Shown one piece after another: positions 1 through 64,000 of a stretch of DNA of 64,000 bases (the first letter of the stretch is position 1; every line of letters begins with the position of its first letter). Origin of the DNA: Janthinobacterium tructae (GTDB lineage: Bacteria > Pseudomonadota > Gammaproteobacteria > Burkholderiales > Burkholderiaceae_D). The notes under the pieces were generated by a model. That model was not told the DNA's origin. It did no database searches and saw nothing but the letters and a program-made list of their open reading frames with translations. The DNA lies in NCBI RefSeq assembly GCF_006517255.1, contig NZ_CP041185.1, positions 5,828,001 to 5,892,000 of the forward strand, in the 5' to 3' direction. Both the position numbers and the translations under genes were made by a program.

Positions 1-2
1 CG

Positions 3-1286
3 CGCATCGAGGTGGACCGCCAGCTGCGCGCCGTGGCGCTGGCCCGCGTAGCGGCCGAACAGGATGCGGAAATCGCCGGCCACGCCAAGCTGGAAGCGGA
101 AACGGCCGCACTGGAACAGACCAAGGCGCGCGAAGCGGCCGAGCAGGCAGCCGCCGTGGCAGCGGCGCGTGAACTGGAAGAGCAGCAGCACGCCGCCAGC
201 CTGGCGCAGGAACGCGCCGAACTGGCGCGCCAGGCATCGGAACTGGCCGCCAGCCAGAATGACGCCGAGCAGGCCGCGGTCGATGCCGGCAAGGCGACGT
301 TGGCTGCGCAGGCGCAGGTGTCGCAACTGGCGCAGGAAAAAGCCCGGCAGGCGGAGCGCCTGCTGCAAGCCGAGCAGGAACGCCTGGCCGCAGAACAAGC
401 CGCCCTGGCCGCCTTGAAAGAAAAACTCGAAGCGGAAGCGCTGGCGTGTAACGCGGCGCAGGAACGCATCGCCGCAGAAGACGCGCAAGCCGAACTGCTG
501 CGCGGCCAGCACGCGGCCGAACAGGCCTTGCGGGAAGCGGCGCAAAAGGAAGCCGACGCCATTCGCATCCTGATGGACCAGGCGCTGGTCGAAGGCGAGC
601 AGAAAGCGGCTGCCGCGCAAGCCGTGCAGGCGCAGGCGCGCCTGGCCGTGGAACTGGGACAAGTGCATAGCGAGCGTGCCCGCGTGGAAGAAGACAAGGC
701 GCAAGCGGCCGACGCGCTGCTGGCGTCCGAGCGCGATTTCGTCGCTGCCGAACGCGAGTCGCTGGCCTTGATCGCGCAAAAACTGGTGCAGCAACGCCAG
801 ACCAGCAGCGCCGAAGAGCGCGCTTCGCAAGCCATCGCCGGCCGTCTGGAGGCGGAAAAGCAGGCGACGGCGGCCGCTGAAACGCGCGCCGCCATGGAAC
901 AGCAGGCGCTCGACGCCATGCGCCAGCGCGAGCAGCTGGAACGGGTCGCACAGCAGGCCGCCAGCGAGAAACTCGCCGCGCAGCAAGCCTTGCTGGCCAG
1001 CGCCCAGGCGCATGCGGCCCTGCAGCGCAAGGCCGCCGAGACCACGCGCGCGATGGCCGCCGCCAGGCAGCAATTGCTGGAACAGGACACGGCGCGCGCG
1101 CAGCAGCAAGAGCGTGAACTGGCCGCCCTGCGCGCCAGCCTGGAGCAGCCGCAAACGGTCTTTTCCAGCTCGCTGACCGCCGCCCGCGCTAAAGCCGAAC
1201 AAGTCAGCTCGGCCAGTTTGACGCGTGAAGTGATCGAACGCTTGACGCAGCCGAATGAAGCTGGCGCCGTCTGGCGCTCACGTTAA
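3..1286 (+). CDS. Ala/Glu/Gln-rich coiled-coil protein, C-terminal part (5' end outside window)
   Basis: The frame is open to the left edge, so the true start lies outside the window; an in-frame GTG at 12 is probably internal. About 428 codons are visible. Almost all of the product is a long charged helix rich in Ala, Glu, Gln and Arg with heptad-like spacing, resembling TolA-type or cytoskeletal coiled coils. Only the last 45 residues (from about TVFSSSLTAARAKAE) are less repetitive. No enzymatic motif, signal peptide or membrane segment is visible in this part. It ends at TAA just before a strong hairpin shared with the convergent gene. Function unknown; the N-terminal domain that would define it is missing. 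Confidence 0.8.
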   Translation, partial: RIEVDRQLRAVALARVAAEQDAEIAGHAKLEAETAALEQTKAREAAEQAAAVAAARELEEQQHAASLAQERAELARQASELAASQNDAEQAAVDAGKATLAAQAQVSQLAQEKARQAERLLQAEQERLAAEQAALAALKEKLEAEALACNAAQERIAAEDAQAELLRGQHAAEQALREAAQKEADAIRILMDQALVEGEQKAAAAQAVQAQARLAVELGQVHSERARVEEDKAQAADALLASERDFVAAERESLALIAQKLVQQRQTSSAEERASQAIAGRLEAEKQATAAAETRAAMEQQALDAMRQREQLERVAQQAASEKLAAQQALLASAQAHAALQRKAAETTRAMAAARQQLLEQDTARAQQQERELAALRASLEQPQTVFSSSLTAARAKAEQVSSASLTREVIERLTQPNEAGAVWRSR

Positions 1287-1294
1287 CAGAATTC

Positions 1295-1321
1295 GAAACC
1301 AGTCCCAGCGGGACTGGTTTC
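1295..1321. terminator. Bidirectional hairpin terminator
   Basis: A perfect 12-bp stem (1295-1306 with 1310-1321) has a 3-nt loop AGC and ends in TTTC or GAAA on either side. It lies exactly between two convergent stop codons (1286 on plus, 1326 on minus), so it probably ends both transcripts. Confidence 0.8.
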
Positions 1322-1325
1322 GTCA

Positions 1326-2279
1326 TCAAAACTTCCGTCCCACCCCCACCAGAATCAAATCGGCATCGCGGTGATAATCGGTGACGACCCGGTTCCACGC
1401 CACTTGCGCCACCCAGCGGCGGTCGAGGTGGTAGCGGGCTGTGGCCGATAGCAAGCCTGTCAGGCGCGTGCCGTGGCCCTGGGTGTCGCGCCCGTCCCAC
1501 GCCAGGTAGGGGCCGCCGCCCATGCCGAATTCCACCTTTTCATTGAGTGAACGGATCAGCCACAGCTGGGCGGCCACGCCGCGCCGGTGCGCCAGGTCGG
1601 CATCGCCTTCATCGAGGGCGGTGACCGTCCAGTCCACGTATTTTCCCGCCGCGCGCCGGTATTCCAGGGTGAACGGGCGCGCGCTTTCCGAGCGCAAGCT
1701 GTTGACGATGGTGTGGCCCGTCGAGAGTGTCAATGTGTCGTCGTGGGCCCAGTTCTGCAAGTGCAGCTTGGCGCCCGGCACGCCGTCATAGCGGTAGCCG
1801 GCGCCGATCATCAGGTGCGTGGTATTGTCCTTGCCGCTGGGGCGGATGCGGTTGATTTGCGCTTGCGCATACCAGCGATTGTCGAATTGCCAGCGCGCCT
1901 GCAGGCTGACGATGGAGCCCCAGCCATGGTCATTGTCGAAGTTGTGCAGGCCGTCGTCGGTCCTGGCCGTGTCGAAGAAGAAGTAGCGACCCACGCCGGC
2001 GCCCAGCATCAGGCCCTGCTCCACTTTTTTCGTGCGCAGCCAGAACTGGCCCGCCATGCCGTCGCGGTGATGGTCTTCGGGGTGGCCTTCGTTGATATAC
2101 GACAGGCTGACGGCGTTGTAGTGTCCCACCGGCTGCGTGTAGCTGACGGCGGCCACAAAGGTGCGCTCATTGGTCGAACTGACTTTCAGGGCGCCGGCCA
2201 TGCCGGAGATATCCTGTGCCTGGACGGAGAGGGGAAGCGAGACGGCCAGCAAGGCCAGGACAGGGTGGCAGATGCGCAT
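1326..2279 (-). CDS. Predicted outer-membrane beta-barrel protein
   Basis: 317 residues. The N-terminus (MRICHPVLALLAVSLPLS..AQA) is a typical Sec signal peptide. The mature part alternates short polar and hydrophobic/aromatic stretches (for example YNAVSLSYIN, RWYAQAQINRI, RWVAQVAWNRVV) and ends in a terminal Phe (VGVGRKF). Both are hallmarks of proteins inserted by the Bam machinery. It looks like a small barrel with paired strand repeats; the two halves (GAGVGRYFFFDT and GMGGGPYLAWDG) resemble each other. No family was recognised with certainty and the cargo or role is unknown. An operator-like dyad lies in the upstream region. Confidence 0.65.
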   Translation of the reverse strand: MRICHPVLALLAVSLPLSVQAQDISGMAGALKVSSTNERTFVAAVSYTQPVGHYNAVSLSYINEGHPEDHHRDGMAGQFWLRTKKVEQGLMLGAGVGRYFFFDTARTDDGLHNFDNDHGWGSIVSLQARWQFDNRWYAQAQINRIRPSGKDNTTHLMIGAGYRYDGVPGAKLHLQNWAHDDTLTLSTGHTIVNSLRSESARPFTLEYRRAAGKYVDWTVTALDEGDADLAHRRGVAAQLWLIRSLNEKVEFGMGGGPYLAWDGRDTQGHGTRLTGLLSATARYHLDRRWVAQVAWNRVVTDYHRDADLILVGVGRKF

Positions 2280-2353
2280 GACATTTCCGGTGATGATGCA
2301 GGCTGAAGGTTGGCTGGCTGGGCATCATGCGAAGGCACAATCACCACGCACAT

Positions 2354-2368
2354 TTACTACATTAGTAA
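2354..2368. promoter_or_regulatory. Operator-like dyad upstream of the beta-barrel gene
   Basis: A perfect 6-3-6 palindrome, TTACTA-CAT-TAGTAA, lies about 75 bp upstream of the start codon at 2279 in an AT-rich patch that stands out from the GC-rich surroundings. Position and symmetry suit a regulator binding site. Which regulator binds is unknown. Confidence 0.35.
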
Positions 2369-2524
2369 AATGTCTCAGTCAGAACTAATTGCCCTAGTGT
2401 ATAAGAAAGTGAGAATGTGTGAGGCGCGCCAATGATGCGGCGGGAGGGGAGGCGCCGGCCTGGACGGGCTGGCCGGCGCGATGTTGCTGGAGCTACTGGA
2501 ATTGCGGTCGTATTACTGTCTCTA

Positions 2525-2899
2525 TTACTGGCTCAAGACGACTTTGTCGGCAAAATATTCCGTCTCGCCGAAGCATTGCGTCGGCACCCCCTTGTGCTGG
2601 CTGTAGGTGACGAGGATGCGCTTGCCGGCGGCAGCCGTCAGTTGCTTCGCCACTTCTTCATTGCGCACGCTGAACTGGAATTTTTCCGGGATGGTGCCCG
2701 GCAGCGCCGTCAGCAGCAATTCACCCTCCCATGTCTTGCAGATCCAGCCCCGCTTGGAGAACTTTTGCAGGTAGCCCGCACGTTCGCCTTCCGAGTACGA
2801 GAAGCTGAGAGCCATCCACGTGTAGGCGGCCAGCAGCAGGAAGCCGGCCACGAGGAAGATGACGAAGGCGAAGGTGACTTTTTTGGTCGTAGGGGTCAT
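2525..2899 (-). CDS. Small membrane-anchored protein of unknown function
   Basis: 124 residues. A single N-terminal transmembrane helix (about residues 8-30, VTFAFVIFLVAGFLLLAAYTW) is followed by a small soluble domain with two Cys (the WICKTW and PTQCFG motifs). There is no lipobox, so this is probably an inner-membrane-anchored periplasmic domain. It lies 33 bp downstream of the tandem TerD protein in the same direction, so it may be the last gene of the Ter operon. No good Shine-Dalgarno is visible before its ATG. Short proteins of this kind are widespread in Burkholderiales without an assigned role. Confidence 0.6.
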   Translation of the reverse strand: MTPTTKKVTFAFVIFLVAGFLLLAAYTWMALSFSYSEGERAGYLQKFSKRGWICKTWEGELLLTALPGTIPEKFQFSVRNEEVAKQLTAAAGKRILVTYSQHKGVPTQCFGETEYFADKVVLSQ

Positions 2900-2932
2900 G
2901 TTAGGGGGTGAATTGTTTAGTTGGAGAAAGAT

Positions 2933-4171
2933 TTAGTCTTTCCGTCCGGCTTTCCAGTTAAGACCAAAGTTATATCTTTCGTCCATGGCCTGGTGCGCCG
3001 TGATTTTACCTTGGCCGCCGAAGTATTCCACCAATTTTGTCACCTGCAGGTTGCCGCCGTGGTTTTCCAGCATGGCGATGGCGCACATGGCGTGCGAGCT
3101 GTCCGTGTCGAGGCGCACTTCCACGGTAGGCTGGCCGGGGATCTCGATCGTCACGACGCCATCGGTGGCGGCCCAGTTCGGCACGCCTTCGTAGATGAAG
3201 GCGTATACGAGCACGCGCTTGATCTGCTCGAAATGGGTGCCGTTGATGAAGATGTTTTCGCCACTGCTGACGCTGCCCGTGCGGTCGTCGCCTTCCAGGT
3301 GAATGTACGGCGGACGGTCGTAGGCGCCCCAGCTGTTGCCCAAGGCCTGCACGGCGCTCTTGCTGCCATTGCTCATTTCGAACAGGCAGCCGATATCGAG
3401 GTCGATGCCGCCCGAACGGCTGGCCGGCTTGTTGAACAGCTTGCCGAGAAAGCCCGTGTCCAGCTTCGAGGCGGGCGCCTGGCCTTGCGCGGCGTTCTGG
3501 TTCCAGTTCAGGTTGACGCGGATGCGGCCATAGCCGCCGCTGTCGCGCTTGTCGAGCGAAATCTTGTCGCCGCGTTTTTCCAGGCGGATTTTCGACAGCG
3601 AGATTTTATTTGCCGGTGGTGGCGGTGGCGCTGCTGGCGTGGACACGGGAGCAGGGGACGACGAAGCCGCCTCGCTGCCGCCAAAGTGCTTCAGCAGCGC
3701 CGCCAGGCCGCCGGCAAAGCCCTGGCCCACGGCGCCGAAGCGCCAGCTGCCGTCGCGGCGATACAGTTCGCCGATGATGACGGCTTTCTCGTCCTGGAAG
3801 TCATTGCCCGTGAAGGCGAAGGTGGCCGCCTGGCCCAGCGCCATGCTGGAGTTGCCCAGCGCGCGCATGCTGCCCTGGTCCGTCGCCGCCGTAAATACCA
3901 GCTTGTCGATCGAGGCTGGCAGACGGGAAAGGTCGACCTGGAAGGTGGAGCGGGGGCCGTTCAAGTCCACCGTGATGGCGTTGTCCGGCGCGCTTTTCTG
4001 GTTGAAGAACACCATGTAGCGGTCGTCCGACAGCTTGCCGGCCGCATCGACGCCGAAGCAGCTGACGTCCACTTCCATCGAACCCGAAACGATATCGAGC
4101 GTGACGGCAAACGGGCCATTCAAGCCCAGGTCAGCCAGTTTGCCTTTTTGTCCGCGTGTGAAATTGGTCAT
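2933..4171 (-). CDS. TerA-like protein with two TerD-type domains
   Basis: 412 residues from the ATG at 4171, chosen because it follows a GAAGGGA Shine-Dalgarno and overlaps the upstream stop by 4 bp; the longer frame to 4321 would overlap the previous gene. Residues 1-165 form a TerD domain (EVDVSCFGVDAAGKL, SDDRYMVFFNQ, GELYRRDGSWRFGAVGQGF). Residues 170-188 are a Pro/Ala linker. Residues 189-412 form a second, TerA-type domain (GGIDLDIGCLFEMSNG, DDRTGS, SGENIFING, RVLVYAFIYEG, MCAIAMLENHGG). TerD domains bind Ca2+ through acidic residues, and Ter proteins respond to tellurite, oxidative and other stresses at the inner membrane surface. Last of the six overlapping genes. Confidence 0.85.
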   Translation of the reverse strand: MTNFTRGQKGKLADLGLNGPFAVTLDIVSGSMEVDVSCFGVDAAGKLSDDRYMVFFNQKSAPDNAITVDLNGPRSTFQVDLSRLPASIDKLVFTAATDQGSMRALGNSSMALGQAATFAFTGNDFQDEKAVIIGELYRRDGSWRFGAVGQGFAGGLAALLKHFGGSEAASSSPAPVSTPAAPPPPPANKISLSKIRLEKRGDKISLDKRDSGGYGRIRVNLNWNQNAAQGQAPASKLDTGFLGKLFNKPASRSGGIDLDIGCLFEMSNGSKSAVQALGNSWGAYDRPPYIHLEGDDRTGSVSSGENIFINGTHFEQIKRVLVYAFIYEGVPNWAATDGVVTIEIPGQPTVEVRLDTDSSHAMCAIAMLENHGGNLQVTKLVEYFGGQGKITAHQAMDERYNFGLNWKAGRKD

Positions 4172-5154
4172 GGTCGTGCAATCCCTTCGTCGCTTGAGAG
4201 TTGAGTCAATGAGGTAGTCGGCAGGTGCGCCGGTGCCGCGTCGGCCACATGGCGGATGCCGAACAGGCGCGCCTGTTCGATGATGCGCTGCGCCCAGCTG
4301 GAGTGGGTCGCCACTTCGCACATCGATTCCTGCATGCGGAACACGGCCGGGCTATCCGGGTCGATGATGCGCAGCGCCAGTTCGATGTCCGACTGCGCCA
4401 CCTGGTAGTGGCGCTCGATCTGCGGCACCTGGTCCGGGTGGATGGCCGTCTTGGCGATCATGCCGTGCGCCATGTCCTGCGCCACTTCGGCGTCCAGCCA
4501 GCTGCCCTGCGACAGGTGCTCGAAGACGGGTGCCGTCAGCTGGAAACCGTGCGGCTTGAAGATGGTCACCAGGCGGCCGATGACCTGGCCCAGCGGCGTC
4601 TGGTAAATGGTGCCGCTGGTGGGGCGGCGCAGTCCCAGCAGGGCCAGCAGATCGTTGCCGCCGATGCGCAGGGCCAGGATGCGGCGCCGCACTTCCGGCG
4701 CCGATAAAATGATGCGGAACTGCTTCATTTCCTCGTCGTCGAACACTTCCGCCGTTTCCAGCGTCGGCATCAGCAAATGGTGCGTGTGGCGCACCAGCTC
4801 GAAATACGCGGCGAAGTTGTGGCGCGTGGACTTGGGCAGCACGAAGCCGCTCAATTTGTCGGCGCCGGGCATGGCCAGCACGCGCGCCAGCACCTCGAGA
4901 TTACGCACGCGCACGAAGCGCAAGGTATCGGACTCGTCGCACATGTTTTGCAGCGCCAGCGACAAATTGAACAGCGCGTAACTGAGGTCGCGTTCCGCGA
5001 TGGCGTCTTCGGTGCAAAGTATGACCGAGCGCAAATGGCTGAATTTGTCGCCATTGGCGATCGCCAGCAAGTCCTTGTGCGTGGTCGGCACATACATGGA
5101 GGCGCCCAGCGCCGCCTTGTGTTCGCTTTGTGGGTGTAGGGAGTTGTTATCCAT
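4168..5154 (-). CDS. HpcH/HpaI aldolase or citrate-lyase-like protein of the Ter operon
   Basis: 328 residues. Motifs of the citrate-lyase beta / HpcH-HpaI TIM barrel are visible: LRFVRVRN, GFVLPKST, LMPTLETAEV, ALRIGGNDLLALLG and KTAIHPDQV. Family members cleave or form C-C bonds with Mg2+ and an acidic substrate. In Ter operons this branch is predicted to act on a small metabolite made with the ATP-grasp and PRTase neighbours. The start overlaps the StiP gene by 8 bp and the stop overlaps the TerA-like start by 4 bp, which suggests translational coupling. The substrate is unknown. The family call is firm; the pathway role is inferred from neighbours. Confidence 0.8.
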   Translation of the reverse strand: MDNNSLHPQSEHKAALGASMYVPTTHKDLLAIANGDKFSHLRSVILCTEDAIAERDLSYALFNLSLALQNMCDESDTLRFVRVRNLEVLARVLAMPGADKLSGFVLPKSTRHNFAAYFELVRHTHHLLMPTLETAEVFDDEEMKQFRIILSAPEVRRRILALRIGGNDLLALLGLRRPTSGTIYQTPLGQVIGRLVTIFKPHGFQLTAPVFEHLSQGSWLDAEVAQDMAHGMIAKTAIHPDQVPQIERHYQVAQSDIELALRIIDPDSPAVFRMQESMCEVATHSSWAQRIIEQARLFGIRHVADAAPAHLPTTSLTQLSSDEGIARP

Positions 5155-6253
5155 CGACTGCGCTCCTGATAAGGGCGACCGCCTGGTAGGGCAGCGCCGG
5201 TTCTACTGTGACGGGTATGGCTTTTTCCTGCGCCAGAAGCAGCAAATGTGCCACGTCCGGCGCATTCGTGTCGCGCACGATCAGGCGCTCGGGCACGCGG
5301 CGCAGCAGCACGCGCGTCGCTTCGCCGATGCCTGGCTTGATCAGGTTGATGTCGCTGATGCCGTATTGCTGCTGCGCAGCGGCCATGTAGGCTTGCGAGC
5401 GTGCCGCCATGGCTGGCGCATCGCTCGCTTCGGCCAGGGGGACGCCGCTGCTGGCGGCGATCGCCATGGCGTCGGCCACCAGGCCGTCGGCGAAATCGCG
5501 CGACTGGTCGTGCTGCTCGAACTGCGCGTAGTACACGCAGCCGTGGAAGTCGTCGGGGCCGATGGCATCATTCAACACGGAGCGGCTGACCAGGCCCGAG
5601 ACGGTGGCGTTCAAAATGCTCGACGGGATCAGGTAGTCGCTGGCCGAGGCGGCGCAGGCGGCCGTGCCTGCCAGGTCGGCCAGCACGAACAGGCCGCCGT
5701 CGACGGCCGTGCCATGGGCCGCGTTGAAATCGTTGACCGTCTGGCGCAATTCGCGTGAAATCACGCCCTTGCCCGTCCAGCCATCGACGAAGACGAGGGA
5801 GGCGTCACCGTGGCCCTGCGCCAGGATGTGTTTCAAGGCATTCGCATCGATGCCGCGGTCGCGGATGATGGAGACGGAATAATGGCTGCACTCGCGCTGG
5901 AATACCTGGCGCAGCAAGTGCCCCAGGATGACGCCCACAGGTGTGCCCGCGCGCGCCAGCGACACCAGCGTGATGGCGCCAGTGCGGCGCGCCGCGATCA
6001 GGGCCGCCAGGCGCAGGCAGTCGCGCGCCATCTGCAGGCGGTTGGCAGCAAACGCGCTCTGGAACAGGGCCAGGTAGGCGGGCGAGGGCAGGGATTCGGG
6101 CGACAGCATCTCGCTGTAGTGGCGCTGGCCCGACTGGATCAAACGCTCTTTTTCGGCCAGGTCGAGGATGGGCTCGAGCGCCATCGGCGTGAGCAGAAAC
6201 TCGACGTCTTCCTGGCGGTAGCTGCCGCTGAAATGCTGCGTGCTGTCGGTCAT
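5147..6253 (-). CDS. StiP-family protein with C-terminal PELOTA-type RNA-binding domain
   Basis: 368 residues from the ATG at 6253, chosen because it overlaps the HAD stop by 4 bp; the longer frame to 6499 runs inside the HAD gene. Conserved blocks are GSYRQEDVEFLL (10-21), HYSEML (45-50), SLARAGTPVG (98-107), HYSVSIIRDRGID (124-136) and FVDGWTGKG (155-163). The last ~85 residues (DINLIKPGIGEATRVLLRRVP onwards) look like the PELOTA RNA-binding fold found in such proteins. The family has been annotated as cysteine-protease-like StiP, but the SLARAGTP and VDGWTGKG blocks also resemble a phosphoribosyltransferase core. A nucleotide-processing role is therefore as plausible as proteolysis. Confidence 0.75.
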   Translation of the reverse strand: MTDSTQHFSGSYRQEDVEFLLTPMALEPILDLAEKERLIQSGQRHYSEMLSPESLPSPAYLALFQSAFAANRLQMARDCLRLAALIAARRTGAITLVSLARAGTPVGVILGHLLRQVFQRECSHYSVSIIRDRGIDANALKHILAQGHGDASLVFVDGWTGKGVISRELRQTVNDFNAAHGTAVDGGLFVLADLAGTAACAASASDYLIPSSILNATVSGLVSRSVLNDAIGPDDFHGCVYYAQFEQHDQSRDFADGLVADAMAIAASSGVPLAEASDAPAMAARSQAYMAAAQQQYGISDINLIKPGIGEATRVLLRRVPERLIVRDTNAPDVAHLLLLAQEKAIPVTVEPALPYQAVALIRSAVDG

Positions 6254-7038
6254 AGCGCCGCCACCGTGAGTGCCGCCAGCTGGGTGCCGTTGGGGATGAT
6301 GGCGTAATCGCAGGCAGCCATGAAACGCGCGTCCGAACGGCTGTCGCCCATGCCGAAGCTGACGATGGGGCCATGTTCGGCTTCCAGTTCCGCGCGCAGG
6401 TAGGCCACGGCGCGCGCCTTGTTCAGGGTCTTCGGCAGCACGGCCAGGTTGTTGCCGTTGCGGTGGATGAAGTAGTCCGAACCTTCGGCGGCGATCCACT
6501 GCTGCAGCACTTGCTCTTCGATGTCGGCCAGGCGTTCGCCGCGCGCTTCATGGTCCTTGACGACGATGTAGAACGGCGTGTTGTAATCCTCGATCAGGCG
6601 CGCGCGCGAGGGCATGCCCGTCTTGATCTGGAAATCGTCGATGATGCGCATGGCATCCTGCAGGCCGGGCAGCGCCGTCTGCATGTCGCTTTGCATCAGG
6701 GCCAGCCAGCCGGCGTCGAGCGCGCCGCCCGGCTGCAGCACGATGCCGCCGTAATCGAGCACGCTGTAGCTGGTAAACGGCAGGTCGACCCGGCGAAACG
6801 CGTCGCCATTTCTCGCCGTGGCGGGGATCAGCGTCATGCCGCTTTGGGCGAATTCAAAGAAGGCGCGCTGGCGCGCCGTCGTAAACGAACAGGCGTCGCC
6901 ATTTTTCAAATAGGCGGCCGCTTGCAGGTCGGTCTCGCCCGGGCATTTTTTCGGGGTCTGGAACAGTGTGTCGTCCAGATCAACAAACAGGAATTTCTTC
7001 AATTTTGGTCTCTGACTGAAAGTGGAACAGGCGGCCAT
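6250..7038 (-). CDS. HAD-superfamily phosphatase of the Ter operon
   Basis: 262 residues. The DxDxT nucleophile motif (D20, D22 in VDLDDTLF) and the late acidic motif GMGDSRSDARF mark a haloacid-dehalogenase hydrolase with a Cof-type cap between them; a conserved Lys (LNKARAVAYL) sits in between. It probably removes phosphate from the operon's metabolite. The start is uncertain: the ATG at 7038 has no clear Shine-Dalgarno and overlaps the PRTase gene by 59 bp, whereas a TTG at 7002 follows CAGAGA and leaves a 23-bp overlap and still keeps the whole HAD fold. The stop overlaps the StiP start by 4 bp. Confidence 0.8.
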   Translation of the reverse strand: MAACSTFSQRPKLKKFLFVDLDDTLFQTPKKCPGETDLQAAAYLKNGDACSFTTARQRAFFEFAQSGMTLIPATARNGDAFRRVDLPFTSYSVLDYGGIVLQPGGALDAGWLALMQSDMQTALPGLQDAMRIIDDFQIKTGMPSRARLIEDYNTPFYIVVKDHEARGERLADIEEQVLQQWIAAEGSDYFIHRNGNNLAVLPKTLNKARAVAYLRAELEAEHGPIVSFGMGDSRSDARFMAACDYAIIPNGTQLAALTVAAL

Positions 7039-8143
7039 TCAACTGGCCGGCGAGTTGCATGAGGGCCGGGCTGGCCGGAGTTTCATGGCAGATGAAAACG
7101 TGCTGGTACTGGCCAGGCGCCACGTTGTACAGGTAATTGGCGATGCCTTCGCCGTAATTGTCGTCGCAGTTGACGATATGGCCGACGGAGCCCCACGACA
7201 GGATGGGCGAGCGCGTGGTCGATTGCACCACCACGTTCTTTCCCAGGCTTTCCAGTTCCCGCGCGAGCAGGAACGACGGGTGCATGAATTCGCCCGTGCC
7301 CAGCACCAGCACGGAGTCGCCGGCGCCGATTTCCTGCGCCAGTTGCACCGCCAGGCCTTGCGGCGGGGTCAAGGCGCGTCCCACGCCGATGCGCCCGAAG
7401 GCGGGGCTGGCGCCGCGTTCCGCATTCGCTTCGAAGCGCTGCGCGCTGGCCGCTACCGGAGCCGGCGCATCGCCGGCCTGGAAGGCGTAGTGGCCGGACA
7501 GCGCCGCGCCTATGGTCGTGGGCAGGCCGAAACGCTGCGTGAGCCCCGCGTTGGCGGCCTGGCCCATGAAATTGGTGATCACGCCCAGGTGCAGCTTTTC
7601 CAGCTGCGGATAGCGCGCGCGGCACACTTGCACCAGGTTGGCGAAGGTGTTGCCGGTCGACGCTTCATCGTCGATCAGCACCAGGCTGCGCGCGGTGGAA
7701 AACAGGGTGCTGGCCGCATCCGATAAATGCAAGAACTGGCGCGGCGCGTGGCTGTGCGATTCCTCGAACTCGAAGAAGGGCACTGTGCCCACGCGGTAGC
7801 GCGAGCTGTGCAAAAACAGCGCCTTGCAGGAAGAGCCGGGATTGGCGCGCAGCCAGGCTTCGAACACGCCCTGGCCCAGGCCGACGGCCGTTTCCGCCAT
7901 GGCGATGAAGACCACGGGGCCGGGCAGGCTGGGGGGGATTTGCGCGGCCAGGTCGTCGTGGATGGCTTGCATGGCGCGCGGCGTGACGGGCCAGTGCTTG
8001 CCCAGCACTTTCGACAGGAACAGGAAGCCGCGTTTGGCGTTGGCGCGTGCGGCAAAGCCGATCAGCCAGTCCAGCGGAAAGCGCGCCTCGTCCACCTTCA
8101 GGGTCAGCTCACCCGTGGGCATCTGCTTCTTGACGCTGTTCAT
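6980..8143 (-). CDS. Phosphoribosyltransferase with TRSP-type C-terminal domain
   Basis: 387 residues. The PRPP-binding signature of type I PRTases is clear at 154-167 (LVLIDDEASTGNTF), preceded by the GPVVFIAMAETAVGLGQGV block at 75-93 that forms the PRTase core. The C-terminal ~120 residues (GVGRALTPPQGLAVQLAQEI, VLGTGEFMHPSFLLARELE) match the domain seen at the end of Ter-linked PRTases. Predicted to transfer phosphoribose from PRPP to an unknown base-like acceptor. The start overlaps the ATP-grasp stop by 4 bp. Together with ATP-grasp and HAD it supports a nucleoside-like product for the operon. Confidence 0.85.
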   Translation of the reverse strand: MNSVKKQMPTGELTLKVDEARFPLDWLIGFAARANAKRGFLFLSKVLGKHWPVTPRAMQAIHDDLAAQIPPSLPGPVVFIAMAETAVGLGQGVFEAWLRANPGSSCKALFLHSSRYRVGTVPFFEFEESHSHAPRQFLHLSDAASTLFSTARSLVLIDDEASTGNTFANLVQVCRARYPQLEKLHLGVITNFMGQAANAGLTQRFGLPTTIGAALSGHYAFQAGDAPAPVAASAQRFEANAERGASPAFGRIGVGRALTPPQGLAVQLAQEIGAGDSVLVLGTGEFMHPSFLLARELESLGKNVVVQSTTRSPILSWGSVGHIVNCDDNYGEGIANYLYNVAPGQYQHVFICHETPASPALMQLAGQLNGRLFHFQSETKIEEIPVC

Positions 8144-9177
8144 GGCAGCTCCACGGCGTAGGCGGCTTCGCCCACGCGCATGCCTTCGTGGATGGCGGGC
8201 ACACTGAGCTTGTCAAAGCCCTGGTCGAAGCCGGCCAGCGCCAGGTAGGGCAGGTTGGGACCGGCCGCGCACGCCATGCCGATGCCGCCCGACATGCGCG
8301 GGTTAATCTCCAACAAGGCCAGGCCATTCGCGCCTTCGCGGAACTGGATGTTGAACACGCCATTCAAGCGGTAGTCGCGCGCCAGTTTGTCGCAGGCCGC
8401 CAGCAAGTCTGCGCGCAGTTCGATCAGCTGGCCGCTGCCGCCCCCGTGCAGCTTCTTGCGCGGCACGGCGCAAATCAGCTTGCCCTGGTCGGCGACGCAA
8501 TCGGCGCTGTATTCGTGGCCGTCGAGGTATTCCATCAGCAGCAGGGTCTTGAACGATGCCATCTGCGCCAGGCCCGTGCGCAGTTCCTGCGCATTGACCT
8601 GGTAGGCGGCGCCGGCCAGCAGCAGCTGGGCGCTGCTGCGCTCTTCATCGAGTATGGCAAAGCCCAGCGCATACACGGATTCGGACGGCTTGATGCACAG
8701 CTTGCGATGCAGCGGGCGCAGTTCGGCATAGGCGGCGTCGTATTGCGCGATGGTGGTCACGGCGCGGTAGTCGGCCGGGCGCGCCATGGGCAGATCGAGG
8801 CCGTCGCAGAAGCGTGCCTTGTCGTGCATCAGGTCGAGTACCTCTTCGGTGGCCACGCTGAGCACGCGCGTGCCGAGGGCGGCGAAGCGCGCGCTGGCGC
8901 TGCCGATCAGGCCCGCTTCCTTGCCGGGCCAGAAAATCGTGATACCCCGCTCGCGGCAAAATTCCAGGCACCACTCGACATAGTTGTGGCCCGTCAGTCC
9001 CGACGGTTCGACCGCGTATTCGTGGGCCGACAAGAAGGCGGCCGCGTGCGCGTTCGTATTGCTGCACACGATGTGATAGCGGGGCACACCGCCTGTGGCG
9101 GCCATGTCGGCCTCGCGGATCAGGCGCATGGCAGTGCCGACCGAGGAAAATGTTTTGTTGAACCAGACTCTTTGCAT
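8140..9177 (-). CDS. ATP-grasp enzyme of the Ter operon
   Basis: 345 residues. The order N-terminal Rossmann-like part, central domain (KLCIKPSESVYALGF), then LLLMEYLDGHEYSADCVA and the Mg2+/ATP site LLEINPRMSGGIG is diagnostic of the ATP-grasp fold. These enzymes ligate a carboxylate (activated as acyl phosphate) to an amine or thiol. It is the first gene of the six-gene overlapping operon and lies 97 bp downstream of the AIM24-like gene. That gap carries a GC-rich hairpin but no promoter I could recognise. The acceptor is unknown. Confidence 0.85.
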   Translation of the reverse strand: MQRVWFNKTFSSVGTAMRLIREADMAATGGVPRYHIVCSNTNAHAAAFLSAHEYAVEPSGLTGHNYVEWCLEFCRERGITIFWPGKEAGLIGSASARFAALGTRVLSVATEEVLDLMHDKARFCDGLDLPMARPADYRAVTTIAQYDAAYAELRPLHRKLCIKPSESVYALGFAILDEERSSAQLLLAGAAYQVNAQELRTGLAQMASFKTLLLMEYLDGHEYSADCVADQGKLICAVPRKKLHGGGSGQLIELRADLLAACDKLARDYRLNGVFNIQFREGANGLALLEINPRMSGGIGMACAAGPNLPYLALAGFDQGFDKLSVPAIHEGMRVGEAAYAVELP

Positions 9178-9274
9178 GTACGGGGACCGGGTGGAAATAG
9201 GGGAAGCCGCGCGCAGGTGCGCGCGCGGGCAGTGTAGCCAGAAAAACTTAACCTGGCCTTATGGGGAAGGGGAA

Positions 9275-9991
9275 TCAGCCAGCTTTGCCGCTGGCTGTCC
9301 ATTTCAGGAATGCATCGCGGTTGCGCGAGCAGATGAAGACCTTGCCCGAGCCGGAAAAGCGCAGCACGATGCCTTCGCCGCTGGTCACGCTGTTGACGAT
9401 ATTGCCGAGGAAACCGCCGATGCCGCCGCCGCCCGAGCCGCCGCCCGTGGTCACGGAAATCTCGTATTTCAGGCTATTGTCCCAGCACACCACGTGGGAA
9501 TTGTCGATCACGACATCCTTGCCCGGCTCGACGTCAAGCTGGAACATGGAGCCGAAGCCCGACACCACCACTTGCCCCGTACCGGCCGTCTCCATGACGA
9601 AGAAGCCGCCCGACTGGGCGAACAGCGCGTTGCCGAGGCTTTGCGTGCGCACTTTCATTTCCGTGCCCGAGGTGGCGGCGACAAAGGCGCCGTCGTTGAG
9701 CAGGTACTGGCGCGCGCCCACGTCGACCACTTCGATGGCGCCCGGCAGGGTGGGCGAGAGCAGGCAGTCGCCGCTGCCGCGCACCGCTTCGATATGCTGC
9801 TGGAAGAACGATTCGCCGTTGGCGAAGCGGCGCATGATGGCGCCGCCCAGGCCGCCCGTCATCTTGCCTTTCAAGTCCAGCGCCGTCTCCATCATCACCA
9901 TCGCATCCGATTCGCAATAGATGGTTTCGCCCTGCTTCATGCTGACGTGGAGGAAAGGATCGACGTCGCCCGTGACACTAAATACTGGCAT
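9275..9991 (-). CDS. AIM24 / TIGR00266 family protein
   Basis: 238 residues of mostly beta structure. Family features include EAMVMMETALDLKG-like text near the start (here SDAMVMMETALDLKGK), GGLGGAIMRRFANGESFF, a DVGARQYLLNDGAFVA repeat, VDPGKD-like text (LDVEPGKDVVIDNSHVV) and the Gly-rich GGGSGGGGIGGFLGNIVNSVTSGEGIVLRFSG. Proteins of this family are soluble trimeric-looking beta-roll assemblies of uncertain role; the yeast relative AIM24 shapes mitochondrial inner membrane. They often accompany TerD genes. A good Shine-Dalgarno (GGAGA) precedes the ATG at 9991, but a strong terminator hairpin sits directly upstream of it. Confidence 0.85.
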   Translation of the reverse strand: MPVFSVTGDVDPFLHVSMKQGETIYCESDAMVMMETALDLKGKMTGGLGGAIMRRFANGESFFQQHIEAVRGSGDCLLSPTLPGAIEVVDVGARQYLLNDGAFVAATSGTEMKVRTQSLGNALFAQSGGFFVMETAGTGQVVVSGFGSMFQLDVEPGKDVVIDNSHVVCWDNSLKYEISVTTGGGSGGGGIGGFLGNIVNSVTSGEGIVLRFSGSGKVFICSRNRDAFLKWTASGKAG

Positions 9992-10002
9992 GATAAATCT
10001 CC

Positions 10003-10033
10003 AAAAAAAAGCCGCCTGATCTGTGCAGGCGGC
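10003..10033 (-). terminator. Intrinsic terminator between terD and the AIM24-like gene
   Basis: On the minus strand a perfect 8-bp GC-rich stem (10026-10033 with 10011-10018, loop 7 nt) is followed by eight T residues (10003-10010). It ends only 11 nt before the start codon at 9991, inside the leader of the AIM24-like gene. Confidence 0.8.
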
Positions 10034-10055
10034 AGCAATGATATGACATTAAGAT

Positions 10056-10180
10056 AATTCACCTCGGAAAACCGTAGCGAGCAAGCTCGATTTCGGGTCG
10101 AGTAGCGCAGCTGTACGGAGGTACAGCGAGCAACGCAGGCCCGAAAGTGAGCGGCGCAGTAGGTTTAACGAGTGTGAATT
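10056..10180. repeat. Intergenic repeat element A with terminal inverted repeats
   Basis: A 125-bp stretch is bounded by AATTCAC (10056-10062) and GTGAATT (10174-10180). It contains a short palindrome CTGTAC-GGAG-GTACAG (10111-10126) followed by cgagcaacgcag. It abuts the terD stop codon. The core resembles the element between ribH and nusB (54609-54781), so it appears to be a dispersed, non-coding family. Confidence 0.55.
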
Positions 10181-10755
10181 TAAGCGTTGACGCCGAACGA
10201 GCGTGCGAGGGGGCCCAGGCCGCCGTTGAAGCCCTGGCCGATGGCCTTGAACTTCCATTCGCCGTTGTAGCGGTAGATTTCGCCAAAGATCATCGCCGTT
10301 TCCGTCGAGCTGTCTTCGGACAGGTCGTAGCGGGCGATTTCTTTTTCGCCTTCCGCGTTCAGGCAGCGGATGAAGGCTTTCGAGACCATGCCGAAGTTCT
10401 GGCGGCGCGCGTCGGCGTCGTGAATGGTGACGGTGACGCTGATGCGGTCGATGTCGGCTGGTACGCGCGACAGGTCGATTTCGATGCGCTCATCGTCGCC
10501 TTCGCCTTCGCCCGTGGTGTTGTCGCCCGTGTGGACGACGGAACCGTCGGTCGACTTCAGGTTGTTGTAGAAGATGAAGTCAGAGTCGCCACGGACTTTG
10601 CCGTCGCTTTTCAGGAGGAAAGCACTACCGTCAAGGTCGAAGGTGGCGCCGTCCGTCGAACGAGGATCCCAGCCGAGGCCGACGATGATCTTCTTCAGGT
10701 TAGGTGCTTCCTTGCTCAGGTTGACGTTGCCGCCTTTTTGCAAACTGATTGCCAT
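10180..10755 (-). CDS. terD: TerD, Ca2+-binding tellurium-resistance/stress protein
   Basis: 191 residues, the usual length, and similar throughout to what is known of enterobacterial TerD. The N-terminus is [17 protein letters not shown]; then come [92 protein letters not shown] and [11 protein letters not shown]. The Asp-rich loops are the Ca2+ sites. TerD is cytosolic or membrane-associated and works with TerC-type membrane proteins in tellurite, phage and oxidative stress tolerance. GGAG precedes the ATG (AGGAGCACCAC). The gene lies downstream of the DUF475 gene on the same strand. Confidence 0.92.
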
Positions 10756-10786
10756 GTGGTGCTCCTTTTAGTGATTTAGCTTAAAT

Positions 10787-10823
10787 AACCGGCCGGTGGC
10801 GTGTTTTGCCTGGCTGGCCGGTT
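10787..10823 (-). promoter_or_regulatory. Hairpin in the terD leader
   Basis: An 8-bp perfect inverted repeat (AACCGGCC at 10787-10794, GGCCGGTT at 10816-10823) lies about 35 bp upstream of the terD start codon, between terD and the DUF475 stop. It could be an RNA hairpin or an operator. There is no T tract. Confidence 0.3.
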
Positions 10824-10872
10824 GTCATGCCTTCATGGGATGAGCGCCAGGCGCTCGTGCCATTACTCTCTC

Positions 10873-10895
10873 AATTGGGGGCGACGCCCCCGATT
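10873..10895 (-). terminator. Hairpin directly after the DUF475 gene
   Basis: A stem GGGGGC-GAC-GCCCCC (10877-10891) extended by AAT/ATT flanks lies immediately after the stop codon at 10896. There is no T run on the minus strand, so termination may be partial, allowing read-through into terD. Confidence 0.45.
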
Positions 10896-11978
10896 TCAAG
10901 CTTGTGCCGCGTGCCGCTTGCGATAACGCAGGGATGACCACAGCGAGACCAGGATGAAGGCCACGCCTGACAGGCCCGTGAACCACTCCGGAATATGGTA
11001 CTTGACGGACGCCAGCATGATCAAGGCCAGGATGCCGATCGCATAATGGGCGCCGTGTTCGAGGTAGACGAATTCGTCCAGCGTGCCCTTGTGCACGAGG
11101 AAGACCGTCATCGAGCGCACGAACATGGCGCCGATGGCCAGGCCCAGCATGATGATGACGACGTCGTTGGTGATGGCAAAGGCGCCGATCACGCCGTCAA
11201 AGCTGAACGAGGCATCGAGCACTTCCAGGTACAGGAAGCCGCCGATGCTGCCGCGTGCTACCGTTTTTACGAGATCGCCATTGCCGTTCCTGGCTGGCGT
11301 GGCGCCTTCTTCTGCGTCATCCTGCAAGTCCGGTTCGCCTTCTTCCAGCAAGCCGCTGATCCAGTTCACGCCGATGTAGACGGCGATGCCGACGATGCCC
11401 GCAGCGAGCACGCTGTATTTTTCATCCGCAGGGCCCATCGCCACGCAGGCCGCCACGGCGCCCATGGTGATCAGCACGGCCAGGCTTTCGGTGCCCAGCG
11501 CATTGACTTTTTCTTCGGCCCAGCCCAGCCAGTGCAATTCCTTCTCGTCGTCAAACAGGAAGTTCAGGAATACCAGCAGCAAAAAGGCGCCGCCGAAGGC
11601 CGCCACTTGCGCATGGTTGTCCGTCAGGTGCTTGGCATACACGTCCGGCGTGGTGGTGGCCATGGTCCAGACATCGACCAGGCCCAGGCCCGTGGCGACG
11701 GATACGATGACCAGCGGGAACAGCAGCCGCATGCCGAAGACGGCCACGAGGATACCGACCGTCAAAAACAGTTTTTGCCAGAATTCATTCCAGTGGCGCA
11801 AGACCGAGGCATTCACCACGGCATTGTCGAACGACAGCGACACTTCCATGACGCCCAGCACGCCCGTGATCCACAGGGCATTGATCAGGCCGGGCATGCC
11901 GCCATGGCTGTAACCCCACCAGCCCGACACCGCCATCAGGATAAAAGTGACTAAAAAGGAAATTCTGAAATGCCGCAT
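10896..11978 (-). CDS. DUF475 / TerC-like integral membrane protein
   Basis: 360 residues with about nine hydrophobic helices. The TerC-type signature appears twice: VMEVSLSFDNAVVNASVL near residues 42-59 and LEVLDASFSFDGVIGAFAIT near 253-272, each with an acidic residue in the membrane (E..SFDN, D..FSFDG) typical of TerC metal-ion exporters. A cytosolic acidic loop (EEGEPDLQDDAEEG) sits between the halves. TerC relatives export Mn2+ or act with TerD. It is first in the minus-strand Ter locus, with hairpins before terD. Family assignment is firm; the transported ion is inferred. Confidence 0.85.
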   Translation of the reverse strand: MRHFRISFLVTFILMAVSGWWGYSHGGMPGLINALWITGVLGVMEVSLSFDNAVVNASVLRHWNEFWQKLFLTVGILVAVFGMRLLFPLVIVSVATGLGLVDVWTMATTTPDVYAKHLTDNHAQVAAFGGAFLLLVFLNFLFDDEKELHWLGWAEEKVNALGTESLAVLITMGAVAACVAMGPADEKYSVLAAGIVGIAVYIGVNWISGLLEEGEPDLQDDAEEGATPARNGNGDLVKTVARGSIGGFLYLEVLDASFSFDGVIGAFAITNDVVIIMLGLAIGAMFVRSMTVFLVHKGTLDEFVYLEHGAHYAIGILALIMLASVKYHIPEWFTGLSGVAFILVSLWSSLRYRKRHAAQA

Positions 11979-12047
11979 GAGGACCCCGTTGCAAGTATGA
12001 AAGACGTTTGATTATCCGCGCCGCTGTGCGCGCCGCGCTCAGTGTTG

Positions 12048-12069
12048 ATATACGTCAATTGTTGTATAT
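12048..12069. promoter_or_regulatory. Dyad in the divergent DUF475 / PAP2-like promoter region
   Basis: ATATAC (12048-12053) and GTATAT (12064-12069) form a 6-10-6 inverted repeat in the AT-rich gap between the two divergent genes. It is placed 70 bp upstream of the DUF475 start, as expected for a regulator site. The regulator is unknown. Confidence 0.3.
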
Positions 12070-12212
12070 GCCATGATTTTATATTAGTTGCCGCCGGGGG
12101 CCGCGTTTTATAGTCTGGCGCCAGACAGTTCTGCTGGCGCGGATGATCTGCGATAATTGCGGCGCGCCCGTCTCTCCAGACACACTCTCTACATATAAAA
12201 GAAGGAATACCC

Positions 12213-12638
12213 GTGGATATCGCTTACCTCGTCACGCCCCTGATCGCCTGGATCCTGGTCGGACCGATCAAATTCCTGATCAACAGTGTCCGCACGCGGC
12301 AATGGGCGTTCGGCCTGGTCGGCAATGGCGGCTTTCCCAGCAACCATAGCGCCGTCGTGTCCAGCATGGCAACGTTGATCGCCTTGCGCGAAGGCATCGG
12401 CCACCCCGCCTTCGGCGTGGCTGTGACCCTGGCCTTCATCGTCATCATCGACGCCAACAGCCTGCGCCAGCACGTGGGCAAGCAGGCGGCGGCCATCAAC
12501 CGCCTGGCCGGGGAAGCGGCCAGCGCCGCGCACAAGACCTTGCGCGAGCGCATGGGCCATACCCTGGTGGAAATCGCCGGCGGCCTGTGCACGGGCGTGG
12601 CGATCGGTTTCCTGATCAACACCGTTTTTAGCCGCTAA
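12213..12638 (+). CDS. Divergent PAP2 / DUF212 family membrane protein
   Basis: 141 residues. The GTG start at 12213 follows GAAGGA. The conserved core WILVGPIKFLIN, GGFPSNHSAVVSSMATLIALREG, AFIVIIDANSLRQHVGKQA and LRERMGHTLVEIAGGLCTGVAIGFLI matches the YuiD-type acid-phosphatase/vanadium-dependent haloperoxidase-related family (DUF212). It has four membrane helices and retains the PSNHSA motif that corresponds to the PAP2 active-site block. Predicted inner-membrane phosphatase acting on a lipid or polyprenyl phosphate; substrate unknown. A strong terminator follows. Confidence 0.85.
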   Translation: MDIAYLVTPLIAWILVGPIKFLINSVRTRQWAFGLVGNGGFPSNHSAVVSSMATLIALREGIGHPAFGVAVTLAFIVIIDANSLRQHVGKQAAAINRLAGEAASAAHKTLRERMGHTLVEIAGGLCTGVAIGFLINTVFSR

Positions 12639-12652
12639 GCTCGCTTCTCCCG

Positions 12653-12690
12653 AAACGCAAAACCCCGCCTGAAGGCGGGGTTTTGCGTTT
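12653..12690. terminator. Strong intrinsic terminator
   Basis: A perfect 17-bp stem (12653-12669 with 12674-12690) has a TGAA tetraloop. The GC-rich top is flanked by A and T runs on both sides, so it can work in either direction. It directly follows the PAP2-like gene. Confidence 0.9.
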
Positions 12691-12876
12691 CAGGGCGTAA
12701 AAACTACGTTTCATCCATTGATTAAAGCATTACAGGAAACCGCCGATTGACATGCCCGGACACGCTCATGGATACTTTGGCGCTTGTGGTTTTAATAAAA
12801 ATAAATGCCTGCTAACGCCTGCAGCCCTATCCGGGCTGCGGGACTGTCGCGGTGCTATCTATCCGGAGAATTACCC

Positions 12877-14049
12877 ATGTTGCGCAAAACCCTGTTTGTT
12901 CTGGCAATCGCTTCCGCCCTGACCGCCTGCGGCAAAGAGTCCAAAGATCCCGGCAAGGGCGGCAAGGGGGCCAAGGAACAGGCGGGCGCCGCCGTCAATT
13001 TGCTCGTCTCCCCGGAAGACCTGCTGACGATCCAGAGCAATGCGCTGGCGTCGGGGCCCGTCATCACCGGTTCCGTGCAGCCCGAGCGCAACGCGGATTT
13101 GCGCGCCGAAGTGTCTGCCGTGGTGATCCAGGTCATGAAGGAAAACGGCGAAGTCGTCAAGCGGGGCGACGTGCTGGTGCGCCTGGATGAAACGTCCATC
13201 CGCGACAGCCTCAATTCGGCCGAGGAAGCCAGCCGTGCCGCCAGCCAGGTGCTGGAACAGTCCGAACGCATGTTCCAGCGCATGAAAACCCTGCGCGCCT
13301 CGGGCATGACCTCGACGCAGGCGCTGGAAGACGCGGAAATTCGCCGCAATAATGCGCAAAGCGATCTGTCCGCCGCGAAAAGCCGCGCCGCCCAGGCCCG
13401 CCAGCAACTGCAGCGCACCCTCGTGCGTGCGCCGTTCGACGGCATCGTGAGCGAGCGCAAGGTATCGAATGGCGATACGGCGCAAATCGGCAAGGAATTG
13501 ATCAAGGTCATCGATCCGACCAGCATGCGTCTGGAAGGCCTGGTGTCGGCCGACAAGATCGGCGTCGTCAAGGTGGGCCAGCCCGTGCTGTTCCGCATCA
13601 ATGGGTATCCGGGCCAGGATTTCGCGGGCAAGGTGCGCCGCGTCGATCCTGCCGCCAATGCCGTCACGCGCCAGGTGGCCGTGCTGGTCGATTTCAACGA
13701 CAAGGAACAACCGCGCGTGGCCGGCCTGTATGCGGAAGGGCGCATCGAGACGGACAGCATCAGCGCGCTGATGATACCCGACTCGGCGCTGGTGAAGGCG
13801 GGCGACGTCACGTACACGTGGAAGGTCAAGGATAAAGCTTTGCATAAAGTCAACTTGCGCATCGGCGCGCGCGATGTGCGCACGGGCCAGTGGGAAGTGC
13901 AAAGCGGTCTGGCCAGCGGCGATACCGTGCTGCGCACGCCGGGTTCGACCTTCAAGGATGGACAGAAAGTGGAGCTGACGGCCGGCAAAGCCGTACCCGC
14001 TGCCGCCGTGGCCAGCAGCAGCACCGTCGTTGCCGGTAAAGGAAACTAA
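12877..14049 (+). CDS. RND efflux periplasmic adaptor lipoprotein (membrane fusion protein)
   Basis: 390 residues. The ATG at 12877 follows CCGGAGA. The N-terminus ends in a lipobox (ALTAC, Cys18), so the mature protein is lipid-anchored in the periplasm. Next come a lipoyl/barrel-sandwich half (ADLRAEVSAVVIQVMKENGEVVKRGDVLVRLD), a long alpha-hairpin (about 95-190), the second lipoyl half (TLVRAPFDGIVSERKVSNGDTAQIG) and a beta-barrel with the membrane-proximal domain at the C-terminus. It bridges the permease encoded 3 bp downstream to an outer-membrane channel; no channel gene is present nearby. Substrate unknown. Confidence 0.9.
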   Translation: MLRKTLFVLAIASALTACGKESKDPGKGGKGAKEQAGAAVNLLVSPEDLLTIQSNALASGPVITGSVQPERNADLRAEVSAVVIQVMKENGEVVKRGDVLVRLDETSIRDSLNSAEEASRAASQVLEQSERMFQRMKTLRASGMTSTQALEDAEIRRNNAQSDLSAAKSRAAQARQQLQRTLVRAPFDGIVSERKVSNGDTAQIGKELIKVIDPTSMRLEGLVSADKIGVVKVGQPVLFRINGYPGQDFAGKVRRVDPAANAVTRQVAVLVDFNDKEQPRVAGLYAEGRIETDSISALMIPDSALVKAGDVTYTWKVKDKALHKVNLRIGARDVRTGQWEVQSGLASGDTVLRTPGSTFKDGQKVELTAGKAVPAAAVASSSTVVAGKGN

Positions 14050-14052
14050 GCC

Positions 14053-17000
14053 ATGTTCCTTTCCGATTTCAGTATCAAGCGGCCCACCGCCACCATCGTC
14101 CTGATCCTGGCGATGATGTGCGTCGGCTTGCTGGCGCTCAAGAAACTGCGCGTCAACCAGAACCCGGACGTCGAAGTACCCTTCATCGTCGTCAGCATCC
14201 CTTACCCTGGCGCATCGCCCGATACGGTCGAGCGCGAAGTGGTGAACCGCCTGGAAAAGTCCTTGCAAAGCATTTCCGGCGTGACCGAAGTCAACAGCGA
14301 TTCGAATGAAGGTTCGGCCACCATCTTCCTGAAGTTCTCGTTCAATACCAACCTGATCGAGGCGTCCGACAATATCCGCAATGCGATTGCCGCCGTGCGC
14401 TACAAGTTGCCGACGGAGATGCGCGAGCCTATCTTGCAGCGCATCGACCCGGCTGCCGAACCGATCATGCAACTGGCGCTGTCGTCGAATACGCAAAGCC
14501 ACGCGGAAATTTCGCGCCTGGCCGAGGACGTGCTGTCGGACCGCTTCCGCACCGTCGATGGCGTGGCGCTGGTCAACGTGGGCGGTTCGCTGAAGCGCGA
14601 GCTGTCCGTGCTGCTGCGCGCGGAAAAATTGCGTGAATACAATGTATCCGTCAGCGACGTCGTCACCGCCTTGCGCAACCAGAACACGAATGCCCCGGTG
14701 GGCAAGGTACGCGGCACCCTGGACGAGAAAAGCATCCGCCTCGTGGGCCGCATCGAGTCGCCAAGCGACTTCGAGAAAGTGGTGATCAAGCGCCGCGGCG
14801 AGGAAATCGTGCGCCTGGCGCAAGTGGCCACCATCGTGGATGGCTTTGCCGAAGTCAATAGCCTGAGCATGCGCAGCGGCAAGCCCAACGTGGGCATATC
14901 GATTACCCGCGTGCGCGACGCCTCCACTGTCAGCGTGGCCAACAAGATCCGCGACATGGTGGCGGAAATCAACAAGACCTTGCCGAAAGGCACGATCCTG
15001 CAAGTGACGCGCGACGGCGGCGAAAACGCCCAGCATAGCCTGAATAATGTGATCGAATCGCTGGTGCTGGGCGCCGTGCTGACGATCTTCGTCGTCTACG
15101 CCTTCCTGAACTCGTGGCGTTCGACCCTGATCACGGCGCTGAGCCTGCCGACGTCCGTGATTGCCGCCTTCATTGCCGTGTGGCTGTGCGGCTTTACCCT
15201 GAACTTCATGACCCTGCTGGGCCTGTCGCTGGCTATCGGCGTGCTGATCGATGACGCCATCGTGGTGCGCGAAAACATCGTGCGCCACATGCAGATGGGC
15301 AAGGATCGCCGCACGGCTGCGCTGGAGGGCACGGCCGAGATCGGTATGGCCGTGGCTGCCACGACGTTCTCCATCATCGCCGTCTTCATTCCCGTGGCCT
15401 TCATGCCGGGTATTTCCGGCGAATGGTTCCGTCCGTTTGCCTTGACGGTGACGTGCTCGGTGCTGGTCAGCCTGGGCATCTCGTTTACGCTCGACCCCAT
15501 GCTGTCGGCCTACTGGGGCGACCCGATCGAGGAACATGCGGCGCCGAAAAAGGGCATCGGCCGCGTGCTGGAGAAATTCAACCACTGGTTCGACCACCAG
15601 GCGGACCGCTATGGCCGCGTGATCGCCTGGGCCCTGCATCACCGCCGCTGGATGGCCGTCATCGCCTTCGGCAGCCTGGTGGGCGCCATCGCCCTGCACG
15701 CCACGCATGGCGGCACGAGTTTCCTGCCGGCATCCGATTCGGGCAATCTGATGATCAATGTGCGCACGCCATCGTCGAGCAGCATCGAGTACTCGCGTTT
15801 GAAACTGGAAGCGGCGGCCGTGCTGGCGCGGACCTTGCCTGAAACCAAGGATACCAACAGCTCCATCAATGCGGGCGGCGGACGAGTGTATGTCGACATC
15901 GGCAAGCGCAACACCCGCAAGCGTTCGGCCAAGGAAATCGCGGTCGAGCTGCGCGAGAAGATGTCGCGTCTGGTGGGCGCCGAATACGTGGTGCAGGATG
16001 ACTTGAGCAACGGTTCGCAAAAACCGATCCAGGTGGAATTTACGGGTCCGGATTCGCGTAAACTCATGGAAATTACCAACGCCTACATGGACAAGCTGCG
16101 CGCCATTCCCGGTGCCGTCGACGTGGGCCTGTCCGAGCAGGACCCGAAGAACGAACTGCAGATCGAGCTCAACCGTGGCCTGGCCAACTCGATGGGCATT
16201 TCTGTCAATGATGCGGCGCAATCGTTGCGCGTGGCGTTTGCCGGCGTGGAAGTGGGCGACTGGGTCGATCCGACGGGCGAAACGCGCGACGTGGCCGTGC
16301 GCCTGCATCCCGATGACCGCGTGGCATCGGAAAACATCGAGCGCCTGCCGATCAGCGTGACGGGCACGTCGCAAATGGTGCCGCTCGACCAGATCGCCAC
16401 CATTACCATGGGCAAGGGCCCGTCCGGCATCGAGCACAAGAATGGCAAGCGGACGATCACCGTGTCGGCCAATGCGCAAGGCCGCTCGAATGGTGAAGTG
16501 ACGAGCGACGCCATGAAACTGGCCAACTCCATCGACTTCCCGCCCGGCTACGGCCTGGCGCTCGGTGGCGCCGGCCAGGACCAGCAAGAGCTGTTCACGG
16601 AAATGCTGATCGCGCTGGTGATGGGTATCGGCCTGATGTATTTGATCCTGGTGATGCAGTTCGGTTCCTTCACGGCGCCAGTGGCCGTGATGATGTCCTT
16701 GCCGCTGAGTCTGATCGGCGTGGTGGTGGCGCTGGTGATCACCAATAACACCCTCAACCTGATGAGCTTTATCGGCATCATCATGCTGATGGGTCTGGTT
16801 GCCAAGAACGCCATCCTGCTGCTGGACGCGGCGCGCAAGCGCGAGGAAGAGGGGCATGGCCGCGAGGACGCGCTGATGTATGCGGGCCGCATGCGTCTGC
16901 GCCCCATCCTGATGACGACGTTTGCGCTGATCGCCGGCATGTTCCCCGTGGCGCTGGGCCTGGGCGAGGGCGGCGAGTTCTACCGTCCATTGGCGATCGC

Positions 17001-17274
17001 CATCATCGGTGGCACCATCACCTCGACGATTCTGACCCTGCTGGTCGTACCGACCTTCTATGACAGCATCGAAATCGCCCGCGATGGCGCCGTGGCCAAG
17101 TTCCACCGCCGCGCCGCGCGCATGCCCGTGGTCGTGGCCATGATATTGACCTTGCTCGAATGCGTGCTGACCTTGCTGCTGGTGCGCTTCGTCTACCGCA
17201 TGCTGAAAAAGGCCGTGCTGTTCCTGATGGGACGCCGTACGCCGAAAGCGGCGTCGGTCAGCCTGCAAAAATAG
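14053..17274 (+). CDS. RND efflux permease (HAE1-type)
   Basis: 1073 residues, the normal length. TM1 starts FSIKRPTATIVLILAMMCVG. Two large periplasmic loops follow TM1 and TM7. The TM4 region GLSLAIGVLIDDAIVVREN carries the Asp-Asp proton-relay pair. The second half ends with MGLVAKNAILLLDAARKREEEG and MRLRPILMTTFALIAGMFPVALG. It works as a trimer in the inner membrane exchanging H+ for drugs or other amphiphiles. It forms an operon with the adaptor (3-bp gap), and a strong terminator follows. The sequence suggests HAE1 rather than heavy-metal export, but substrate range cannot be read from it. Confidence 0.92.
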   Translation: MFLSDFSIKRPTATIVLILAMMCVGLLALKKLRVNQNPDVEVPFIVVSIPYPGASPDTVEREVVNRLEKSLQSISGVTEVNSDSNEGSATIFLKFSFNTNLIEASDNIRNAIAAVRYKLPTEMREPILQRIDPAAEPIMQLALSSNTQSHAEISRLAEDVLSDRFRTVDGVALVNVGGSLKRELSVLLRAEKLREYNVSVSDVVTALRNQNTNAPVGKVRGTLDEKSIRLVGRIESPSDFEKVVIKRRGEEIVRLAQVATIVDGFAEVNSLSMRSGKPNVGISITRVRDASTVSVANKIRDMVAEINKTLPKGTILQVTRDGGENAQHSLNNVIESLVLGAVLTIFVVYAFLNSWRSTLITALSLPTSVIAAFIAVWLCGFTLNFMTLLGLSLAIGVLIDDAIVVRENIVRHMQMGKDRRTAALEGTAEIGMAVAATTFSIIAVFIPVAFMPGISGEWFRPFALTVTCSVLVSLGISFTLDPMLSAYWGDPIEEHAAPKKGIGRVLEKFNHWFDHQADRYGRVIAWALHHRRWMAVIAFGSLVGAIALHATHGGTSFLPASDSGNLMINVRTPSSSSIEYSRLKLEAAAVLARTLPETKDTNSSINAGGGRVYVDIGKRNTRKRSAKEIAVELREKMSRLVGAEYVVQDDLSNGSQKPIQVEFTGPDSRKLMEITNAYMDKLRAIPGAVDVGLSEQDPKNELQIELNRGLANSMGISVNDAAQSLRVAFAGVEVGDWVDPTGETRDVAVRLHPDDRVASENIERLPISVTGTSQMVPLDQIATITMGKGPSGIEHKNGKRTITVSANAQGRSNGEVTSDAMKLANSIDFPPGYGLALGGAGQDQQELFTEMLIALVMGIGLMYLILVMQFGSFTAPVAVMMSLPLSLIGVVVALVITNNTLNLMSFIGIIMLMGLVAKNAILLLDAARKREEEGHGREDALMYAGRMRLRPILMTTFALIAGMFPVALGLGEGGEFYRPLAIAIIGGTITSTILTLLVVPTFYDSIEIARDGAVAKFHRRAARMPVVVAMILTLLECVLTLLLVRFVYRMLKKAVLFLMGRRTPKAASVSLQK

Positions 17275-17315
17275 TACCGGGCCAAGGCGCGGCTTGCGCT
17301 GCGCCGTGGTATTTC

Positions 17316-17345
17316 AAGAGCCTTCCGCGGAAGGCTCTTTTTTTG
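17316..17345 (+). terminator. Terminator of the RND operon
   Basis: An 11-bp stem (17316-17326 with 17329-17339) around CCGCGG is followed by a T run to 17345. It lies about 40 nt after the permease stop codon. Confidence 0.9.
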
Positions 17346-17366
17346 CCTGCCCGCTTGGCCAGGGGA

Positions 17367-17699
17367 CTAACTGTTGCGTGGCGGCGTGGTGCCTGTCCCT
17401 GTACCTGTTCCCGGTGGCGTGCCATTTTGAGGCGGGGTGGTGGCGGGCGGCGTGGTCGTGCCATCGGGGTTGGTGGTGGTGCCCGGTGTCATGCCTGGCG
17501 TGGCCGGCGTGGTGGTGTCCGGGTTGGTCGTGCCTGTGGTGCCGGACGTGCCGCTGGTGGCGGGCGGCGTTGCCGGCGCAGTGGTAGCGGGCGTGGCGGT
17601 GGTGCTGGTGTCGCTGTGTTTGTTGCAAGCGCCCAGCAGCGCACAGACGATGGCGCTACCGAGGACGAGCTTGCTGGTGGTCAGGAGTGGAGCCGTCAT
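17367..17699 (-). CDS. Small Thr/Pro/Gly-rich lipoprotein
   Basis: 110 residues. A signal peptide with lipobox (CALLGAC, Cys25) is followed by a low-complexity tail made almost only of Thr, Pro, Gly and Ala (TTPATPG, TGTGTGTTPP type runs). An intact reading frame, a lipobox and a Shine-Dalgarno (AAGGAAC) support it being real. It resembles extended, possibly surface-exposed lipoprotein spacers. No folded domain is visible; function unknown. Confidence 0.6.
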   Translation of the reverse strand: MTAPLLTTSKLVLGSAIVCALLGACNKHSDTSTTATPATTAPATPPATSGTSGTTGTTNPDTTTPATPGMTPGTTTNPDGTTTPPATTPPQNGTPPGTGTGTGTTPPRNS

Positions 17700-17938
17700 G
17701 ATTGTTCCTTTTCAGTGGAAGACTGTCGTGGAAACGCATGCCTCGCCAGATTGCGTATCTGAAACATGGCTGGCATCGCTTGCAAGGTTTAGAGCGGGTG
17801 GGCCGGCACAGGTTCACCGGACTTGCACAGGCGTGGTGCTGGCGGGGGCGGGCAGAGCGCTGGGTTTGACGTAGCGCAAACCCGCAATGGATATGGCCAG
17901 TTGGGCCAGGGCAGGATACCCTGGCCGCGCAAGGACAT

Positions 17939-18862
17939 TTATTTTGCCGCAGGGGCCTTGCTCACTTCCACTTCCCAATCCACGCCCGAGGCGACGTGGT
18001 GTTGGGCGGCAAAGTCACCCTGGCTGATGGCCACGGCCACGTCGAGCAGGCTGTTCAGGTAGACCAGGGGCTTGCCCTTGGCGACGCCGCCAAACGTGTG
18101 TTCGAAGGGCGCCGTGACCTTGGCCACTTGCTTGCCCTTGTGCAAGATGCGCACTTGCAGCGGGTCATGCAGTTTTACCTGCAATTCGTCGAGCAGCGAT
18201 TTCGGAATATTCGTCCATACATTGCCATATTTCACGTCCAGCACGGGTACGATGCCGCGGATGGTATTGCCGTCGCGTACAGGTTTTTGATACGCGATTT
18301 TCACCACGGATTCGCTCGGCAATTGCGGGCCCACCTGTTCATAGCTGATGGCGCCCGAGGCCAGGCGCGCACCGACATACGCGTACACGTCGCGGCCATG
18401 GAAGGTGTACGACTCGGCGGAGCCAGCCAGGCGGTTGACCTTCTCATCGATTTCGCGCAGTTCGGCTACGCCGTCGCGCTCGGCGATCAGGGTGAACAGG
18501 CCATTGTCCGGTCCCACGAAGTAGCGGCCACCCTTGGTTTTCAGCACCACCGACTTGCGGTTGGTCCCCACGCCAGGATCAATGACGGAAACAAACACCG
18601 TGCCTTGCGGCCAGTAATTGGCCGTCTGGTACAGGCGGTAGGCACCCAGCCAGATGTCGTAGTCGGGAATCTGGTGCGTCAGGTCCGAGATGGTGAGCTG
18701 GGGATCGACGCCATAGGCGACGCCATGCATGGCGGACACGGCGCCGTCGGCCGTGCCGAAGTCCGTCATCAGTACCAGCGGTGCGGCAGCCTGTGCGGGC
18801 GACAGCAGAAGCGCGCTCAGGCAGGCACCGGCGACGAGGTGGGAGATGCGTTTGATGATCAT
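17939..18862 (-). CDS. Exported SAM hydroxide adenosyltransferase / SAM hydrolase family protein (DUF62)
   Basis: 307 residues with a clear Sec signal peptide (cleavage near SPAQAAA). The DUF62/fluorinase-like fold is marked by LVLMTDFGTADGAVSAMHG, VIDPGVGTNR, YFVGPDNGLFT and TFHGRDVYAYVGARLASG. The family's Asp-Arg-His triad that activates water is present as D95, R102 and H155. Known members hydrolyse S-adenosylmethionine to adenosine and methionine in the cytosol, whereas this one should act in the periplasm, which is unusual. It lies 17 bp downstream of a TonB-dependent receptor, implying that the receptor imports the substrate or a related nucleoside. Confidence 0.85.
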   Translation of the reverse strand: MIIKRISHLVAGACLSALLLSPAQAAAPLVLMTDFGTADGAVSAMHGVAYGVDPQLTISDLTHQIPDYDIWLGAYRLYQTANYWPQGTVFVSVIDPGVGTNRKSVVLKTKGGRYFVGPDNGLFTLIAERDGVAELREIDEKVNRLAGSAESYTFHGRDVYAYVGARLASGAISYEQVGPQLPSESVVKIAYQKPVRDGNTIRGIVPVLDVKYGNVWTNIPKSLLDELQVKLHDPLQVRILHKGKQVAKVTAPFEHTFGGVAKGKPLVYLNSLLDVAVAISQGDFAAQHHVASGVDWEVEVSKAPAAK

Positions 18863-18879
18863 ATGCTCTTTCCGTGACT

Positions 18880-21387
<2,508 letters not shown>

Positions 21388-21581
21388 GGCGTGGTCCTTT
21401 GGGCTCGATTAGTGTTGGTGTGGAAACAGTTGCCATGAGCTTAAGGGAGGCTCCCGCCGGCGCTAACGATTCTTTCTGGATATGCTTATGCTGTTGTTTT
21501 TATGCCGCCAGGAACGCAGCAGGGAAGGCGTGATGTAGGCAAGGCGTGCTGTCGATAGCGTCCACGCATGCCTCCGAAGTA

Positions 21582-22346
21582 TCAGGATTTGGGCGCGGCC
21601 GGCATGTCGGGCTGGGCCGTGACAGGGGTGCCGGCCGCTTCCAGCGGCGCGACGAAGTTGCACAGGTCCAGCTGCAGCTTGCCGTGCCTGCCCAGGGCGG
21701 GATTGAAGGCGTACGAAGTGATGCCGCAGTTGGGCACGTCGGCAGCCTTGTCGATGGCCAGGATGGCTTGCTCGTCGCAGCGTTCCAGCAGGTAGCGGAA
21801 ACAGTTGACGATGACCTGGTGGCCGACAATCAGCACCCGTTCGCCCCGGTATTCGCGCGTGATGGTGTCGAGCACGCTGCGCAGGCGCAGGATGACGTCG
21901 CACCAGCTTTCGCCGCCCGGTGGACGGAAATAAAATTTACCGACGTGCTGGCGCTGCTCGTACAGTTCCGGGTACTTGCTGGCAATGCCGTGCACGGTCA
22001 GGCGGTCGAGAATGCCGAATTCCTTTTCGCGCAGGCGTTCGTCGGCCACCACGGAGGCGAGGCTGTCCGCATCGATGCGCGCCAGCACGGCTTGCGCCGT
22101 CTGCTGCGCCCGCACGTAGGGCGAGTACAGCACGACGGTCGGTTGTTGTTCAGGGGGGAGGGTGGCGAACCAGTCGCCCAGGGCTTGCGCCTGGCGCGCG
22201 CCCAGCTCGGAGAGGGAGACGTCGACATCGCGCTCGGCAATGGCGATCAGTAACTGTTTTTCCGCTTCGGCGGCATCGCGCGCCACGTTGCCGGCGCTTT
22301 GGCCGTGACGCACGATCCAGATGTGTTGCGGCCATTTCTGTTCCAT
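21582..22346 (-). CDS. Histidine phosphatase family protein
   Basis: 254 residues from the ATG at 22346, chosen because GAGGAAGG precedes it; a frame to 22400 lacks this. The catalytic RHG motif is at 13-15 (WIVRHGQSAGNV), followed by LSELGARQAQALG, YSPYVRAQQTA, ERLREKEFGILD (the acid/base Glu region) and a second catalytic His in VLIVGHQVIVNCFRYLL. This is the phosphoglycerate-mutase-like branch-1 fold. It is cytosolic, with an unknown phosphorylated substrate. Not obviously linked in function to its neighbours. Confidence 0.88.
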   Translation of the reverse strand: MEQKWPQHIWIVRHGQSAGNVARDAAEAEKQLLIAIAERDVDVSLSELGARQAQALGDWFATLPPEQQPTVVLYSPYVRAQQTAQAVLARIDADSLASVVADERLREKEFGILDRLTVHGIASKYPELYEQRQHVGKFYFRPPGGESWCDVILRLRSVLDTITREYRGERVLIVGHQVIVNCFRYLLERCDEQAILAIDKAADVPNCGITSYAFNPALGRHGKLQLDLCNFVAPLEAAGTPVTAQPDMPAAPKS

Positions 22347-22426
22347 CGCCTTGCGCCTTCCTCTGTATTTATTATGAGTAAATATAGAGAAAAGCGGCAA
22401 GGCGCGGCGCGCCGGTGGATGGCTTC

Positions 22427-23827
22427 TTAGGCGGCGTGTTCCGCTTCGTCCAAGTCGGGTGCGTCGTCGCTGTTGTAGACGGCCAGGTCGGTCTGTCCCA
22501 TGACCCTGCTGGTGACGGTGCCGGCCGTGATCGAGCCGCTCACATTCAGGGCCGTGCGGCCCATGTCGATCAGCGGCTCGACGGAGATCAGCAAGCCGGC
22601 CAGCGCGACGGGCAAGTCCATCGCCGACAGCACGATCAGGGCGGCAAACGTGGCGCCGCCGCCCACGCCGGCCACGCCGACGGAACCGATGGTAATGATG
22701 GCCAGCAGCGGCAGCAGGAAGCTGACGGTGAACGGGTCGACGCCGACGGTGGGGGCGATCATCACGGCCAGCATGGCCGGGTAGATACCCGCACAGCCGT
22801 TCTGGCCGATGGTCGAGCCGAACGAGGCGGCGAAGTTGGCGATGCCTTCCGGCGTGCCCAGGCGCTGGGTTTGCGTCTGCACGCTCATCGGGATCGAACC
22901 GGCGCTCGTGCGCGAGGTAAACGCGAAGGCCAGCACGGGGAAGACTTTTTTCACGAAGCGCAGCGGGTTCAGGCCCACGCCGGCGATGATGGCCAGGTGC
23001 ACGAGGAACATCAATATCAGCGCGCTGTAGGAAGCGACGACGAAGTTGATCAGTTTCAAGATGTCCGTGTAGCTGGACGACGCCACCACTTCAAACATCA
23101 GCGCGAATACGCCGTATGGCGTCAGGCGCAGCACCAGGGTGACCATGCGCATGACGATGGCGTGCGCCACTTTCATGAAGCTTTCGAAGGAAGCGAAGAT
23201 TTCCGGCTTTTTCGCCGCGATGCCCGTGGCCGAGATGCCGATGAAGATGGAAAACACCACCACGGCGATGGTCGACGTCTTGCGCGCGCCCGTCATGTCG
23301 AGGAAGGGGTTGGTCGGCACGAAGCTGACCAGCAATTTTGGTAATGACAGGGCTTTCGCCGTTTCCAGCGAGCCTTGCAGCTGCACGCCGCGCGCCACTT
23401 CGGCGGCGCTCGAGGTCAGGCCGACAGCCGTCAGGCCGAACAGCTTGGCCATCAAGATGCCCAGCGCGGCGGCGATCGTGGTGGTAATGAGCAGGGTGCC
23501 GATGGTCAGTGCGCTGATCTTGCCCAGGGAACTCGCATCCTTGAGCTTTAAAATGGCGGAAATAATCGAGACCATGATCAGCGGCATGATGATCATCTGC
23601 AACAGTTTGACGTAGCCGCTACCGACGATGTCGATGTATTCATTGGTGCCCGCGATGATGGGCGAACCGGCGCCATACAGCGCTTGCACGGCCGCACCGA
23701 GCAGCACGCCCAGGCCCAGGCCCGTGAAGACGCGCACGGTAAACGTCGCGTGTTTGCGTTGCTGGTGGAACATGAAGGCGAAGACGAGCAACGCAACGAG
23801 CAGGTTCAGAATGATGTTAATTGCCAT
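22427..23827 (-). CDS. tcyP: Dicarboxylate/amino-acid:cation symporter, TcyP (cystine)-like
   Basis: 466 residues with eight predicted helices and two re-entrant loops of the DAACS fold. The text resembles the E. coli L-cystine symporter: MAINIILNLLVALLVF at the N-terminus, YVKLLQMIIMPLIMVSIISAILKLKDASSLGK, the Ser-rich hairpin AFTSRTSAGSIPMSVQTQ, and the substrate/Na+ region FGSTIGQNGCAGIYPAMLAVM. It imports cystine or a related amino acid at the inner membrane. A monocistronic unit with its own promoter region upstream; no regulatory box recognised. Confidence 0.82.
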   Translation of the reverse strand: MAINIILNLLVALLVFAFMFHQQRKHATFTVRVFTGLGLGVLLGAAVQALYGAGSPIIAGTNEYIDIVGSGYVKLLQMIIMPLIMVSIISAILKLKDASSLGKISALTIGTLLITTTIAAALGILMAKLFGLTAVGLTSSAAEVARGVQLQGSLETAKALSLPKLLVSFVPTNPFLDMTGARKTSTIAVVVFSIFIGISATGIAAKKPEIFASFESFMKVAHAIVMRMVTLVLRLTPYGVFALMFEVVASSSYTDILKLINFVVASYSALILMFLVHLAIIAGVGLNPLRFVKKVFPVLAFAFTSRTSAGSIPMSVQTQTQRLGTPEGIANFAASFGSTIGQNGCAGIYPAMLAVMIAPTVGVDPFTVSFLLPLLAIITIGSVGVAGVGGGATFAALIVLSAMDLPVALAGLLISVEPLIDMGRTALNVSGSITAGTVTSRVMGQTDLAVYNSDDAPDLDEAEHAA

Positions 23828-24085
23828 GAAGGGGGCCTTATCTTGGTTTTATTCGAGACTGCGGAGAGCACTTTACTACAAGTCATTGCTGCCCCAGCCT
23901 GGGGCGAAAGGGCAAGCACTGTACAGTACTATGGGGGTGTTTTACGCAGTACTGCTGCGAATATTACGCTATATAAATATGCTCCACAGGCATAAGCCTT
24001 CGGGATGATTGTGAAATTGGCTATTTCGTGCCAGCATGGTTTTCCCGTTTGCTAATATGCGCGCGTTATTTTAATAAGGAAAAAA

Positions 24086-24463
24086 ATGAATGCTTTAACG
24101 GAAGTACAAGTGCTGGATGCGGAAGAGCGCTTGCGCCTTGCCATGATGGCCTCCGACGTGGCCACGCTGAATGCCTTGCTGGCCGACGAGTTACTGTTTA
24201 CCAATCACCTGGGTCATCTGCTGAGCAAGCATGCGGACCTGGCCGCGCACGAGCAGCGCCTGCTGGCCATCACGGACTTGCGCGCGTCCGAGCGCCATGT
24301 GCGCATCAACGGCAACGTGGCCGTGGTCTCCGTGCGCATGCAGCTGACGGGCAAGTATCACGACGTGGAAACGCATGGCGACTTCCGTTTTACGCGCGTG
24401 TGGACGCAGGATGCGGCCGGCGCGCTGCAAGTGATCGCCGCCCATTCGGGCGTCGTGGCTTGA
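24086..24463 (+). CDS. NTF2-like / DUF4440 family protein
   Basis: 125 residues. AAGGAAAAAA precedes the ATG. The cone-shaped alpha+beta fold is suggested by the N-terminal helices (AEERLRLAMMASDVATLNALLADELLFTNHLGHLLSKHADL) and the four-strand tail (RHVRINGNVAVVSVRMQLTG, FRFTRVWTQ, LQVIAAHSGVVA). Such proteins range from polyketide cyclases to stress-related binding proteins; no catalytic residues can be assigned. It is followed 13 bp later by a small membrane-protein gene. Confidence 0.75.
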   Translation: MNALTEVQVLDAEERLRLAMMASDVATLNALLADELLFTNHLGHLLSKHADLAAHEQRLLAITDLRASERHVRINGNVAVVSVRMQLTGKYHDVETHGDFRFTRVWTQDAAGALQVIAAHSGVVA

Positions 24464-24476
24464 GGAGCAGGATTTA

Positions 24477-24866
24477 GTGGATCATCGTTCCAAAGGGCAG
24501 CTGTTTGAAGCTGTCATCGCAGCCGGCCCGGCCACGCTGGCCATCACGGCCGGCTATCCCGTGCTCTTGTACAACCTGGTGCGCACCTGGGCCGACGCCC
24601 CCGGAGACCATGCCCTGGCCGCTCTGCTGCTGACGGGCGGCCTGTGGACCTTGCTGGAATTCTGGCGCATCGCCCTGGCGACGGTGGCGCGCAAGGCCTA
24701 TGTGTTCAACTGGCGCTTCTGGCTGGCCATCGCCGCTTTTCTTGCCTGCTTCGTGCGCTTTGTGCCGGACATGCCGGCCGGACTGATGCTGGTATTGATG
24801 GTGCTGCCTGCGCTGGCGTGGACGCATTTCATTTTGCTGCAGATCAAGCGGCCGCGCGACTTGTAA
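24477..24866 (+). CDS. Small integral membrane protein of unknown function
   Basis: 129 residues. The GTG start at 24477 follows GGAGCAGGA. Four hydrophobic segments are visible (around 16-32, 44-66, 78-92 and 100-120). The cytosolic C-terminus is basic (LLQIKRPRDL). No charged or metal-binding motif in the membrane was noted. Probably co-transcribed with the NTF2-like gene. The stop is only 3 bp from the convergent yigZ stop, with no visible terminator. Function unknown. Confidence 0.65.
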   Translation: MDHRSKGQLFEAVIAAGPATLAITAGYPVLLYNLVRTWADAPGDHALAALLLTGGLWTLLEFWRIALATVARKAYVFNWRFWLAIAAFLACFVRFVPDMPAGLMLVLMVLPALAWTHFILLQIKRPRDL

Positions 24867-24869
24867 GGC

Positions 24870-25475
24870 TTACTCTTCCTCTTCGGCTTCTTCCTTCAGC
24901 CAGTGGATACGCCCATTGCCCGCCTCATGCAGATGAGCGAGCAGGGCGGTGGCCGCCGTTTCAGGCAGGCTGAAGTCGAACAGCACGTTTTCGCCGTGCG
25001 CCACGTTCAGCAGCGTGGCGCCGGCACCGTCGAGCTCGCGGCGCAGCATGCCTTCCATCGCATACGGCACCGTGCAGCGCAGGGACCTTTGGCGCACGAT
25101 GGCCGTCTTTTCCGCCTGCAGCAGCGCTTGCGCCACGCTGTCCGTGTAGGCGCGCACCAGGCCGCCTGCGCCCAGCTTGATCCCGCCGAAGTAGCGCACG
25201 ACGGTCGCCAGCACGCCTTCCAAGTCCTGGTGGCGCAGCACGTCGAGCATGGGCCGCCCTGCCGTGCCGCTCGGTTCGCCATCATCGACGGCCGCCGACT
25301 GCCCGCCCGCCAGCAGCGCCCAGCACACATGGCAGGCGCCCGGATGCTGGGCTTTCAAGTCATTGACCACCTGCTGCGCGCTGGCGCGGTCCGTCATCGG
25401 CTGCACGCAACCGATGAAACGGCTTTTCTTGATGATCAGTTCGCTGTGGACGGAGGTGGCAATGGTAAACGGCAT
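24870..25475 (-). CDS. yigZ: YigZ / IMPACT family protein
   Basis: 201 residues from the ATG at 25475 (MPFTIATSVHSELIIKKSRFIG), chosen by homology; an open frame continues upstream to 25751 but overlaps the next gene. The UPF0029 core is clear: ISCV-like GCVQPMTDRASAQQVVNDLKAQHPGACHVCWALL, DDGEPSGTAGRPMLDVL, VRYFGGIKLGAGGLVRAYTDSVAQAL, then a second RNA-binding-like alpha/beta domain and an acidic tail (EEAEEEE). The family is conserved but its role is uncertain; eukaryotic IMPACT regulates translation. A truncated copy of its 5' end lies at 26737-26883. Confidence 0.88.
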   Translation of the reverse strand: MPFTIATSVHSELIIKKSRFIGCVQPMTDRASAQQVVNDLKAQHPGACHVCWALLAGGQSAAVDDGEPSGTAGRPMLDVLRHQDLEGVLATVVRYFGGIKLGAGGLVRAYTDSVAQALLQAEKTAIVRQRSLRCTVPYAMEGMLRRELDGAGATLLNVAHGENVLFDFSLPETAATALLAHLHEAGNGRIHWLKEEAEEEE

Positions 25476-25542
25476 GGCGGGTGCGAAGGCGGGCAAAGCA
25501 GCATGATAGAGGAAATGCGCGCCGGCGACGAGCCGGTACCTC

Positions 25543-25800
25543 CTACTTGCCCGATGGCGACACGAGCGCGCGCAGCGCCGCGTCGCGCACCTGCACAATG
25601 TCGAACAGTCCCAGCGCATGCAGGGCGGGCAGGGCGTCCACAATGTCGCGCTCGGCGATGGCCTTTTCGTCGATGCTGCTGGCGTCGTCCAGCCACAGCC
25701 GGGCATTGGCGAGAAAAGCGCCCACCGTGCCCTTGCGCACGGTGACGCCATTGAACTGGCCCTGGTTTTGTTGATCGGCTAATACGTCTTCTGCACGCAT
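25543..25800 (-). CDS. Short conserved protein of unknown function
   Basis: 85 residues. AGGAG precedes the ATG. The sequence contains GQFNGVTVRKGTVGAFLANARLWLDD and DIVDALPALHALGLFDIVQVRDAALRALV, which I recognise as a pattern shared by small uncharacterised proteobacterial proteins but cannot tie to a function. It is soluble, with no Cys and no signal. It lies 67 bp upstream of yigZ on the same strand and divergent from the AraC regulator gene, 66 bp away. Confidence 0.6.
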   Translation of the reverse strand: MRAEDVLADQQNQGQFNGVTVRKGTVGAFLANARLWLDDASSIDEKAIAERDIVDALPALHALGLFDIVQVRDAALRALVSPSGK

Positions 25801-25866
25801 GGTGAACTCCTGAAGGTTGGAAAGACTTCACTGTATGATGGCCGGATTGTCTTGCCTGCGTTGTTT

Positions 25867-26664
25867 ATGTCATTCGATACGTCAAATCCGTCAATCTTGC
25901 CACCGCAGCGATTGCTGCGTGCCGTGCGCATTGCCCAGCCGCAGGAACGGGTGACGGCGGCGCATTGCCATGCCAGCGGCCAGCTGTTCGGCGCCATGCG
26001 GGGCTTGCTTTCCGTTGCCGCCGACAGCGGACAGTGGGTGGTGCCGGCCAGCCACTGCGTGTGGGTGCCGCCCCATCACGTCCATGCGCTGCGTTCGCAT
26101 GGACCGTTTGCGGGCTGGAGCGTGTATGTGGACGAGACCAGCTGCGCCGGCTTGCCCGCCGCGCCTTGCGTGATGCGCGTCTCGGGCTTGCTGCGCGAGG
26201 CGGTGGGCCGCGCCAGCACCTGGGACGAGGGCACGCTGGACATGCGGCAGGCCCGCGTGGCGGGCGTGATCCTCGACGAGATCGCCGCCGCGCCGCACGA
26301 ATCCTTCGGCTTGCCCCTGCCCACGGACCCGCGCCTTGTGCGCGTGGCGCGCGCCGTGCTCGATGACCTGGCCGACGAACGGGGCGTGGAAGCACTGGCC
26401 GCCTGGGCCGGCGTCTCGCCGCGCACCCTGGCGCGCCGATTCACGATCGAGACGGGTTTTGCGCCCTCCGCCTGGCGCCAGCGCGCCCGCATCCTGCGCG
26501 CCCTGGAATTATTGGCCGCAGGCCAGCCCGTGACGACGATTGCGCTGGACCTGGGCTACGACAACGTCAGCGCCTTCATCGCCATGTTCAAGCGCGTGAT
26601 GGGGGTGACGCCGGGCAGGTATGGGGAAGGGCATGGCAGTGAATCGAGCAATATCGGTATTTAA
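25867..26664 (+). CDS. AraC-family transcriptional regulator
   Basis: 265 residues from the ATG at 25867; a TTG at 25852 would add five residues. The N-terminal half is a cupin-like sensor (AQPQERVTAAHCHASGQLFGAMRGLLSV, WVVPASHCVWVPPHHVHALRSHG). The C-terminal ~90 residues hold two helix-turn-helix motifs (VEALAAWAGVSPRTLARRFTIETGFAPSAWRQ and QPVTTIALDLGYDNVSAFIAMFKRVMGVTPGRY). It probably regulates itself or the divergent 85-residue gene and yigZ. The effector is unknown. Confidence 0.85.
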   Translation: MSFDTSNPSILPPQRLLRAVRIAQPQERVTAAHCHASGQLFGAMRGLLSVAADSGQWVVPASHCVWVPPHHVHALRSHGPFAGWSVYVDETSCAGLPAAPCVMRVSGLLREAVGRASTWDEGTLDMRQARVAGVILDEIAAAPHESFGLPLPTDPRLVRVARAVLDDLADERGVEALAAWAGVSPRTLARRFTIETGFAPSAWRQRARILRALELLAAGQPVTTIALDLGYDNVSAFIAMFKRVMGVTPGRYGEGHGSESSNIGI

Positions 26665-26736
26665 TAAAGCGCAACTTGCTGCCGATGGAGGCGGCCAAGG
26701 ATGAAATCGTGTACGAATGCCGGACCTGACTCCGGC

Positions 26737-26883
26737 CCCGCAGGCGCCCGGATGCTGCGCCTTCCAATCGTTGACCACCTGCTGCGCGCTGGCGCGGTCC
26801 GTCATCGGCTGCACGCAGCCGATGCAAGGGCTTCTCCTGATGATCAGGCCGCTGTGGAAGGGGGAGGCGATGGTTAGCGGCAT
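26737..26883 (-). pseudogene. Truncated duplicate of the yigZ 5' end
   Basis: Read from 26883, this strand encodes 49 residues nearly identical to the YigZ N-terminus (MPLTIASPFHSGLIIRR, CIGCVQPMTDRASAQQ, VVNDWKAQHPGACG), after which similarity stops abruptly. Similarity continues about 40 bp upstream of the start into non-coding DNA, so the copy arose by DNA duplication of roughly 25329-25522. It lies about 1.2 kb from the intact gene, with the AraC gene between. Substitutions such as KK to RR and RF to PC show drift. Nothing else is recognised in the gap 26665-27158. Confidence 0.8.
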
Positions 26884-27158
26884 GGCGGGGACGACAGCGC
26901 GCAAAGCAGCTTGATAGGGGCAATGCGCGTGGCAGGGAGGGGGGCGAGGATGGCGCATCCGCTTCCCGCCTTGCGGCCTGTTCATTGGCTTTCGCTGTTG
27001 AAAAAGATGCAGCGATTGTTGTTATTTATGCAGTGACAATCCGTTAGCTTTCAGCCTGAAAAAGCGAGGAATATCTCATCTGTGGCGCGACGGCAGCGTG
27101 CCATGTGGCGCAAGGATCTGCTTCACGCGGCTACTTGCCGCTCATGAAAGGGGATGTC

Positions 27159-27632
27159 ATGTCACATGTATGGATAGGAAAGTTCGATGGCACGATGCAG
27201 TGCGACAAGGAATCGCCCAGCATTCCACTGGGCGAGATGCGCGAACAGCTGGCGCGGCTGATCGGGGACGCCGCCATCCTGAACGCCAAGCGCACCGAGC
27301 GGCCGATGCCGCAATTGTGCGGCCTGCCCAGCGGGGTCATCAATGCCTATGAAATTACGGCGGCGGGCTGGCAGCTCCTGTGTGACGGCGTTGCAGGCAA
27401 GCAGGGTTTCTTTCGTCTCGACCAGTTGGAGCAGTGCAGTGCGGAACAGGTCAATGTCAGCCGCCTGATCGGGACGTTGACGGCATCGCCACCTCACGCC
27501 GTGCGCGACCTGGTCGGTCATCCGCTGCGCGTCTACCAGTCCGGCGATGGGCTGACCAGGGATTGGCGCCCTGAACGTTGCAATATCGAAACTGACAAGG
27601 AAAGCCGTATCGTCAGTGTGTGGTTCGGCTAG
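27159..27632 (+). CDS. Protein with peptidase-inhibitor I78-like C-terminus
   Basis: 157 residues from the ATG at 27159, which follows AAAGGGGA; a longer frame from 27105 is less likely. No signal peptide. The C-terminal ~45 residues (RDLVGHPLRVYQSG, GLTRDWRPERCNIETDKESRIVSVWFG) match the pattern of I78 subtilisin/elastase inhibitors, which end in an R.DRLN.....G..V.V..G motif. The N-terminal ~100 residues are of unknown fold with four Cys. The isolated position next to a gene fragment suggests an accessory gene. The inhibitor call is tentative. Confidence 0.5.
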   Translation: MSHVWIGKFDGTMQCDKESPSIPLGEMREQLARLIGDAAILNAKRTERPMPQLCGLPSGVINAYEITAAGWQLLCDGVAGKQGFFRLDQLEQCSAEQVNVSRLIGTLTASPPHAVRDLVGHPLRVYQSGDGLTRDWRPERCNIETDKESRIVSVWFG

Positions 27633-27639
27633 GCAATAA

Positions 27640-27670
27640 CAAAAAAGCCCACGAACCGGGTTCGTGGGCT
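27640..27670 (-). terminator. Terminator of tRNA-Lys pair 1
   Basis: An 11-bp perfect stem (27646-27656 with 27660-27670) has a 3-nt loop. On the minus strand it is followed by T residues (A run 27641-27646 on plus). It lies 13 bp downstream of the first tRNA pair. Confidence 0.85.
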
Positions 27671-27683
27671 TCTCTGAAGTATT

Positions 27684-27759
27684 TGGTAGGCCGTGCGGGA
27701 TTCGAACCTGCGACCAACGGATTAAAAGTCCGCTGCTCTACCAGCTGAGCTAACGACCC
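27684..27759 (-). tRNA. tRNA-Lys (anticodon TTT)
   Basis: 76 nt including an encoded CCA. The cloverleaf is complete: acceptor GGGTCGT pairing with ACGGCCT-type 3' arm, D loop AGCTCAGCTGGTAGAGC, anticodon loop CTTTTAA with anticodon TTT, and T arm GGTTCGAATCC. Second of a tandem pair in transcription order. Confidence 0.97.
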
Positions 27760-27837
27760 AAAAACTTTGACTACTTACTGCGGTAATACTGTGCGGTGAT
27801 GCTTGCCATGAAGACTTGCAAACGAACCACAAATTCT

Positions 27838-27913
27838 TGGTAGGCCGTGCGGGATTCGAACCTGCGACCAACGGATTAAAAGTCCGCTGCTCTACCAGCT
27901 GAGCTAACGACCC
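27838..27913 (-). tRNA. tRNA-Lys (anticodon TTT)
   Basis: Same 76-nt sequence as the copy at 27684-27759, with encoded CCA. First of the tandem pair in transcription order, separated by a 78-nt spacer. Confidence 0.97.
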
Positions 27914-28001
27914 AAGGGCGGCTATTATGACGGCCAACGGCGGTTTTGGGAAGGGCGGGAATGGAAAAAAGCCTTGCATGGTGTCCGGGTGCGGCATAAT
28001 A

Positions 28002-28020
28002 TAGGTAGATAGCCTACCTA
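28002..28020. promoter_or_regulatory. Operator-like palindrome upstream of the MarR gene
   Basis: TAGGTAG (28002-28008) and CTACCTA (28014-28020) form a perfect 7-5-7 dyad ending 7 bp before the start codon. Its size and place fit a MarR-family autoregulatory operator controlling the marR-MFS pair. Confidence 0.65.
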
Positions 28021-28027
28021 CTTATAT

Positions 28028-28492
28028 ATGCCCATGTCCACTGCCGAAGAACTTCCCATCCCCGAACGCGCGCTGGCGCTGTCCGATGAATTGCGTACGG
28101 CGTTCAAGCGTCTGCTGCGCTCCATGCAGCGCGAAGGGGGCGAGCTGGAAGGCAGTGTGTCGATGATGCAATACATGCTGCTGGCCCTGATCCACGAGCA
28201 GCCCGGCATCGGCGTGGCCGCGCTGGCGCGCCTGCAGAATGTGCGCGGCCCGACCGTCAGCGCGCAGGTCAAGTCGCTCGAAGAAGCGGGGCTGGTCGAG
28301 CGCAGCGCGCCCGATCCGCAGGACCGCCGGCGTTCGGGCCTGCAGGTGTCCGCGCATGGGCTGGCCATGCTCGAAACTCTGCGCGCGCGCCGCCGCGATG
28401 CGCTGGCGCGGCGCATCGCCCGTCTGACGCCGCAGCAGGTCGATGCACTGGCCGCCGCCATGCAGCCGCTGCTTGAGATAGGCCAGGCATGA
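28028..28492 (+). CDS. MarR-family transcriptional regulator
   Basis: 154 residues. The winged helix-turn-helix is visible at VAALARLQNVRGPTVSAQVKSLEEAGLVERSAPDPQDRRRSGLQVSAHG, where the DxRR wing is typical of MarR. N- and C-terminal helices form the dimer interface. ATG at 28028 is used, with ATG 28034 as alternative. The stop overlaps the MFS start by 4 bp, so the two are one unit. A perfect palindrome just upstream is the likely autorepression site. Probably derepresses the pump when a phenolic or drug-like ligand binds. Confidence 0.9.
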   Translation: MPMSTAEELPIPERALALSDELRTAFKRLLRSMQREGGELEGSVSMMQYMLLALIHEQPGIGVAALARLQNVRGPTVSAQVKSLEEAGLVERSAPDPQDRRRSGLQVSAHGLAMLETLRARRRDALARRIARLTPQQVDALAAAMQPLLEIGQA

Positions 28493-29988
28493 GCGGCCCC
28501 GATCACGCCACAGGCGCAGAAAAAGACGCGGCCAAACCCGTCACCGAACGCGAAGTGCGCGCCATCTACCTGGGCCTGATGGCCGTGCTGGGCCTCGGTG
28601 CGCTGGACCAGAGCATCGTCGCCACGGCCTTGCCGCGCATCGTCGATGACCTGGGCGGCATGGCGCATTTGTCGTGGGTGGTGACGGCCTACGTGCTGGC
28701 CTCGACGGCCACCATGCCCCTGTACGGCAAGCTGGCCGACCAGTACGGCCGCCGTCCCATGATCTTCACGGCCCTGCTGACCTTTTTGCTCGGTTCCGTG
28801 CTGTGTGGATTGGCGCAGAACATGACGGAACTGATCATCTTCCGCGCCATCCAGGGTCTGGGTGCGGGCGGCTTCATGCCGCTGGCGCAAATCATTATTG
28901 GCGACATCGTGCCGCCGGCCGAACGGGGCAAGCGGCAGGGCATGGTGCCCATCGTGTATGCCGTCACCAGCGTGCTGGGCCCCGTGCTGGGCGGCGTCAT
29001 CACGGATGCCCTGTCGTGGCACTGGATTTTCTATGTCAACCTGCCCATCGGCGCGGCCGCCTTTGTCATCATCGCGCGCGCCATGCGCAAACCCGCGCGC
29101 ACGCATGCGCACCAGATCGACTACCTGGGGTCGGCATTGCTGACGGGCGCCATCACGGCGGCCCTGCTGGTGCTGGCGCTGGGCGGCACAGAGTGGTCGT
29201 GGGATGCCTTGGCCATCAAGGTGTGCGGCGGCATTGCCGTGCTGCTGGGTATCTGGCTGGCCTTCCACGTGAGCCGCGTGGATGAACCGGTGCTGCCACC
29301 CGACCTGTTCGAGAACCGCACCTTCAATATCGCCAGCCTGGTGATGGCCATGACCTTCATGGGGCTGATGGGCGCCAGCGTCTTCTTTCCCCTGTTCTTC
29401 CAGCTGGTGATGGGCACCAGTCCTGCCGAATCGGGCGTGATGACGGTGGCGATGATGGTGGGCCTGGTGGCGTCGTCGATGTTCAACGGCCGCGTGTTGT
29501 CGCGCTCGGGCAAGTACAAGATGGTGCAGGTGGCGGGATTGGCCGTGGCGGTGCTGGCGTTTGCCGTGCTGGCCTGGGCCATGGCAACGTCGCGCGGGTA
29601 CTGGATCATCGAGCCGGCCATCTTCTTCCTCGGCACGGGGCTGGGACTGGTGATGCCGAACATGACGATTGCCGTGCAAAATGCCTTGCCGCTGGCGCGC
29701 CGCGGCGTGGGCACGGCCATGCTGGCCTTTTTCCGCTCATTGGGCGGCTTGCTGGGCGTGACGGCGTCCGGCGCCATCCTGGCGCACCAGTTGCAGCAAC
29801 ATGGCGTGGAAGCCGTCTCGGCGCTGGGCGCGCATGCGGCGGTGCAGACGGTGGATGTCTACCGCCATGCGATCGCCAGCGTATTTGGCGCCGGCGCCGT
29901 GCTGCTGCTATTGGGTCTGGTCTTCCTGCTGTTCCTGCCGGAACTGCCCCTGGAGGGGCATCCGGCAACGCTCAACGATGATCAATAG
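28489..29988 (+). CDS. MFS drug transporter, DHA2 (EmrB/QacA) type
   Basis: 499 residues with 14 predicted membrane helices. Family motifs: LDQSIVATALPRIVDDLGG in TM1, LYGKLADQYGRRPM (loop 2-3), the antiporter motif C SVLGPVLGGVITD in TM5, and WHWIFYVNLPIG. H+-driven export of hydrophobic compounds across the inner membrane. Translationally coupled to marR (ATGA). The end overlaps the convergent flavoenzyme gene by 7 bp. No membrane fusion partner is adjacent, so it may act alone. Confidence 0.92.
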   Translation: MSGPDHATGAEKDAAKPVTEREVRAIYLGLMAVLGLGALDQSIVATALPRIVDDLGGMAHLSWVVTAYVLASTATMPLYGKLADQYGRRPMIFTALLTFLLGSVLCGLAQNMTELIIFRAIQGLGAGGFMPLAQIIIGDIVPPAERGKRQGMVPIVYAVTSVLGPVLGGVITDALSWHWIFYVNLPIGAAAFVIIARAMRKPARTHAHQIDYLGSALLTGAITAALLVLALGGTEWSWDALAIKVCGGIAVLLGIWLAFHVSRVDEPVLPPDLFENRTFNIASLVMAMTFMGLMGASVFFPLFFQLVMGTSPAESGVMTVAMMVGLVASSMFNGRVLSRSGKYKMVQVAGLAVAVLAFAVLAWAMATSRGYWIIEPAIFFLGTGLGLVMPNMTIAVQNALPLARRGVGTAMLAFFRSLGGLLGVTASGAILAHQLQQHGVEAVSALGAHAAVQTVDVYRHAIASVFGAGAVLLLLGLVFLLFLPELPLEGHPATLNDDQ

Positions 29989-31070
29989 CGTTCGAGCCAG
30001 TGCGCGTACGGCGCCGGCATCACCCACGAGGCGCGCTCGACGCCGAGTTCCTTGGCGGCAAAGTATGCCCAGTGCGGATTGGCCAGGTGCGCCTTGCCGA
30101 CCATCACCACGTCCAGCTGTTCTTCCTTGACGACGCGCTCGGCAATCGCCGGCGTGCCGAAGCCCCAGGCGGATGAGACGGGTACGCCCGCTTCGCGGCG
30201 GACTCTTTCCGCAATCGGGCCCATGAAGGCAGGGCCCCACGGAATCGACACGTCGGGAATCGTGAAGCCCATGCTGACGCTGAGCATATCCATGCCGGCC
30301 TCCTTGAATTGGCGCACCAGGCCGATGGATTCGAGCAGGGTTTGCTCGTCGCGGCCGTCGAATTCCAGCACGCCAAAGCGGATGGTCAGCGGCAGGTGCT
30401 CGGGCCATACGGCACGCACGGCTTTCAATGTTTCCAACAGGAAGCGGCTGCGGTTTTCCACGCTGCCGCCATAGATATCGTCGCGCTGGTTTGAGTGGGC
30501 GGAAAAGAAGCTTTGCGCCAGGTAGCCGTGGGCGAAATGCAGTTCCAGCCATTCGAAGCCCACTTCGCGCGCACGCACGGCCGCATCGACGAAGTTCTGT
30601 TGCACGCGGGCGATATCGTCAAGGTCCATGGCGCGTGGCACTTTCGGCAGGCCGCCGCCAAAGGCGATGGCGGACGGCGCGATGGTTTGCCAGCCGCGCG
30701 CGTCGCCTTCAACAATATGGTCATCGCCTTCCCATGGACGGTTGGCGCTGGCCTTGCGGCCCGCGTGGGCGATCTGGATGCCGGGCACGGAGCCGGCCGC
30801 CTTGATGGCTTTCACGACGGGCACGAAGGCTTGCGCCAGGTCATCATTCCAGATACCCGTGCAGCCGGGCGTGATGCGGCCTTCGGGCGCCACGGCCGTC
30901 GCTTCGACGATCACCAGGCCGGCGCCGCCGCGCGCCATGCCTGCATAATGCGACAGATGCCAGTCGTTGGCCTGGCCATCGACGGCCATGTACTGGCACA
31001 TGGGTGGCACGGCGATGCGGTTGCGCAGGGTGATCTCTTTAAGACTGAATGGTTGGAAGAGGGCGGACAT
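29982..31070 (-). CDS. Old yellow enzyme family NADH:flavin oxidoreductase (YqjM/XenA-like)
   Basis: 362 residues forming an FMN-binding TIM barrel. Features: RIAVPPMCQYMAVDG with Cys25, the redox-tuning Cys of the YqjM class; QIAHAGRKAS (H102); the substrate-binding His pair and Tyr in ELHFAHGYL (H178, H181, Y183); NRSRFLLETL; and VMVGKAHLANPHW. Such enzymes reduce activated alkenes, quinones or nitro compounds with NAD(P)H. The gene is divergent from an ArsR regulator gene 91 bp away, which probably controls it. It overlaps the MFS gene end-to-end by 7 bp. Confidence 0.92.
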   Translation of the reverse strand: MSALFQPFSLKEITLRNRIAVPPMCQYMAVDGQANDWHLSHYAGMARGGAGLVIVEATAVAPEGRITPGCTGIWNDDLAQAFVPVVKAIKAAGSVPGIQIAHAGRKASANRPWEGDDHIVEGDARGWQTIAPSAIAFGGGLPKVPRAMDLDDIARVQQNFVDAAVRAREVGFEWLELHFAHGYLAQSFFSAHSNQRDDIYGGSVENRSRFLLETLKAVRAVWPEHLPLTIRFGVLEFDGRDEQTLLESIGLVRQFKEAGMDMLSVSMGFTIPDVSIPWGPAFMGPIAERVRREAGVPVSSAWGFGTPAIAERVVKEEQLDVVMVGKAHLANPHWAYFAAKELGVERASWVMPAPYAHWLERY

Positions 31071-31161
31071 GGTGGCCTTTGTGTGTGTTGGTGGTAGATA
31101 GGGATGCTGATTCGGTAGTTCGTAAATATTCGAAGAATGGAATTAGTATAGCGCATGCTGT

Positions 31162-31515
31162 ATGATTCTGCTCATGCGTCCACACAAACATCCCCCCGCC
31201 AGCGAATTTGTGCTCGAAAGAGTGCTGTACGCCTTGAGCGATTCCATTCGCCTCGACATCGTGCGCCACCTGGCCAGAGTGGACGCGGCCGCCTGTGGCG
31301 ACCTCGACGGCGGGCGGCCGAAGTCGACCGTTTCCCACCATTTCAAGGTCTTGCGCGAAGCGGGCCTGGTCTACACGGAAAATGCGGGCACGACGCACAT
31401 GAATACCTTGCGCCGCGCCGATATCGAGAGCCGCTTCCCTGGCTTGCTCGATGCCATTTTGGCGCAGCAGCCCTTGGCGCCCGCAACGCCGGAGGCGGAA
31501 AAGCCGGCAGCTTAG
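31162..31515 (+). CDS. ArsR-type helix-turn-helix regulator
   Basis: 117 residues. A winged helix-turn-helix covers about residues 15-90 (VLYALSDSIRLDIVRHLARVD, KSTVSHHFKVLREAGLVYTENAGTTHMNTLRRADIE). The metal-binding Cys motif of arsenic sensors (ELCVCDL) is absent, apart from one Cys (AAACGDL), so it is more likely a redox or small-molecule sensor. ATG at 31162, or 31174 as alternative. The divergent placement against the old yellow enzyme gene is the usual arrangement for a repressor of that gene. Confidence 0.85.
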   Translation: MILLMRPHKHPPASEFVLERVLYALSDSIRLDIVRHLARVDAAACGDLDGGRPKSTVSHHFKVLREAGLVYTENAGTTHMNTLRRADIESRFPGLLDAILAQQPLAPATPEAEKPAA

Positions 31516-31631
31516 TCGCCTGCCGTGCCCCGCCATTTGCCAGGCTCGGCTATCATGTCGGCCTTTCGGTAAATCCTCAGCCGCGCGCCAGTTGCGCGAT
31601 GGGCTGGCGACACTACCTGGCATGGCAAGGG

Positions 31632-32768
31632 ATGGGAATGACGGCAGCAGCAGTGGTAGTACAGGCGGACCTGGCAAATCGTCCGCAGTTTGGCTGGATC
31701 AATGGTTTAAAGGCAGGCGCGGCGCAATTGATCGTGTTGCACCACCTGGCGTTTTACGGGCCGATGTCCGATTACGTGCAGCCCCTGTGGCCCGAGTTGC
31801 TGGACTGGCTGGGCAGCAGCGCGCGCATCGCCGTGCAAGTGTTTCTCGTCATCGGCGGCTTCCTGGTCGCCAAATCCCTTTCTCCCGCCGGCCGTCCCGG
31901 CATTGCCACCCCCTTGCAAGCCGTCTGGCGCCGCTATGCCAAGCTGGCGCCGCCTTTCCTGGCCGCCACCTTGCTCGCCGCCATCATCACGCCCGTGGCC
32001 GGTATCTGGATGCAACACGATTCCATGTCGGCCGCCGTCACCCTGGGCCAGCTGAGCGCCCATGCCTTGCTGCTGCACGGCGTGCTGGGCTATGAATCGC
32101 TGTCGGCCGGCGCCTGGTACGTGGCCATCGATTTCCAGCTGTACCTGCTGACGGTATCGCTGCTGTGGCTGGGCGGCCGCCTGGCGGGCCAGCGGCGCAT
32201 GGGCTGGCTGATGCCGCTGGCCGTCACCGTGGGCATCACCTTTTCCCTGCTGTATTTCAATCTCGATGCGGGCTGGGACAACTGGGCGCCGTACTTCTTC
32301 GGCAGCTATGGCCTGGGACTCATGGCCTGGTGGGCCAGCGACCCCAGGCGCAAGCCCGGTACCATGGCCGTGCTTATGGCGATGGCCGCCGTGCCCGTCC
32401 TGCTGGCCCTGGCCGTCGATTACCGCAGCCGCATCGCCCTGGCGCTGATCGTCGCCTGCGCCCTGTTCCTGTTCGGCCGCGCCCGCACGCCTTCGCAGGG
32501 CCGCGCCTGGCGCATCATCAACGCCCTGGGGCGCATCTCGTATGCGGTGTTCCTCGTCCACTTCCCCGTCAGCCTGCTGGTGAATGCCTTGTTTACTTCC
32601 TATGTCCCATTGGAGCCGGAGTGGCAGGCGCTGGGCATGCTGACCGCCTGGATTGCCAGCCTGGCGGCCGGTGCCGCGTTTTACCGCTGGGTGGAGGTGC
32701 CGCTGGGGCGGGTGATGGGTAGCGTGGTGGCGCATCTGGGCGGGAGACCGGCGTTGGTGTCGCGTTAA
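31632..32768 (+). CDS. Acyltransferase family 3 membrane protein
   Basis: 378 residues from the ATG at 31632, after AAGGG; the frame runs open further upstream but that part overlaps the ArsR gene. About ten helices. The AT3 fold is indicated by NGLKAGAAQLIVLHHLAFYG (catalytic His in the first helix region), QVFLVIGGFLVAKSL, AWYVAIDFQLYL and the late FLVHFPVSLLVN. OafA/OpgC-type proteins acetylate or succinylate surface glycans at the inner membrane. No glycan gene is nearby, so the acceptor is unknown. Confidence 0.85.
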   Translation: MGMTAAAVVVQADLANRPQFGWINGLKAGAAQLIVLHHLAFYGPMSDYVQPLWPELLDWLGSSARIAVQVFLVIGGFLVAKSLSPAGRPGIATPLQAVWRRYAKLAPPFLAATLLAAIITPVAGIWMQHDSMSAAVTLGQLSAHALLLHGVLGYESLSAGAWYVAIDFQLYLLTVSLLWLGGRLAGQRRMGWLMPLAVTVGITFSLLYFNLDAGWDNWAPYFFGSYGLGLMAWWASDPRRKPGTMAVLMAMAAVPVLLALAVDYRSRIALALIVACALFLFGRARTPSQGRAWRIINALGRISYAVFLVHFPVSLLVNALFTSYVPLEPEWQALGMLTAWIASLAAGAAFYRWVEVPLGRVMGSVVAHLGGRPALVSR

Positions 32769-32800
32769 GGACTGTTTTCCGATATGCCGGGAGAAGGGGC

Positions 32801-33079
32801 TTAAGGATACAGTTGCCGTGTATGCATGACGGCAAGAATTTCTATCGCGCTTGCGTCAACGCGATACGCGACGACATGGTTTGGATGGGCAAGCAGTTCG
32901 CGCGTGCCAATCACTCTGCCAGTTCGGTATAGGTGAGGATTTGGAAGTTGTGAAATAGCGTTGTCGATGTCGTTGTAAGGCTGAAGTGCTGCCGGCCGGT
33001 TGCGCTGCGCGATGTACGTGAGTATCGCGGTCAAATCTTCCTGGGCTTCAACCTTCCATTGAATCGGCAGCATGGTCAT
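32801..33079 (-). CDS. RelE/ParE-type toxin
   Basis: 92 residues (ATG 33079, or 33073). The ParE fold is recognised from VEAQEDLTAILTYIAQRNRPAALQPYNDIDNAISQL, then PHLYRTGRVIGTRELLAHPNHVVAYRVDASAIEILAVMHTRQLYP, with the terminal R-Q-Y/W-P block typical of this family. Such toxins poison gyrase or cleave mRNA. It overlaps the antitoxin gene by 32 bp downstream of it, the classical antitoxin-first order. Confidence 0.85.
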   Translation of the reverse strand: MTMLPIQWKVEAQEDLTAILTYIAQRNRPAALQPYNDIDNAISQLPNPHLYRTGRVIGTRELLAHPNHVVAYRVDASAIEILAVMHTRQLYP

Positions 33080-33251
33080 CAGGCCCGGCTGCGACGATTT
33101 TTTTCAGTTGCGCCATGACAGTGTCATGTGGGCGGGCAGGGCGGTCATCATTCAGTGACGCCAGTACCTTGGCGCGAAACCAGTGGTCATAGGTTTCGGC
33201 GGTTTCCGTTGTCTCAAATGCGGACGTGGTCGAGGGTAGGATGGTGCTCAT
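33048..33251 (-). CDS. Antitoxin of the ParE-type module
   Basis: 67 residues from the ATG at 33251, chosen because the longer frame runs into non-coding sequence with a tRNA terminator. The core YDHWFRAKVLASLNDDRPARPHDTVMAQLKKIV matches RelB/stability-determinant type antitoxins. It should bind DNA and neutralise the downstream toxin. An inverted repeat GGCATCAC..GTGATGCC at 33324-33346 upstream is a candidate operator. The module sits next to the second tRNA-Lys pair. Confidence 0.75.
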   Translation of the reverse strand: MSTILPSTTSAFETTETAETYDHWFRAKVLASLNDDRPARPHDTVMAQLKKIVAAGPDDHAADSMEG

Positions 33252-33323
33252 GATGGTCTGATTATGCGGCAGTCCGACAAGGCTGTATTGCGGGTGATGA
33301 GGCGTTTGATTTGCGTCAGGAAT

Positions 33324-33346
33324 GGCATCACTGTGCAAGTGATGCC
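33324..33346. promoter_or_regulatory. Inverted repeat upstream of the toxin-antitoxin genes
   Basis: GGCATCAC (33324-33331) and GTGATGCC (33339-33346) form a perfect 8-7-8 dyad about 70 bp upstream of the antitoxin start. It is a plausible autorepression site for the antitoxin, though it could also extend the adjacent tRNA terminator. Confidence 0.4.
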
Positions 33347-33349
33347 GCC

Positions 33350-33382
33350 CAAAACAAAAAAGCCAACCGCGAACGGTTGGCT
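33350..33382 (-). terminator. Terminator of tRNA-Lys pair 2
   Basis: A 9-bp perfect stem (33361-33369 with 33374-33382) has a CGAA loop (TTCG on the transcribed strand) and is followed on the minus strand by a T-rich tract. It lies 13 bp downstream of the tRNA genes. Confidence 0.85.
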
Positions 33383-33395
33383 TCTTCATAGTATT

Positions 33396-33471
33396 TGGTA
33401 GGCCGTGCGGGATTCGAACCTGCGACCAACGGATTAAAAGTCCGCTGCTCTACCAGCTGAGCTAACGACCC
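33396..33471 (-). tRNA. tRNA-Lys (anticodon TTT)
   Basis: 76 nt with encoded CCA and anticodon TTT, identical in sequence to the copies near 27.7 kb. Second gene of pair 2 in transcription order. Confidence 0.97.
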
Positions 33472-33560
33472 AAAAACTTTTTACAACAACTTCGGTAACA
33501 CTGTGCTGTAAAAAAATGCTTGCTGGTACAACTCGCAAGCAGATCAGTACTGCGTATTCG

Positions 33561-33636
33561 TGGTAGGCCGTGCGGGATTCGAACCTGCGACCAACGGATT
33601 AAAAGTCCGCTGCTCTACCAGCTGAGCTAACGACCC
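33561..33636 (-). tRNA. tRNA-Lys (anticodon TTT)
   Basis: Fourth identical 76-nt tRNA-Lys copy. First of pair 2 in transcription order, 68 bp downstream of the cpoB stop. The spacer to its partner is 89 nt. Confidence 0.97.
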
Positions 33637-33704
33637 GAAGAAGGAAGATTATAGGGGGTGCCCGGGATTCTGTCAAACCTAACGGGCAACTTTTTCCCCG
33701 CCTT

Positions 33705-34463
33705 TTACTTTTTGCCGCCCCGTTCCTTGGCCGCTTGTGCCGCGCTGGAGTCCGGGTAGCGCGAGATCAGGGCGTTCAGGGTCTTGGTCGCGTTCGGCTT
33801 GTCTTTCAGCTCCGTGTAGCAGCTGGCGATGTTGAGCATGGCGTCGGGCGCTTTCGGGCTGTCCGGGTAGTGTTTCAGCACTGCCTGCTGGGCCGTGATG
33901 GCGCTCTTGCAGTCGCGCTGGGCGTAATAGGCGTTGCCCAGCCAGTATTGCGCGTTGGCCGCGTAGGCCGATTCCGGATAGCGTTTCACGAAGGCATCGA
34001 GGGCCGTGACGGCACCCTTGTAGTCGCCCGACTTGAACAGGCCGAATGCCGACTCGTACGCGCTTTGCTCGGAGACGCCGACGGCCGCTTCCTGGCCATC
34101 GATGGTGACCTGGCGCGGCTCGAGCTTGCGCAGGCGCGCGTCGATGTCGGTGTAGAAATCCTTCTGGCGCTTTTGCACATTCGTCAGGTCGTTGCCCAGC
34201 ACTTCGATCTGGCCGCGCAGGCGGGCGATCTCTTGCATGGTCTGGTCGTGCTGGTTGAGCAGGCTCAAGGTGCTGGTCTTGTCCGCCTTGGTGTCAATGC
34301 GGCTGTTCAGGTCGCGTGCCATGGCGTCCACCTTGGCGCGCAGCTCCAGGATGGCCTTGCGCGCTTCGTCGTCGTCGAACAGGGCGGCGTTGGCGTGCAG
34401 GGGCAGGTAGGCAAACGCGGCCATCAAGGCGGCGGCGACGCCGGCTTTCGAGAATGTCATCAT
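33705..34463 (-). CDS. cpoB: CpoB (YbgF), Tol-Pal-associated cell-division coordinator
   Basis: 252 residues from the ATG at 34463; a TTG at 34478 is less likely. A signal peptide (cleavage after HANA) precedes an N-terminal coiled coil of about 100 residues that trimerises, and a C-terminal TPR domain with three repeats (AYESAFGLFKSGDYKGAVTALDAFVKRYPES, AYAANAQYWLGNAYYAQRDCKSAITAQQAVLKHYPDS, APDAMLNIASCYTELKDKPNATKTLNALISRYPDS). In E. coli the protein is periplasmic and links PBP1B activity with Tol-driven outer-membrane constriction. Last gene of the tol-pal operon. Confidence 0.92.
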   Translation of the reverse strand: MMTFSKAGVAAALMAAFAYLPLHANAALFDDDEARKAILELRAKVDAMARDLNSRIDTKADKTSTLSLLNQHDQTMQEIARLRGQIEVLGNDLTNVQKRQKDFYTDIDARLRKLEPRQVTIDGQEAAVGVSEQSAYESAFGLFKSGDYKGAVTALDAFVKRYPESAYAANAQYWLGNAYYAQRDCKSAITAQQAVLKHYPDSPKAPDAMLNIASCYTELKDKPNATKTLNALISRYPDSSAAQAAKERGGKK

Positions 34464-34500
34464 GGGTCGGGCTTTCAAAGGTTACGCAAAACATGCAAAC

Positions 34501-34535
34501 GGGGCGCCGGGCGGTGAATCACCGCGCTGCGCCCC
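34501..34535 (-). terminator. Two-step hairpin between pal and cpoB
   Basis: GGGGCGC/GCGCCCC (34501-34507 with 34529-34535) encloses a second stem GCGGT/ACCGC (34511-34515 with 34521-34525). No T tract follows on the minus strand, so it may only reduce transcription into cpoB or stabilise the pal mRNA end. Confidence 0.4.
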
Positions 34536-34598
34536 ATTATTATGCCTATGACTGGCCAGTTAGGTAAGCGTCAATGCTGCAGCGCTCACCCTTGAACA

Positions 34599-35120
34599 TC
34601 AATAAACGATGTCAGCGCGGCGGTTTTCTGCCCATGCTGCTTCGTTGCTGCCTTGAGCTTTAGGCTTTTCTTTGCCCAGCGACACGGCTTCCATTTGGCC
34701 TTCTGGCACGCCCAGGGCGGCCATCGACTTGCGCACGGCTTCAGCACGTTTCTGGCCCAGGGCCAGGTTGTACTCAGCGCCACCGCGTTCATCGGTGTTA
34801 CCTTGGATCAGGATCTTGCGGCTAGGCGTTTTCACCAGGTAGCCAGCGTGGTTTTGCACGACTGCGGTGTCTGCTTCGCGTACGACGTATTTGTCGAAGT
34901 CGAAGTAGATGCTGCGGTTAGCCAGCACGCCTTTTGGATCGTCCAGTGGATCGACCGATGCGGTCGTTACTGGCTGAACTTGACGGGTGTCAACTGGAGC
35001 GACGACTTTTTCAGGAGCGCGCTCAACCACTGGGGTTTCTGCGACTTTGACTGGGGTGCTGCAGGCGGACAGCAGGGCTGCGGTAGCGGCGATGAAAGCC
35101 AAGCTTTTAAAGTTACTCAT
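34599..35120 (-). CDS. pal: Pal, peptidoglycan-associated lipoprotein
   Basis: 173 residues from the ATG at 35120, preceded by GGAGAA. Lipobox LLSAC with Cys20 for outer-membrane anchoring. Then a Pro/Val-rich linker and the OmpA-type peptidoglycan-binding domain (IYFDFDKYVVREADTAVVQNHAGYL, QGNTDERGGAEYNLALGQKRAEAVRKSMAALGV, ENRRADIVY), with the Asp and Arg that bind diaminopimelate. Forms the outer-membrane end of the Tol-Pal complex by binding TolB and peptidoglycan. 43 bp after tolB. Confidence 0.96.
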   Translation of the reverse strand: MSNFKSLAFIAATAALLSACSTPVKVAETPVVERAPEKVVAPVDTRQVQPVTTASVDPLDDPKGVLANRSIYFDFDKYVVREADTAVVQNHAGYLVKTPSRKILIQGNTDERGGAEYNLALGQKRAEAVRKSMAALGVPEGQMEAVSLGKEKPKAQGSNEAAWAENRRADIVY

Positions 35121-35163
35121 TTTTATTCTCCGGGTCATGGTTAAAGGTGAAACTGTACAGCAT

Positions 35164-36441
35164 TTACTTCATGAAAGGACCCCAGGTGGGCTCCTTGATA
35201 TTGCCAGCTTGCGTAGTCAAACGCTGTTTGACGCGGCCATCCACCGATACCACTGCCAGCGACTTGCGTCGTCCGGATTCGGTCGCGTACATGATATATT
35301 TCCCGTTGGGCGAAAAGCTCGGTGATTCGTCGTTGGCGGTGTCCGACAGGCGCAGTTCCTGGCCACTAGCCAGGTCGAGCGCGTAGAGCTGGAAATTGCC
35401 GTCGCGACGGGAAATATAAGCGAGAGTCTTCCCGTCGGACGAAATCCGCGGGCTGATGTTGTAGGAGCCGCCAAACGTCACGCGCTTGGCGTCGCCACCG
35501 CCAACCGACATGCGGTAGATTTGTGGTCCGCCGCTGCGATCGCTGGTGAAGTAAATGCTTTGGCCATCGGCCGAGAATTGGGGTTCCGTATCGATGCCGC
35601 TGCTGTTGCTGACGCGGCGCAAGCCGCTGCCGTCGGCATTGACGGTATAGACCTGGGTATGGCCATCGCGCGACAGGGCCACGGCCAGGCGTGCGCCGTC
35701 CGGGCTCCAGCTCGGCGCCGAATTGCTGCCTTTTTCATTCGATACGATGGTGCGCTGGCGCGTCACCAGGTTTTGCACGTAGACGATGGGTTTTTTCTTT
35801 TCGAACGAGACATACGCCACCTTGGTGCCATCCGGCGACCACGACGGCGAAATGATCGGCTCGTTCGAGCGCAGGGCGACCTGGATGCCTTCGCCATCGG
35901 CGTCGGCGATTTCCAGGCGGTATTCCCGGCCCGATTGCGTGACGTAAGCGATGCGCGTGGCGAACGCGCCTTTCGTGCCGGTCAGCTTCTCATAGATGTC
36001 ATCGGCGATCTTGTGCGCCAGCAGGCGGTTGAACTGCGGCGCGGCCGCATTGTTCATGCTGGAAATCTGCGCGCCCTTGATGGTGTCGAACAGCTTGTAG
36101 CGCACGTCCAGGCGGCCATCGGCCATGCTTTGCACGCTGCCGGCCGCCAGCGCGTCGGCGCCGCGCGACTTCCATTGGTCGTAGCTGACGGGCGCCGTTT
36201 CCGACACGGGCGCATCGGCGTCGATCAGCTTGAACACGCCGCTGCGCGCCAGGTCGGCCTTGATGATGCCGGACAGCGATTGCGGCGCCGCCGATTCATT
36301 GACAAAGCTGGCGACAGCCACCGGGATCTGGTTGCTGCCGATCCCTGTAATTTCCACGCGCAGCTGCGCCTGGGCGCCGGCGGCTCCCAGCATCAGGCCG
36401 GCACAGAGCACGACATAGCTCATTTTTTTCATGATCATCAT
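35164..36441 (-). CDS. tolB: TolB, periplasmic beta-propeller of Tol-Pal
   Basis: 425 residues. The start ATG at 36441 overlaps the tolA stop by 4 bp; other in-frame ATGs at 36438 and 36432 are possible. A signal peptide ends at GAQAQ. The N-terminal alpha/beta domain ([23 protein letters not shown]) is followed by six WD-like propeller blades with the repeated [47 protein letters not shown] and [15 protein letters not shown] pattern. It binds Pal and the C-terminal domain of TolA. Confidence 0.96.
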
Positions 36442-37460
36442 TTAGGCAAATCCTTCATCTCGAATATGAGTTCAATCTCGCGTTCCACGGTGCCGTCTTT
36501 TTTCTTCGGCAGTGGCGACGATTTATTAATGGCGTTTTCCACCGAGCTGTCATACGCCGGCAGACCGCTGCTTTTAATCTTTCGGACCGAAATAATTTCC
36601 CCAGTTGGCAGTTGCTCGATCTTGAACACGGCGCGCGGGTTGCCCGGCACGTCCGTGCTACCGCTGTACGCGATATTGCTCTTGATCTTGCTCGTCAGGG
36701 CAGCGACATAGCCGCTGTCCTTGCGTGGCGCGGTCGCTTTCGCGGCCGTGCCCGTTGTGCCATTGCCTGCCTGTGCCATCAGCCGCTTCATGTCATCGGC
36801 GCGCATTTTGTCGGCAGCGGCTTTTTCCGCTGCCGCTTTCTTGGCCTTGGCGGCTTTTTCGGCCGCTGCTTTTTTATCGGCCAGTTCTTTCTCGGCTTTT
36901 TCTTCCGCCGCTTTCTCTTTGGCTTCCTTGGCTTTCTCCAGCTTGTCGGCCTTTTCTGCTTTTTCTTTCTCCAGCTTGGCAGCCTTGTCTTTTTCTTTCT
37001 GCTTCTGTTTTTCCAGTTCGCGCTTTTCTTCTTCGCGTTCCTTCAATTCCTGCTTGCGGCGTTCTTCCGCTGCCGCTTTGTCTTTTTCTTCCTTCAGCTT
37101 GGCCTTCTTGCGTTCCAGGGCGATCTCCGCCTCGCGCAGGTCAACCTTCGGCTCGGGTGCTGCCACCGGCGGCGGTGGCGGCGGGGCCGGCTGTTCCACT
37201 TGCGGTTGCGGCGGCGGCGCCGGTGTGGGCTCCGGTTCGGTCGCCACCTCGGGCGGCGGCGCGGCCGTCTGCACTTTCAGGTCCCACACTTCCGCTTCGA
37301 CGGCGACAGGTTCCGTATTTTGCCAGTGTACGCCCACCCACAGGAAAAACAGCAGGCCAAGGTGCATCGCCAGCGCCAGGCCCAGCGAGGGCCAGCGGCT
37401 GCGTTCGCGCGGCACGCTGTAAGGCTTGCCGAGTACATGGTCGATTTGTTTGGTCTGCAA
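36438..37460 (-). CDS. tolA: TolA, envelope-spanning Tol-Pal protein
   Basis: 340 residues. One transmembrane helix near 25-42 ([18 protein letters not shown]) is followed by a Pro-rich segment with runs of Pro, then a long Lys/Glu/Ala helix (about 100-225) rich in KEK and AEKA repeats. The C-terminal domain (about 245-340) is TonB-like ([55 protein letters not shown]). It transmits the proton-motive force from TolQR to Pal/TolB. 48 bp after tolR and translationally coupled to tolB. Confidence 0.95.
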
Positions 37461-37508
37461 AGTCTAGTCTATCTAAAAACGGTCAAGTCTGGAAACAGGG
37501 TAATGCGC

Positions 37509-37949
37509 TTACTTGGTGGCCAGGCCGACTCTGGTAATGCCCATCTTTTTCGCTTCCGAAATGAGCTGGATCACATCGTCGTACTTGCTTTCCTTGTCGC
37601 CCGCGATCATCACGGGATAGTCGGGATTGCTCTCGTGCAAGCCGCGCAGCTTGCGCAGCAGGGCGTCGCGGTTCGGTTCCGTTTCCGGCGACAGCTGTTC
37701 CTTGCCGATGACGCCGATCGACAGCGAACCATTTGGTTTCAGCACGATCTGAATATAGTCATCGGGTGGTTTCGCCGACTTTTCCGCGTTGGGCAGGTTC
37801 ACCACGCTGGGATTGTTCGACGATGGCATCACCATGAAAATGATCAGCAGCACCAGCATCACGTCGATATACGGCACGACGTTGATTTCGGACTTGAACT
37901 TGCGGCCACGGCCGCCGCGCATGCCGCCGCTATTGAATGAGGAACCCAT
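37509..37949 (-). CDS. tolR: TolR, proton-channel subunit
   Basis: 146 residues. ExbD/TolR fold: a basic N-terminus (GRGRKFKSEINVVPYIDVMLVLLIIFMVM) leads into a single membrane helix carrying the protonatable Asp (YIDVMLV). The periplasmic domain ends VIQLISEAKKMGITRVGLATK. Works with TolQ as the stator that energises TolA. The start lies 15 bp after the tolQ stop. Confidence 0.95.
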   Translation of the reverse strand: MGSSFNSGGMRGGRGRKFKSEINVVPYIDVMLVLLIIFMVMPSSNNPSVVNLPNAEKSAKPPDDYIQIVLKPNGSLSIGVIGKEQLSPETEPNRDALLRKLRGLHESNPDYPVMIAGDKESKYDDVIQLISEAKKMGITRVGLATK

Positions 37950-37964
37950 GGACGCTGCTCCCTC

Positions 37965-38654
37965 TTAGCGCGACTGGCGCTGCAAGATGTTGGAGAATTC
38001 CTCGACGAAGCTTTCGAAGCGGATCGCCAGGCGGTCGATGTCATGCGAAAAGCGGTTGTAGGCGACGACGGCGGGAATGGCCGCGAACAGGCCGATGGCG
38101 GTGGCGATGAGCGCTTCGGCAATGCCGGGCGCGACGGCGGCCAGGGTGGCTTGCTGCACGTTGGCCAGGCCGCGGAAGGCGTTCATGATGCCCCAGACGG
38201 TGCCCAGCAGACCGATGTAGGGCGAAACGGAGCCGACGGAGGCGAGGAAGGCCAGGTGCGATTCGAGCACGTCCATTTCACGCTGGAAGGCGGCGCGCAT
38301 GGCGCGGCGTGCGCCGTCGAGCACGGCGCCCACGTCCAGCGCTTCGCGCGAACCGTAGGAAGCCTTGCCCTTGATGAATTCGCCCATGCCGGCGTCAAAA
38401 ATGCGGGCCAGCGCGCCGCTCTGGTCGCGGTTGCCGCTGGCGCTTTGATGCAGCGCATGCAGGTTGCCGCCAGCCCAGAAGCTGCGTTCAAATTCGATGG
38501 TCTGCTTGCGCGCCTGGCGCACGGCAAACATCTTGCGGAAAATGTAAGTCCAGCTGGTCAGGGAAATCAGCAGCAGCAGGGCCATGATCAGTTGCACGAT
38601 CAAATGGGCATTGGAGATGAGCGCGAGGAAAGAAAGATCTTGTGTAACGTTCAT
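37965..38654 (-). CDS. tolQ: TolQ, proton-channel subunit
   Basis: 229 residues with three membrane helices in the MotA/TolQ/ExbB arrangement: one near 18-38 (IVQLIMALLLLISLTSWTYIF), a large cytosolic loop, and two late helices (SVSPYIGLLGTVWGIMNAFRG and GIAEALIATAIGLFAAIPAVVAYNRF) containing the conserved Thr/Ser channel residues. Pentameric partner of TolR. First of tolQRAB-pal-cpoB after ybgC (47 bp). Confidence 0.96.
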   Translation of the reverse strand: MNVTQDLSFLALISNAHLIVQLIMALLLLISLTSWTYIFRKMFAVRQARKQTIEFERSFWAGGNLHALHQSASGNRDQSGALARIFDAGMGEFIKGKASYGSREALDVGAVLDGARRAMRAAFQREMDVLESHLAFLASVGSVSPYIGLLGTVWGIMNAFRGLANVQQATLAAVAPGIAEALIATAIGLFAAIPAVVAYNRFSHDIDRLAIRFESFVEEFSNILQRQSR

Positions 38655-38701
38655 TGGCTGGCAGTCTGTTGGGTGAATTGTCCGGGGGGTGGCGGTAGGG
38701 C

Positions 38702-39103
38702 TCAGGCGGCGCGCATGCGGGCCGCCACTGCATCAGGCACGGCGCGCGGGCGCAATGCCGAGTCGACGCAGCCGATCTTGACGCGGGCCGTGTTCAGCAG
38801 GCGGTCGCCGCACCAGGCTTGTTGCAGGAAAACGATGGAGGCGCGCCCCATTTTTTCTATGCTTAAGGTTAATCTTACCGTGTCATCGAGCCTGGCTGGC
38901 GCATGATAGTCGGCGTTGACGCTTTTGACAACGAACATCGCATCGTGTTGTTCCAGCAATTCCTGCTGGCCCACGTCGATGGCGCGCAGCCATTCGGTAC
39001 GTGCGCGTTCGAAGAATTTCAGGTAATTTGCGTAATAGACGATGCCGCCGGCGTCGGTGTCTTCATAGTAGACACGTACGTTCCAGGTAAAGACTGAAGG
39101 CAT
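38702..39103 (-). CDS. ybgC: YbgC, hot-dog acyl-CoA thioesterase of the tol operon
   Basis: 133 residues from the ATG at 39103 (MPSVFTWNVRVYYEDTDAGG); upstream in-frame starts add residues unlike the family. The catalytic Asp lies in YYEDTDAGGIVYYANYLKFFERARTEWLR, the signature of the 4-hydroxybenzoyl-CoA thioesterase-type hot-dog fold. It hydrolyses short acyl-CoAs or acyl-ACP and is tied to phospholipid metabolism at the septum. First gene of the tol-pal operon, as in most proteobacteria. No good Shine-Dalgarno is visible. Confidence 0.92.
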   Translation of the reverse strand: MPSVFTWNVRVYYEDTDAGGIVYYANYLKFFERARTEWLRAIDVGQQELLEQHDAMFVVKSVNADYHAPARLDDTVRLTLSIEKMGRASIVFLQQAWCGDRLLNTARVKIGCVDSALRPRAVPDAVAARMRAA

Positions 39104-39419
39104 GTTTATTGCGCCAGTAGTGAGATTGAGCAACATTTTACGCGATTTTTCTTCTTGTGACTGTGGGCGCTTGCTGGAAAGCCATGCAAAAGCTGCATAT
39201 AAGTTGCACCGCAGCATTGTAAATCCGGGGGGCGCAATGGCAAGCTTCGTAACATACGCTTACATGCCGCAGCCAGGTTTACGTTTAGCTTAAGAGCCGC
39301 AGTCACGCTGCGGGGCGGCCTGGGCCCATGCCCGGGCTGCGATGGCGCGCCGCGATTATAGCTGCACGGTTGCATTCCTTGCTCAATTTGGGCACTTAAC
39401 TTACAATTTGATTTCCATT

Positions 39420-39540
39420 ACGTCTCACGTGACTGGCGAAAAGTCGGGCGATCTCCCTGGATGGCGATCGGCAAACCGGCGAAAGGTGGGCACCCACCGG
39501 GAAACGTGAGATTTTTCATCAGCCGTTCGCCTGGGTAGCC
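39420..39540 (+). ncRNA. ZTP (pfl-type) riboswitch upstream of glyA
   Basis: P1 strands TCTCACG (39423-39429) and CGTGAGA (39505-39511) pair perfectly. The conserved elements of the pfl motif follow in order: GTGACTGGCG next to P1, CCACCGGGAAACGTGA closing the first domain, then a short linker and CCGTTCGCCTGGGTAG, where CGCC can form the pseudoknot with GGCG at 39435-39438. The class senses ZMP/ZTP, which accumulates when 10-formyl-tetrahydrofolate is short, and typically raises expression of one-carbon genes such as glyA. Nothing else is recognised in the gap 39104-39419. Confidence 0.88.
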
Positions 39541-39654
39541 ACTATGGAAAAGCACGAAGAGGCTGCCTGTCCAATGTTGTTATTCACTTAACGCCGGCTC
39601 CCCTCATTCGATCCAACCTGCCAGTACAAGCACCCTCATACTTGGAGTTTTTAC

Positions 39655-40899
39655 ATGTTTGCAAAAGATCACACCCTCGCCAACGTCGATCCTGAATTGT
39701 TCGCCGTCATTCAAAAAGAGAACACGCGCCAGCACGATCACATCGAACTGATCGCGTCGGAGAACTATACGTCGCCAGCCGTAATGGAAGCGCAAGGCTC
39801 GCAGCTGACGAATAAATATGCCGAAGGTTATCCAGGCAAGCGTTACTACGGTGGCTGCGAATTCGTCGATGTGGCCGAGCAACTGGCCATCGACCGTGTG
39901 AAACAGCTGTTCGGCGCCGAATGCGCGAACGTGCAGCCGAACTCCGGCTCGCAGGCGAACCAGGGCGTGTTCTTTGCCGTGCTGAAACCAGGCGACCTGA
40001 TCATGGGTATGTCGCTGGCCGAAGGCGGCCACCTGACTCACGGCATGCCGCTGAACATGTCCGGCAAGTGGTTTGACGTCGTGTCGTATGGCTTGACGGC
40101 GGAAGAAGACATCGACTACGAGGCAATGGAACGTCTGGCCCGTGAACGCAAGCCGAAGCTGATCATCGCCGGCGCGTCGGCCTTCTCGAAAAAGATCGAC
40201 TTCGAGCGTTTCGGCAAGATCGCCAAGGAAGTGGGCGCCTACTTCATGGTCGACATGGCCCACTACGCCGGCCTGATCGCCGCCGGCCTGTACCCGAACC
40301 CGGTGCCGTTCGCCGACTTCGTCACCTCGACCACGCACAAATCCTTGCGCGGCCCGCGCGGCGGCATCATCCTGATGAAGGCTGAGCACGAAAAAGCCAT
40401 CAACTCGGCCATCTTCCCTGGTATCCAGGGCGGCCCGCTGATGCACGTGATCGCCGGCAAGGCCGTCGCCTTCAAGGAAGCGCTGAGCCCTGAATTCGTC
40501 GAATACCAGAAGCAAGTGGTCAAGAACGCCGACGTGCTGGCGAAAACCCTGATCAAGCGCGGCCTGCGCATCGTTTCCGGTGGCACCGAATCGCACGTCA
40601 TGCTGGTCGACCTGCGCGCCAAGAACCTGACGGGCAAGGAAGCCGAAGCCATCCTCGGTTCCGCGCACATCACCTGCAACAAGAACGGCATCCCGAACGA
40701 CCCGCAAAAGCCTTTCGTTACCTCGGGCATCCGCCTGGGCAGCCCGGCGATGACGACGCGCGGTTTCAAGGAAGCGCAAGCGGAAGAAGTGGGCAACCTG
40801 ATCGCCGACGTGCTGGACAATCCGCATGACGCCGCCACCATCGAGCGCGTGAAAGCGGCCGTGAAAGTGCTGGCCGACGCGCATCCAGTGTACGCATAA
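39655..40899 (+). CDS. glyA: Serine hydroxymethyltransferase
   Basis: 414 residues, standard length. PLP-enzyme fold type I with the Schiff-base Lys229 in [14 protein letters not shown], the N-terminal [38 protein letters not shown] and [14 protein letters not shown] blocks. It converts serine and tetrahydrofolate to glycine and 5,10-methylene-THF, and is the main one-carbon source. Expression is likely controlled by the ZTP riboswitch in its leader. It is followed by a 16-bp hairpin and a terminator before nrdR. Confidence 0.98.
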
Positions 40900-40910
40900 T
40901 TATTTGTCCA

Positions 40911-40949
40911 GAATGTGTCATACAGAGTAAGATTCTGTATGACACATTC
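40911..40949. repeat. Perfect 16-bp inverted repeat after glyA
   Basis: GAATGTGTCATACAGA (40911-40926) pairs perfectly with 40934-40949 around a 7-nt loop. It is AT-rich and lacks a T tract, so it is not a classic terminator. It could stabilise the glyA mRNA or be a protein-binding site. Confidence 0.7.
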
Positions 40950-40960
40950 CTTCGTGCCCA

Positions 40961-40990
40961 AGGGCGCCCGGAGTGATTCGGGCGCCCTTT
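40961..40990 (+). terminator. Terminator between glyA and nrdR
   Basis: A 10-bp stem AGGGCGCCCG (40961-40970) pairs with 40979-40988 around an 8-nt loop and is followed by TTT. It lies 52 bp upstream of nrdR. Confidence 0.7.
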
Positions 40991-41042
40991 GTACAAGGGC
41001 GGCGATTTCCCGTAATTATTACTATAAAGTTGTAGCCAGCCC

Positions 41043-41507
41043 ATGAAATGTCCATTTTGCCAGCACGGCGACACCCAGGTTCTCGATACGCGCGTATCGG
41101 AGGAAGGGGATGCCATTCGGCGCCGCCGCCGCTGCGGCAAATGCGACAAGCGTTTTACCACGTACGAGCGCATTGAACTTATCATGCCGGCCGTCGTCAA
41201 AAAGAATGGCAGCCGGACGGAGTTCGCTGCGGATAAGTTGCGCGGCAGTTTGATGCTGGCCTTGCGCAAGCGTCCCGTCGCGGCCGCCTCCGTGGATACG
41301 GCCATCGCCTCCATCCAGGAAAAACTGCTGACCAGCGGCTTGCGCGAAGTCGATTCCGGCTATATCGGCGAGCTCGTCATGCAAGAGCTCAAGCGCCTCG
41401 ACAAGATCGCCTACATCCGCTTCGCCTCCGTCTACAAGAATTTCGAAGACCTGGCCGAGTTCCAGGATGCGATCGCCGAAGTGGGCCAGGCGCGCAGCAA
41501 GCCCTGA
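41043..41507 (+). CDS. nrdR: NrdR, ribonucleotide reductase repressor
   Basis: 154 residues. The zinc ribbon is at the N-terminus (Cys3, Cys6, Cys31, Cys34; [34 protein letters not shown]), followed by an ATP-cone domain ([54 protein letters not shown]). It represses nrd operons when ATP/dATP are bound. Adjacent to glyA as in many Betaproteobacteria. No Shine-Dalgarno stronger than GTTGTAGCC is visible, so initiation may be weak. Confidence 0.97.
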
Positions 41508-41548
41508 CGTTCACCTTCTTGCTCAGCTTCTTGCTCACCTGATTGAAA

Positions 41549-41571
41549 ACGGGGCCGGTTCTGCGCCCCGT
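41549..41571 (+). terminator. Hairpin after nrdR
   Basis: ACGGGGC (41549-41555) pairs with GCCCCGT (41565-41571), loop 9 nt, without a T tract. A weak terminator or attenuator between nrdR and the pilin operon. Confidence 0.35.
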
Positions 41572-41740
41572 GTGCACCACGCCAGCGTTCGCCTGGCAAG
41601 CGGTCTGATCAATCCCTACGCTGTTCTTCTCAGCTTATCGCCATGCTGTTTGCGCTAGCGCAGACCCGGTTTTTTGCGCGCGCCTATCGTGTAGCTGGGC
41701 CGCCTGTTCTTGCGACTCTGTCTGCGGAAGGGAGTAGCGC

Positions 41741-42328
41741 ATGCGCAATGGCGGTCGCACTATGTTTCCTGCGGGTGGCAGCAGCCTCGTCGAGGTGCTG
41801 GTGTCGCTGCTGCTGTTGGCGCTGGGCGTGCTGGGCGCCAGCATCCTGCAACTGCATTCCCTGCGCGCGCGCCACGAGTCGGCGCTGTTGTCGGCAGGCG
41901 TGCAACTGGCCGCCGGCATGGCCGAGCGCATGCGCGCGAACAGCGTGCTCATGAATGGCCCCGATACGGGCAATCCCTACCTGAACGTGGCCTACGCGGC
42001 GGCGGACGACACCGAAGCAGGCGGCGGCACACCTGATTGCTTCGGCGTTGCCGCCTGCAGCGCGGCCGAACTGGCGCAATTCGACATCGCCGAATGGAAA
42101 CAGCAGCTGCATGCGGCCTTGCCCGGCGCGCGCCTGCATATCTGTCGCGACACTTCCGCGTGGGATGCCGCCGCCCAAGGCTTGCACTGGGCGTGCAGCG
42201 GTGGCAAGGGCGCGCCCATCGTCATCAAGCTGGGCTGGCGCGGCCGACAGCCCGATGGCTCGCCCGCCGTGAATGCGGCAGGCGAGTCGCTGCCCAGGCT
42301 GGCATTCCAGCTGGGAGGCGGCGCATGA
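41741..42328 (+). CDS. pilV: PilV, type IV pilus minor pilin
   Basis: 195 residues. AAGGGAG precedes the ATG. The class III signal peptide is short (MRNGGRTMFPAGG) with cleavage before SSLVEVLVSLLLLALGVLGA, and position 5 carries the Glu needed for assembly. The rest is a pilin-like alpha/beta body with a Cys pair region (DCFGVAAC, HICRD, WACSGG). Minor pilins prime pilus assembly and adjust its function. First gene of pilV-W-X-Y1-E-fimT; the stop overlaps pilW by 4 bp. Confidence 0.9.
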   Translation: MRNGGRTMFPAGGSSLVEVLVSLLLLALGVLGASILQLHSLRARHESALLSAGVQLAAGMAERMRANSVLMNGPDTGNPYLNVAYAAADDTEAGGGTPDCFGVAACSAAELAQFDIAEWKQQLHAALPGARLHICRDTSAWDAAAQGLHWACSGGKGAPIVIKLGWRGRQPDGSPAVNAAGESLPRLAFQLGGGA

Positions 42329-43302
42329 ACGGCATGCACGCCCGCTTGCGCCAGCATCGCGGCATGAGCCTGCTCGAATTGCTGGTGGCCCTGTCGCTGG
42401 GCGCGCTGTTGATGCTGGCGGCCAGTAGCGTGCTGCTGGCGGCCAGCGGCAGTTATGGCGACCAGTCCGCCAGCGCGCGCCTGGATGATAACGGCCGCTA
42501 TGCGCTCGACACCATCGCCCGCGCCGTGCGCCAGACGGCGTATGTGAACTGGGATAGCAGCGCCGCGCCCGTCGCCCATGCCGCGCACGACAGCGCGAAT
42601 ATCGCCGGGCTCGACGCGCACAGCCTGGGCAAGAACAGCGAGGGCATCAGCGGCGCGTTGCCCGGCGCCCTGCATGGCAGCGATGTGCTGGCCCTGCGCT
42701 ATTACGGCGCCGGCAAGGAAGAGGGTGGCGACGGTTCCGTGCTCAATTGCGCCGGCTTCGGCGTGGGCGCCGCGCAAACGCAGGCGCAGCGGGGCTGGAG
42801 CATTTTCTATGTGGCGCAGGGCGCCGATGGCGAAGGCGAACTGCGCTGCAAATACCGTGGCGCGAACGGCTGGGGCGCTGACGCCATCATCCGCGGCGTC
42901 GACGGCTTCCAGGTGCTGTATGGCCTCGATACGGATACGCCGCCCGACGGCGTGGCGAACCGCTATCTCAACGCCAGCGCGCTCGACGCCTACGATGCGG
43001 CGCTGGTGCTGGTGGGTGCGGATGCGGCCGCGCGCCAGCGCGATTTGCACAGCCGCACGCACTGGAAGCGCGTGGCCGGCGTGCGCGTGGCGCTGCTGTT
43101 GCATGGCGAAGCGGGCCAGGCGGACAAGATGGCGGAACTGGGACCGGCGCAGTTCGACCTGTTCGGCAAGGGATATGCCGAGGCGCACGGTGCTGGCGAC
43201 ATGGGCGTGCGCATCGCGCGCACGGCCTTGCCCATAGCAACGCGCTCCCGGCTGCGACAATTGGTGCAGACAAGCATCATGCTGCGCAACGGGCCGGTCT
43301 AG
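42325..43302 (+). CDS. pilW: PilW, type IV pilus minor pilin
   Basis: 325 residues from the ATG at 42325, overlapping pilV by 4 bp. The cleavage site is RG/MSLLELLVALSLGALLMLAASSVLLAASG. The long body has typical PilW features: SARLDDNGRYALDTIARAVRQTAYVNW, then a beta-rich region ending ARTALPIATRSRLRQLVQTSIMLRN. It is exported and inserted in the inner membrane before joining the pilus base or tip complex with PilV, PilX and PilY1. Confidence 0.9.
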   Translation: MNGMHARLRQHRGMSLLELLVALSLGALLMLAASSVLLAASGSYGDQSASARLDDNGRYALDTIARAVRQTAYVNWDSSAAPVAHAAHDSANIAGLDAHSLGKNSEGISGALPGALHGSDVLALRYYGAGKEEGGDGSVLNCAGFGVGAAQTQAQRGWSIFYVAQGADGEGELRCKYRGANGWGADAIIRGVDGFQVLYGLDTDTPPDGVANRYLNASALDAYDAALVLVGADAAARQRDLHSRTHWKRVAGVRVALLLHGEAGQADKMAELGPAQFDLFGKGYAEAHGAGDMGVRIARTALPIATRSRLRQLVQTSIMLRNGPV

Positions 43303-43311
43303 GCGGGCGCC

Positions 43312-43971
43312 ATGATGGCTGGCGCGGGCGGGCGCTGTTGCGAACCTTGGTGCGCAGCTCGTGTACGTCATGGTGGCGCCACCCTCGTGTATGTGCTGTG
43401 CCTGCTGGTGATCATCTTGCTGCTGGGTGTATCGGCGGCGCAGATGGCCTTGCAGGGTGAAAAGGCGGCACGCGGCGAGCGCGACCGGCAGATCGCGTTT
43501 CAGGCGGCGGAGGAGGCATTGGTGGATGCGCAGAACGATATCGAAGGCTTGCCCGGGGCGCCGGGACGCAGCAGCCTCTTCGCACCAGGCAGCGCGGCCG
43601 GGTTCGCGGACGGCTGTGGCGAGGGAGGCGCACTGGGCCTGTGCCTGCCCGCAGCCCCGGAGGCGCCGGCGCTCTGGTTAAGTACGGATCTCGATGGCGC
43701 AGAAGGGAGCAGCCGCGCCGTGCCATACGGCCAGTTTACGGGCGCCGTCATGCAGACGGGGCAGGGTTTCCTGCCGTCGCGCCGGCCCCGCTACCTGATC
43801 GAACTGCTGCCGTTCCACCCGCCCGGCGCACAGGCGGCGGCAGTGACTGGCGGCCTGGCCACGGAAAGCTATGTGTACCGCATCACGGCCATCGGTTTTG
43901 GCGCGCAGGAAAGCACGCAAGTCGTGCTGCAAAGCTACTATCGCAAAGAGGCGGCGGGAGCGGGGCCATGA
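43312..43971 (+). CDS. pilX: PilX, type IV pilus assembly protein
   Basis: 219 residues. A long positively charged leader (MMAGAGGRCCEPWCAARVRHGG) precedes ATLVYVLCLLVIILLLGVSAAQMALQGEKAARGERDRQIAFQAAEEALVDAQNDIEG, the PilX pattern in which the cleaved segment is not followed by the usual Phe. The body is beta-rich with few Cys. Starts 9 bp after pilW and overlaps pilY1 by 4 bp. Confidence 0.88.
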   Translation: MMAGAGGRCCEPWCAARVRHGGATLVYVLCLLVIILLLGVSAAQMALQGEKAARGERDRQIAFQAAEEALVDAQNDIEGLPGAPGRSSLFAPGSAAGFADGCGEGGALGLCLPAAPEAPALWLSTDLDGAEGSSRAVPYGQFTGAVMQTGQGFLPSRRPRYLIELLPFHPPGAQAAAVTGGLATESYVYRITAIGFGAQESTQVVLQSYYRKEAAGAGP

Positions 43972-46900
43972 GGGCCTTGTCGTTTGCTTTGCTGTCCGCT
44001 TTGTGGTCTGCCTGGCTGCTGCTGATCGGCTTGGTTTGCTTGGTTTGCCTGGTTTGCGGCGTCGCCGTCGCGGCCGCACCTCCCGTGGCGCTGGCACGGG
44101 CCGACGCGGGCTTGCACGGCGCCAGGGTGCCGCCGAATCTGCTGCTCAACCTGTCCCTCACGCATGCGGCAGCCGCTGCCGCACATGGCGGCGACTATGC
44201 ACCGCAGCGCGAGTACCTGGGGTACTTCCATGCGCGCATGTGCTACAGCTATCCGTACCGCAGCAAGGATGGCGTCATGCAGCCCGATTTGCGCGCGGCG
44301 ACTGCTTACTTCTCCGTGTTGAAACGGGCCGATGCGCTGCACGGCTGCGGCGGCGATAGTTTCAGTGGCAACTTTCTAAACTGGGCCAGCGCCAGCATGC
44401 TCGATATCGTGCGCTATGCCTTGACAGGCGGCGACCGCGTCATCGACGAGGTGCGCAAGACGGTGCTGCAGCGTGCCTGGCTGCCCGATGGCGACGGCAC
44501 CATCGACTTCTTTGCCCACCCTGTCTTTTTCCCGCGCAAGGTCTTGCAGGCCGGCGTGGCGGCGGCGACGCCGTTTGCGCTGGCGCAACTGGCCATCGTT
44601 TCCTGCCGTAACCGCCTGCTGTTCGGCGACGCCAGCTTGCCGCCGGGCGGCAGTTGCGACGCGCCCGGCACTGCCGCCACGCACGGCGTGTTTCTCGCGC
44701 GCGTGCGCGTTTGCGACATGGAAGAAGGGCCGCTGCGCGACGACTTGTGCCTGGCATATGGCAAGAATTACAAGCCGGTGGGTGCCGTGCAGCGCCATGG
44801 CGGCCGGGTGCGCGTGGGCGTGTTTGGCCATTTGAACGGCCTGCCCGCCAGTGCCGGTCCGGTGTATGGCGGCGTGCTGCGCGCGCCGCTGGCCCACGTG
44901 GGCCAGCAACGCTGGACGGCGCCCGACTATCTGCCGCAAGACAATGCCGGCGCCGAGTGGCATCCCGCCACTGGCGTATCCGTAGCCCCAGCTGTGGCCC
45001 AAGCTGCCAGCGCTGGCGGCGGGGTGACCGCTTACATCAATGGCCTGGGCCGCAGCAACGCCGCGCATCCGGGTGCGTACGCCAGTGCGGCGCCGCTGGC
45101 CGAATTGCTGTACGAATCGCTGCGTTACCTGCAGGGGCGGCAAGCGAGCGCAGTGGTGCCGCCTGTCACGGCGCCGCCTGCCATCGACGACGGCTTGCCG
45201 GTCGTGATTGCGTGGAGCGACCCGCAAACGGCCAGTTGCCAGCGCCACAGCATCGTCAGCCTCGGCGATGCGGGCATGGCGGGCGACCGCTACGTGCCCG
45301 GCAATGTCCCGCTAACTCCCGCATCAAACGGCGACCGCGCACGCGCCGCCGATGGCTTTGCGTCGCCACCATTTGATGCGATGGCCTGGACGCACGCGGT
45401 GGGCAGCCTGGAAAGCGGCGGCGTGCAGGGCAATCCCGCGCCACGGCCCGACCTGGCGGCGCTGGAGCTGCTGGCCGAGGGGGCGGGCGGCGCCAGCTAC
45501 CACGCGGCAGGGCTGGCCTACTGGTCGCATGTGCAGGCCCTGCGCCCCGGCGGCAAGAACGATGGCGTGGCAAAGGTCGAGCACTATGCGGGCGACTTGC
45601 GCCAGGGCGACCCGGCGGGCGTGCCCGGCTCTACGCCCTTGTTATTGGCGGCCAAATATGGCGGCTTTCTCGATGCGAACGGCGACGCCAACCCCTTCAA
45701 GAGCGCAACGGGCAGCGCGTTCGATGAATGGAGCGTGGATGGCCGCTGGCCCGCCCATTACTTGTCCGGCAGCGACCCGGCCGCCCTGATCGCGGGACTG
45801 CGCTCAGCCTTTGCGGCCGTCGACAAGACCACCTTGCCGGCGACGCTTGCCGGACCGGCCCTGATGGCGCTGGCCAGCGGAACGGAAGAGGCATACTGGT
45901 TCCGGACGCAGCTGCGCCTGGCCGATGGCAGCATGAGCTTGTCGCGCGCCGCGTTTGCCGTGGGCGCCGATGGCGCACTGCTTCCCGGCAAGCCATGGTG
46001 GCGCGCCGGTGGGCTGGACAAGGTGGCACAGGATGGAACGCCAGCGGTCTTGCGTCCCGTCTACACGCTCGACGCCAAGGGCGCTCTGATGCCGCTGGCC
46101 TGGACGCGGCTCGATGCGGAGCAGCGCAGCGCATTCGACGCCGGCGATGGGCAAGGGGAGGTGCGCCTGGCGTATCTGCTGGGCCAGCGCACGCACGAGG
46201 TGGGCCAGCCGGGCGGCTTCCTGCGGCGCAGGTCAGGCAGCCTGGGCGCGGCACCATACGCCAATCTGCTGTACGTGGGCGCGCCGGGGCTGGGCATGCC
46301 GGGCGCCGGTTATGGCTTGCACCGCCAGGCGCTGCTGCAGCGGCGCAAAATGCTGTACCTGGGCGCCAACGATGGCTTGCTGCATGCCTTCGATGCGCGC
46401 ACGGGCAGCGAAGTGTTTGCCTATCTGCCGCAGGCGCTGTTGCACGCGGCAGCAGCCGCTGCGAGCACTCACTACAGCCCTGGCCAGCTGCTCGACGGCG
46501 CGGCAGCTACGGCGGAAGTGCTGGCGCTGGGACGCTGGAAGACGGTGCTGGTGTCGGCCATGGGCGGCGGGGCGCAGGGCGTGTTTGCGCTCGACATCAC
46601 CGACCCGGCGCGCTTCGCGCAGGACGGGGCGCTGTGGGAGTTTACCGACCGCGACGACAAGCTGATGGGCAACGTGCGCGCCCCGCCATCCTTTGCCCGC
46701 ATCAACATGGGCGGCAAGGAGGGCGCGCCGGTCTATCGCGATGTTGCCATCGTTGCCAGCGGCTACAACAACCATGTTAATGACGGCAAGGACACGACGG
46801 CGCCCGCATCGGCTGCCGCCATGTTCCTGTTGGCGCTGGACAAGGCACCCGGCACGCCCTGGCTGTTGGGAAGTAATTACTTCCGGCTCAAGGTGCCCGT

Positions 46901-47852
46901 GGCCAGCGGCGGCGGTGGCGGCCATGATACTGATGCGGGCGCCGAAGCCATGTCCCACGCGCTGGGCCCGCCCGCCGTGGTACCGGGCGGCGATGGCGCA
47001 CTGGGGTATATCTATGCGGGCGATTTGCAGGGCAATATCTGGCGCCTCGACATGGCTGGCGGGCCGCCGTGGAAGGAGGGCCAGGGGCGCAAGCTGGTCT
47101 TTGTCGCGCGCGACGCGCAGGGCCGGCGCCAGCCCGTGACGCAGCAGTTGAACGTGGCCTACGCGCCCGATGGCGGCTATGTGCTGCTGTTCGGCACGGG
47201 CAAGCTGCTCGAAGCGGCCGATACCTGGCCTGCCGCCTTTCTGTCGCAGTCGTTTTATGCCGTGCACGACGATTTGCTCGATGCTTCCCCCACGCGCAGC
47301 CGGGCCGACCTGGAGCCGCGCAGCCTGGGCGAGGCGGTGGGCGGCGTGCGCGTCGACGGCGCGGAGCTGCGCTATACGGGCAGCGAGGCCATGCGCGGCT
47401 GGTACCTCGATTTTCTCCATACGGCGCAGACGGGCGAACGCAGCATCAATAGTCCCGTGCTGGCCGCCGGCAAGGTGCTGTTCAATACCGTCCTGCCCGG
47501 GCGCGACCCTTGCGCCAAGCCGGCCACGCGGCTGTACGTGCTCGATGTGCTGAGCGGCTTTGCCGCCGATGGCGCCGGCGTCGTGCAGGCGGGCGCGCAG
47601 ACGGGGCGCTTGTTCGATGGCCTGGCGCGCGCGCCGCCGCTGGCGCTGGAGTTGAACAGCACGGTGGGCGCCGCGACGGCAGCAGGGCGGGCCGAGGGGC
47701 GCAAGGAATTGGCCGTGCTGCAACCGGGGTTGCCTGGCGCGGCCAGCGGGACGGTGCTCAAGGTCGTCAGCGCGCCGCTGCCAGCGCGGCGCCTCAGCTG
47801 GCGCGAAGTGGCGAACTGGCGCGAATTGCACGAGGCGGCCAAGAAAAAATAA
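43968..47852 (+). CDS. pilY1: PilY1/PilC, pilus tip adhesin and assembly factor
   Basis: 1294 residues from the ATG at 43968 (4-bp overlap with pilX); an open frame further upstream only shadows pilX. A signal peptide with a long hydrophobic core (LLLIGLVCLVCLVCGVAVA) ends near AAAPP. The N-terminal ~700 residues contain PNLLLNLSLTHAAAAAAHGGDY, FLNWASASMLDIVRYALTGGDRVID and MEEGPLRDDLCL blocks usual for the family. No DxSxS metal site of a von Willebrand A domain is visible. The C-terminal ~550 residues form the PilC/PilY beta-propeller (RKMLYLGANDGLLHAFDARTGSEVFAYLPQALL, VLVSAMGGGAQGVFALDITDP, LGYIYAGDLQGNIWRLDMAG). Confidence 0.93.
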   Translation: MRALSFALLSALWSAWLLLIGLVCLVCLVCGVAVAAAPPVALARADAGLHGARVPPNLLLNLSLTHAAAAAAHGGDYAPQREYLGYFHARMCYSYPYRSKDGVMQPDLRAATAYFSVLKRADALHGCGGDSFSGNFLNWASASMLDIVRYALTGGDRVIDEVRKTVLQRAWLPDGDGTIDFFAHPVFFPRKVLQAGVAAATPFALAQLAIVSCRNRLLFGDASLPPGGSCDAPGTAATHGVFLARVRVCDMEEGPLRDDLCLAYGKNYKPVGAVQRHGGRVRVGVFGHLNGLPASAGPVYGGVLRAPLAHVGQQRWTAPDYLPQDNAGAEWHPATGVSVAPAVAQAASAGGGVTAYINGLGRSNAAHPGAYASAAPLAELLYESLRYLQGRQASAVVPPVTAPPAIDDGLPVVIAWSDPQTASCQRHSIVSLGDAGMAGDRYVPGNVPLTPASNGDRARAADGFASPPFDAMAWTHAVGSLESGGVQGNPAPRPDLAALELLAEGAGGASYHAAGLAYWSHVQALRPGGKNDGVAKVEHYAGDLRQGDPAGVPGSTPLLLAAKYGGFLDANGDANPFKSATGSAFDEWSVDGRWPAHYLSGSDPAALIAGLRSAFAAVDKTTLPATLAGPALMALASGTEEAYWFRTQLRLADGSMSLSRAAFAVGADGALLPGKPWWRAGGLDKVAQDGTPAVLRPVYTLDAKGALMPLAWTRLDAEQRSAFDAGDGQGEVRLAYLLGQRTHEVGQPGGFLRRRSGSLGAAPYANLLYVGAPGLGMPGAGYGLHRQALLQRRKMLYLGANDGLLHAFDARTGSEVFAYLPQALLHAAAAAASTHYSPGQLLDGAAATAEVLALGRWKTVLVSAMGGGAQGVFALDITDPARFAQDGALWEFTDRDDKLMGNVRAPPSFARINMGGKEGAPVYRDVAIVASGYNNHVNDGKDTTAPASAAAMFLLALDKAPGTPWLLGSNYFRLKVPVASGGGGGHDTDAGAEAMSHALGPPAVVPGGDGALGYIYAGDLQGNIWRLDMAGGPPWKEGQGRKLVFVARDAQGRRQPVTQQLNVAYAPDGGYVLLFGTGKLLEAADTWPAAFLSQSFYAVHDDLLDASPTRSRADLEPRSLGEAVGGVRVDGAELRYTGSEAMRGWYLDFLHTAQTGERSINSPVLAAGKVLFNTVLPGRDPCAKPATRLYVLDVLSGFAADGAGVVQAGAQTGRLFDGLARAPPLALELNSTVGAATAAGRAEGRKELAVLQPGLPGAASGTVLKVVSAPLPARRLSWREVANWRELHEAAKKK

Positions 47853-47908
47853 GCCCAGCAAGGGTGGCGCATCGTATCGGCTGGCGATTTTTGGAAAGGG
47901 GAGTTCGC

Positions 47909-48406
47909 ATGGGGACGTTGGCAAGGCGGCACTGGCCCGCTGCACACGGTGGCGTCCCCGCCGCCGCCTTGGGCTTCAGCCTGATCGAACTGCTGTCCGT
48001 GCTGGCGATCATGAGCCTGCTGCTGGCGCTGGCCGTACCCGCTTATCATGGCCATGTCGTGCGCGCCAAGCGGGTGCAGGGACAGGCGGCCTTGCTGCGG
48101 TTGATGCAGCAGCAGGAACGTTATTATTCGCAAAACAATCATTACCTGGTTTTTTCCTCGGCCTCGCCGGCACCGCAGGTGCAAGCGTTTCCGTGGTGGT
48201 CCGGCGACGGGCCGGCTGCCAGCGCGTATGAAATCGAGGCGCTGGCCTGTCCCGGCTCGACGATCGGACAATGCGTGCTGTTGCGGGCCATGCCGGGCAC
48301 ATCCAAGGTTGATGCGCAGTTCCAGGATGCCGATTGTGGTGTCCTGTCCTTGCGCAGCACGGGGCAGCGCGGCAGCAGCGGCCCCGCCAGCCATTGCTGG
48401 CCTTAG
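47909..48406 (+). CDS. pilE: PilE-type pilin-like protein
   Basis: 165 residues from the ATG at 47909, preceded by GGAAAGGGGAG; the frame runs open into pilY1 upstream. Leader MGTLARRHWPAAHGGVPAAALG, cleavage before FSLIELLSVLAIMSLLLALAVPAYHGHVVRAKRVQGQAALLRLMQQQERYYSQNNHYL, the N-methylated Phe and Glu5 of type IV pilins. The C-terminal Cys pair (DCGVLSLR..SHCWP) forms the D-region disulphide. The minor-pilin position after pilY1 is usual for Betaproteobacteria. Confidence 0.9.
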   Translation: MGTLARRHWPAAHGGVPAAALGFSLIELLSVLAIMSLLLALAVPAYHGHVVRAKRVQGQAALLRLMQQQERYYSQNNHYLVFSSASPAPQVQAFPWWSGDGPAASAYEIEALACPGSTIGQCVLLRAMPGTSKVDAQFQDADCGVLSLRSTGQRGSSGPASHCWP

Positions 48407-48409
48407 TTC

Positions 48410-48991
48410 ATGGTCAAGCCCAAGCGGCCACCGCGGACCGGGCACACCTTCGGGCACACCCTGCTCGAATTGCTGGCCGTGCTGGCGATTGCGGCGCTGC
48501 TGGCGGCCACGGCCATGCCCGGCTTGCAGCAGGTGCTGGCACGCCAGCAAGTGCGCGCGGCGGCCACGGACTTGTTCTCGGCCATCGAACTGACGCGGGC
48601 GCAGGCAATGGCGCGGGGACAGCGCGTGCTGCTGATGCCGGCCGGGCCCGGTGGCACGGACTGGGGCACGGGCTGGCTGGCATTCATCGACCGCAATGCC
48701 AACCTGGCGTTCGATGACGGCGACGAATTGCTGTTCCGTCAGGGACCGCTGTCGGCCGGCATTGCGGCCCAGTTTGCTTTTTCCTCGGCCACGGCGCCGT
48801 TTTATATCGCCTACAATGGCGCAGGACGCAGTTGCAGCGCGACCAATAGTCTGGCGGCGCGCTGGGGTACCTTGTCCCTGACTTTGGGAAAGCAGGTGCG
48901 CCATATTAAAATCAATATGCTGGGCCGGGTGCGCGTGTGCGATCCGCAGCAGCAGGCGGCCAATTGCAGCGGCGTGGCCGACAGTTCGTAA
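48410..48991 (+). CDS. fimT: FimT/GspH-family pseudopilin
   Basis: 193 residues, starting 3 bp after the pilE stop. N-terminal HTFG/HTLLELLAVLAIAALLAATAMPGLQQVLARQQVRAAATDLFSAIELTRAQAMARGQRVLL is the GspH/FimT pattern (pilin helix followed by the ARxQA block). The body contains DWGTGWLAFIDRNANLAFDDGDELLFRQG, the FimT fold. The +1 residue is His rather than Phe in the apparent site, which is less usual. FimT proteins in some species bind DNA for natural transformation; this is not shown here. Confidence 0.85.
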   Translation: MVKPKRPPRTGHTFGHTLLELLAVLAIAALLAATAMPGLQQVLARQQVRAAATDLFSAIELTRAQAMARGQRVLLMPAGPGGTDWGTGWLAFIDRNANLAFDDGDELLFRQGPLSAGIAAQFAFSSATAPFYIAYNGAGRSCSATNSLAARWGTLSLTLGKQVRHIKINMLGRVRVCDPQQQAANCSGVADSS

Positions 48992-49026
48992 CCCGACTTA
49001 TCTATTACTCACTATCAAAGAAGCCC

Positions 49027-50127
49027 GTGGAAATACTCAACGATATCGATGGCATGCGCCTGGCGCTGGAATGGGCTGCGCGCGGTTTATACACGACCTC
49101 GCCCAATCCCCGCATCGGCTGCGTGATCGTCAGGGATGGCCAGGTGATCGGCGCCGGCGTGACGCAGGCGGCGGGGCAGGATCATGCCGAGGTGCAAGCC
49201 TTGGCGAATGCGGCGGCGCGCGGCAACGACGTGCGCGGCGCCACGGCTTACGTCACCCTGGAACCGTGCAACCACCATGGCCGCACGCCGCCCTGTTCCG
49301 ATGCGCTCGTGCGCGCGGGGCTGGGGCGCGTCGTGGCCGCCATGACGGACCCGAACCCGCTGGTGGCGGGGCAGGGGCTGGCCAAGCTGGAAGCGGCCGG
49401 CATCGCCGTCACCACGGGCGTGCTGGCCGACGAGGCATATGAAATGAATATCGGCTTTTTTTCGCGCATGCAGCGCGGCAAGCCGTGGGTGCGCATGAAA
49501 ACGGCGGCCAGCCTGGACGGCATGACGGCCTTGCACAATGGACAAAGCCAGTGGATCACGGGACCGGAGGCGCGTGCCGACGGCCATGCGTGGCGCGCGC
49601 GCGCCTGCGCCATCCTGACGGGCATCGGCACGGTCAAGGCGGATGATCCGCAATTGAACGTGCGCGCCATCGAGACGCCGCGCCAGCCGCGCCGCATCGT
49701 CGTCGATAGCCGCCTCGACATCAGCCTCGATGCGCGCATCTTGCAGGGCGGCGGCACGTGGATCGTGGCCGCCGTGGCCAACCCCGAGAAAGAGGCGCAG
49801 TTGCGCGCCCTGGGCGCGGAAGTCATTCTGTTGCCGAACGCGGCCGGCAAGGTCGACCTGGCCGCGCTGATGCTGGAACTGGGACGCCGGCAATGCAATG
49901 AAGTCCACGTCGAGGCCGGCACCAGGCTGAACGGCTCGCTGATCCGCGAAGGCTGCGTCGACGAGCTGCTGGTTTACCTGGCGCCCACCTTGCTGGGCGA
50001 TGCGCAAGGCATGTTTGCCTTGCCCGCCTTGACGGATCTCAAACAGCAGCGCACTTTGCAGTTTCACCAGGTTCAGCAAGTGGGCGAGGATTTGCGTATC
50101 CTTGCAAGATTCGCGCAGCGCAATTAA
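49027..50127 (+). CDS. ribD: RibD, bifunctional riboflavin deaminase/reductase
   Basis: 366 residues from the GTG at 49027, which follows AAAGAAG; a frame open to 48937 overlaps fimT. The deaminase domain has the zinc site DHAEVQ (H53, E55) and PCNHHGRTPPC (C81, C90). The C-terminal reductase half carries KTAASLDGMTAL, ILTGIGTVKADDPQLNVR and VEAGTRLNGSLIREGCVDELLVYLAPTLLG. It catalyses the second and third steps of riboflavin synthesis, giving the ribitylamino-pyrimidine phosphate. Upstream of ribE by 30 bp. Confidence 0.96.
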   Translation: MEILNDIDGMRLALEWAARGLYTTSPNPRIGCVIVRDGQVIGAGVTQAAGQDHAEVQALANAAARGNDVRGATAYVTLEPCNHHGRTPPCSDALVRAGLGRVVAAMTDPNPLVAGQGLAKLEAAGIAVTTGVLADEAYEMNIGFFSRMQRGKPWVRMKTAASLDGMTALHNGQSQWITGPEARADGHAWRARACAILTGIGTVKADDPQLNVRAIETPRQPRRIVVDSRLDISLDARILQGGGTWIVAAVANPEKEAQLRALGAEVILLPNAAGKVDLAALMLELGRRQCNEVHVEAGTRLNGSLIREGCVDELLVYLAPTLLGDAQGMFALPALTDLKQQRTLQFHQVQQVGEDLRILARFAQRN

Positions 50128-50157
50128 TACACTCACACTTTTTATAAGGTTAGCTCC

Positions 50158-50793
50158 ATGTTTACAGGAATTGTTGCCGCCATCGGCAAGATTGAAACCG
50201 TGCAAGCACTCGACGGCGGCCTCGATGCCGGCGTGCGCCTGACCATCCATGCGGGCGGCTTGCCGCTGGCCGATGTGGCCCTGGGCGATTCGATCGCCAT
50301 CAATGGCGCTTGCATGACGGTGGTGGAAAAGTCGGACACGGGCTTTGCCGTCGATGTCTCGCGCGAAAGCCTCAATTGCACCGTGGGCCTCGATACGACC
50401 ACGGAAGTGAACCTGGAAAAAGCTCTGACCCTGGCCGAGCGCCTGGGTGGCCATCTGGTGTCCGGCCACGTCGACGGCCTGGGTATCGTGCGCAAGTTCG
50501 AAGCCGTGGGCGAATCGTGGGAGCTGGTCATCGAAGCGCCGCATGAACTGGCGAAATACCTGGCCTTCAAAGGTTCCGTTGTCGTCAACGGCGTGTCCCT
50601 GACTGTCAACCGAGTGGAAGACCTGGGCGCGGGTGCCGTCAATGGCTGCCGCTTCTCGATCAACCTGATTCCGCACACCATCGCCATGACGACCCTGAAG
50701 CACCTGACGGTCGATGGCAAGGTCAACCTGGAAATCGACCTGATCGCCCGCTATGTCGAGCGCATGCTGTCACTGGACAAGGCCGCCGCCTGA
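50158..50793 (+). CDS. ribE: Riboflavin synthase, alpha chain
   Basis: 211 residues. Two lumazine-binding repeats: MFTGIVAAIGKIETVQ..GDSIAINGACMTVVEKSDTGFAVDVSRESLNCT and LGGHLVSGHVDGLGIVRKFEAVGESWELVIEAP..GSVVVNGVSLTVNRVED. The trimeric enzyme dismutates two lumazines to riboflavin. A set of 13-nt tandem repeats follows the stop codon. Confidence 0.97.
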   Translation: MFTGIVAAIGKIETVQALDGGLDAGVRLTIHAGGLPLADVALGDSIAINGACMTVVEKSDTGFAVDVSRESLNCTVGLDTTTEVNLEKALTLAERLGGHLVSGHVDGLGIVRKFEAVGESWELVIEAPHELAKYLAFKGSVVVNGVSLTVNRVEDLGAGAVNGCRFSINLIPHTIAMTTLKHLTVDGKVNLEIDLIARYVERMLSLDKAAA

Positions 50794-50798
50794 AATAA

Positions 50799-50850
50799 GA
50801 ACTGAATACAGGAACTGAGCATAGTAGCTGAACACAGTAATTGAACACAG
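50799..50850. repeat. Four tandem 13-bp repeats
   Basis: Consecutive units gaactgaatacag, gaactgagcatag, tagctgaacacag and taattgaacacag fill 50799-50850 exactly, with consensus NAACTGAACACAG. They lie between the ribE stop and the next gene. Units differ by 2-5 bases, so the array is old. Confidence 0.8.
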
Positions 50851-50943
50851 CAACACATCCGCCGGCCTTCGCATCTTGCCAAGCGTGTGTTGCTTTTCTT
50901 GCAGACGCGCATACTATGAAGCTTTCCGCAGTGGAGGCTAGCC

Positions 50944-52221
50944 ATGGACCCGATTTCGCGTGCAACCGTGCCCAATGTCATACCGGCCACGCCCCGCGTG
51001 GGCGCAACGGCACCTCTGACGCCGGCGCTGCCAGTGCCGGCGTCCAGTGCGGCGGCGGCCCTTGCCGCTCTGTCATCGACCCAGGTCGACCTCTCGCCGC
51101 TGGGGCAGTTCCTGTCCGGCGTGGCCTTGTCGCGCCGGCAACTGCTGGCCTTGCAGGGCGTCGCAGAGCAGGCTGGCACGGCAAATACCCCCGTGAATGT
51201 CAATGAGGACTTGCTGGCGCTGGCGCGGCAGCTGACGGAATCGTTCGCCCAGCTGCAAACGAGCGGCATCGATGCCAGCCAGCTGGCGACGGCGGGCGAC
51301 ACGCCGGGCAGCCTGGCGCAGCGCTACGATTTGCTGTCGGGCGACGGCACGACGGATGCGGCCGCCGCGCTGGCGCAGGACGGCGGCCTGCTCACGCAAG
51401 CGCAACTGGCCCGCATCGGCATCGATTTGCGCAATGAAGATGTCGACGCAGCAACTTTGCAGGCCGCGTATGCGGCCGACAGTAACGCCACCCTGAATGC
51501 TTTGCAACAGGGAACGGACGTGCTGGCGCAGGTGGGCGCCGTGCTGGTCCGGCAGCAGGGCGCGCCGCTGGCGGCCGTGGTCGAAGCGGATTTGACGGGC
51601 GCAGCACTGCCGTCCAGCGCCGTGCAGGCCGCGCAGCCGCAGGCCGTCGATGCGGCACCGGCGCAAACGGCTGCCATTGCACAACGACAACTGGAACTGC
51701 AGCAGCAACTGGAAACGGAAGAGCTGAACCTGGACTTGCAGGAATTGCGGCCGCCGTCGCCGGCAGCCGTTACCATCGATGAGCAGGACTTGCTGCAGGC
51801 GCAGCGGGCAGACAGCCTGAGCGTGGATGCCCGGCGCATCGACAGCGAACGCATGAATACCGATCAGCAGGTGCAGCAGCAGGAGGCCGCGGGGGCGATA
51901 CAGGCGGCGTCCGACCGGGCTCAGTCGCTGGCAGGCGAAGCACAAGTGCAAGCCGAAGCGGGACTGGCGACGGCGCAAGCCCAACTGGCCCAGCAAAATG
52001 CGCAGGCGCAAGCGCTGGCCGCGCAAAACGCGGGCATGGCCGAGCCGCCGCCCTCGTCGCAAGATCCGTCCGTGGCGGCGGCCATCGCCGCGTATAACCT
52101 GAACAATGCAGCGCTGAATCCGGGCTTGATGAACCGGCCATTGCCGGCCAGCGACTCGCGCCTGCCGCTGGTGGCGCCCGTCGCTGCCGTGGAGCCGGTC
52201 AAGCCCGTGACGAAAATCTAG
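50944..52221 (+). CDS. Ala/Gln-rich protein of unknown function
   Basis: 425 residues. The ATG at 50944 follows GTGGAGGC. Ala, Gln and Leu make up much of it. Residues 1-60 are Pro/Ala-rich and disordered-looking. The middle has a folded-looking region (DLLALARQLTESFAQLQTSGI, LTQAQLARIGIDLRNEDVDAATLQAAY). From about 245 to 370 it is a Gln-rich helix (AIAQRQLELQQQLETEELNLDLQEL, AQAQLAQQNAQAQALAAQN). The Pro-containing tail ends VEPVKPVTKI. No signal or membrane segment. The layout is reminiscent of hook-length-control proteins but no FliK motif was found. Its stop codon shares CTAG with convergent osmC. Confidence 0.7.
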   Translation: MDPISRATVPNVIPATPRVGATAPLTPALPVPASSAAAALAALSSTQVDLSPLGQFLSGVALSRRQLLALQGVAEQAGTANTPVNVNEDLLALARQLTESFAQLQTSGIDASQLATAGDTPGSLAQRYDLLSGDGTTDAAAALAQDGGLLTQAQLARIGIDLRNEDVDAATLQAAYAADSNATLNALQQGTDVLAQVGAVLVRQQGAPLAAVVEADLTGAALPSSAVQAAQPQAVDAAPAQTAAIAQRQLELQQQLETEELNLDLQELRPPSPAAVTIDEQDLLQAQRADSLSVDARRIDSERMNTDQQVQQQEAAGAIQAASDRAQSLAGEAQVQAEAGLATAQAQLAQQNAQAQALAAQNAGMAEPPPSSQDPSVAAAIAAYNLNNAALNPGLMNRPLPASDSRLPLVAPVAAVEPVKPVTKI

Positions 52222-52643
52222 GGCAGCAGGGTAGCGTCCAGGCTAATGTTGGCTTTAAGTAACTTCGACACGGGGCAGCCGGCCTTGGCCTTGCCCGTCA
52301 ATGCCTCGAATGTTGCCTGGTCGGCGCCCGGTATCTTTGCTTTCAGGATCAGGTGGACGGCCGTGATGGCAAAGCCGTCGTCGACCTTGTCGAGGGTCAC
52401 TTCGGCCGTCGTTTCCATCTTTTCCGCCGTCAGGCCCGCTTCGCCGAGGATCAGCGACAGGGCCATGGTGAAGCAGCCCGCGTGGGCGGCCCCGATCAGT
52501 TCTTCGGGATTGGTGCCGGGCTTGCCTTCGAAGCGGCTGGCAAAGCCGTAGGGATATTCCTGCAAGGCGCCGCTGCGCGTGCTGATGGCGCCCTTGCCGT
52601 CCTTGATGCCGCCTGACCAGATGGCCGATCCGTTGGTTTTCAT
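52218..52643 (-). CDS. osmC: OsmC-type organic hydroperoxide reductase
   Basis: 141 residues, colinear with E. coli OsmC as remembered: IWSGGIKDGKGAISTRSGALQEYPYGFASRFEG, GTNPEELIGAAHAGCFTMALSLILGEAG, KVDDGFAIT, KAKAGCPVSKLLKANI. The two redox Cys are C57 and C123. It reduces organic hydroperoxides with thiol/lipoyl partners. The last base of one stop and the first of the other share CTAG with the convergent gene. Upstream is a GC-rich intergenic region with no recognised box. Confidence 0.93.
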   Translation of the reverse strand: MKTNGSAIWSGGIKDGKGAISTRSGALQEYPYGFASRFEGKPGTNPEELIGAAHAGCFTMALSLILGEAGLTAEKMETTAEVTLDKVDDGFAITAVHLILKAKIPGADQATFEALTGKAKAGCPVSKLLKANISLDATLLP

Positions 52644-52937
52644 GTTGCCGCTCCTGTGTGAGGTGTCGCTGCGAGAGGGGTGTCAGCACCGTGGCGATGA
52701 CCGGCTGATCTTATGCTCTTCGCAAGGCCGGCGGCGCGCGTCTTGCCGCCTCCGCGTGCGGCGGAGCGGGGAATGGGCGCTTTGCGGAACAGGCTGCGGC
52801 GCGCATGCCGCTAAGCTGTCTTATTTCAGGTCTGCAAGCGCTAAATCCTTTAAAATAGCAGGTTATAAGAAAATTCCCGGAAATTCGCGGAATATTCGCA
52901 CGCGATGTTTCAGTTTTTAGTCTCACTAAGAGGATCA

Positions 52938-54062
52938 ATGATGTCTATATCAAGCACCGAGGAGATCGTCGCTGAATTGCGCGCCGGCCGCATGGTGATA
53001 CTGGTCGATGAAGAAGACCGGGAAAATGAAGGCGATCTGGTGCTTGCCGCCGATTTCGTGACGCCTGAAGCTATCAATTTCATGATCACGCATGCGCGTG
53101 GCCTGGTCTGCCTGACCCTGACGGAAGAACGTTGCGACGAGCTGAACCTGTCGATGATGACGTCGCGCAACGGCACCGCCTATGGCACCAATTTTACTGT
53201 TTCCATCGAAGCGGCCGAAGGCGTGACGACGGGCATTTCCGCCGCCGACCGCGCCAAGACCATCCAGGTGGCTGTGGCCAAGGGCACGCAGCCCAGCGAT
53301 ATCGTCCAGCCTGGCCATATCTTCCCCCTGAAAGCGCAAAAGGGCGGCGTGCTGATGCGCGCAGGCCATACGGAAGCCGGTTGCGACCTGACGGCCATGG
53401 CCGGCCTGACGCCCGCTTCCGTGATTTGCGAAATCATGAAGGACGACGGCACCATGGCGCGCCTGCCGGACTTGCTGGTGTTTGCCGAGCAGCACGGCCT
53501 GAAAATCGGCACGATTGCCGATCTGATCCATTACCGCAGCCAGACGGAGTCCCTAGTCGAGCGCGTTGCCGAGCGCACCCTGCACACGGCGCACGGCGAA
53601 TTCCGTTTGATCGCGTTCCGCGACAAGCCCAGCGCCTCGGCCCACCTGGCCCTCGTGCACGGCGACCTGGCCCCTGGCCTGGAAGCGCTGGTGCGCGTGC
53701 ACCAGCCCGTTTCCCTTCTGGACGTGCTGGAAAGCGAAGCGACCACCCACTCGTGGACGGTGGCCGCCTCGATGGCGGCCATCAAGCAGTCCGAACGGGG
53801 CGTGATGGTCTTGCTGAACTGTGGCGAGACCTCCAGCGAGCTGTTTGCCCAGTTTGCCGCGCTGGACACGCCGCAAGCCAAGCCGAAAGGCCGTGCCGCC
53901 AGCATGGACTTGCGCAGCTATGGCATCGGCGCGCAAATTCTGCGCGACCTGGGCGTGAGCAAGATGCAATTGCTGGCCAGTCCCCGCAAGATGCCGTCGA
54001 TGGTCGGTTTCGACCTGGAAGTGACCGGTTTTCAGTGCCATCCTGGCCAGACGTCGATGTGA
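52938..54062 (+). CDS. ribB: RibBX: dihydroxybutanone phosphate synthase fused to a GTP cyclohydrolase II-like domain without zinc cysteines
   Basis: 374 residues (ATG at 52938, or 52941 with better spacing to AGAGGA). Residues 1-200 are RibB with the acidic loop [13 protein letters not shown] (24-35), [16 protein letters not shown] and [18 protein letters not shown] (140-157). Residues 205-374 follow the RibA fold ([43 protein letters not shown]) but lack the Cys residues and CxTGD..RCDC block that bind zinc, so GTP cyclohydrolase II activity is unlikely. Makes the 4-carbon unit for lumazine. No FMN riboswitch is visible upstream. Confidence 0.92.
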
Positions 54063-54118
54063 TAGTAAATGATGGCGGCATGTGCGTGCCGCCCTGAACC
54101 ACCAGATTAAAGAGGCAT

Positions 54119-54604
54119 ATGATGAGCGTAGGAACTTATGAAACCAATTTTGCCGGCGAAGGTTTGCGCGTCGGTATCGTCCAGGCACGATTCAATGAAA
54201 TCGTCGGTGGTGGCTTGCTGTCGGCATGCCTGGAAGAGTTGAGCAAGCTGGGCGTGGCCGATGAAGATATCCTGCACGTGACCGTGCCGGGCGCCCTGGA
54301 AATCCCACTGATTCTGCAAAAAATGGCAGAAACCGAGCAATTCGACGCCCTGATCGCACTGGGCGCCGTGATTCGCGGTGAAACCTACCACTTCGAGCTG
54401 GTATCGAACGAATCGGGCGCAGGCATCACGCGCATCGGTCTCGATTACGGCATTCCCATCGCCAACGCAGTGTTGACGACCGAAAACGACGAGCAGGCGG
54501 AAGTGCGCATGCTGGTCAAGGGAGCAGAAGCGGCACGCGTGGCAGTGGAAATGGCTAATTTAGCGCAAGCGCTAGAAGAGTTGCAAGAATCCGAGGAGGA
54601 CTAG
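54119..54604 (+). CDS. ribH: Lumazine synthase
   Basis: 161 residues (ATG at 54119 or 54122, after AAGAGG). Motifs: [46 protein letters not shown] (catalytic His) and [15 protein letters not shown]. It condenses the RibD- and RibB-derived halves into dimethylribityllumazine and forms pentamers or 60-mers. It lies 56 bp downstream of ribBX; the repeat element B separates it from nusB. Confidence 0.97.
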
Positions 54605-54608
54605 CCGT

Positions 54609-54781
54609 GTAGTGAACGTCCGATAAAACGCCCATAGCTGCGTTGCAAGCCCTCGGCGTACATTCGTACTGTCTTCGGGCTCGCGCCTTGCTCTGAGCAT
54701 TTTCCCGAACGTTCTGACACGCGGTTGGCTGCGGCGCGTTGAAAAGCGCGCCGTGCTGTCTCGCCGGAATTTGTAGTGAAC
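54609..54781. repeat. Intergenic repeat element B between ribH and nusB
   Basis: 173 bp bounded by the 9-bp direct repeat GTAGTGAAC (54609-54617 and 54773-54781). Inside, the palindrome GTAC-ATTC-GTAC (54658-54669) and, on the minus strand, cgagggcttgcaacgcag match the core of element A at 10056-10180. Most of it is GC-rich with further short inverted repeats (GCGCG..CGCGC). The bounding direct repeat looks like a target duplication. Confidence 0.6.
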
Positions 54782-54806
54782 ACGTACTTAAGAACAGGTA
54801 ACAATC

Positions 54807-55277
54807 ATGACTGAGAAAAATTTGCTCGCCAATCCCAGCAAAAACCGCACGCCGCGTCACCGCGCGCGCGAGTTTGCGCTGCAGGGCTTGTACCAGTGGC
54901 TGCTGAACAATGAAGACGCGACCACCGTCGTGAACAATATTCGCGCCGCGCATGGTTTCGACAAGGCCGATGGCGATCATTTCACGGTGCTGCTGTACGG
55001 CGCCATCAAGGATTCGCTGGCGCTGCGCGACAGCATGGCTCCCTTGATCGACCGCAACATCGCGGAACTGTCGCCCATCGAACACGGCATCCTGCTGATC
55101 GGTGCGTTCGAGCTGAAGAACAACATGGAAATCCCGTACCGCGTCGTCATCAACGAAGCGGTCGAGCTGGCCAAGTCGTTTGGCGGTATCGACGGCCACA
55201 AGTATGTGAACGGCGTGCTCGACAAGCTGGCAGTGAAATTCCGCGAGGAAGAAGTGGGCGCCAACAAGCGCAAGTAA
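54807..55277 (+). CDS. nusB: NusB, transcription antitermination factor
   Basis: 156 residues. The ATG follows GAACAGGTAAC. Helical NusB fold with RHRAREFALQGLYQWLLNNEDA at the N-terminus (BoxA-RNA-binding arginines), then DRNIAELSPIEHGILLIGAFELKNNMEIPYRVVINEAVELAKSFGGIDGHKYVNGVLDKLA. Acts with NusE (S10) in rRNA antitermination. Downstream of ribH as in many bacteria, though separated by a repeat element that may carry its own promoter. Confidence 0.97.
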   Translation: MTEKNLLANPSKNRTPRHRAREFALQGLYQWLLNNEDATTVVNNIRAAHGFDKADGDHFTVLLYGAIKDSLALRDSMAPLIDRNIAELSPIEHGILLIGAFELKNNMEIPYRVVINEAVELAKSFGGIDGHKYVNGVLDKLAVKFREEEVGANKRK

Positions 55278-55317
55278 TATAGAGCGTAGTTCCTGCGGCT
55301 GCTGCCGCAGGGCAACA

Positions 55318-55352
55318 AAAAAGCCACCGGCACTTGCGTGCGGTGGCTTTTT
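55318..55352. terminator. Terminator after nusB
   Basis: A 12-bp stem (55318-55329 with 55341-55352, AAAAAGCCACCG/CGGTGGCTTTTT) has an 11-nt loop. A/T runs on both arms make it bidirectional; it serves nusB and the convergent transglycosylase gene. Confidence 0.9.
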
Positions 55353-55398
55353 CATTGGGTGCCGCTTTTTGGATGCCCCTGTGAGGGCGTTTAAAGGG

Positions 55399-56319
55399 TC
55401 ACAGGCCGGCGATCTCGTTATGTGGTGCAATCTTGATGGTGATGCTGCCGCTTTCCGCTGCCGGGGCCTTGGCTGGCGCTGGCGTGTTCGATGCCATCAC
55501 CGGCGTGCTGGTCGGCACGCGCTGGCCAGCCGATACTTGCTTCAGGCGGCGGTATTCGGCCAGCACGCGCGAGCCGTAGCCCGAGTCGGTGGCGAAGTTG
55601 GCGGCGCCCACATAGGTTTTCAAGCCCGCTTCGACGGAACCGCCGCGCGTGACGTAGTCTTTCAGGATCAGCGAGCCGACACGGATGTTGGCGACCGGGT
55701 TCAGGGCCGCTTGCACGCCGCCCATTTCCTGGAAGCGCTCATGGTGCACTTTCGACATGACTTGCATCAAGCCTTGTGCGCCGACCGGGCTTTCGGCGAA
55801 CGGGTTCAAGCCCGATTCGATGGCCATCACGGCCAGGATCAGCAGCGGGTCCAGCTTGATTTCGCGGGCCGTCAGGTACGCCGTCGAGACGAGCATATTG
55901 GTCGCATCGTTGGCCACGCGATAGCGCTTGGAGAGCCAGTTGGTGACCCATTGCTGCTGCTTTTGCGTGCCCAGCAAGGCTTTTTCTTCCTTGGTCAACG
56001 GTGCCTCGTTGCCGGCGGCCATTTGCACGGAAGCAGGCGCTTCCATCAGTGCCGACAGGGCCGGCGCTTCAACGGCTTGCGCCTCTGCCATCGGCAGCGG
56101 AAACAGGCTGTGCGTCAGTTGCTTGCCCAGGTCGGGACGGAACATCAGCAGGGCGATCAGTGCCAGGGCGGAAATGCCGAAGACTGTCAGTGTGTGTTGT
56201 GCAGTGGTTAAAACGCCACGTGCCGAAATGGCTTGTGCGCGGGCGCGCAAACGCGCCAACGCCGGCTGGCCAGCCACGGTTGAAGCAGGCAATGCTGCTT
56301 CAGTGCTACGATGAGTCAT
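55399..56319 (-). CDS. Lytic transglycosylase (SLT domain)
   Basis: 306 residues. A single membrane helix near 42-60 anchors it to the inner membrane rather than a cleaved signal. The SLT domain covers about 145-260: catalytic Glu168 in ILAVMAIESGLNPFAESPVGAQGLMQVM, then NPVANIRVGSLILKDYVTRGGSVEAGLKTYVGAANF and GYGSRVLAEYRRLKQ. It cleaves glycan strands to 1,6-anhydro products. The N-terminus is Ala-rich and the C-terminal ~40 residues are Pro/Ala-rich and probably flexible. Convergent with nusB. Confidence 0.92.
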   Translation of the reverse strand: MTHRSTEAALPASTVAGQPALARLRARAQAISARGVLTTAQHTLTVFGISALALIALLMFRPDLGKQLTHSLFPLPMAEAQAVEAPALSALMEAPASVQMAAGNEAPLTKEEKALLGTQKQQQWVTNWLSKRYRVANDATNMLVSTAYLTAREIKLDPLLILAVMAIESGLNPFAESPVGAQGLMQVMSKVHHERFQEMGGVQAALNPVANIRVGSLILKDYVTRGGSVEAGLKTYVGAANFATDSGYGSRVLAEYRRLKQVSAGQRVPTSTPVMASNTPAPAKAPAAESGSITIKIAPHNEIAGL

Positions 56320-56797
56320 AGAGTTCCCCGAAATGTCGCGTCAACAGGCAGTCCCTCCGCGGTCTCGCGGTGTTGTGGGTACTGCCAATGCCGTGCATCA
56401 GAAATATCATCGTTTCCGCCGCGTATGGATGCGTGCGAGAAACGCCGTCATTGCTTGCTTGAGCTGATCGGTCCCATGCTGGTATTGGATCAGTCGCAAT
56501 ACAACTTTTACCGGGGGTAAGGCAGACGCCTTTTGAAAACACTCCTTAAAATGTCATGTGGAGCCCCGACTCCGTGAATGAAAGAGAAACGCTAAAATCA
56601 AGCCCTGGGCCGGCGTGCTCTTTCAAGTTGGGCGAATTGTAGAAGCCGTTTTATATCAAGTCAATACTAACGAATCGATTCTTTATTACTTTTATGTCTT
56701 ACTTTTTGTCTTGCATTGTGCCAAAAGCCAATAAAATCAATTACTTGGCATAGATCCTTCAGCAACGGCGTCCGACGTCAAAAAAAATTAAAAACAC
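56320..56797. other. Intergenic region upstream of ubiD, no recognised gene
   Basis: 478 bp between the divergent transglycosylase and ubiD starts. The half nearer ubiD (from about 56640) is AT-rich, as expected for promoters, unlike the rest. I saw no tRNA, hairpin terminator or regulatory palindrome here. Confidence 0.5.
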
Positions 56798-58282
56798 ATG
56801 AAATATTCAGATTTGCGAGATTTTATTTCTCAGCTGCAACAAATGGGTGAACTTAAGCCTATTTCGACCCCTATTTCGCCGATTTTGGAGATGACGGAGG
56901 TGTGCGACCGCACCTTGCGCGCAGGCGGACCGGCCTTGCTGTTCAACAATCCGACGGGATACGACATGCCGGTGCTGGGCAATCTGTTCGGCACCACGCG
57001 CCGCGTGGCGCTGGGCATGGGCGCGGAAGACGTCAGCGAGTTGCGCAAGATCGGCCATGTGCTGGCGCGCCTGAAAGAGCCGGAACCGCCGAAGGATTTC
57101 AAGGACTTGCTGGGCCTCGGTTCACTGGTGAAATCCGTGTGGGACATGTCGCCGAAAGAGTTGCGCGGCGCGAAGTGCCAGGAAATCGTCTGGGAAGGCA
57201 ATGACGTGGACCTGGCGCGCCTGCCCATCCAGCATTGCTGGCCCGGCGATATCGCGCCCCTGATCACCTGGGGGCTGGTGATCACCAAGGGGCCGAACAA
57301 GAAGCGGCAAAACCTGGGCATCTATCGTCAGCAAGTACTGGGACGCAACAAGGTCATCATGCGCTGGCTGGCGCACCGGGGCGGGGCGCTGGACTTCCGC
57401 GAGCATGCGATTCAAAGCAAGGGCAAGCCGTATCCGATCGCCGTCGCGCTCGGTGCCGATCCCGCTACTATATTAGGGGCCGTCACGCCGGTGCCGGACA
57501 GTCTGTCCGAATACCAGTTCGCCGGCTTGCTGCGCGGCAGCCGCACCGAATTGGTAAAAGCGATTGGCAGCGAGCTGCGCGTGCCCGCATCGGCCGAAAT
57601 CGTGCTTGAAGGCCATATCTACCCGGATGAAAACCATCCGAGCGGCTACGAGCACGCGCTGGAAGGGCCGTATGGCGACCACACGGGCTACTATAATGAA
57701 CAGGACAGTTTCCCTGTGTTTACCATCGACCGCATCACCATGCGCCGCGACCCGATTTACCACTCCACATACACGGGCAAGCCGCCCGACGAGCCGGCCG
57801 TGCTGGGCCTGGCGCTGAACGAAGTCTTCGTGCCCTTGCTGCAAAAACAGTTCAGCGAAATCACGGATTTCTATCTGCCGCCCGAAGGCTGCAGCTACCG
57901 CATGGCCGTGGTGCAGATCAAGAAGCAGTACGCGGGCCATGCCAAGCGCGTGATGTTCGGCGTGTGGAGCTTCCTGCGCCAGTTCATGTATACCAAGTTC
58001 ATCGTGGTGGTCGACGAGGACGTGAATATTCGCGACTGGAAAGAGGTCATCTGGGCCATCACCACGCGCGTCGACCCCATCCGCGACACCACCCTGGTCG
58101 ACAACACGCCCATCGATTACCTGGACTTCGCTTCGCCGGTCAGCGGCCTGGGCAGCAAGATGGGCATCGACGCGACGAATAAATGGCCGGGTGAAACGAC
58201 GCGCGAGTGGGGCACGACGATCGCCATGACGCCGGCAGTGAAGGCCAAGGTGGATGGCATCTGGCAAGAGCTGGGGCTGTAG
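56798..58282 (+). CDS. ubiD: UbiD, polyprenyl-4-hydroxybenzoate decarboxylase
   Basis: 494 residues, close to the E. coli length. The prFMN-dependent decarboxylase pattern is visible: [105 protein letters not shown] (with the Glu pair at the active site), [42 protein letters not shown]. It removes the carboxyl group in ubiquinone synthesis. The prFMN supplier ubiX is not in this window. Confidence 0.97.
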
Positions 58283-58311
58283 GTCGGGTTAGCGCTTGCG
58301 CGTAACCCGAC
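58283..58311. repeat. REP-like palindrome 1
   Basis: GTCGGGTTA (58283-58291) and TAACCCGAC (58303-58311) flank a GC-rich loop, directly adjacent to the ubiD stop. The sequence belongs to the same family as 58369-58398, 63375-63406 and 63463-63492. Confidence 0.7.
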
Positions 58312-58368
58312 GTTGCTTGCATGTTCACGATCTGCGTATTCAGCAGTGTCGGCCGCTTACTCAGCAGT

Positions 58369-58398
58369 GTCGGCTTACGGCCTGCGGCCTAAGCCGAC
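58369..58398. repeat. REP-like palindrome 2
   Basis: GTCGGCTTA (58369-58377) pairs with TAAGCCGAC (58390-58398). It lies between ubiD and the 4.5S RNA, with two near-copies of CAGCAGTGTCGG just before it. Confidence 0.7.
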
Positions 58399-58466
58399 CT
58401 ACGCCGACGTACGAAGCATTGACACGGCAATTTCCCAATCTTGCGCAGGTCGGTTATAATTGTGCC

Positions 58467-58565
58467 TGGCGGGCCCCTGCGCATCGTGGCATGGCTAACC
58501 TGGTCAGGTCGGGAACGAAGCAGCCACGGCTATTAACCATGAGTGCCGCAGATCAGGCTCGCCTC
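58467..58565 (+). ncRNA. ffs: 4.5S signal recognition particle RNA
   Basis: About 99 nt. The conserved Ffh-binding region is intact: CAGGTCGGGAACGAAGCAGCCA with the GGAA-type tetraloop (here GGGAAC) and the symmetric internal loop. The ends pair as GGCGGGCC (58468-58475) with GGCTCGCC (58556-58563). A -10 box TATAAT (58455-58460) lies just upstream of the likely start. A terminator follows at 58586-58607. Precedes dnaX, as in many proteobacteria. Confidence 0.93.
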
Positions 58566-58585
58566 CTTCGGGAAACAAACAGTAA

Positions 58586-58607
58586 AGCTGCCGTTGGCGG
58601 CTTTTTT
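58586..58607 (+). terminator. Terminator of ffs
   Basis: Stem AGCTGCC (58586-58592) pairs with GGCGGCT (58596-58602), with one G-T pair, and is followed by a T run (58602-58607). Confidence 0.8.
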
Positions 58608-58779
58608 GTTTTGCGGCGCTGTGTTTTGCCAGTCCGCATGCTTGCCTGATTTTCCAGAATGCCACTCTCCATGTTATACAATTGCTGCTTTGCCGCGTTT
58701 GCCATAGTGAATGGCCCGGCCATGAGGCTTGCGCCCGCCGCGCAGGATCACCCGCAAAATCGCATGGTAAAATCTCAGC

Positions 58780-61110
58780 ATGTCCTATCAAGTCCTCGCC
58801 CGTAAATACCGCCCCAAGAATTTCGAGACGCTCGTCGGCCAGGAGCACGTCGTGCGCGCGCTCACGCATGCCTTGCACAGCGGCCGATTGCATCACGCCT
58901 ATCTGTTCACGGGCACGCGCGGCGTCGGCAAGACGACCCTGTCGCGTATCCTGGCCAAGTCGCTCAATTGCATCGGCCCCGATGGCACAGGCGGCATCAC
59001 GGCCCAGCCTTGCGGCGTGTGCGAAGCGTGCACGGCGATCGATGCGGGACGCTTTGTCGACTATATAGAGATGGATGCGGCGTCGAACCGCGGCGTCGAT
59101 GAAATGGCGCAGCTGCTGGAACAGGCGGTCTACGCGCCCAGCAACGCGCGCTTCAAGGTCTATATGATCGATGAGGTGCACATGCTGACCAATCACGCCT
59201 TCAATTCCATGCTGAAGACGCTGGAAGAGCCGCCTGAACACGTCAAGTTCATCCTGGCCACGACGGACCCGCAAAAGATTCCCGTGACCGTGCTGTCGCG
59301 CTGCCTGCAGTTCAACCTCAAGCAGATGCCGCCCGGCCACATCATCAGCCACCTGGACAATATCCTGGGGCAGGAAGGCATCGCCTTCGAACAGCCGGCC
59401 TTGCGCCTGCTGGCCCAGGGCGCCCACGGTTCCATGCGCGATGCGCTGTCGCTGACGGACCAGGCCATCGCGTACGCGGCCGGCGCAGTGACGCTCGACG
59501 CCGTGCAAGGCATGCTGGGTGCGCTCGACCAGTCGTATCTGGTGCGCCTGCTCGACGCGCTGGCGCAGCAGGACGGTGCCGATCTGCTGGCCGTGGCCGA
59601 CGAGATGGCCTCGCGCAGCCTGTCGTATAACGGCGCGCTGCAAGACCTGGGCACTCTGTTGCACCGCATTGCGCTGGCGCAAACGGTGCCGGCCGCCTTG
59701 CCGCAGGATTTGCCGGAATACGCGGATATCGTGCGCCTATCTGCCGCGTTTGACGCGGAAGAAGTGCAGCTGTTTTACCAGATCGCCGTGCATGGCCGCA
59801 ATGAACTGGGCCTGGCGCCCGACGAGTACGCGGGCTTTACCATGACCTTGCTGCGCATGCTGGCCTTTCGGCCTGGCATAGGCGGCGCCGATGGCGTGCC
59901 GGCGGCGGCACCAGCCGCTGCAACGGGCAACCGTCCCGCTGCTGTCGCCGCCGCGCGCGCCGCCGCTGGCGCGTCCGCACCGGCCTCCCGCGCCGCCACC
60001 AACAGCGTGGCCAGCCATGCAACCGTGACCCCGCCCGCCGTCGTGGCCGCCGCTGCCGCCAGCATGGCGCGCGGCGAAGCGCCGCCGCCACGCGCATCTG
60101 CCCCGGCGCCGGCACCAGTAGCAGCCCCTGCGCCGCCGGCTGCTGGTCCGGCTGCGGCTGCCCCGGCAGCCTCGGGCGCGCCGATCAGTTCCGCCCGCGC
60201 CGCCATCAATGCGGCGCTGGAAGCGGCCCGCGCCGCCTCGAAAGGCCGTCCGGGCAGCGCGCCATCGTCGCCGACATCGGCACCCAAGCCAGCTGCCTCC
60301 GCACCGGCTCCAGCCGCTGCCGTCGCCGCGCCGGCTCCGGTTGCACCGGTCCAGGCTGCACCGCCACCGCCCGCCGCCGCGAAAGCGCCAGCGCCGTGGG
60401 ACGATGCGCCGCCCGTGGCCGTGCTGGAAGCACCCGCACCCGCTCCCGCACCCGCATCCGCACCCGCACCCGCACCCGCACCCGTACAGCCGGCACGCCA
60501 GGCAGCGCCACAGCAGGCGCCCGCCGACGACGACTTGCCGCCGTGGGTCACCGAATTTTCCGACGACAGCGCGTCCGCCGCCGTGTCGGCGCCCGCCGCG
60601 CAAAGTTCCGAGCAGCCTGCCGTCGTCATGCCGCAGCGTGCCGCCAAGCAAGCCGCGCCCAGCGGGCCGTATGTGATCACGCCCGTGCCGGGACTGGACT
60701 GGGACGGCAACTGGCCGGCCGTCGCCGCCGTACTGCCCCTGCGCGGCGTGGCGCAGCAGCTGGCCGTGCAGGCCGAGCTGATCGAATGCCTGCACGATGG
60801 CCACAGCACCACGTTCCGCCTGCGCGTACCGATCGATACGTGGCGCAGCCCGGCCAACGTGGAAAAACTGGCGGCCGCGCTGACCGAGCGCTTCGGCCGC
60901 AAGGTCGCGGTCGACACGGAACTGGGCGCCGTCTGGTACACGGCCAGCGCGGAAGCGCAGGCGCACCGCGAGGCGTGCCAGCTGCAAGCGGAAGCGACCA
61001 TCGCCAGCGACCCCTTCGTGCTCGACATGAAGCGTGCATTCGACGCTTTTGTTGTGCCGGGCACGATTACCCCTGCACCGGCCGGCTCTGCCGCGCCGAC
61101 CCTGCATTGA
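58780..61110 (+). CDS. dnaX: DnaX, DNA polymerase III gamma/tau subunit
   Basis: 776 residues. AAA+ clamp loader: Walker A GTRGVGKT (45-52), zinc Cys64/78/81/84, Walker B with DEVH (131-134) and the SRC arginine finger (173-175). Domains II-III reach about residue 360. A very Ala/Pro-rich linker (about 370-620) follows, with hexanucleotide-like GCACCC repeats at 60430-60485, then a C-terminal tau domain (YVITPVPGLDWDGNWPAVAAVLPLRG to the end). No A-rich slippery sequence was seen, so a frameshifted gamma product is not evident. Loads the sliding clamp and binds DnaB and PolC. Confidence 0.96.
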   Translation: MSYQVLARKYRPKNFETLVGQEHVVRALTHALHSGRLHHAYLFTGTRGVGKTTLSRILAKSLNCIGPDGTGGITAQPCGVCEACTAIDAGRFVDYIEMDAASNRGVDEMAQLLEQAVYAPSNARFKVYMIDEVHMLTNHAFNSMLKTLEEPPEHVKFILATTDPQKIPVTVLSRCLQFNLKQMPPGHIISHLDNILGQEGIAFEQPALRLLAQGAHGSMRDALSLTDQAIAYAAGAVTLDAVQGMLGALDQSYLVRLLDALAQQDGADLLAVADEMASRSLSYNGALQDLGTLLHRIALAQTVPAALPQDLPEYADIVRLSAAFDAEEVQLFYQIAVHGRNELGLAPDEYAGFTMTLLRMLAFRPGIGGADGVPAAAPAAATGNRPAAVAAARAAAGASAPASRAATNSVASHATVTPPAVVAAAAASMARGEAPPPRASAPAPAPVAAPAPPAAGPAAAAPAASGAPISSARAAINAALEAARAASKGRPGSAPSSPTSAPKPAASAPAPAAAVAAPAPVAPVQAAPPPPAAAKAPAPWDDAPPVAVLEAPAPAPAPASAPAPAPAPVQPARQAAPQQAPADDDLPPWVTEFSDDSASAAVSAPAAQSSEQPAVVMPQRAAKQAAPSGPYVITPVPGLDWDGNWPAVAAVLPLRGVAQQLAVQAELIECLHDGHSTTFRLRVPIDTWRSPANVEKLAAALTERFGRKVAVDTELGAVWYTASAEAQAHREACQLQAEATIASDPFVLDMKRAFDAFVVPGTITPAPAGSAAPTLH

Positions 61111-61150
61111 TGATTAACACACTCACAAACTGAATTAACGGAGCATTCTC

Positions 61151-61477
61151 ATGATGAAAAATCAACTGGCTGGCCTGATGAAGCAGGCGCAAACAATGCA
61201 AGACAACATGAAAAAGGCCCAGGAACAACTGGCGCTGGTGGAAGTGGAAGGCCAGTCCGGCGCCGGCCTGGTGAAAATCGTCATGACGTGCAAGAACGAC
61301 GTCAAGCGCGTCTCCATCGACCCGTCGCTGCTGGCCGACGACAAGGACATGCTGGAAGACCTGGTGGCTGCCGCCTTCAACGACGCCGTGCGCAAGGCGG
61401 AAGCGACGTCCGCGGAAAAAATGGCAGGCTTGACCGGCGGCATGAACTTGCCAGCCGGCTTCAAAATGCCATTCTGA
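61151..61477 (+). CDS. ybaB: YbaB/EbfC nucleoid-associated protein
   Basis: 108 residues. ACGGAG precedes the ATG. The pattern is [90 protein letters not shown], a dimeric DNA-binding protein. It lies between dnaX and recR in the usual order, implying co-expression with replication and repair. Confidence 0.96.
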
Positions 61478-61524
61478 TGCAATCCCGCATGCGCTCGATC
61501 TGTGGCACGGGGCAGGGTTGATCC

Positions 61525-62115
61525 ATGTCCAAGTCGCTTGAATTTTTGACCGAGGCGCTGCGGCGCCTGCCCGGCGTCGGCCCCAAGTCGGCGCAGCGGA
61601 TGGCATTTCATTTGTTGCAGCACGATAGGGAAGGCGCGGCCATGCTGTCGCGCGCCCTGTTCCAGGCCGTCGATGCCGTGCATCACTGCGGCCTGTGCAA
61701 TACCTTTACCGAACACGAAGTGTGCGAGACCTGTCTCGACGAAGAGCGCGACAAGCGCCTGCTGTGCGTGGTGGAAACGCCCGCCGACCAGCTGATGATC
61801 GAGCAGACGCTCACCTACAAGGGCCTGTATTTCGTGCTCATGGGGCGGCTCTCTCCGCTCGACGGCATCGGCCCGAAAGATATCCACCTCGAAAAATTAC
61901 TCGGCCGCGCCAACGATGGCGTGGTCGGTGAAGTGGTACTGGCCACCAATTTCACGAATGAAGGCGAAGCGACGGCCCATTACATCAGCGAAATGCTGAA
62001 GGCGCGGGGCTTGCGCGTGAGCCGTTTGGCCCGCGGCGTACCCGTGGGTGGCGAACTGGAATACGTCGACGCGGGCACGATTGCCCGCGCGATGCTCGAC
62101 CGCAGGGCAACCTAA
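61525..62115 (+). CDS. recR: RecR, recombination mediator
   Basis: 196 residues. Helix-hairpin-helix [19 protein letters not shown], a zinc finger with C55, C58, C67 and C70, and the Toprim domain ([42 protein letters not shown]). The protein forms a ring with RecO and loads RecA on gaps. 47 bp after ybaB; the downstream gene begins 3 bp later and is probably co-transcribed though functionally unrelated. Confidence 0.97.
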
Positions 62116-62118
62116 ATC

Positions 62119-63336
62119 ATGCAAGAGAAAACGTCGGCTGGTCCTTTGGCGGGTATTAAAGTGCTGGAACTGGGCACCCTGATCGCGGGGCCGTTCTGCG
62201 CCCGCATGCTGGCCGAATTCGGCGCCGACGTGATCAAGATCGAGTCGCCCGATGGTGGCGACCCCATCCGTACCTGGCGCGTGCTGAAAGATGGCACCTC
62301 GCTGTGGTGGTCGGTGCAGGCGCGCAACAAGAAAAGTCTGACCCTGAACCTGAAGTCGCCCGAGGGCCGCGCCATCGCGCGCCAGCTGGCCCTGGAAGCG
62401 GACATCATCATCGAGAATTACCGCCCCGGCGTGCTGGAAAAGTGGGATCTGGGCTACGAACAGCTGAAAAAGGAAAAGCCGTCCCTGATCATGGTGCGCC
62501 TGTCCGGCTTTGGCCAGACGGGGCCGATGAAGGATTTGCCCGGCTTTGGCGCGATCGGAGAATCGATGGGCGGCCTGCGCTATGTGTCCGGCTTTGCCGA
62601 CCGTCCGCCCGTGCGCGTGGGCGTGTCGATTGGCGACTCGGTGGCGGCCCTGCATGGCGTGATCGGCGCCATGATGGCCTTGCGCCACCGCGACGTGACC
62701 GGTGGGGTGGCTTCCGGGGAAGGGCAGATGGTCGACGTGGCCTTGTATGAATCCGTGTTCAACCTGATGGAGTCCCTGGTGCCTGAATACGATCAGGCGG
62801 GCGTGGTGCGCGAGCGCACGGGCGGCTCCCTGCCCGGTATCGTGCCCTCGAATACCTACACCACGGGTGATGGCGAAAACATCGTGATTGCCGGCAATGG
62901 CGACGCCATCTTCAAGCGGCTGATGCTGGCCATGGGCCGCATCGACATGGCGGGCGACCCGCAGCTGGCGCGCAACGATGGCAGGGTGGCGCGCACGCAG
63001 GAAATCGACGACGCCATCGGCGCCTGGTGCGCCACGCACACGATAGACAGCGCGCTGGCCGTGCTGAAGGCGGCCGATGTGCCGTCTGGCAAAATTTACT
63101 CCGTGCGCGATATGCTGAGCGACCCGCAATTTCTCGCCCGCGACATGTTCGAACAACACCATTTCGCCGACGGCACGCCCGTCAAATTGCCCGCCATCAG
63201 TCCGAAACTGTCCGCCACGCCGGGCAAGACGCAGTGGCTGGGGCCGACCCTGGGCCAGCACAACGATGAAGTGCTGGCGTCGCTCGGCTATGACGCGGCC
63301 GCCATCGCGCGGCTCAAGGCCGATGGGGTGGTGTAG
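62119..63336 (+). CDS. CaiB/BaiF-type CoA-transferase (class III)
   Basis: 405 residues. Class III pattern: LAGIKVLELGTLIAGPFCARMLAEFGADVIKIESPDGGDPIRTWR, SLTLNLKSPEGRAIARQLALEADIIIENYRPGVLEKWDLGYE, RLSGFGQTGP and VGVSIGDSVAALHG, where D173 is the expected catalytic Asp forming an acyl-CoA anhydride. It moves CoA between short-chain dicarboxylic or hydroxy acids. Substrate cannot be read from sequence. REP-like repeats follow. Confidence 0.92.
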   Translation: MQEKTSAGPLAGIKVLELGTLIAGPFCARMLAEFGADVIKIESPDGGDPIRTWRVLKDGTSLWWSVQARNKKSLTLNLKSPEGRAIARQLALEADIIIENYRPGVLEKWDLGYEQLKKEKPSLIMVRLSGFGQTGPMKDLPGFGAIGESMGGLRYVSGFADRPPVRVGVSIGDSVAALHGVIGAMMALRHRDVTGGVASGEGQMVDVALYESVFNLMESLVPEYDQAGVVRERTGGSLPGIVPSNTYTTGDGENIVIAGNGDAIFKRLMLAMGRIDMAGDPQLARNDGRVARTQEIDDAIGAWCATHTIDSALAVLKAADVPSGKIYSVRDMLSDPQFLARDMFEQHHFADGTPVKLPAISPKLSATPGKTQWLGPTLGQHNDEVLASLGYDAAAIARLKADGVV

Positions 63337-63374
63337 GCAGGAGCAGATAGATGAATGTCGGGTAGGTCGGGTAG

Positions 63375-63406
63375 GTCGGATTAGCGGCGTAGCCGCGTAA
63401 TCCGAC
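63375..63406. repeat. REP-like palindrome 3
   Basis: GTCGGATTA (63375-63383) pairs with TAATCCGAC (63398-63406). It is preceded by three tandem copies of a GTAGGTCGG-type motif. Confidence 0.7.
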
Positions 63407-63462
63407 AACCACCACGCCACGTTACCGACACCACCACCACCACCAGCCAAGCCAACAATGTT

Positions 63463-63492
63463 GTCGGCTTACGCGCTTCGCGCTAAGCCGAC
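63463..63492. repeat. REP-like palindrome 4
   Basis: GTCGGCTTA (63463-63471) pairs with TAAGCCGAC (63484-63492), loop CGCGCTTCGCGC being itself palindromic. It forms a pair with palindrome 3, separated by a CCA-rich spacer, about 25 bp before the last gene. Confidence 0.75.
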
Positions 63493-63516
63493 CTACGCAA
63501 CTCACTGATACCTGTC

Positions 63517-64000
63517 ATGCATCGAATTTTCCGTACAGCGCTTGTCCTGGCATCCAGCACTATCTTCCTCTCCGCCTGTGCCAGCTTCCCGCACGACGCG
63601 CCGATTGCCGGCCTGCGCCTGATCGGCGAGCAGCGTATCGCCTTGAAACAGGCGTTCGAAGGCACCACGGTGGGCGGCTTGTCCGGCATCGACTACGATG
63701 CCGCCAACAAGAGCTGGGTGATGGAAAGCGATGACCGCTCGGAAATCAATCCGGCCCGCTTCTACCGCGCCACGCTCAGCTACGACAGTCATGCATTTAC
63801 GGGCGTGACATTAAACAGCGTGCATTTCTTCACGCAGCCCGACGGCAGCCGCTACCCGAACCTGGCACATGCCAAGCTCGATAGTGGCGAGCAGGTGCCC
63901 GACATCGAAACCATCCGCGTCGATCCGCAGGACGGCAGCCTGTGGTACGGCAGCGAAGGCAACCGCAAGGTGGGTTTGCACCCGTTCGTGCGCCACGCCG
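63517..64000 (+). CDS. Lipoprotein with esterase-like phytase domain, 5' part
   Basis: 161 codons are visible and the gene runs off the right edge. A signal peptide with a lipobox (TIFLSACASF) makes it a lipoprotein. The sequence after it matches the phytase-like esterase family: LKQAFEGTTVGGLSGIDYDAANKSWVMESDDRSEINPARFYRATLSYD and DIETIRVDPQDGSLWYGSEGN, the first blades of a beta-propeller. Family members are secreted or surface-bound hydrolases of uncertain substrate. Read directly from the sequence because the frame has no stop in the window. Confidence 0.8.
   Translation, partial: MHRIFRTALVLASSTIFLSACASFPHDAPIAGLRLIGEQRIALKQAFEGTTVGGLSGIDYDAANKSWVMESDDRSEINPARFYRATLSYDSHAFTGVTLNSVHFFTQPDGSRYPNLAHAKLDSGEQVPDIETIRVDPQDGSLWYGSEGNRKVGLHPFVRHA

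Follow-up and report, generated by a model that had tools for sequence, protein, structure and literature searches.

A chromosomal Ter-associated biosynthetic cluster in Janthinobacterium tructae with an apparently accessory AIM24–DUF475 module

The Ter-associated biosynthetic cluster was reportedly named in a paper from 2012. Passages of PMC7824862 present it as the maker of a nucleotide signal and give phage ME3 as a carrier, and an antiphage role of Ter systems is likewise a published hypothesis (PMC7824862, in part, among the sources). The excerpted text of PMC12839542 cites the 2012 paper and adds nothing further, and proximity of AIM24 to TerD has been published in the main text of PMC5822837. 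Here we describe a locus that is a chromosomal copy of this cluster. Because tellurite-resistance plasmids and a giant phage were already known to carry the enzyme set, the locus is a new family member and not a new system; the 'uncharacterised system' of the preliminary description had been described already (PMC7824862, in part).

The locus, 2525..11978 of the window (the whole 64-kb stretch of J. tructae NZ_CP041185.1 that was analysed), holds ten open genes, all of them on the minus strand, and nine of the ten proteins matched Pfam models over the curated cut-off. The upstream genes encode a DUF475 membrane protein related to TerC (10896..11978; PF04332, 359 bits; PF03741 TerC, 65 bits, cut-off 27.8), TerD (10180..10755; PF02342, 291 bits) and an AIM24/TIGR00266 protein (9275..9991; PF01987, 189 bits; TIGR00266, 134 bits, cut-off 96.6). 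These are followed by the ATP-grasp enzyme ATPgrasp_Ter (8140..9177; PF15632, 147.5 bits), PRTase_2 with a TRSP domain (6980..8143; PF15609, 197 bits; PF12500, 71 bits), a HAD phosphatase (6250..7002, probably from a TTG start at 7002, with ATG 7038 possible; 28.6 bits to PF08282, a general HAD model), StiP with a PELOTA (L7Ae-like) domain (5147..6253; PF11202, 330 bits; PF15608, 114 bits), a C–C bond lyase of a TIM barrel family (4168..5154; PF15617, 307 bits) and a TerA-like protein with a TerD domain (2933..4171; PF02342, 115 bits). The last of these had been read as a tandem TerA-like protein, with which the two stretches matched by PHROG 5698 agree, whereas Pfam recognizes one TerD domain. 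The protein lacking a Pfam match (2525..2899) has 124 residues and, judged by eye, one N-terminal hydrophobic segment; it was found in 27 of 28 Janthinobacterium loci, and a copy in L069 is 57% identical, its frame overlapping the lyase gene by 26 bp.

The Pfam matches confirmed the enzyme families as first proposed (ATPgrasp_Ter, PRTase_2–TRSP, HAD, StiP–PELOTA and C–C_Bond_Lyase). All five occur together, each over its curated cut-off, and are linked to TerD both through the gene at 10180–10755 and through the TerD domain in 2933–4171, as in the Ter-associated biosynthetic cluster. No TerB family was found among the ten proteins by Pfam; in this the locus departs from a canonical terZABCDE(F) tellurite-resistance operon, and 'complete' Ter operon was too strong a term. 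The array is not due to chance, given that many unrelated loci show the five enzymes in identical order. All ten genes also look constrained: dN/dS was 0.31 or lower in 50 of 50 values (ten genes, window versus L013, L021, L023, L026 and L028). PRTase_2 is present in one copy in the genome. Its relatives were found on 2,554 of 72,556 plasmid records, largely from enterobacteria. Separately from this plasmid count, contigs were first scanned with exact words, which captures close relatives only. At the Rfam gathering threshold, the window gave six matches, none of them inside 2525–11978.

The six core genes—ATP-grasp, PRTase_2–TRSP, HAD, StiP–PELOTA, C–C lyase and TerA-like, in this order—are as tightly packed as first described, and overlap is confined to them. 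Overlaps read from the sequence are 4 bp for ATP-grasp/PRTase, 4 bp for HAD/StiP, 8 bp for StiP/lyase and 4 bp for lyase/TerA-like; the upstream genes are separated by gaps of 140 bp (DUF475–TerD), 188 bp (TerD–AIM24) and 97 bp (AIM24–ATP-grasp). These 4–8-bp junctions stand, but the 59-bp overlap given for HAD is less likely than one of 23 bp. The longer overlap results from ATG 7038, ahead of which no Shine–Dalgarno-like sequence was seen, whereas the TTG at 7002 gives 23 bp and a TTG lies at the same distance in 54 of 85 loci. We regard TTG 7002 as the likely start from these sequence features, short of proof, since the spacing counts are divided (−23 in 22/85 loci and −59 in 19/85) and rest on a rule that chooses the nearest upstream methionine. 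By the same rule, the ATP-grasp/PRTase spacing seems to be +17 in 25 of 80 loci, while ATG 8143 of the window gives the 4-bp overlap. A sigma-70 promoter scan of 10 kb returned one weak site against 2.1 in shuffles. The sequence TAAGGCCAGGTTAAG ahead of the ATP-grasp gene was considered as a regulon element and rejected, having one genome copy at ≤1 mismatch.

Upstream of the core, the TerD–AIM24 gap holds a dispersed palindromic repeat on the minus strand (about 100 bp of 10042..10178) with at least 38 genome matches, itself included (40 of 57 candidates scored); the hairpin at 10050–10178 has a z-score of −5.57. Next to it, a terminator-like hairpin with a T tract (10003..10033, minus strand) runs into the Shine–Dalgarno-like GGAG of AIM24. 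By a rule-based search, such a hairpin lies directly ahead of AIM24 in 25 of 26 Janthinobacterium TerD–AIM24 gaps, against 2.5% of mononucleotide shuffles, the loci being related and hence not independent. The case rests on this being the best site and on its recurrence, since as a genome statistic the 10-kb scan carries little weight (13 terminator-like sites versus 9.5 in shuffles). Lying after TerD, this hairpin would reduce AIM24 expression or make it conditional.

The preliminary description had placed AIM24 and DUF475 in one unit with the core. In its full form—all ten genes as one functional and transcriptional unit, with AIM24 and DUF475 as obligate partners of the enzymes—this draws on the shared strand and gene order of the 26 Janthinobacterium-group loci that extend far enough, on the same arrangement with extra TerD-type genes in L066, L069, L071, L074 and L087, and on the Polaromonas plasmid pPNAP04 (DUF475, TerD, TerD, a gap, TerD, then the core). 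We consider it quite unlikely: the terminator-like hairpin (25/26) and the variable linkage speak against a single operon reaching from DUF475 to the small protein, which we do not accept. AIM24 adjoins the core in all 26 Janthinobacterium loci having enough upstream sequence but in none of 33 loci of two related genera (g3 and g223); the same genome also carries a module with no core (L036), and in L080 the module follows the core. On a core tree, the AIM24-linked state changed at least four times, undetermined rows excluded; rows with little upstream sequence lie outside these four changes and, treated as a third state, give six changes for the AIM24 group. This tree had 70 rows: Janthinobacterium was reduced to 14, L082 and L095 were removed for their broken or repeated frames, and the loci used were those with both PRTase_2 and StiP. 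The suggested family co-occurrence held in one part: PRTase_2 and TerD are strongly associated at the genome level (11 of 12 genomes), whereas AIM24 and PRTase_2 show no enrichment (3 of 12; 2.53 expected, P = 0.48), in sets typed by hand from search tables and limited to matches over the cut-off. On this comparative sequence evidence, AIM24 and DUF475 appear to be accessory to the biosynthetic core.

Within the core, the PRPP-loop residues of PRTase_2 are invariant across 22 sequences, and its model resembles adenine PRTases, the fold listing spanning residues 18–223. The predicted strand order suggested that TRSP may be a second, degenerate PRTase domain, an idea to which a profile comparison lent no significant support (3.0–3.2% probability). 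A canonical PRPP loop carries two acids ahead of TG. The StiP loop, VDGWTGKG, has one acid and is without the second, which lowers the case for a PRPP-using PRTase but not for the fold. PyrR/HPRT-type proteins account for 49 of 50 rows among the matches listed for the StiP model, placing StiP, as modelled, in the type I PRTase fold with an L7Ae-like tail. Ranked by E-value, its Foldseek rows are topped by PLP enzymes (r.m.s.d. of about 17–23 Å; TM of about 0.2), taken as noise. Compared as profiles, StiP and PRTase_2 gave no significant match (1.6–2.5% probability, under a HAD control of 5.1%). By sequence similarity the tail is assigned to the L7Ae-type domains (E = 0.0015, profile of 22 sequences), with putative RNA binding; in the E-x-T-K/R stretch of the alignment, E, T and K/R are kept and the L7Ae N is lost.

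The Pfam title of PF11202 is cysteine protease, and one cysteine column (83/85) stands beside an invariant histidine. A cysteine-protease role of StiP, with proteolysis as one step of the cluster, is nevertheless extremely unlikely: the cysteine is alanine in L044 and valine in L103, no cysteine is among the invariant columns of the 22 sequences, and the model aligns, as above, with PyrR/HPRT-type proteins. No peptidase is among the best 50 rows listed, a re-look at Foldseek's own matches that excludes nothing. We also entertain, as very unlikely speculation, that StiP is an RNA-directed PRTase-like enzyme and not a protease: the L7Ae-type tail would dock structured RNA, the divergent loop DGWTGKG would act on a base or ribose that is part of this RNA or attached to it, the Ter metabolite would be made on or carried by RNA, and AIM24 (perhaps later genes too) would be switched in Janthinobacterium by read-through of the conserved hairpin.

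The cluster probably makes a nucleotide-like stress molecule. The earlier prediction of a nucleoside-like product is supported as a prediction, itself published (PMC7824862, in part, among the sources). Our best explanation of the whole, at a probability of roughly one half, is a chromosomal Ter cluster making a nucleoside- or nucleotide-like product bound by TerD/TerA-type proteins. From the five enzyme families with their conserved motifs, tight order, purifying selection and the PRTase_2–TerD association, we infer the following steps. PRTase_2 would join PRPP to a base-like acceptor, and StiP, the second PRTase-fold protein with its L7Ae-type tail, would work on a related substrate or one linked to RNA. 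The HAD protein would take off a phosphate, the lyase would make or break a side-chain C–C bond and the ATP-grasp enzyme would ligate a carboxylate. TerD/TerA-type proteins may then bind the product and, together with the TerC-like membrane protein (DUF475 in this locus), act under envelope stress or metal stress, DUF475, TerD and AIM24 forming in Janthinobacterium a putative membrane/sensor module fixed upstream of the core. Against this explanation stand the one-acid loop of StiP, its non-significant profile comparison with PRTase_2 and the conflicting Klebsiella phenotypes given below. In L044–L047, moreover, ATP-grasp and lyase were not found beside PRTase–HAD–StiP, so that the full pathway is not always needed.

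The enzymes could instead make an infection signal to which Ter membrane proteins respond. Beyond the published hypothesis (PMC7824862, in part), this antiphage reading can point to a jumbo phage with PRTase, HAD, StiP and a TerD-like gene, and to contig L103, in which the enzymes adjoin a macrodomain gene and an ADP-ribosylglycohydrolase gene. Our locus lends it no further support: no PADLOC-DB 2.0.0 protein model was matched by any of the ten proteins at E = 0.01 or better, on which ground a defence-system label was rejected, and the same divergent neighbour gene in 26 of 28 Janthinobacterium loci suggests a stable chromosomal position more than a mobile defence island. We judge antiphage defence unlikely. 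The same holds for a role in which TerD/DUF475 handle tellurite or metal directly and the small molecule made by the enzymes binds metal instead of serving as a signal. DUF475 is TerC-related by Pfam, exported enzymes are metalated by TerC proteins (PMC10550928, in part) and Klebsiella terC confers tellurite and zinc resistance (PMC12054061, in part), but terZ-F lacking the enzymes sufficed for tellurite resistance in Escherichia coli MG1655 (PMC8115787, in part), so that the enzymes are not needed for this trait there. The Klebsiella phenotypes themselves conflict, TerC being dispensable for metal and peroxide resistance according to parts of PMC9933665. A single-copy chromosomal version in an environmental genus offers a convenient setting in which to seek the product; the HAD start, the AIM24 hairpin, the accessory AIM24/DUF475 and the doubt about the StiP title alter which deletions and constructs would inform.

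Compared with known systems, Acinetobacter phage ME3 shares a PRTase_2 relative (22% identical to that of the window by alignment), HAD and a StiP relative in order, with TerD-like, membrane protein and vWA genes nearby, but no ATP-grasp or lyase is annotated in the 12.6 kb seen. The group I ter genes of Psychrobacter resemble the window in having an AIM24/TIGR00266 gene beside TerD; unlike the window, ATP-grasp, phosphoribosyl, PELOTA and citrate lyase are absent from the main text of PMC5822837. As an example of the cluster on enterobacterial plasmids, Raoultella ornithinolytica NZ_MT136604 (L099) has ATP-grasp, PRTase, a HAD-sized gene, StiP and HpcH/HpaI lyase arranged as in the window, all on a single strand. 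There, however, the cluster points away from a group of TerD, TerD, TerC, TerB and additional TerD genes, and a DUF4236 gene and TerW come after it, whereas in the window TerD, AIM24 and DUF475 lie upstream in the same orientation and none of the ten proteins matched TerB. In Polaromonas naphthalenivorans pPNAP04 (L098), AIM24 is not listed, a gap of about 600 bp lying at its expected place in an incomplete gene table; more TerD genes are present, and kinase, phosphatase and TerY-C genes come after. Like the window, this plasmid carries DUF475, TerD genes, ATP-grasp, PRTase, HAD, StiP, lyase and a TerD-family gene on one strand.

Ten genes lie on the minus strand from position 11978 to 2525 of the window, in the order DUF475, TerD, AIM24/TIGR00266, ATP-grasp, PRTase_2-TRSP, HAD, StiP-PELOTA, C-C lyase, TerA-like and a gene for a 124-residue protein. 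The genome (6.31 Mb) is a single contig, and the near relatives of the locus are Janthinobacterium. Nine of the ten proteins matched a Pfam family over the cut-off; the 124-residue protein had no such match, and its sole NCBIfam match fell far under the cut-off. All ten genes look to be under purifying constraint, with dN/dS ≤0.31 in 50/50 comparisons (ten genes against five Janthinobacterium loci). The preliminary description had read this array as one Ter metabolite operon; its observation was confirmed in part and its interpretation supported in part.

We compared the window with 86 related loci (26 + 60 from two sets of searches), a set that holds part of the 26 family-level matches from the window's own genus. 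The six core genes, ATP-grasp to TerA-like, overlap in the window by 4, 23 or 59, 4, 8 and 4 bp, as had been described except at HAD, where 23 bp is likelier than the 59 bp proposed. The 59 bp overlap with PRTase requires that HAD starts at the ATG at 7038; for the TTG at 7002, an equivalent TTG lies at equal distance from the PRTase stop in 54/85 loci. Because the spacing counts, taking Met codons alone as starts, were divided (−23 in 22/85 loci and −59 in 19/85), the 23 bp overlap is likely rather than proven. Further along the core, overlaps were 4 bp for HAD–StiP (48/84 loci), 8 bp for StiP–lyase (70/81) and 4 bp for lyase–TerA-like (43/73).

Upstream of the core, the window has gaps of 140 bp (DUF475–TerD), 188 bp (TerD–AIM24) and 97 bp (AIM24–ATP-grasp). 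The stretch 10042–10178, between TerD and AIM24, contains a dispersed palindromic repeat that has 38 or more matches genome-wide; after it comes a terminator-like hairpin whose eight T pass directly into GGAG ahead of the AIM24 start. By a simple rule, this hairpin was found in 25/26 Janthinobacterium TerD–AIM24 gaps versus 2.5% of mononucleotide shuffles, the 26th locus (L096) having an imperfect form; the same rule gave 0/26 for the DUF475–TerD gap and 5/26 for the AIM24–ATP-grasp gap. By eye, none was seen in eight AIM24 loci outside this Janthinobacterium set. The TerD–AIM24 gap varies from 62 to 190 bp across species and is merely 62–68 bp in 9/26 loci, leaving little promoter room, so AIM24 expression there may depend on read-through or a promoter inside TerD. 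Before the ATP-grasp gene (9178–9274), a palindrome-like element, AAGGCCAGGTTAAG...CTGGC, present as a single copy in the genome, and a GC-rich hairpin are retained in most near relatives. Elsewhere in the window are four tRNA-Lys (ttt) genes with equal Rfam scores, all on the minus strand in two pairs (27684–27913 and 33396–33636) ~5.7 kb apart, and a ZMP/ZTP riboswitch above the Rfam gathering score (39419–39543).

PRTase_2 exceeded the cut-off in 12/398 genomes sampled from the phylum and 73/294 sampled from the family. In the phylum sample, PRTase_2 co-occurred with TerD in 11/12 genomes (1.27 expected, p = 5.5e-11), with AIM24 in 3/12 (2.53 expected, p = 0.48) and with DUF475 in 3/12 (1.12 expected, p = 0.09), while AIM24 was itself associated with TerD (21/42, 8.86 expected, p = 9e-6). 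Among the three genomes having both PRTase_2 and AIM24, the window's alone has them on one contig. Neighbouring core genes shared a strand with exceptions of 1/80, 0/85, 0/84 and 0/81. Of the Janthinobacterium-group loci that include 4.5 kb upstream, all 26 have AIM24 adjoining the core, as do 7 loci from genera g224, g241, g242 and g249; genera g3 and g223 gave 0/33. On the core tree (70 rows), the AIM24-linked state changes at least four times. The window's genome has a second DUF475–TerD–AIM24–TerA-like set without biosynthetic enzymes (L036, 7157–10400), and in another locus (L080) the DUF475–TerD–AIM24 module follows the core, 907 bp past the TerA-like gene. Given this variable linkage, the enzymes and the membrane module are, judged from gene content and order, separable, which argues against AIM24 and DUF475 as obligate partners of the core.

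The L036 set adjoins a LysR-type regulator gene. Three more AIM24-family matches stand in tandem at 4851176–4853043 of the window's genome, making five copies with those of the window and L036. At a third ter locus of this genome (L035, 6795–10060), the genes encode TerD, a protein with a TerD domain, and a TerD protein that carries a vWA domain of the TerF type. In another Janthinobacterium genome (G631), the PRTase gene is broken across two frames (L095, 9700–10885); other PRTase copies are intact.

An IMG/VR contig (L103, 3901–12363) carries the same five enzyme families in a different order, adjoining macrodomain (Macro) and ADP-ribosylglycohydrolase (ADP_ribosyl_GH) genes, with no TerD among ten proteins scanned. 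Such retention of the enzyme set through rearrangement speaks for a shared pathway. PRTase, HAD and StiP occur with no ATP-grasp or lyase matched in four loci (L044–L047) and, by annotation, without either in phage ME3; these three possibly form the minimum set. A gene annotated as Appr-1-p processing lies nearby in ME3, and this gene and the L103 neighbours suggest a possible tie of Ter enzymes to ADP-ribose chemistry.

In a literature search whose reach stopped short of most subscription papers, we found no description of the Janthinobacterium arrangement or of the hairpin before AIM24. The proposal of an uncharacterised system was not supported: like enzyme sets occur on plasmids, and PMC7824862 states that Ter systems use PRTases and HAD enzymes to produce nucleoside or nucleotide derivatives that serve as a signal, possibly sensed by TerB and TerD with TerC responding, and places a system of this type in phage ME3. 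PMC8115787 restates the nucleoside-like product prediction and reports that terZ–F alone is enough for tellurite resistance in E. coli; PMC5822837 assigns AIM24 next to TerD to group I. The identity of the Ter molecule is a real question, for which the Janthinobacterium locus offers a convenient host rather than an answer. PRTase relatives were found in 2,554/72,556 plasmid records, 2,537 of them covering ≥80% of the query. By annotation, an enterobacterial plasmid has ATP-grasp, phosphoribosyltransferase, hypothetical (at the HAD position), StiP and HpcH/HpaI lyase genes in the same order as the window, and the window locus is a further instance of the known Ter-associated biosynthetic cluster.
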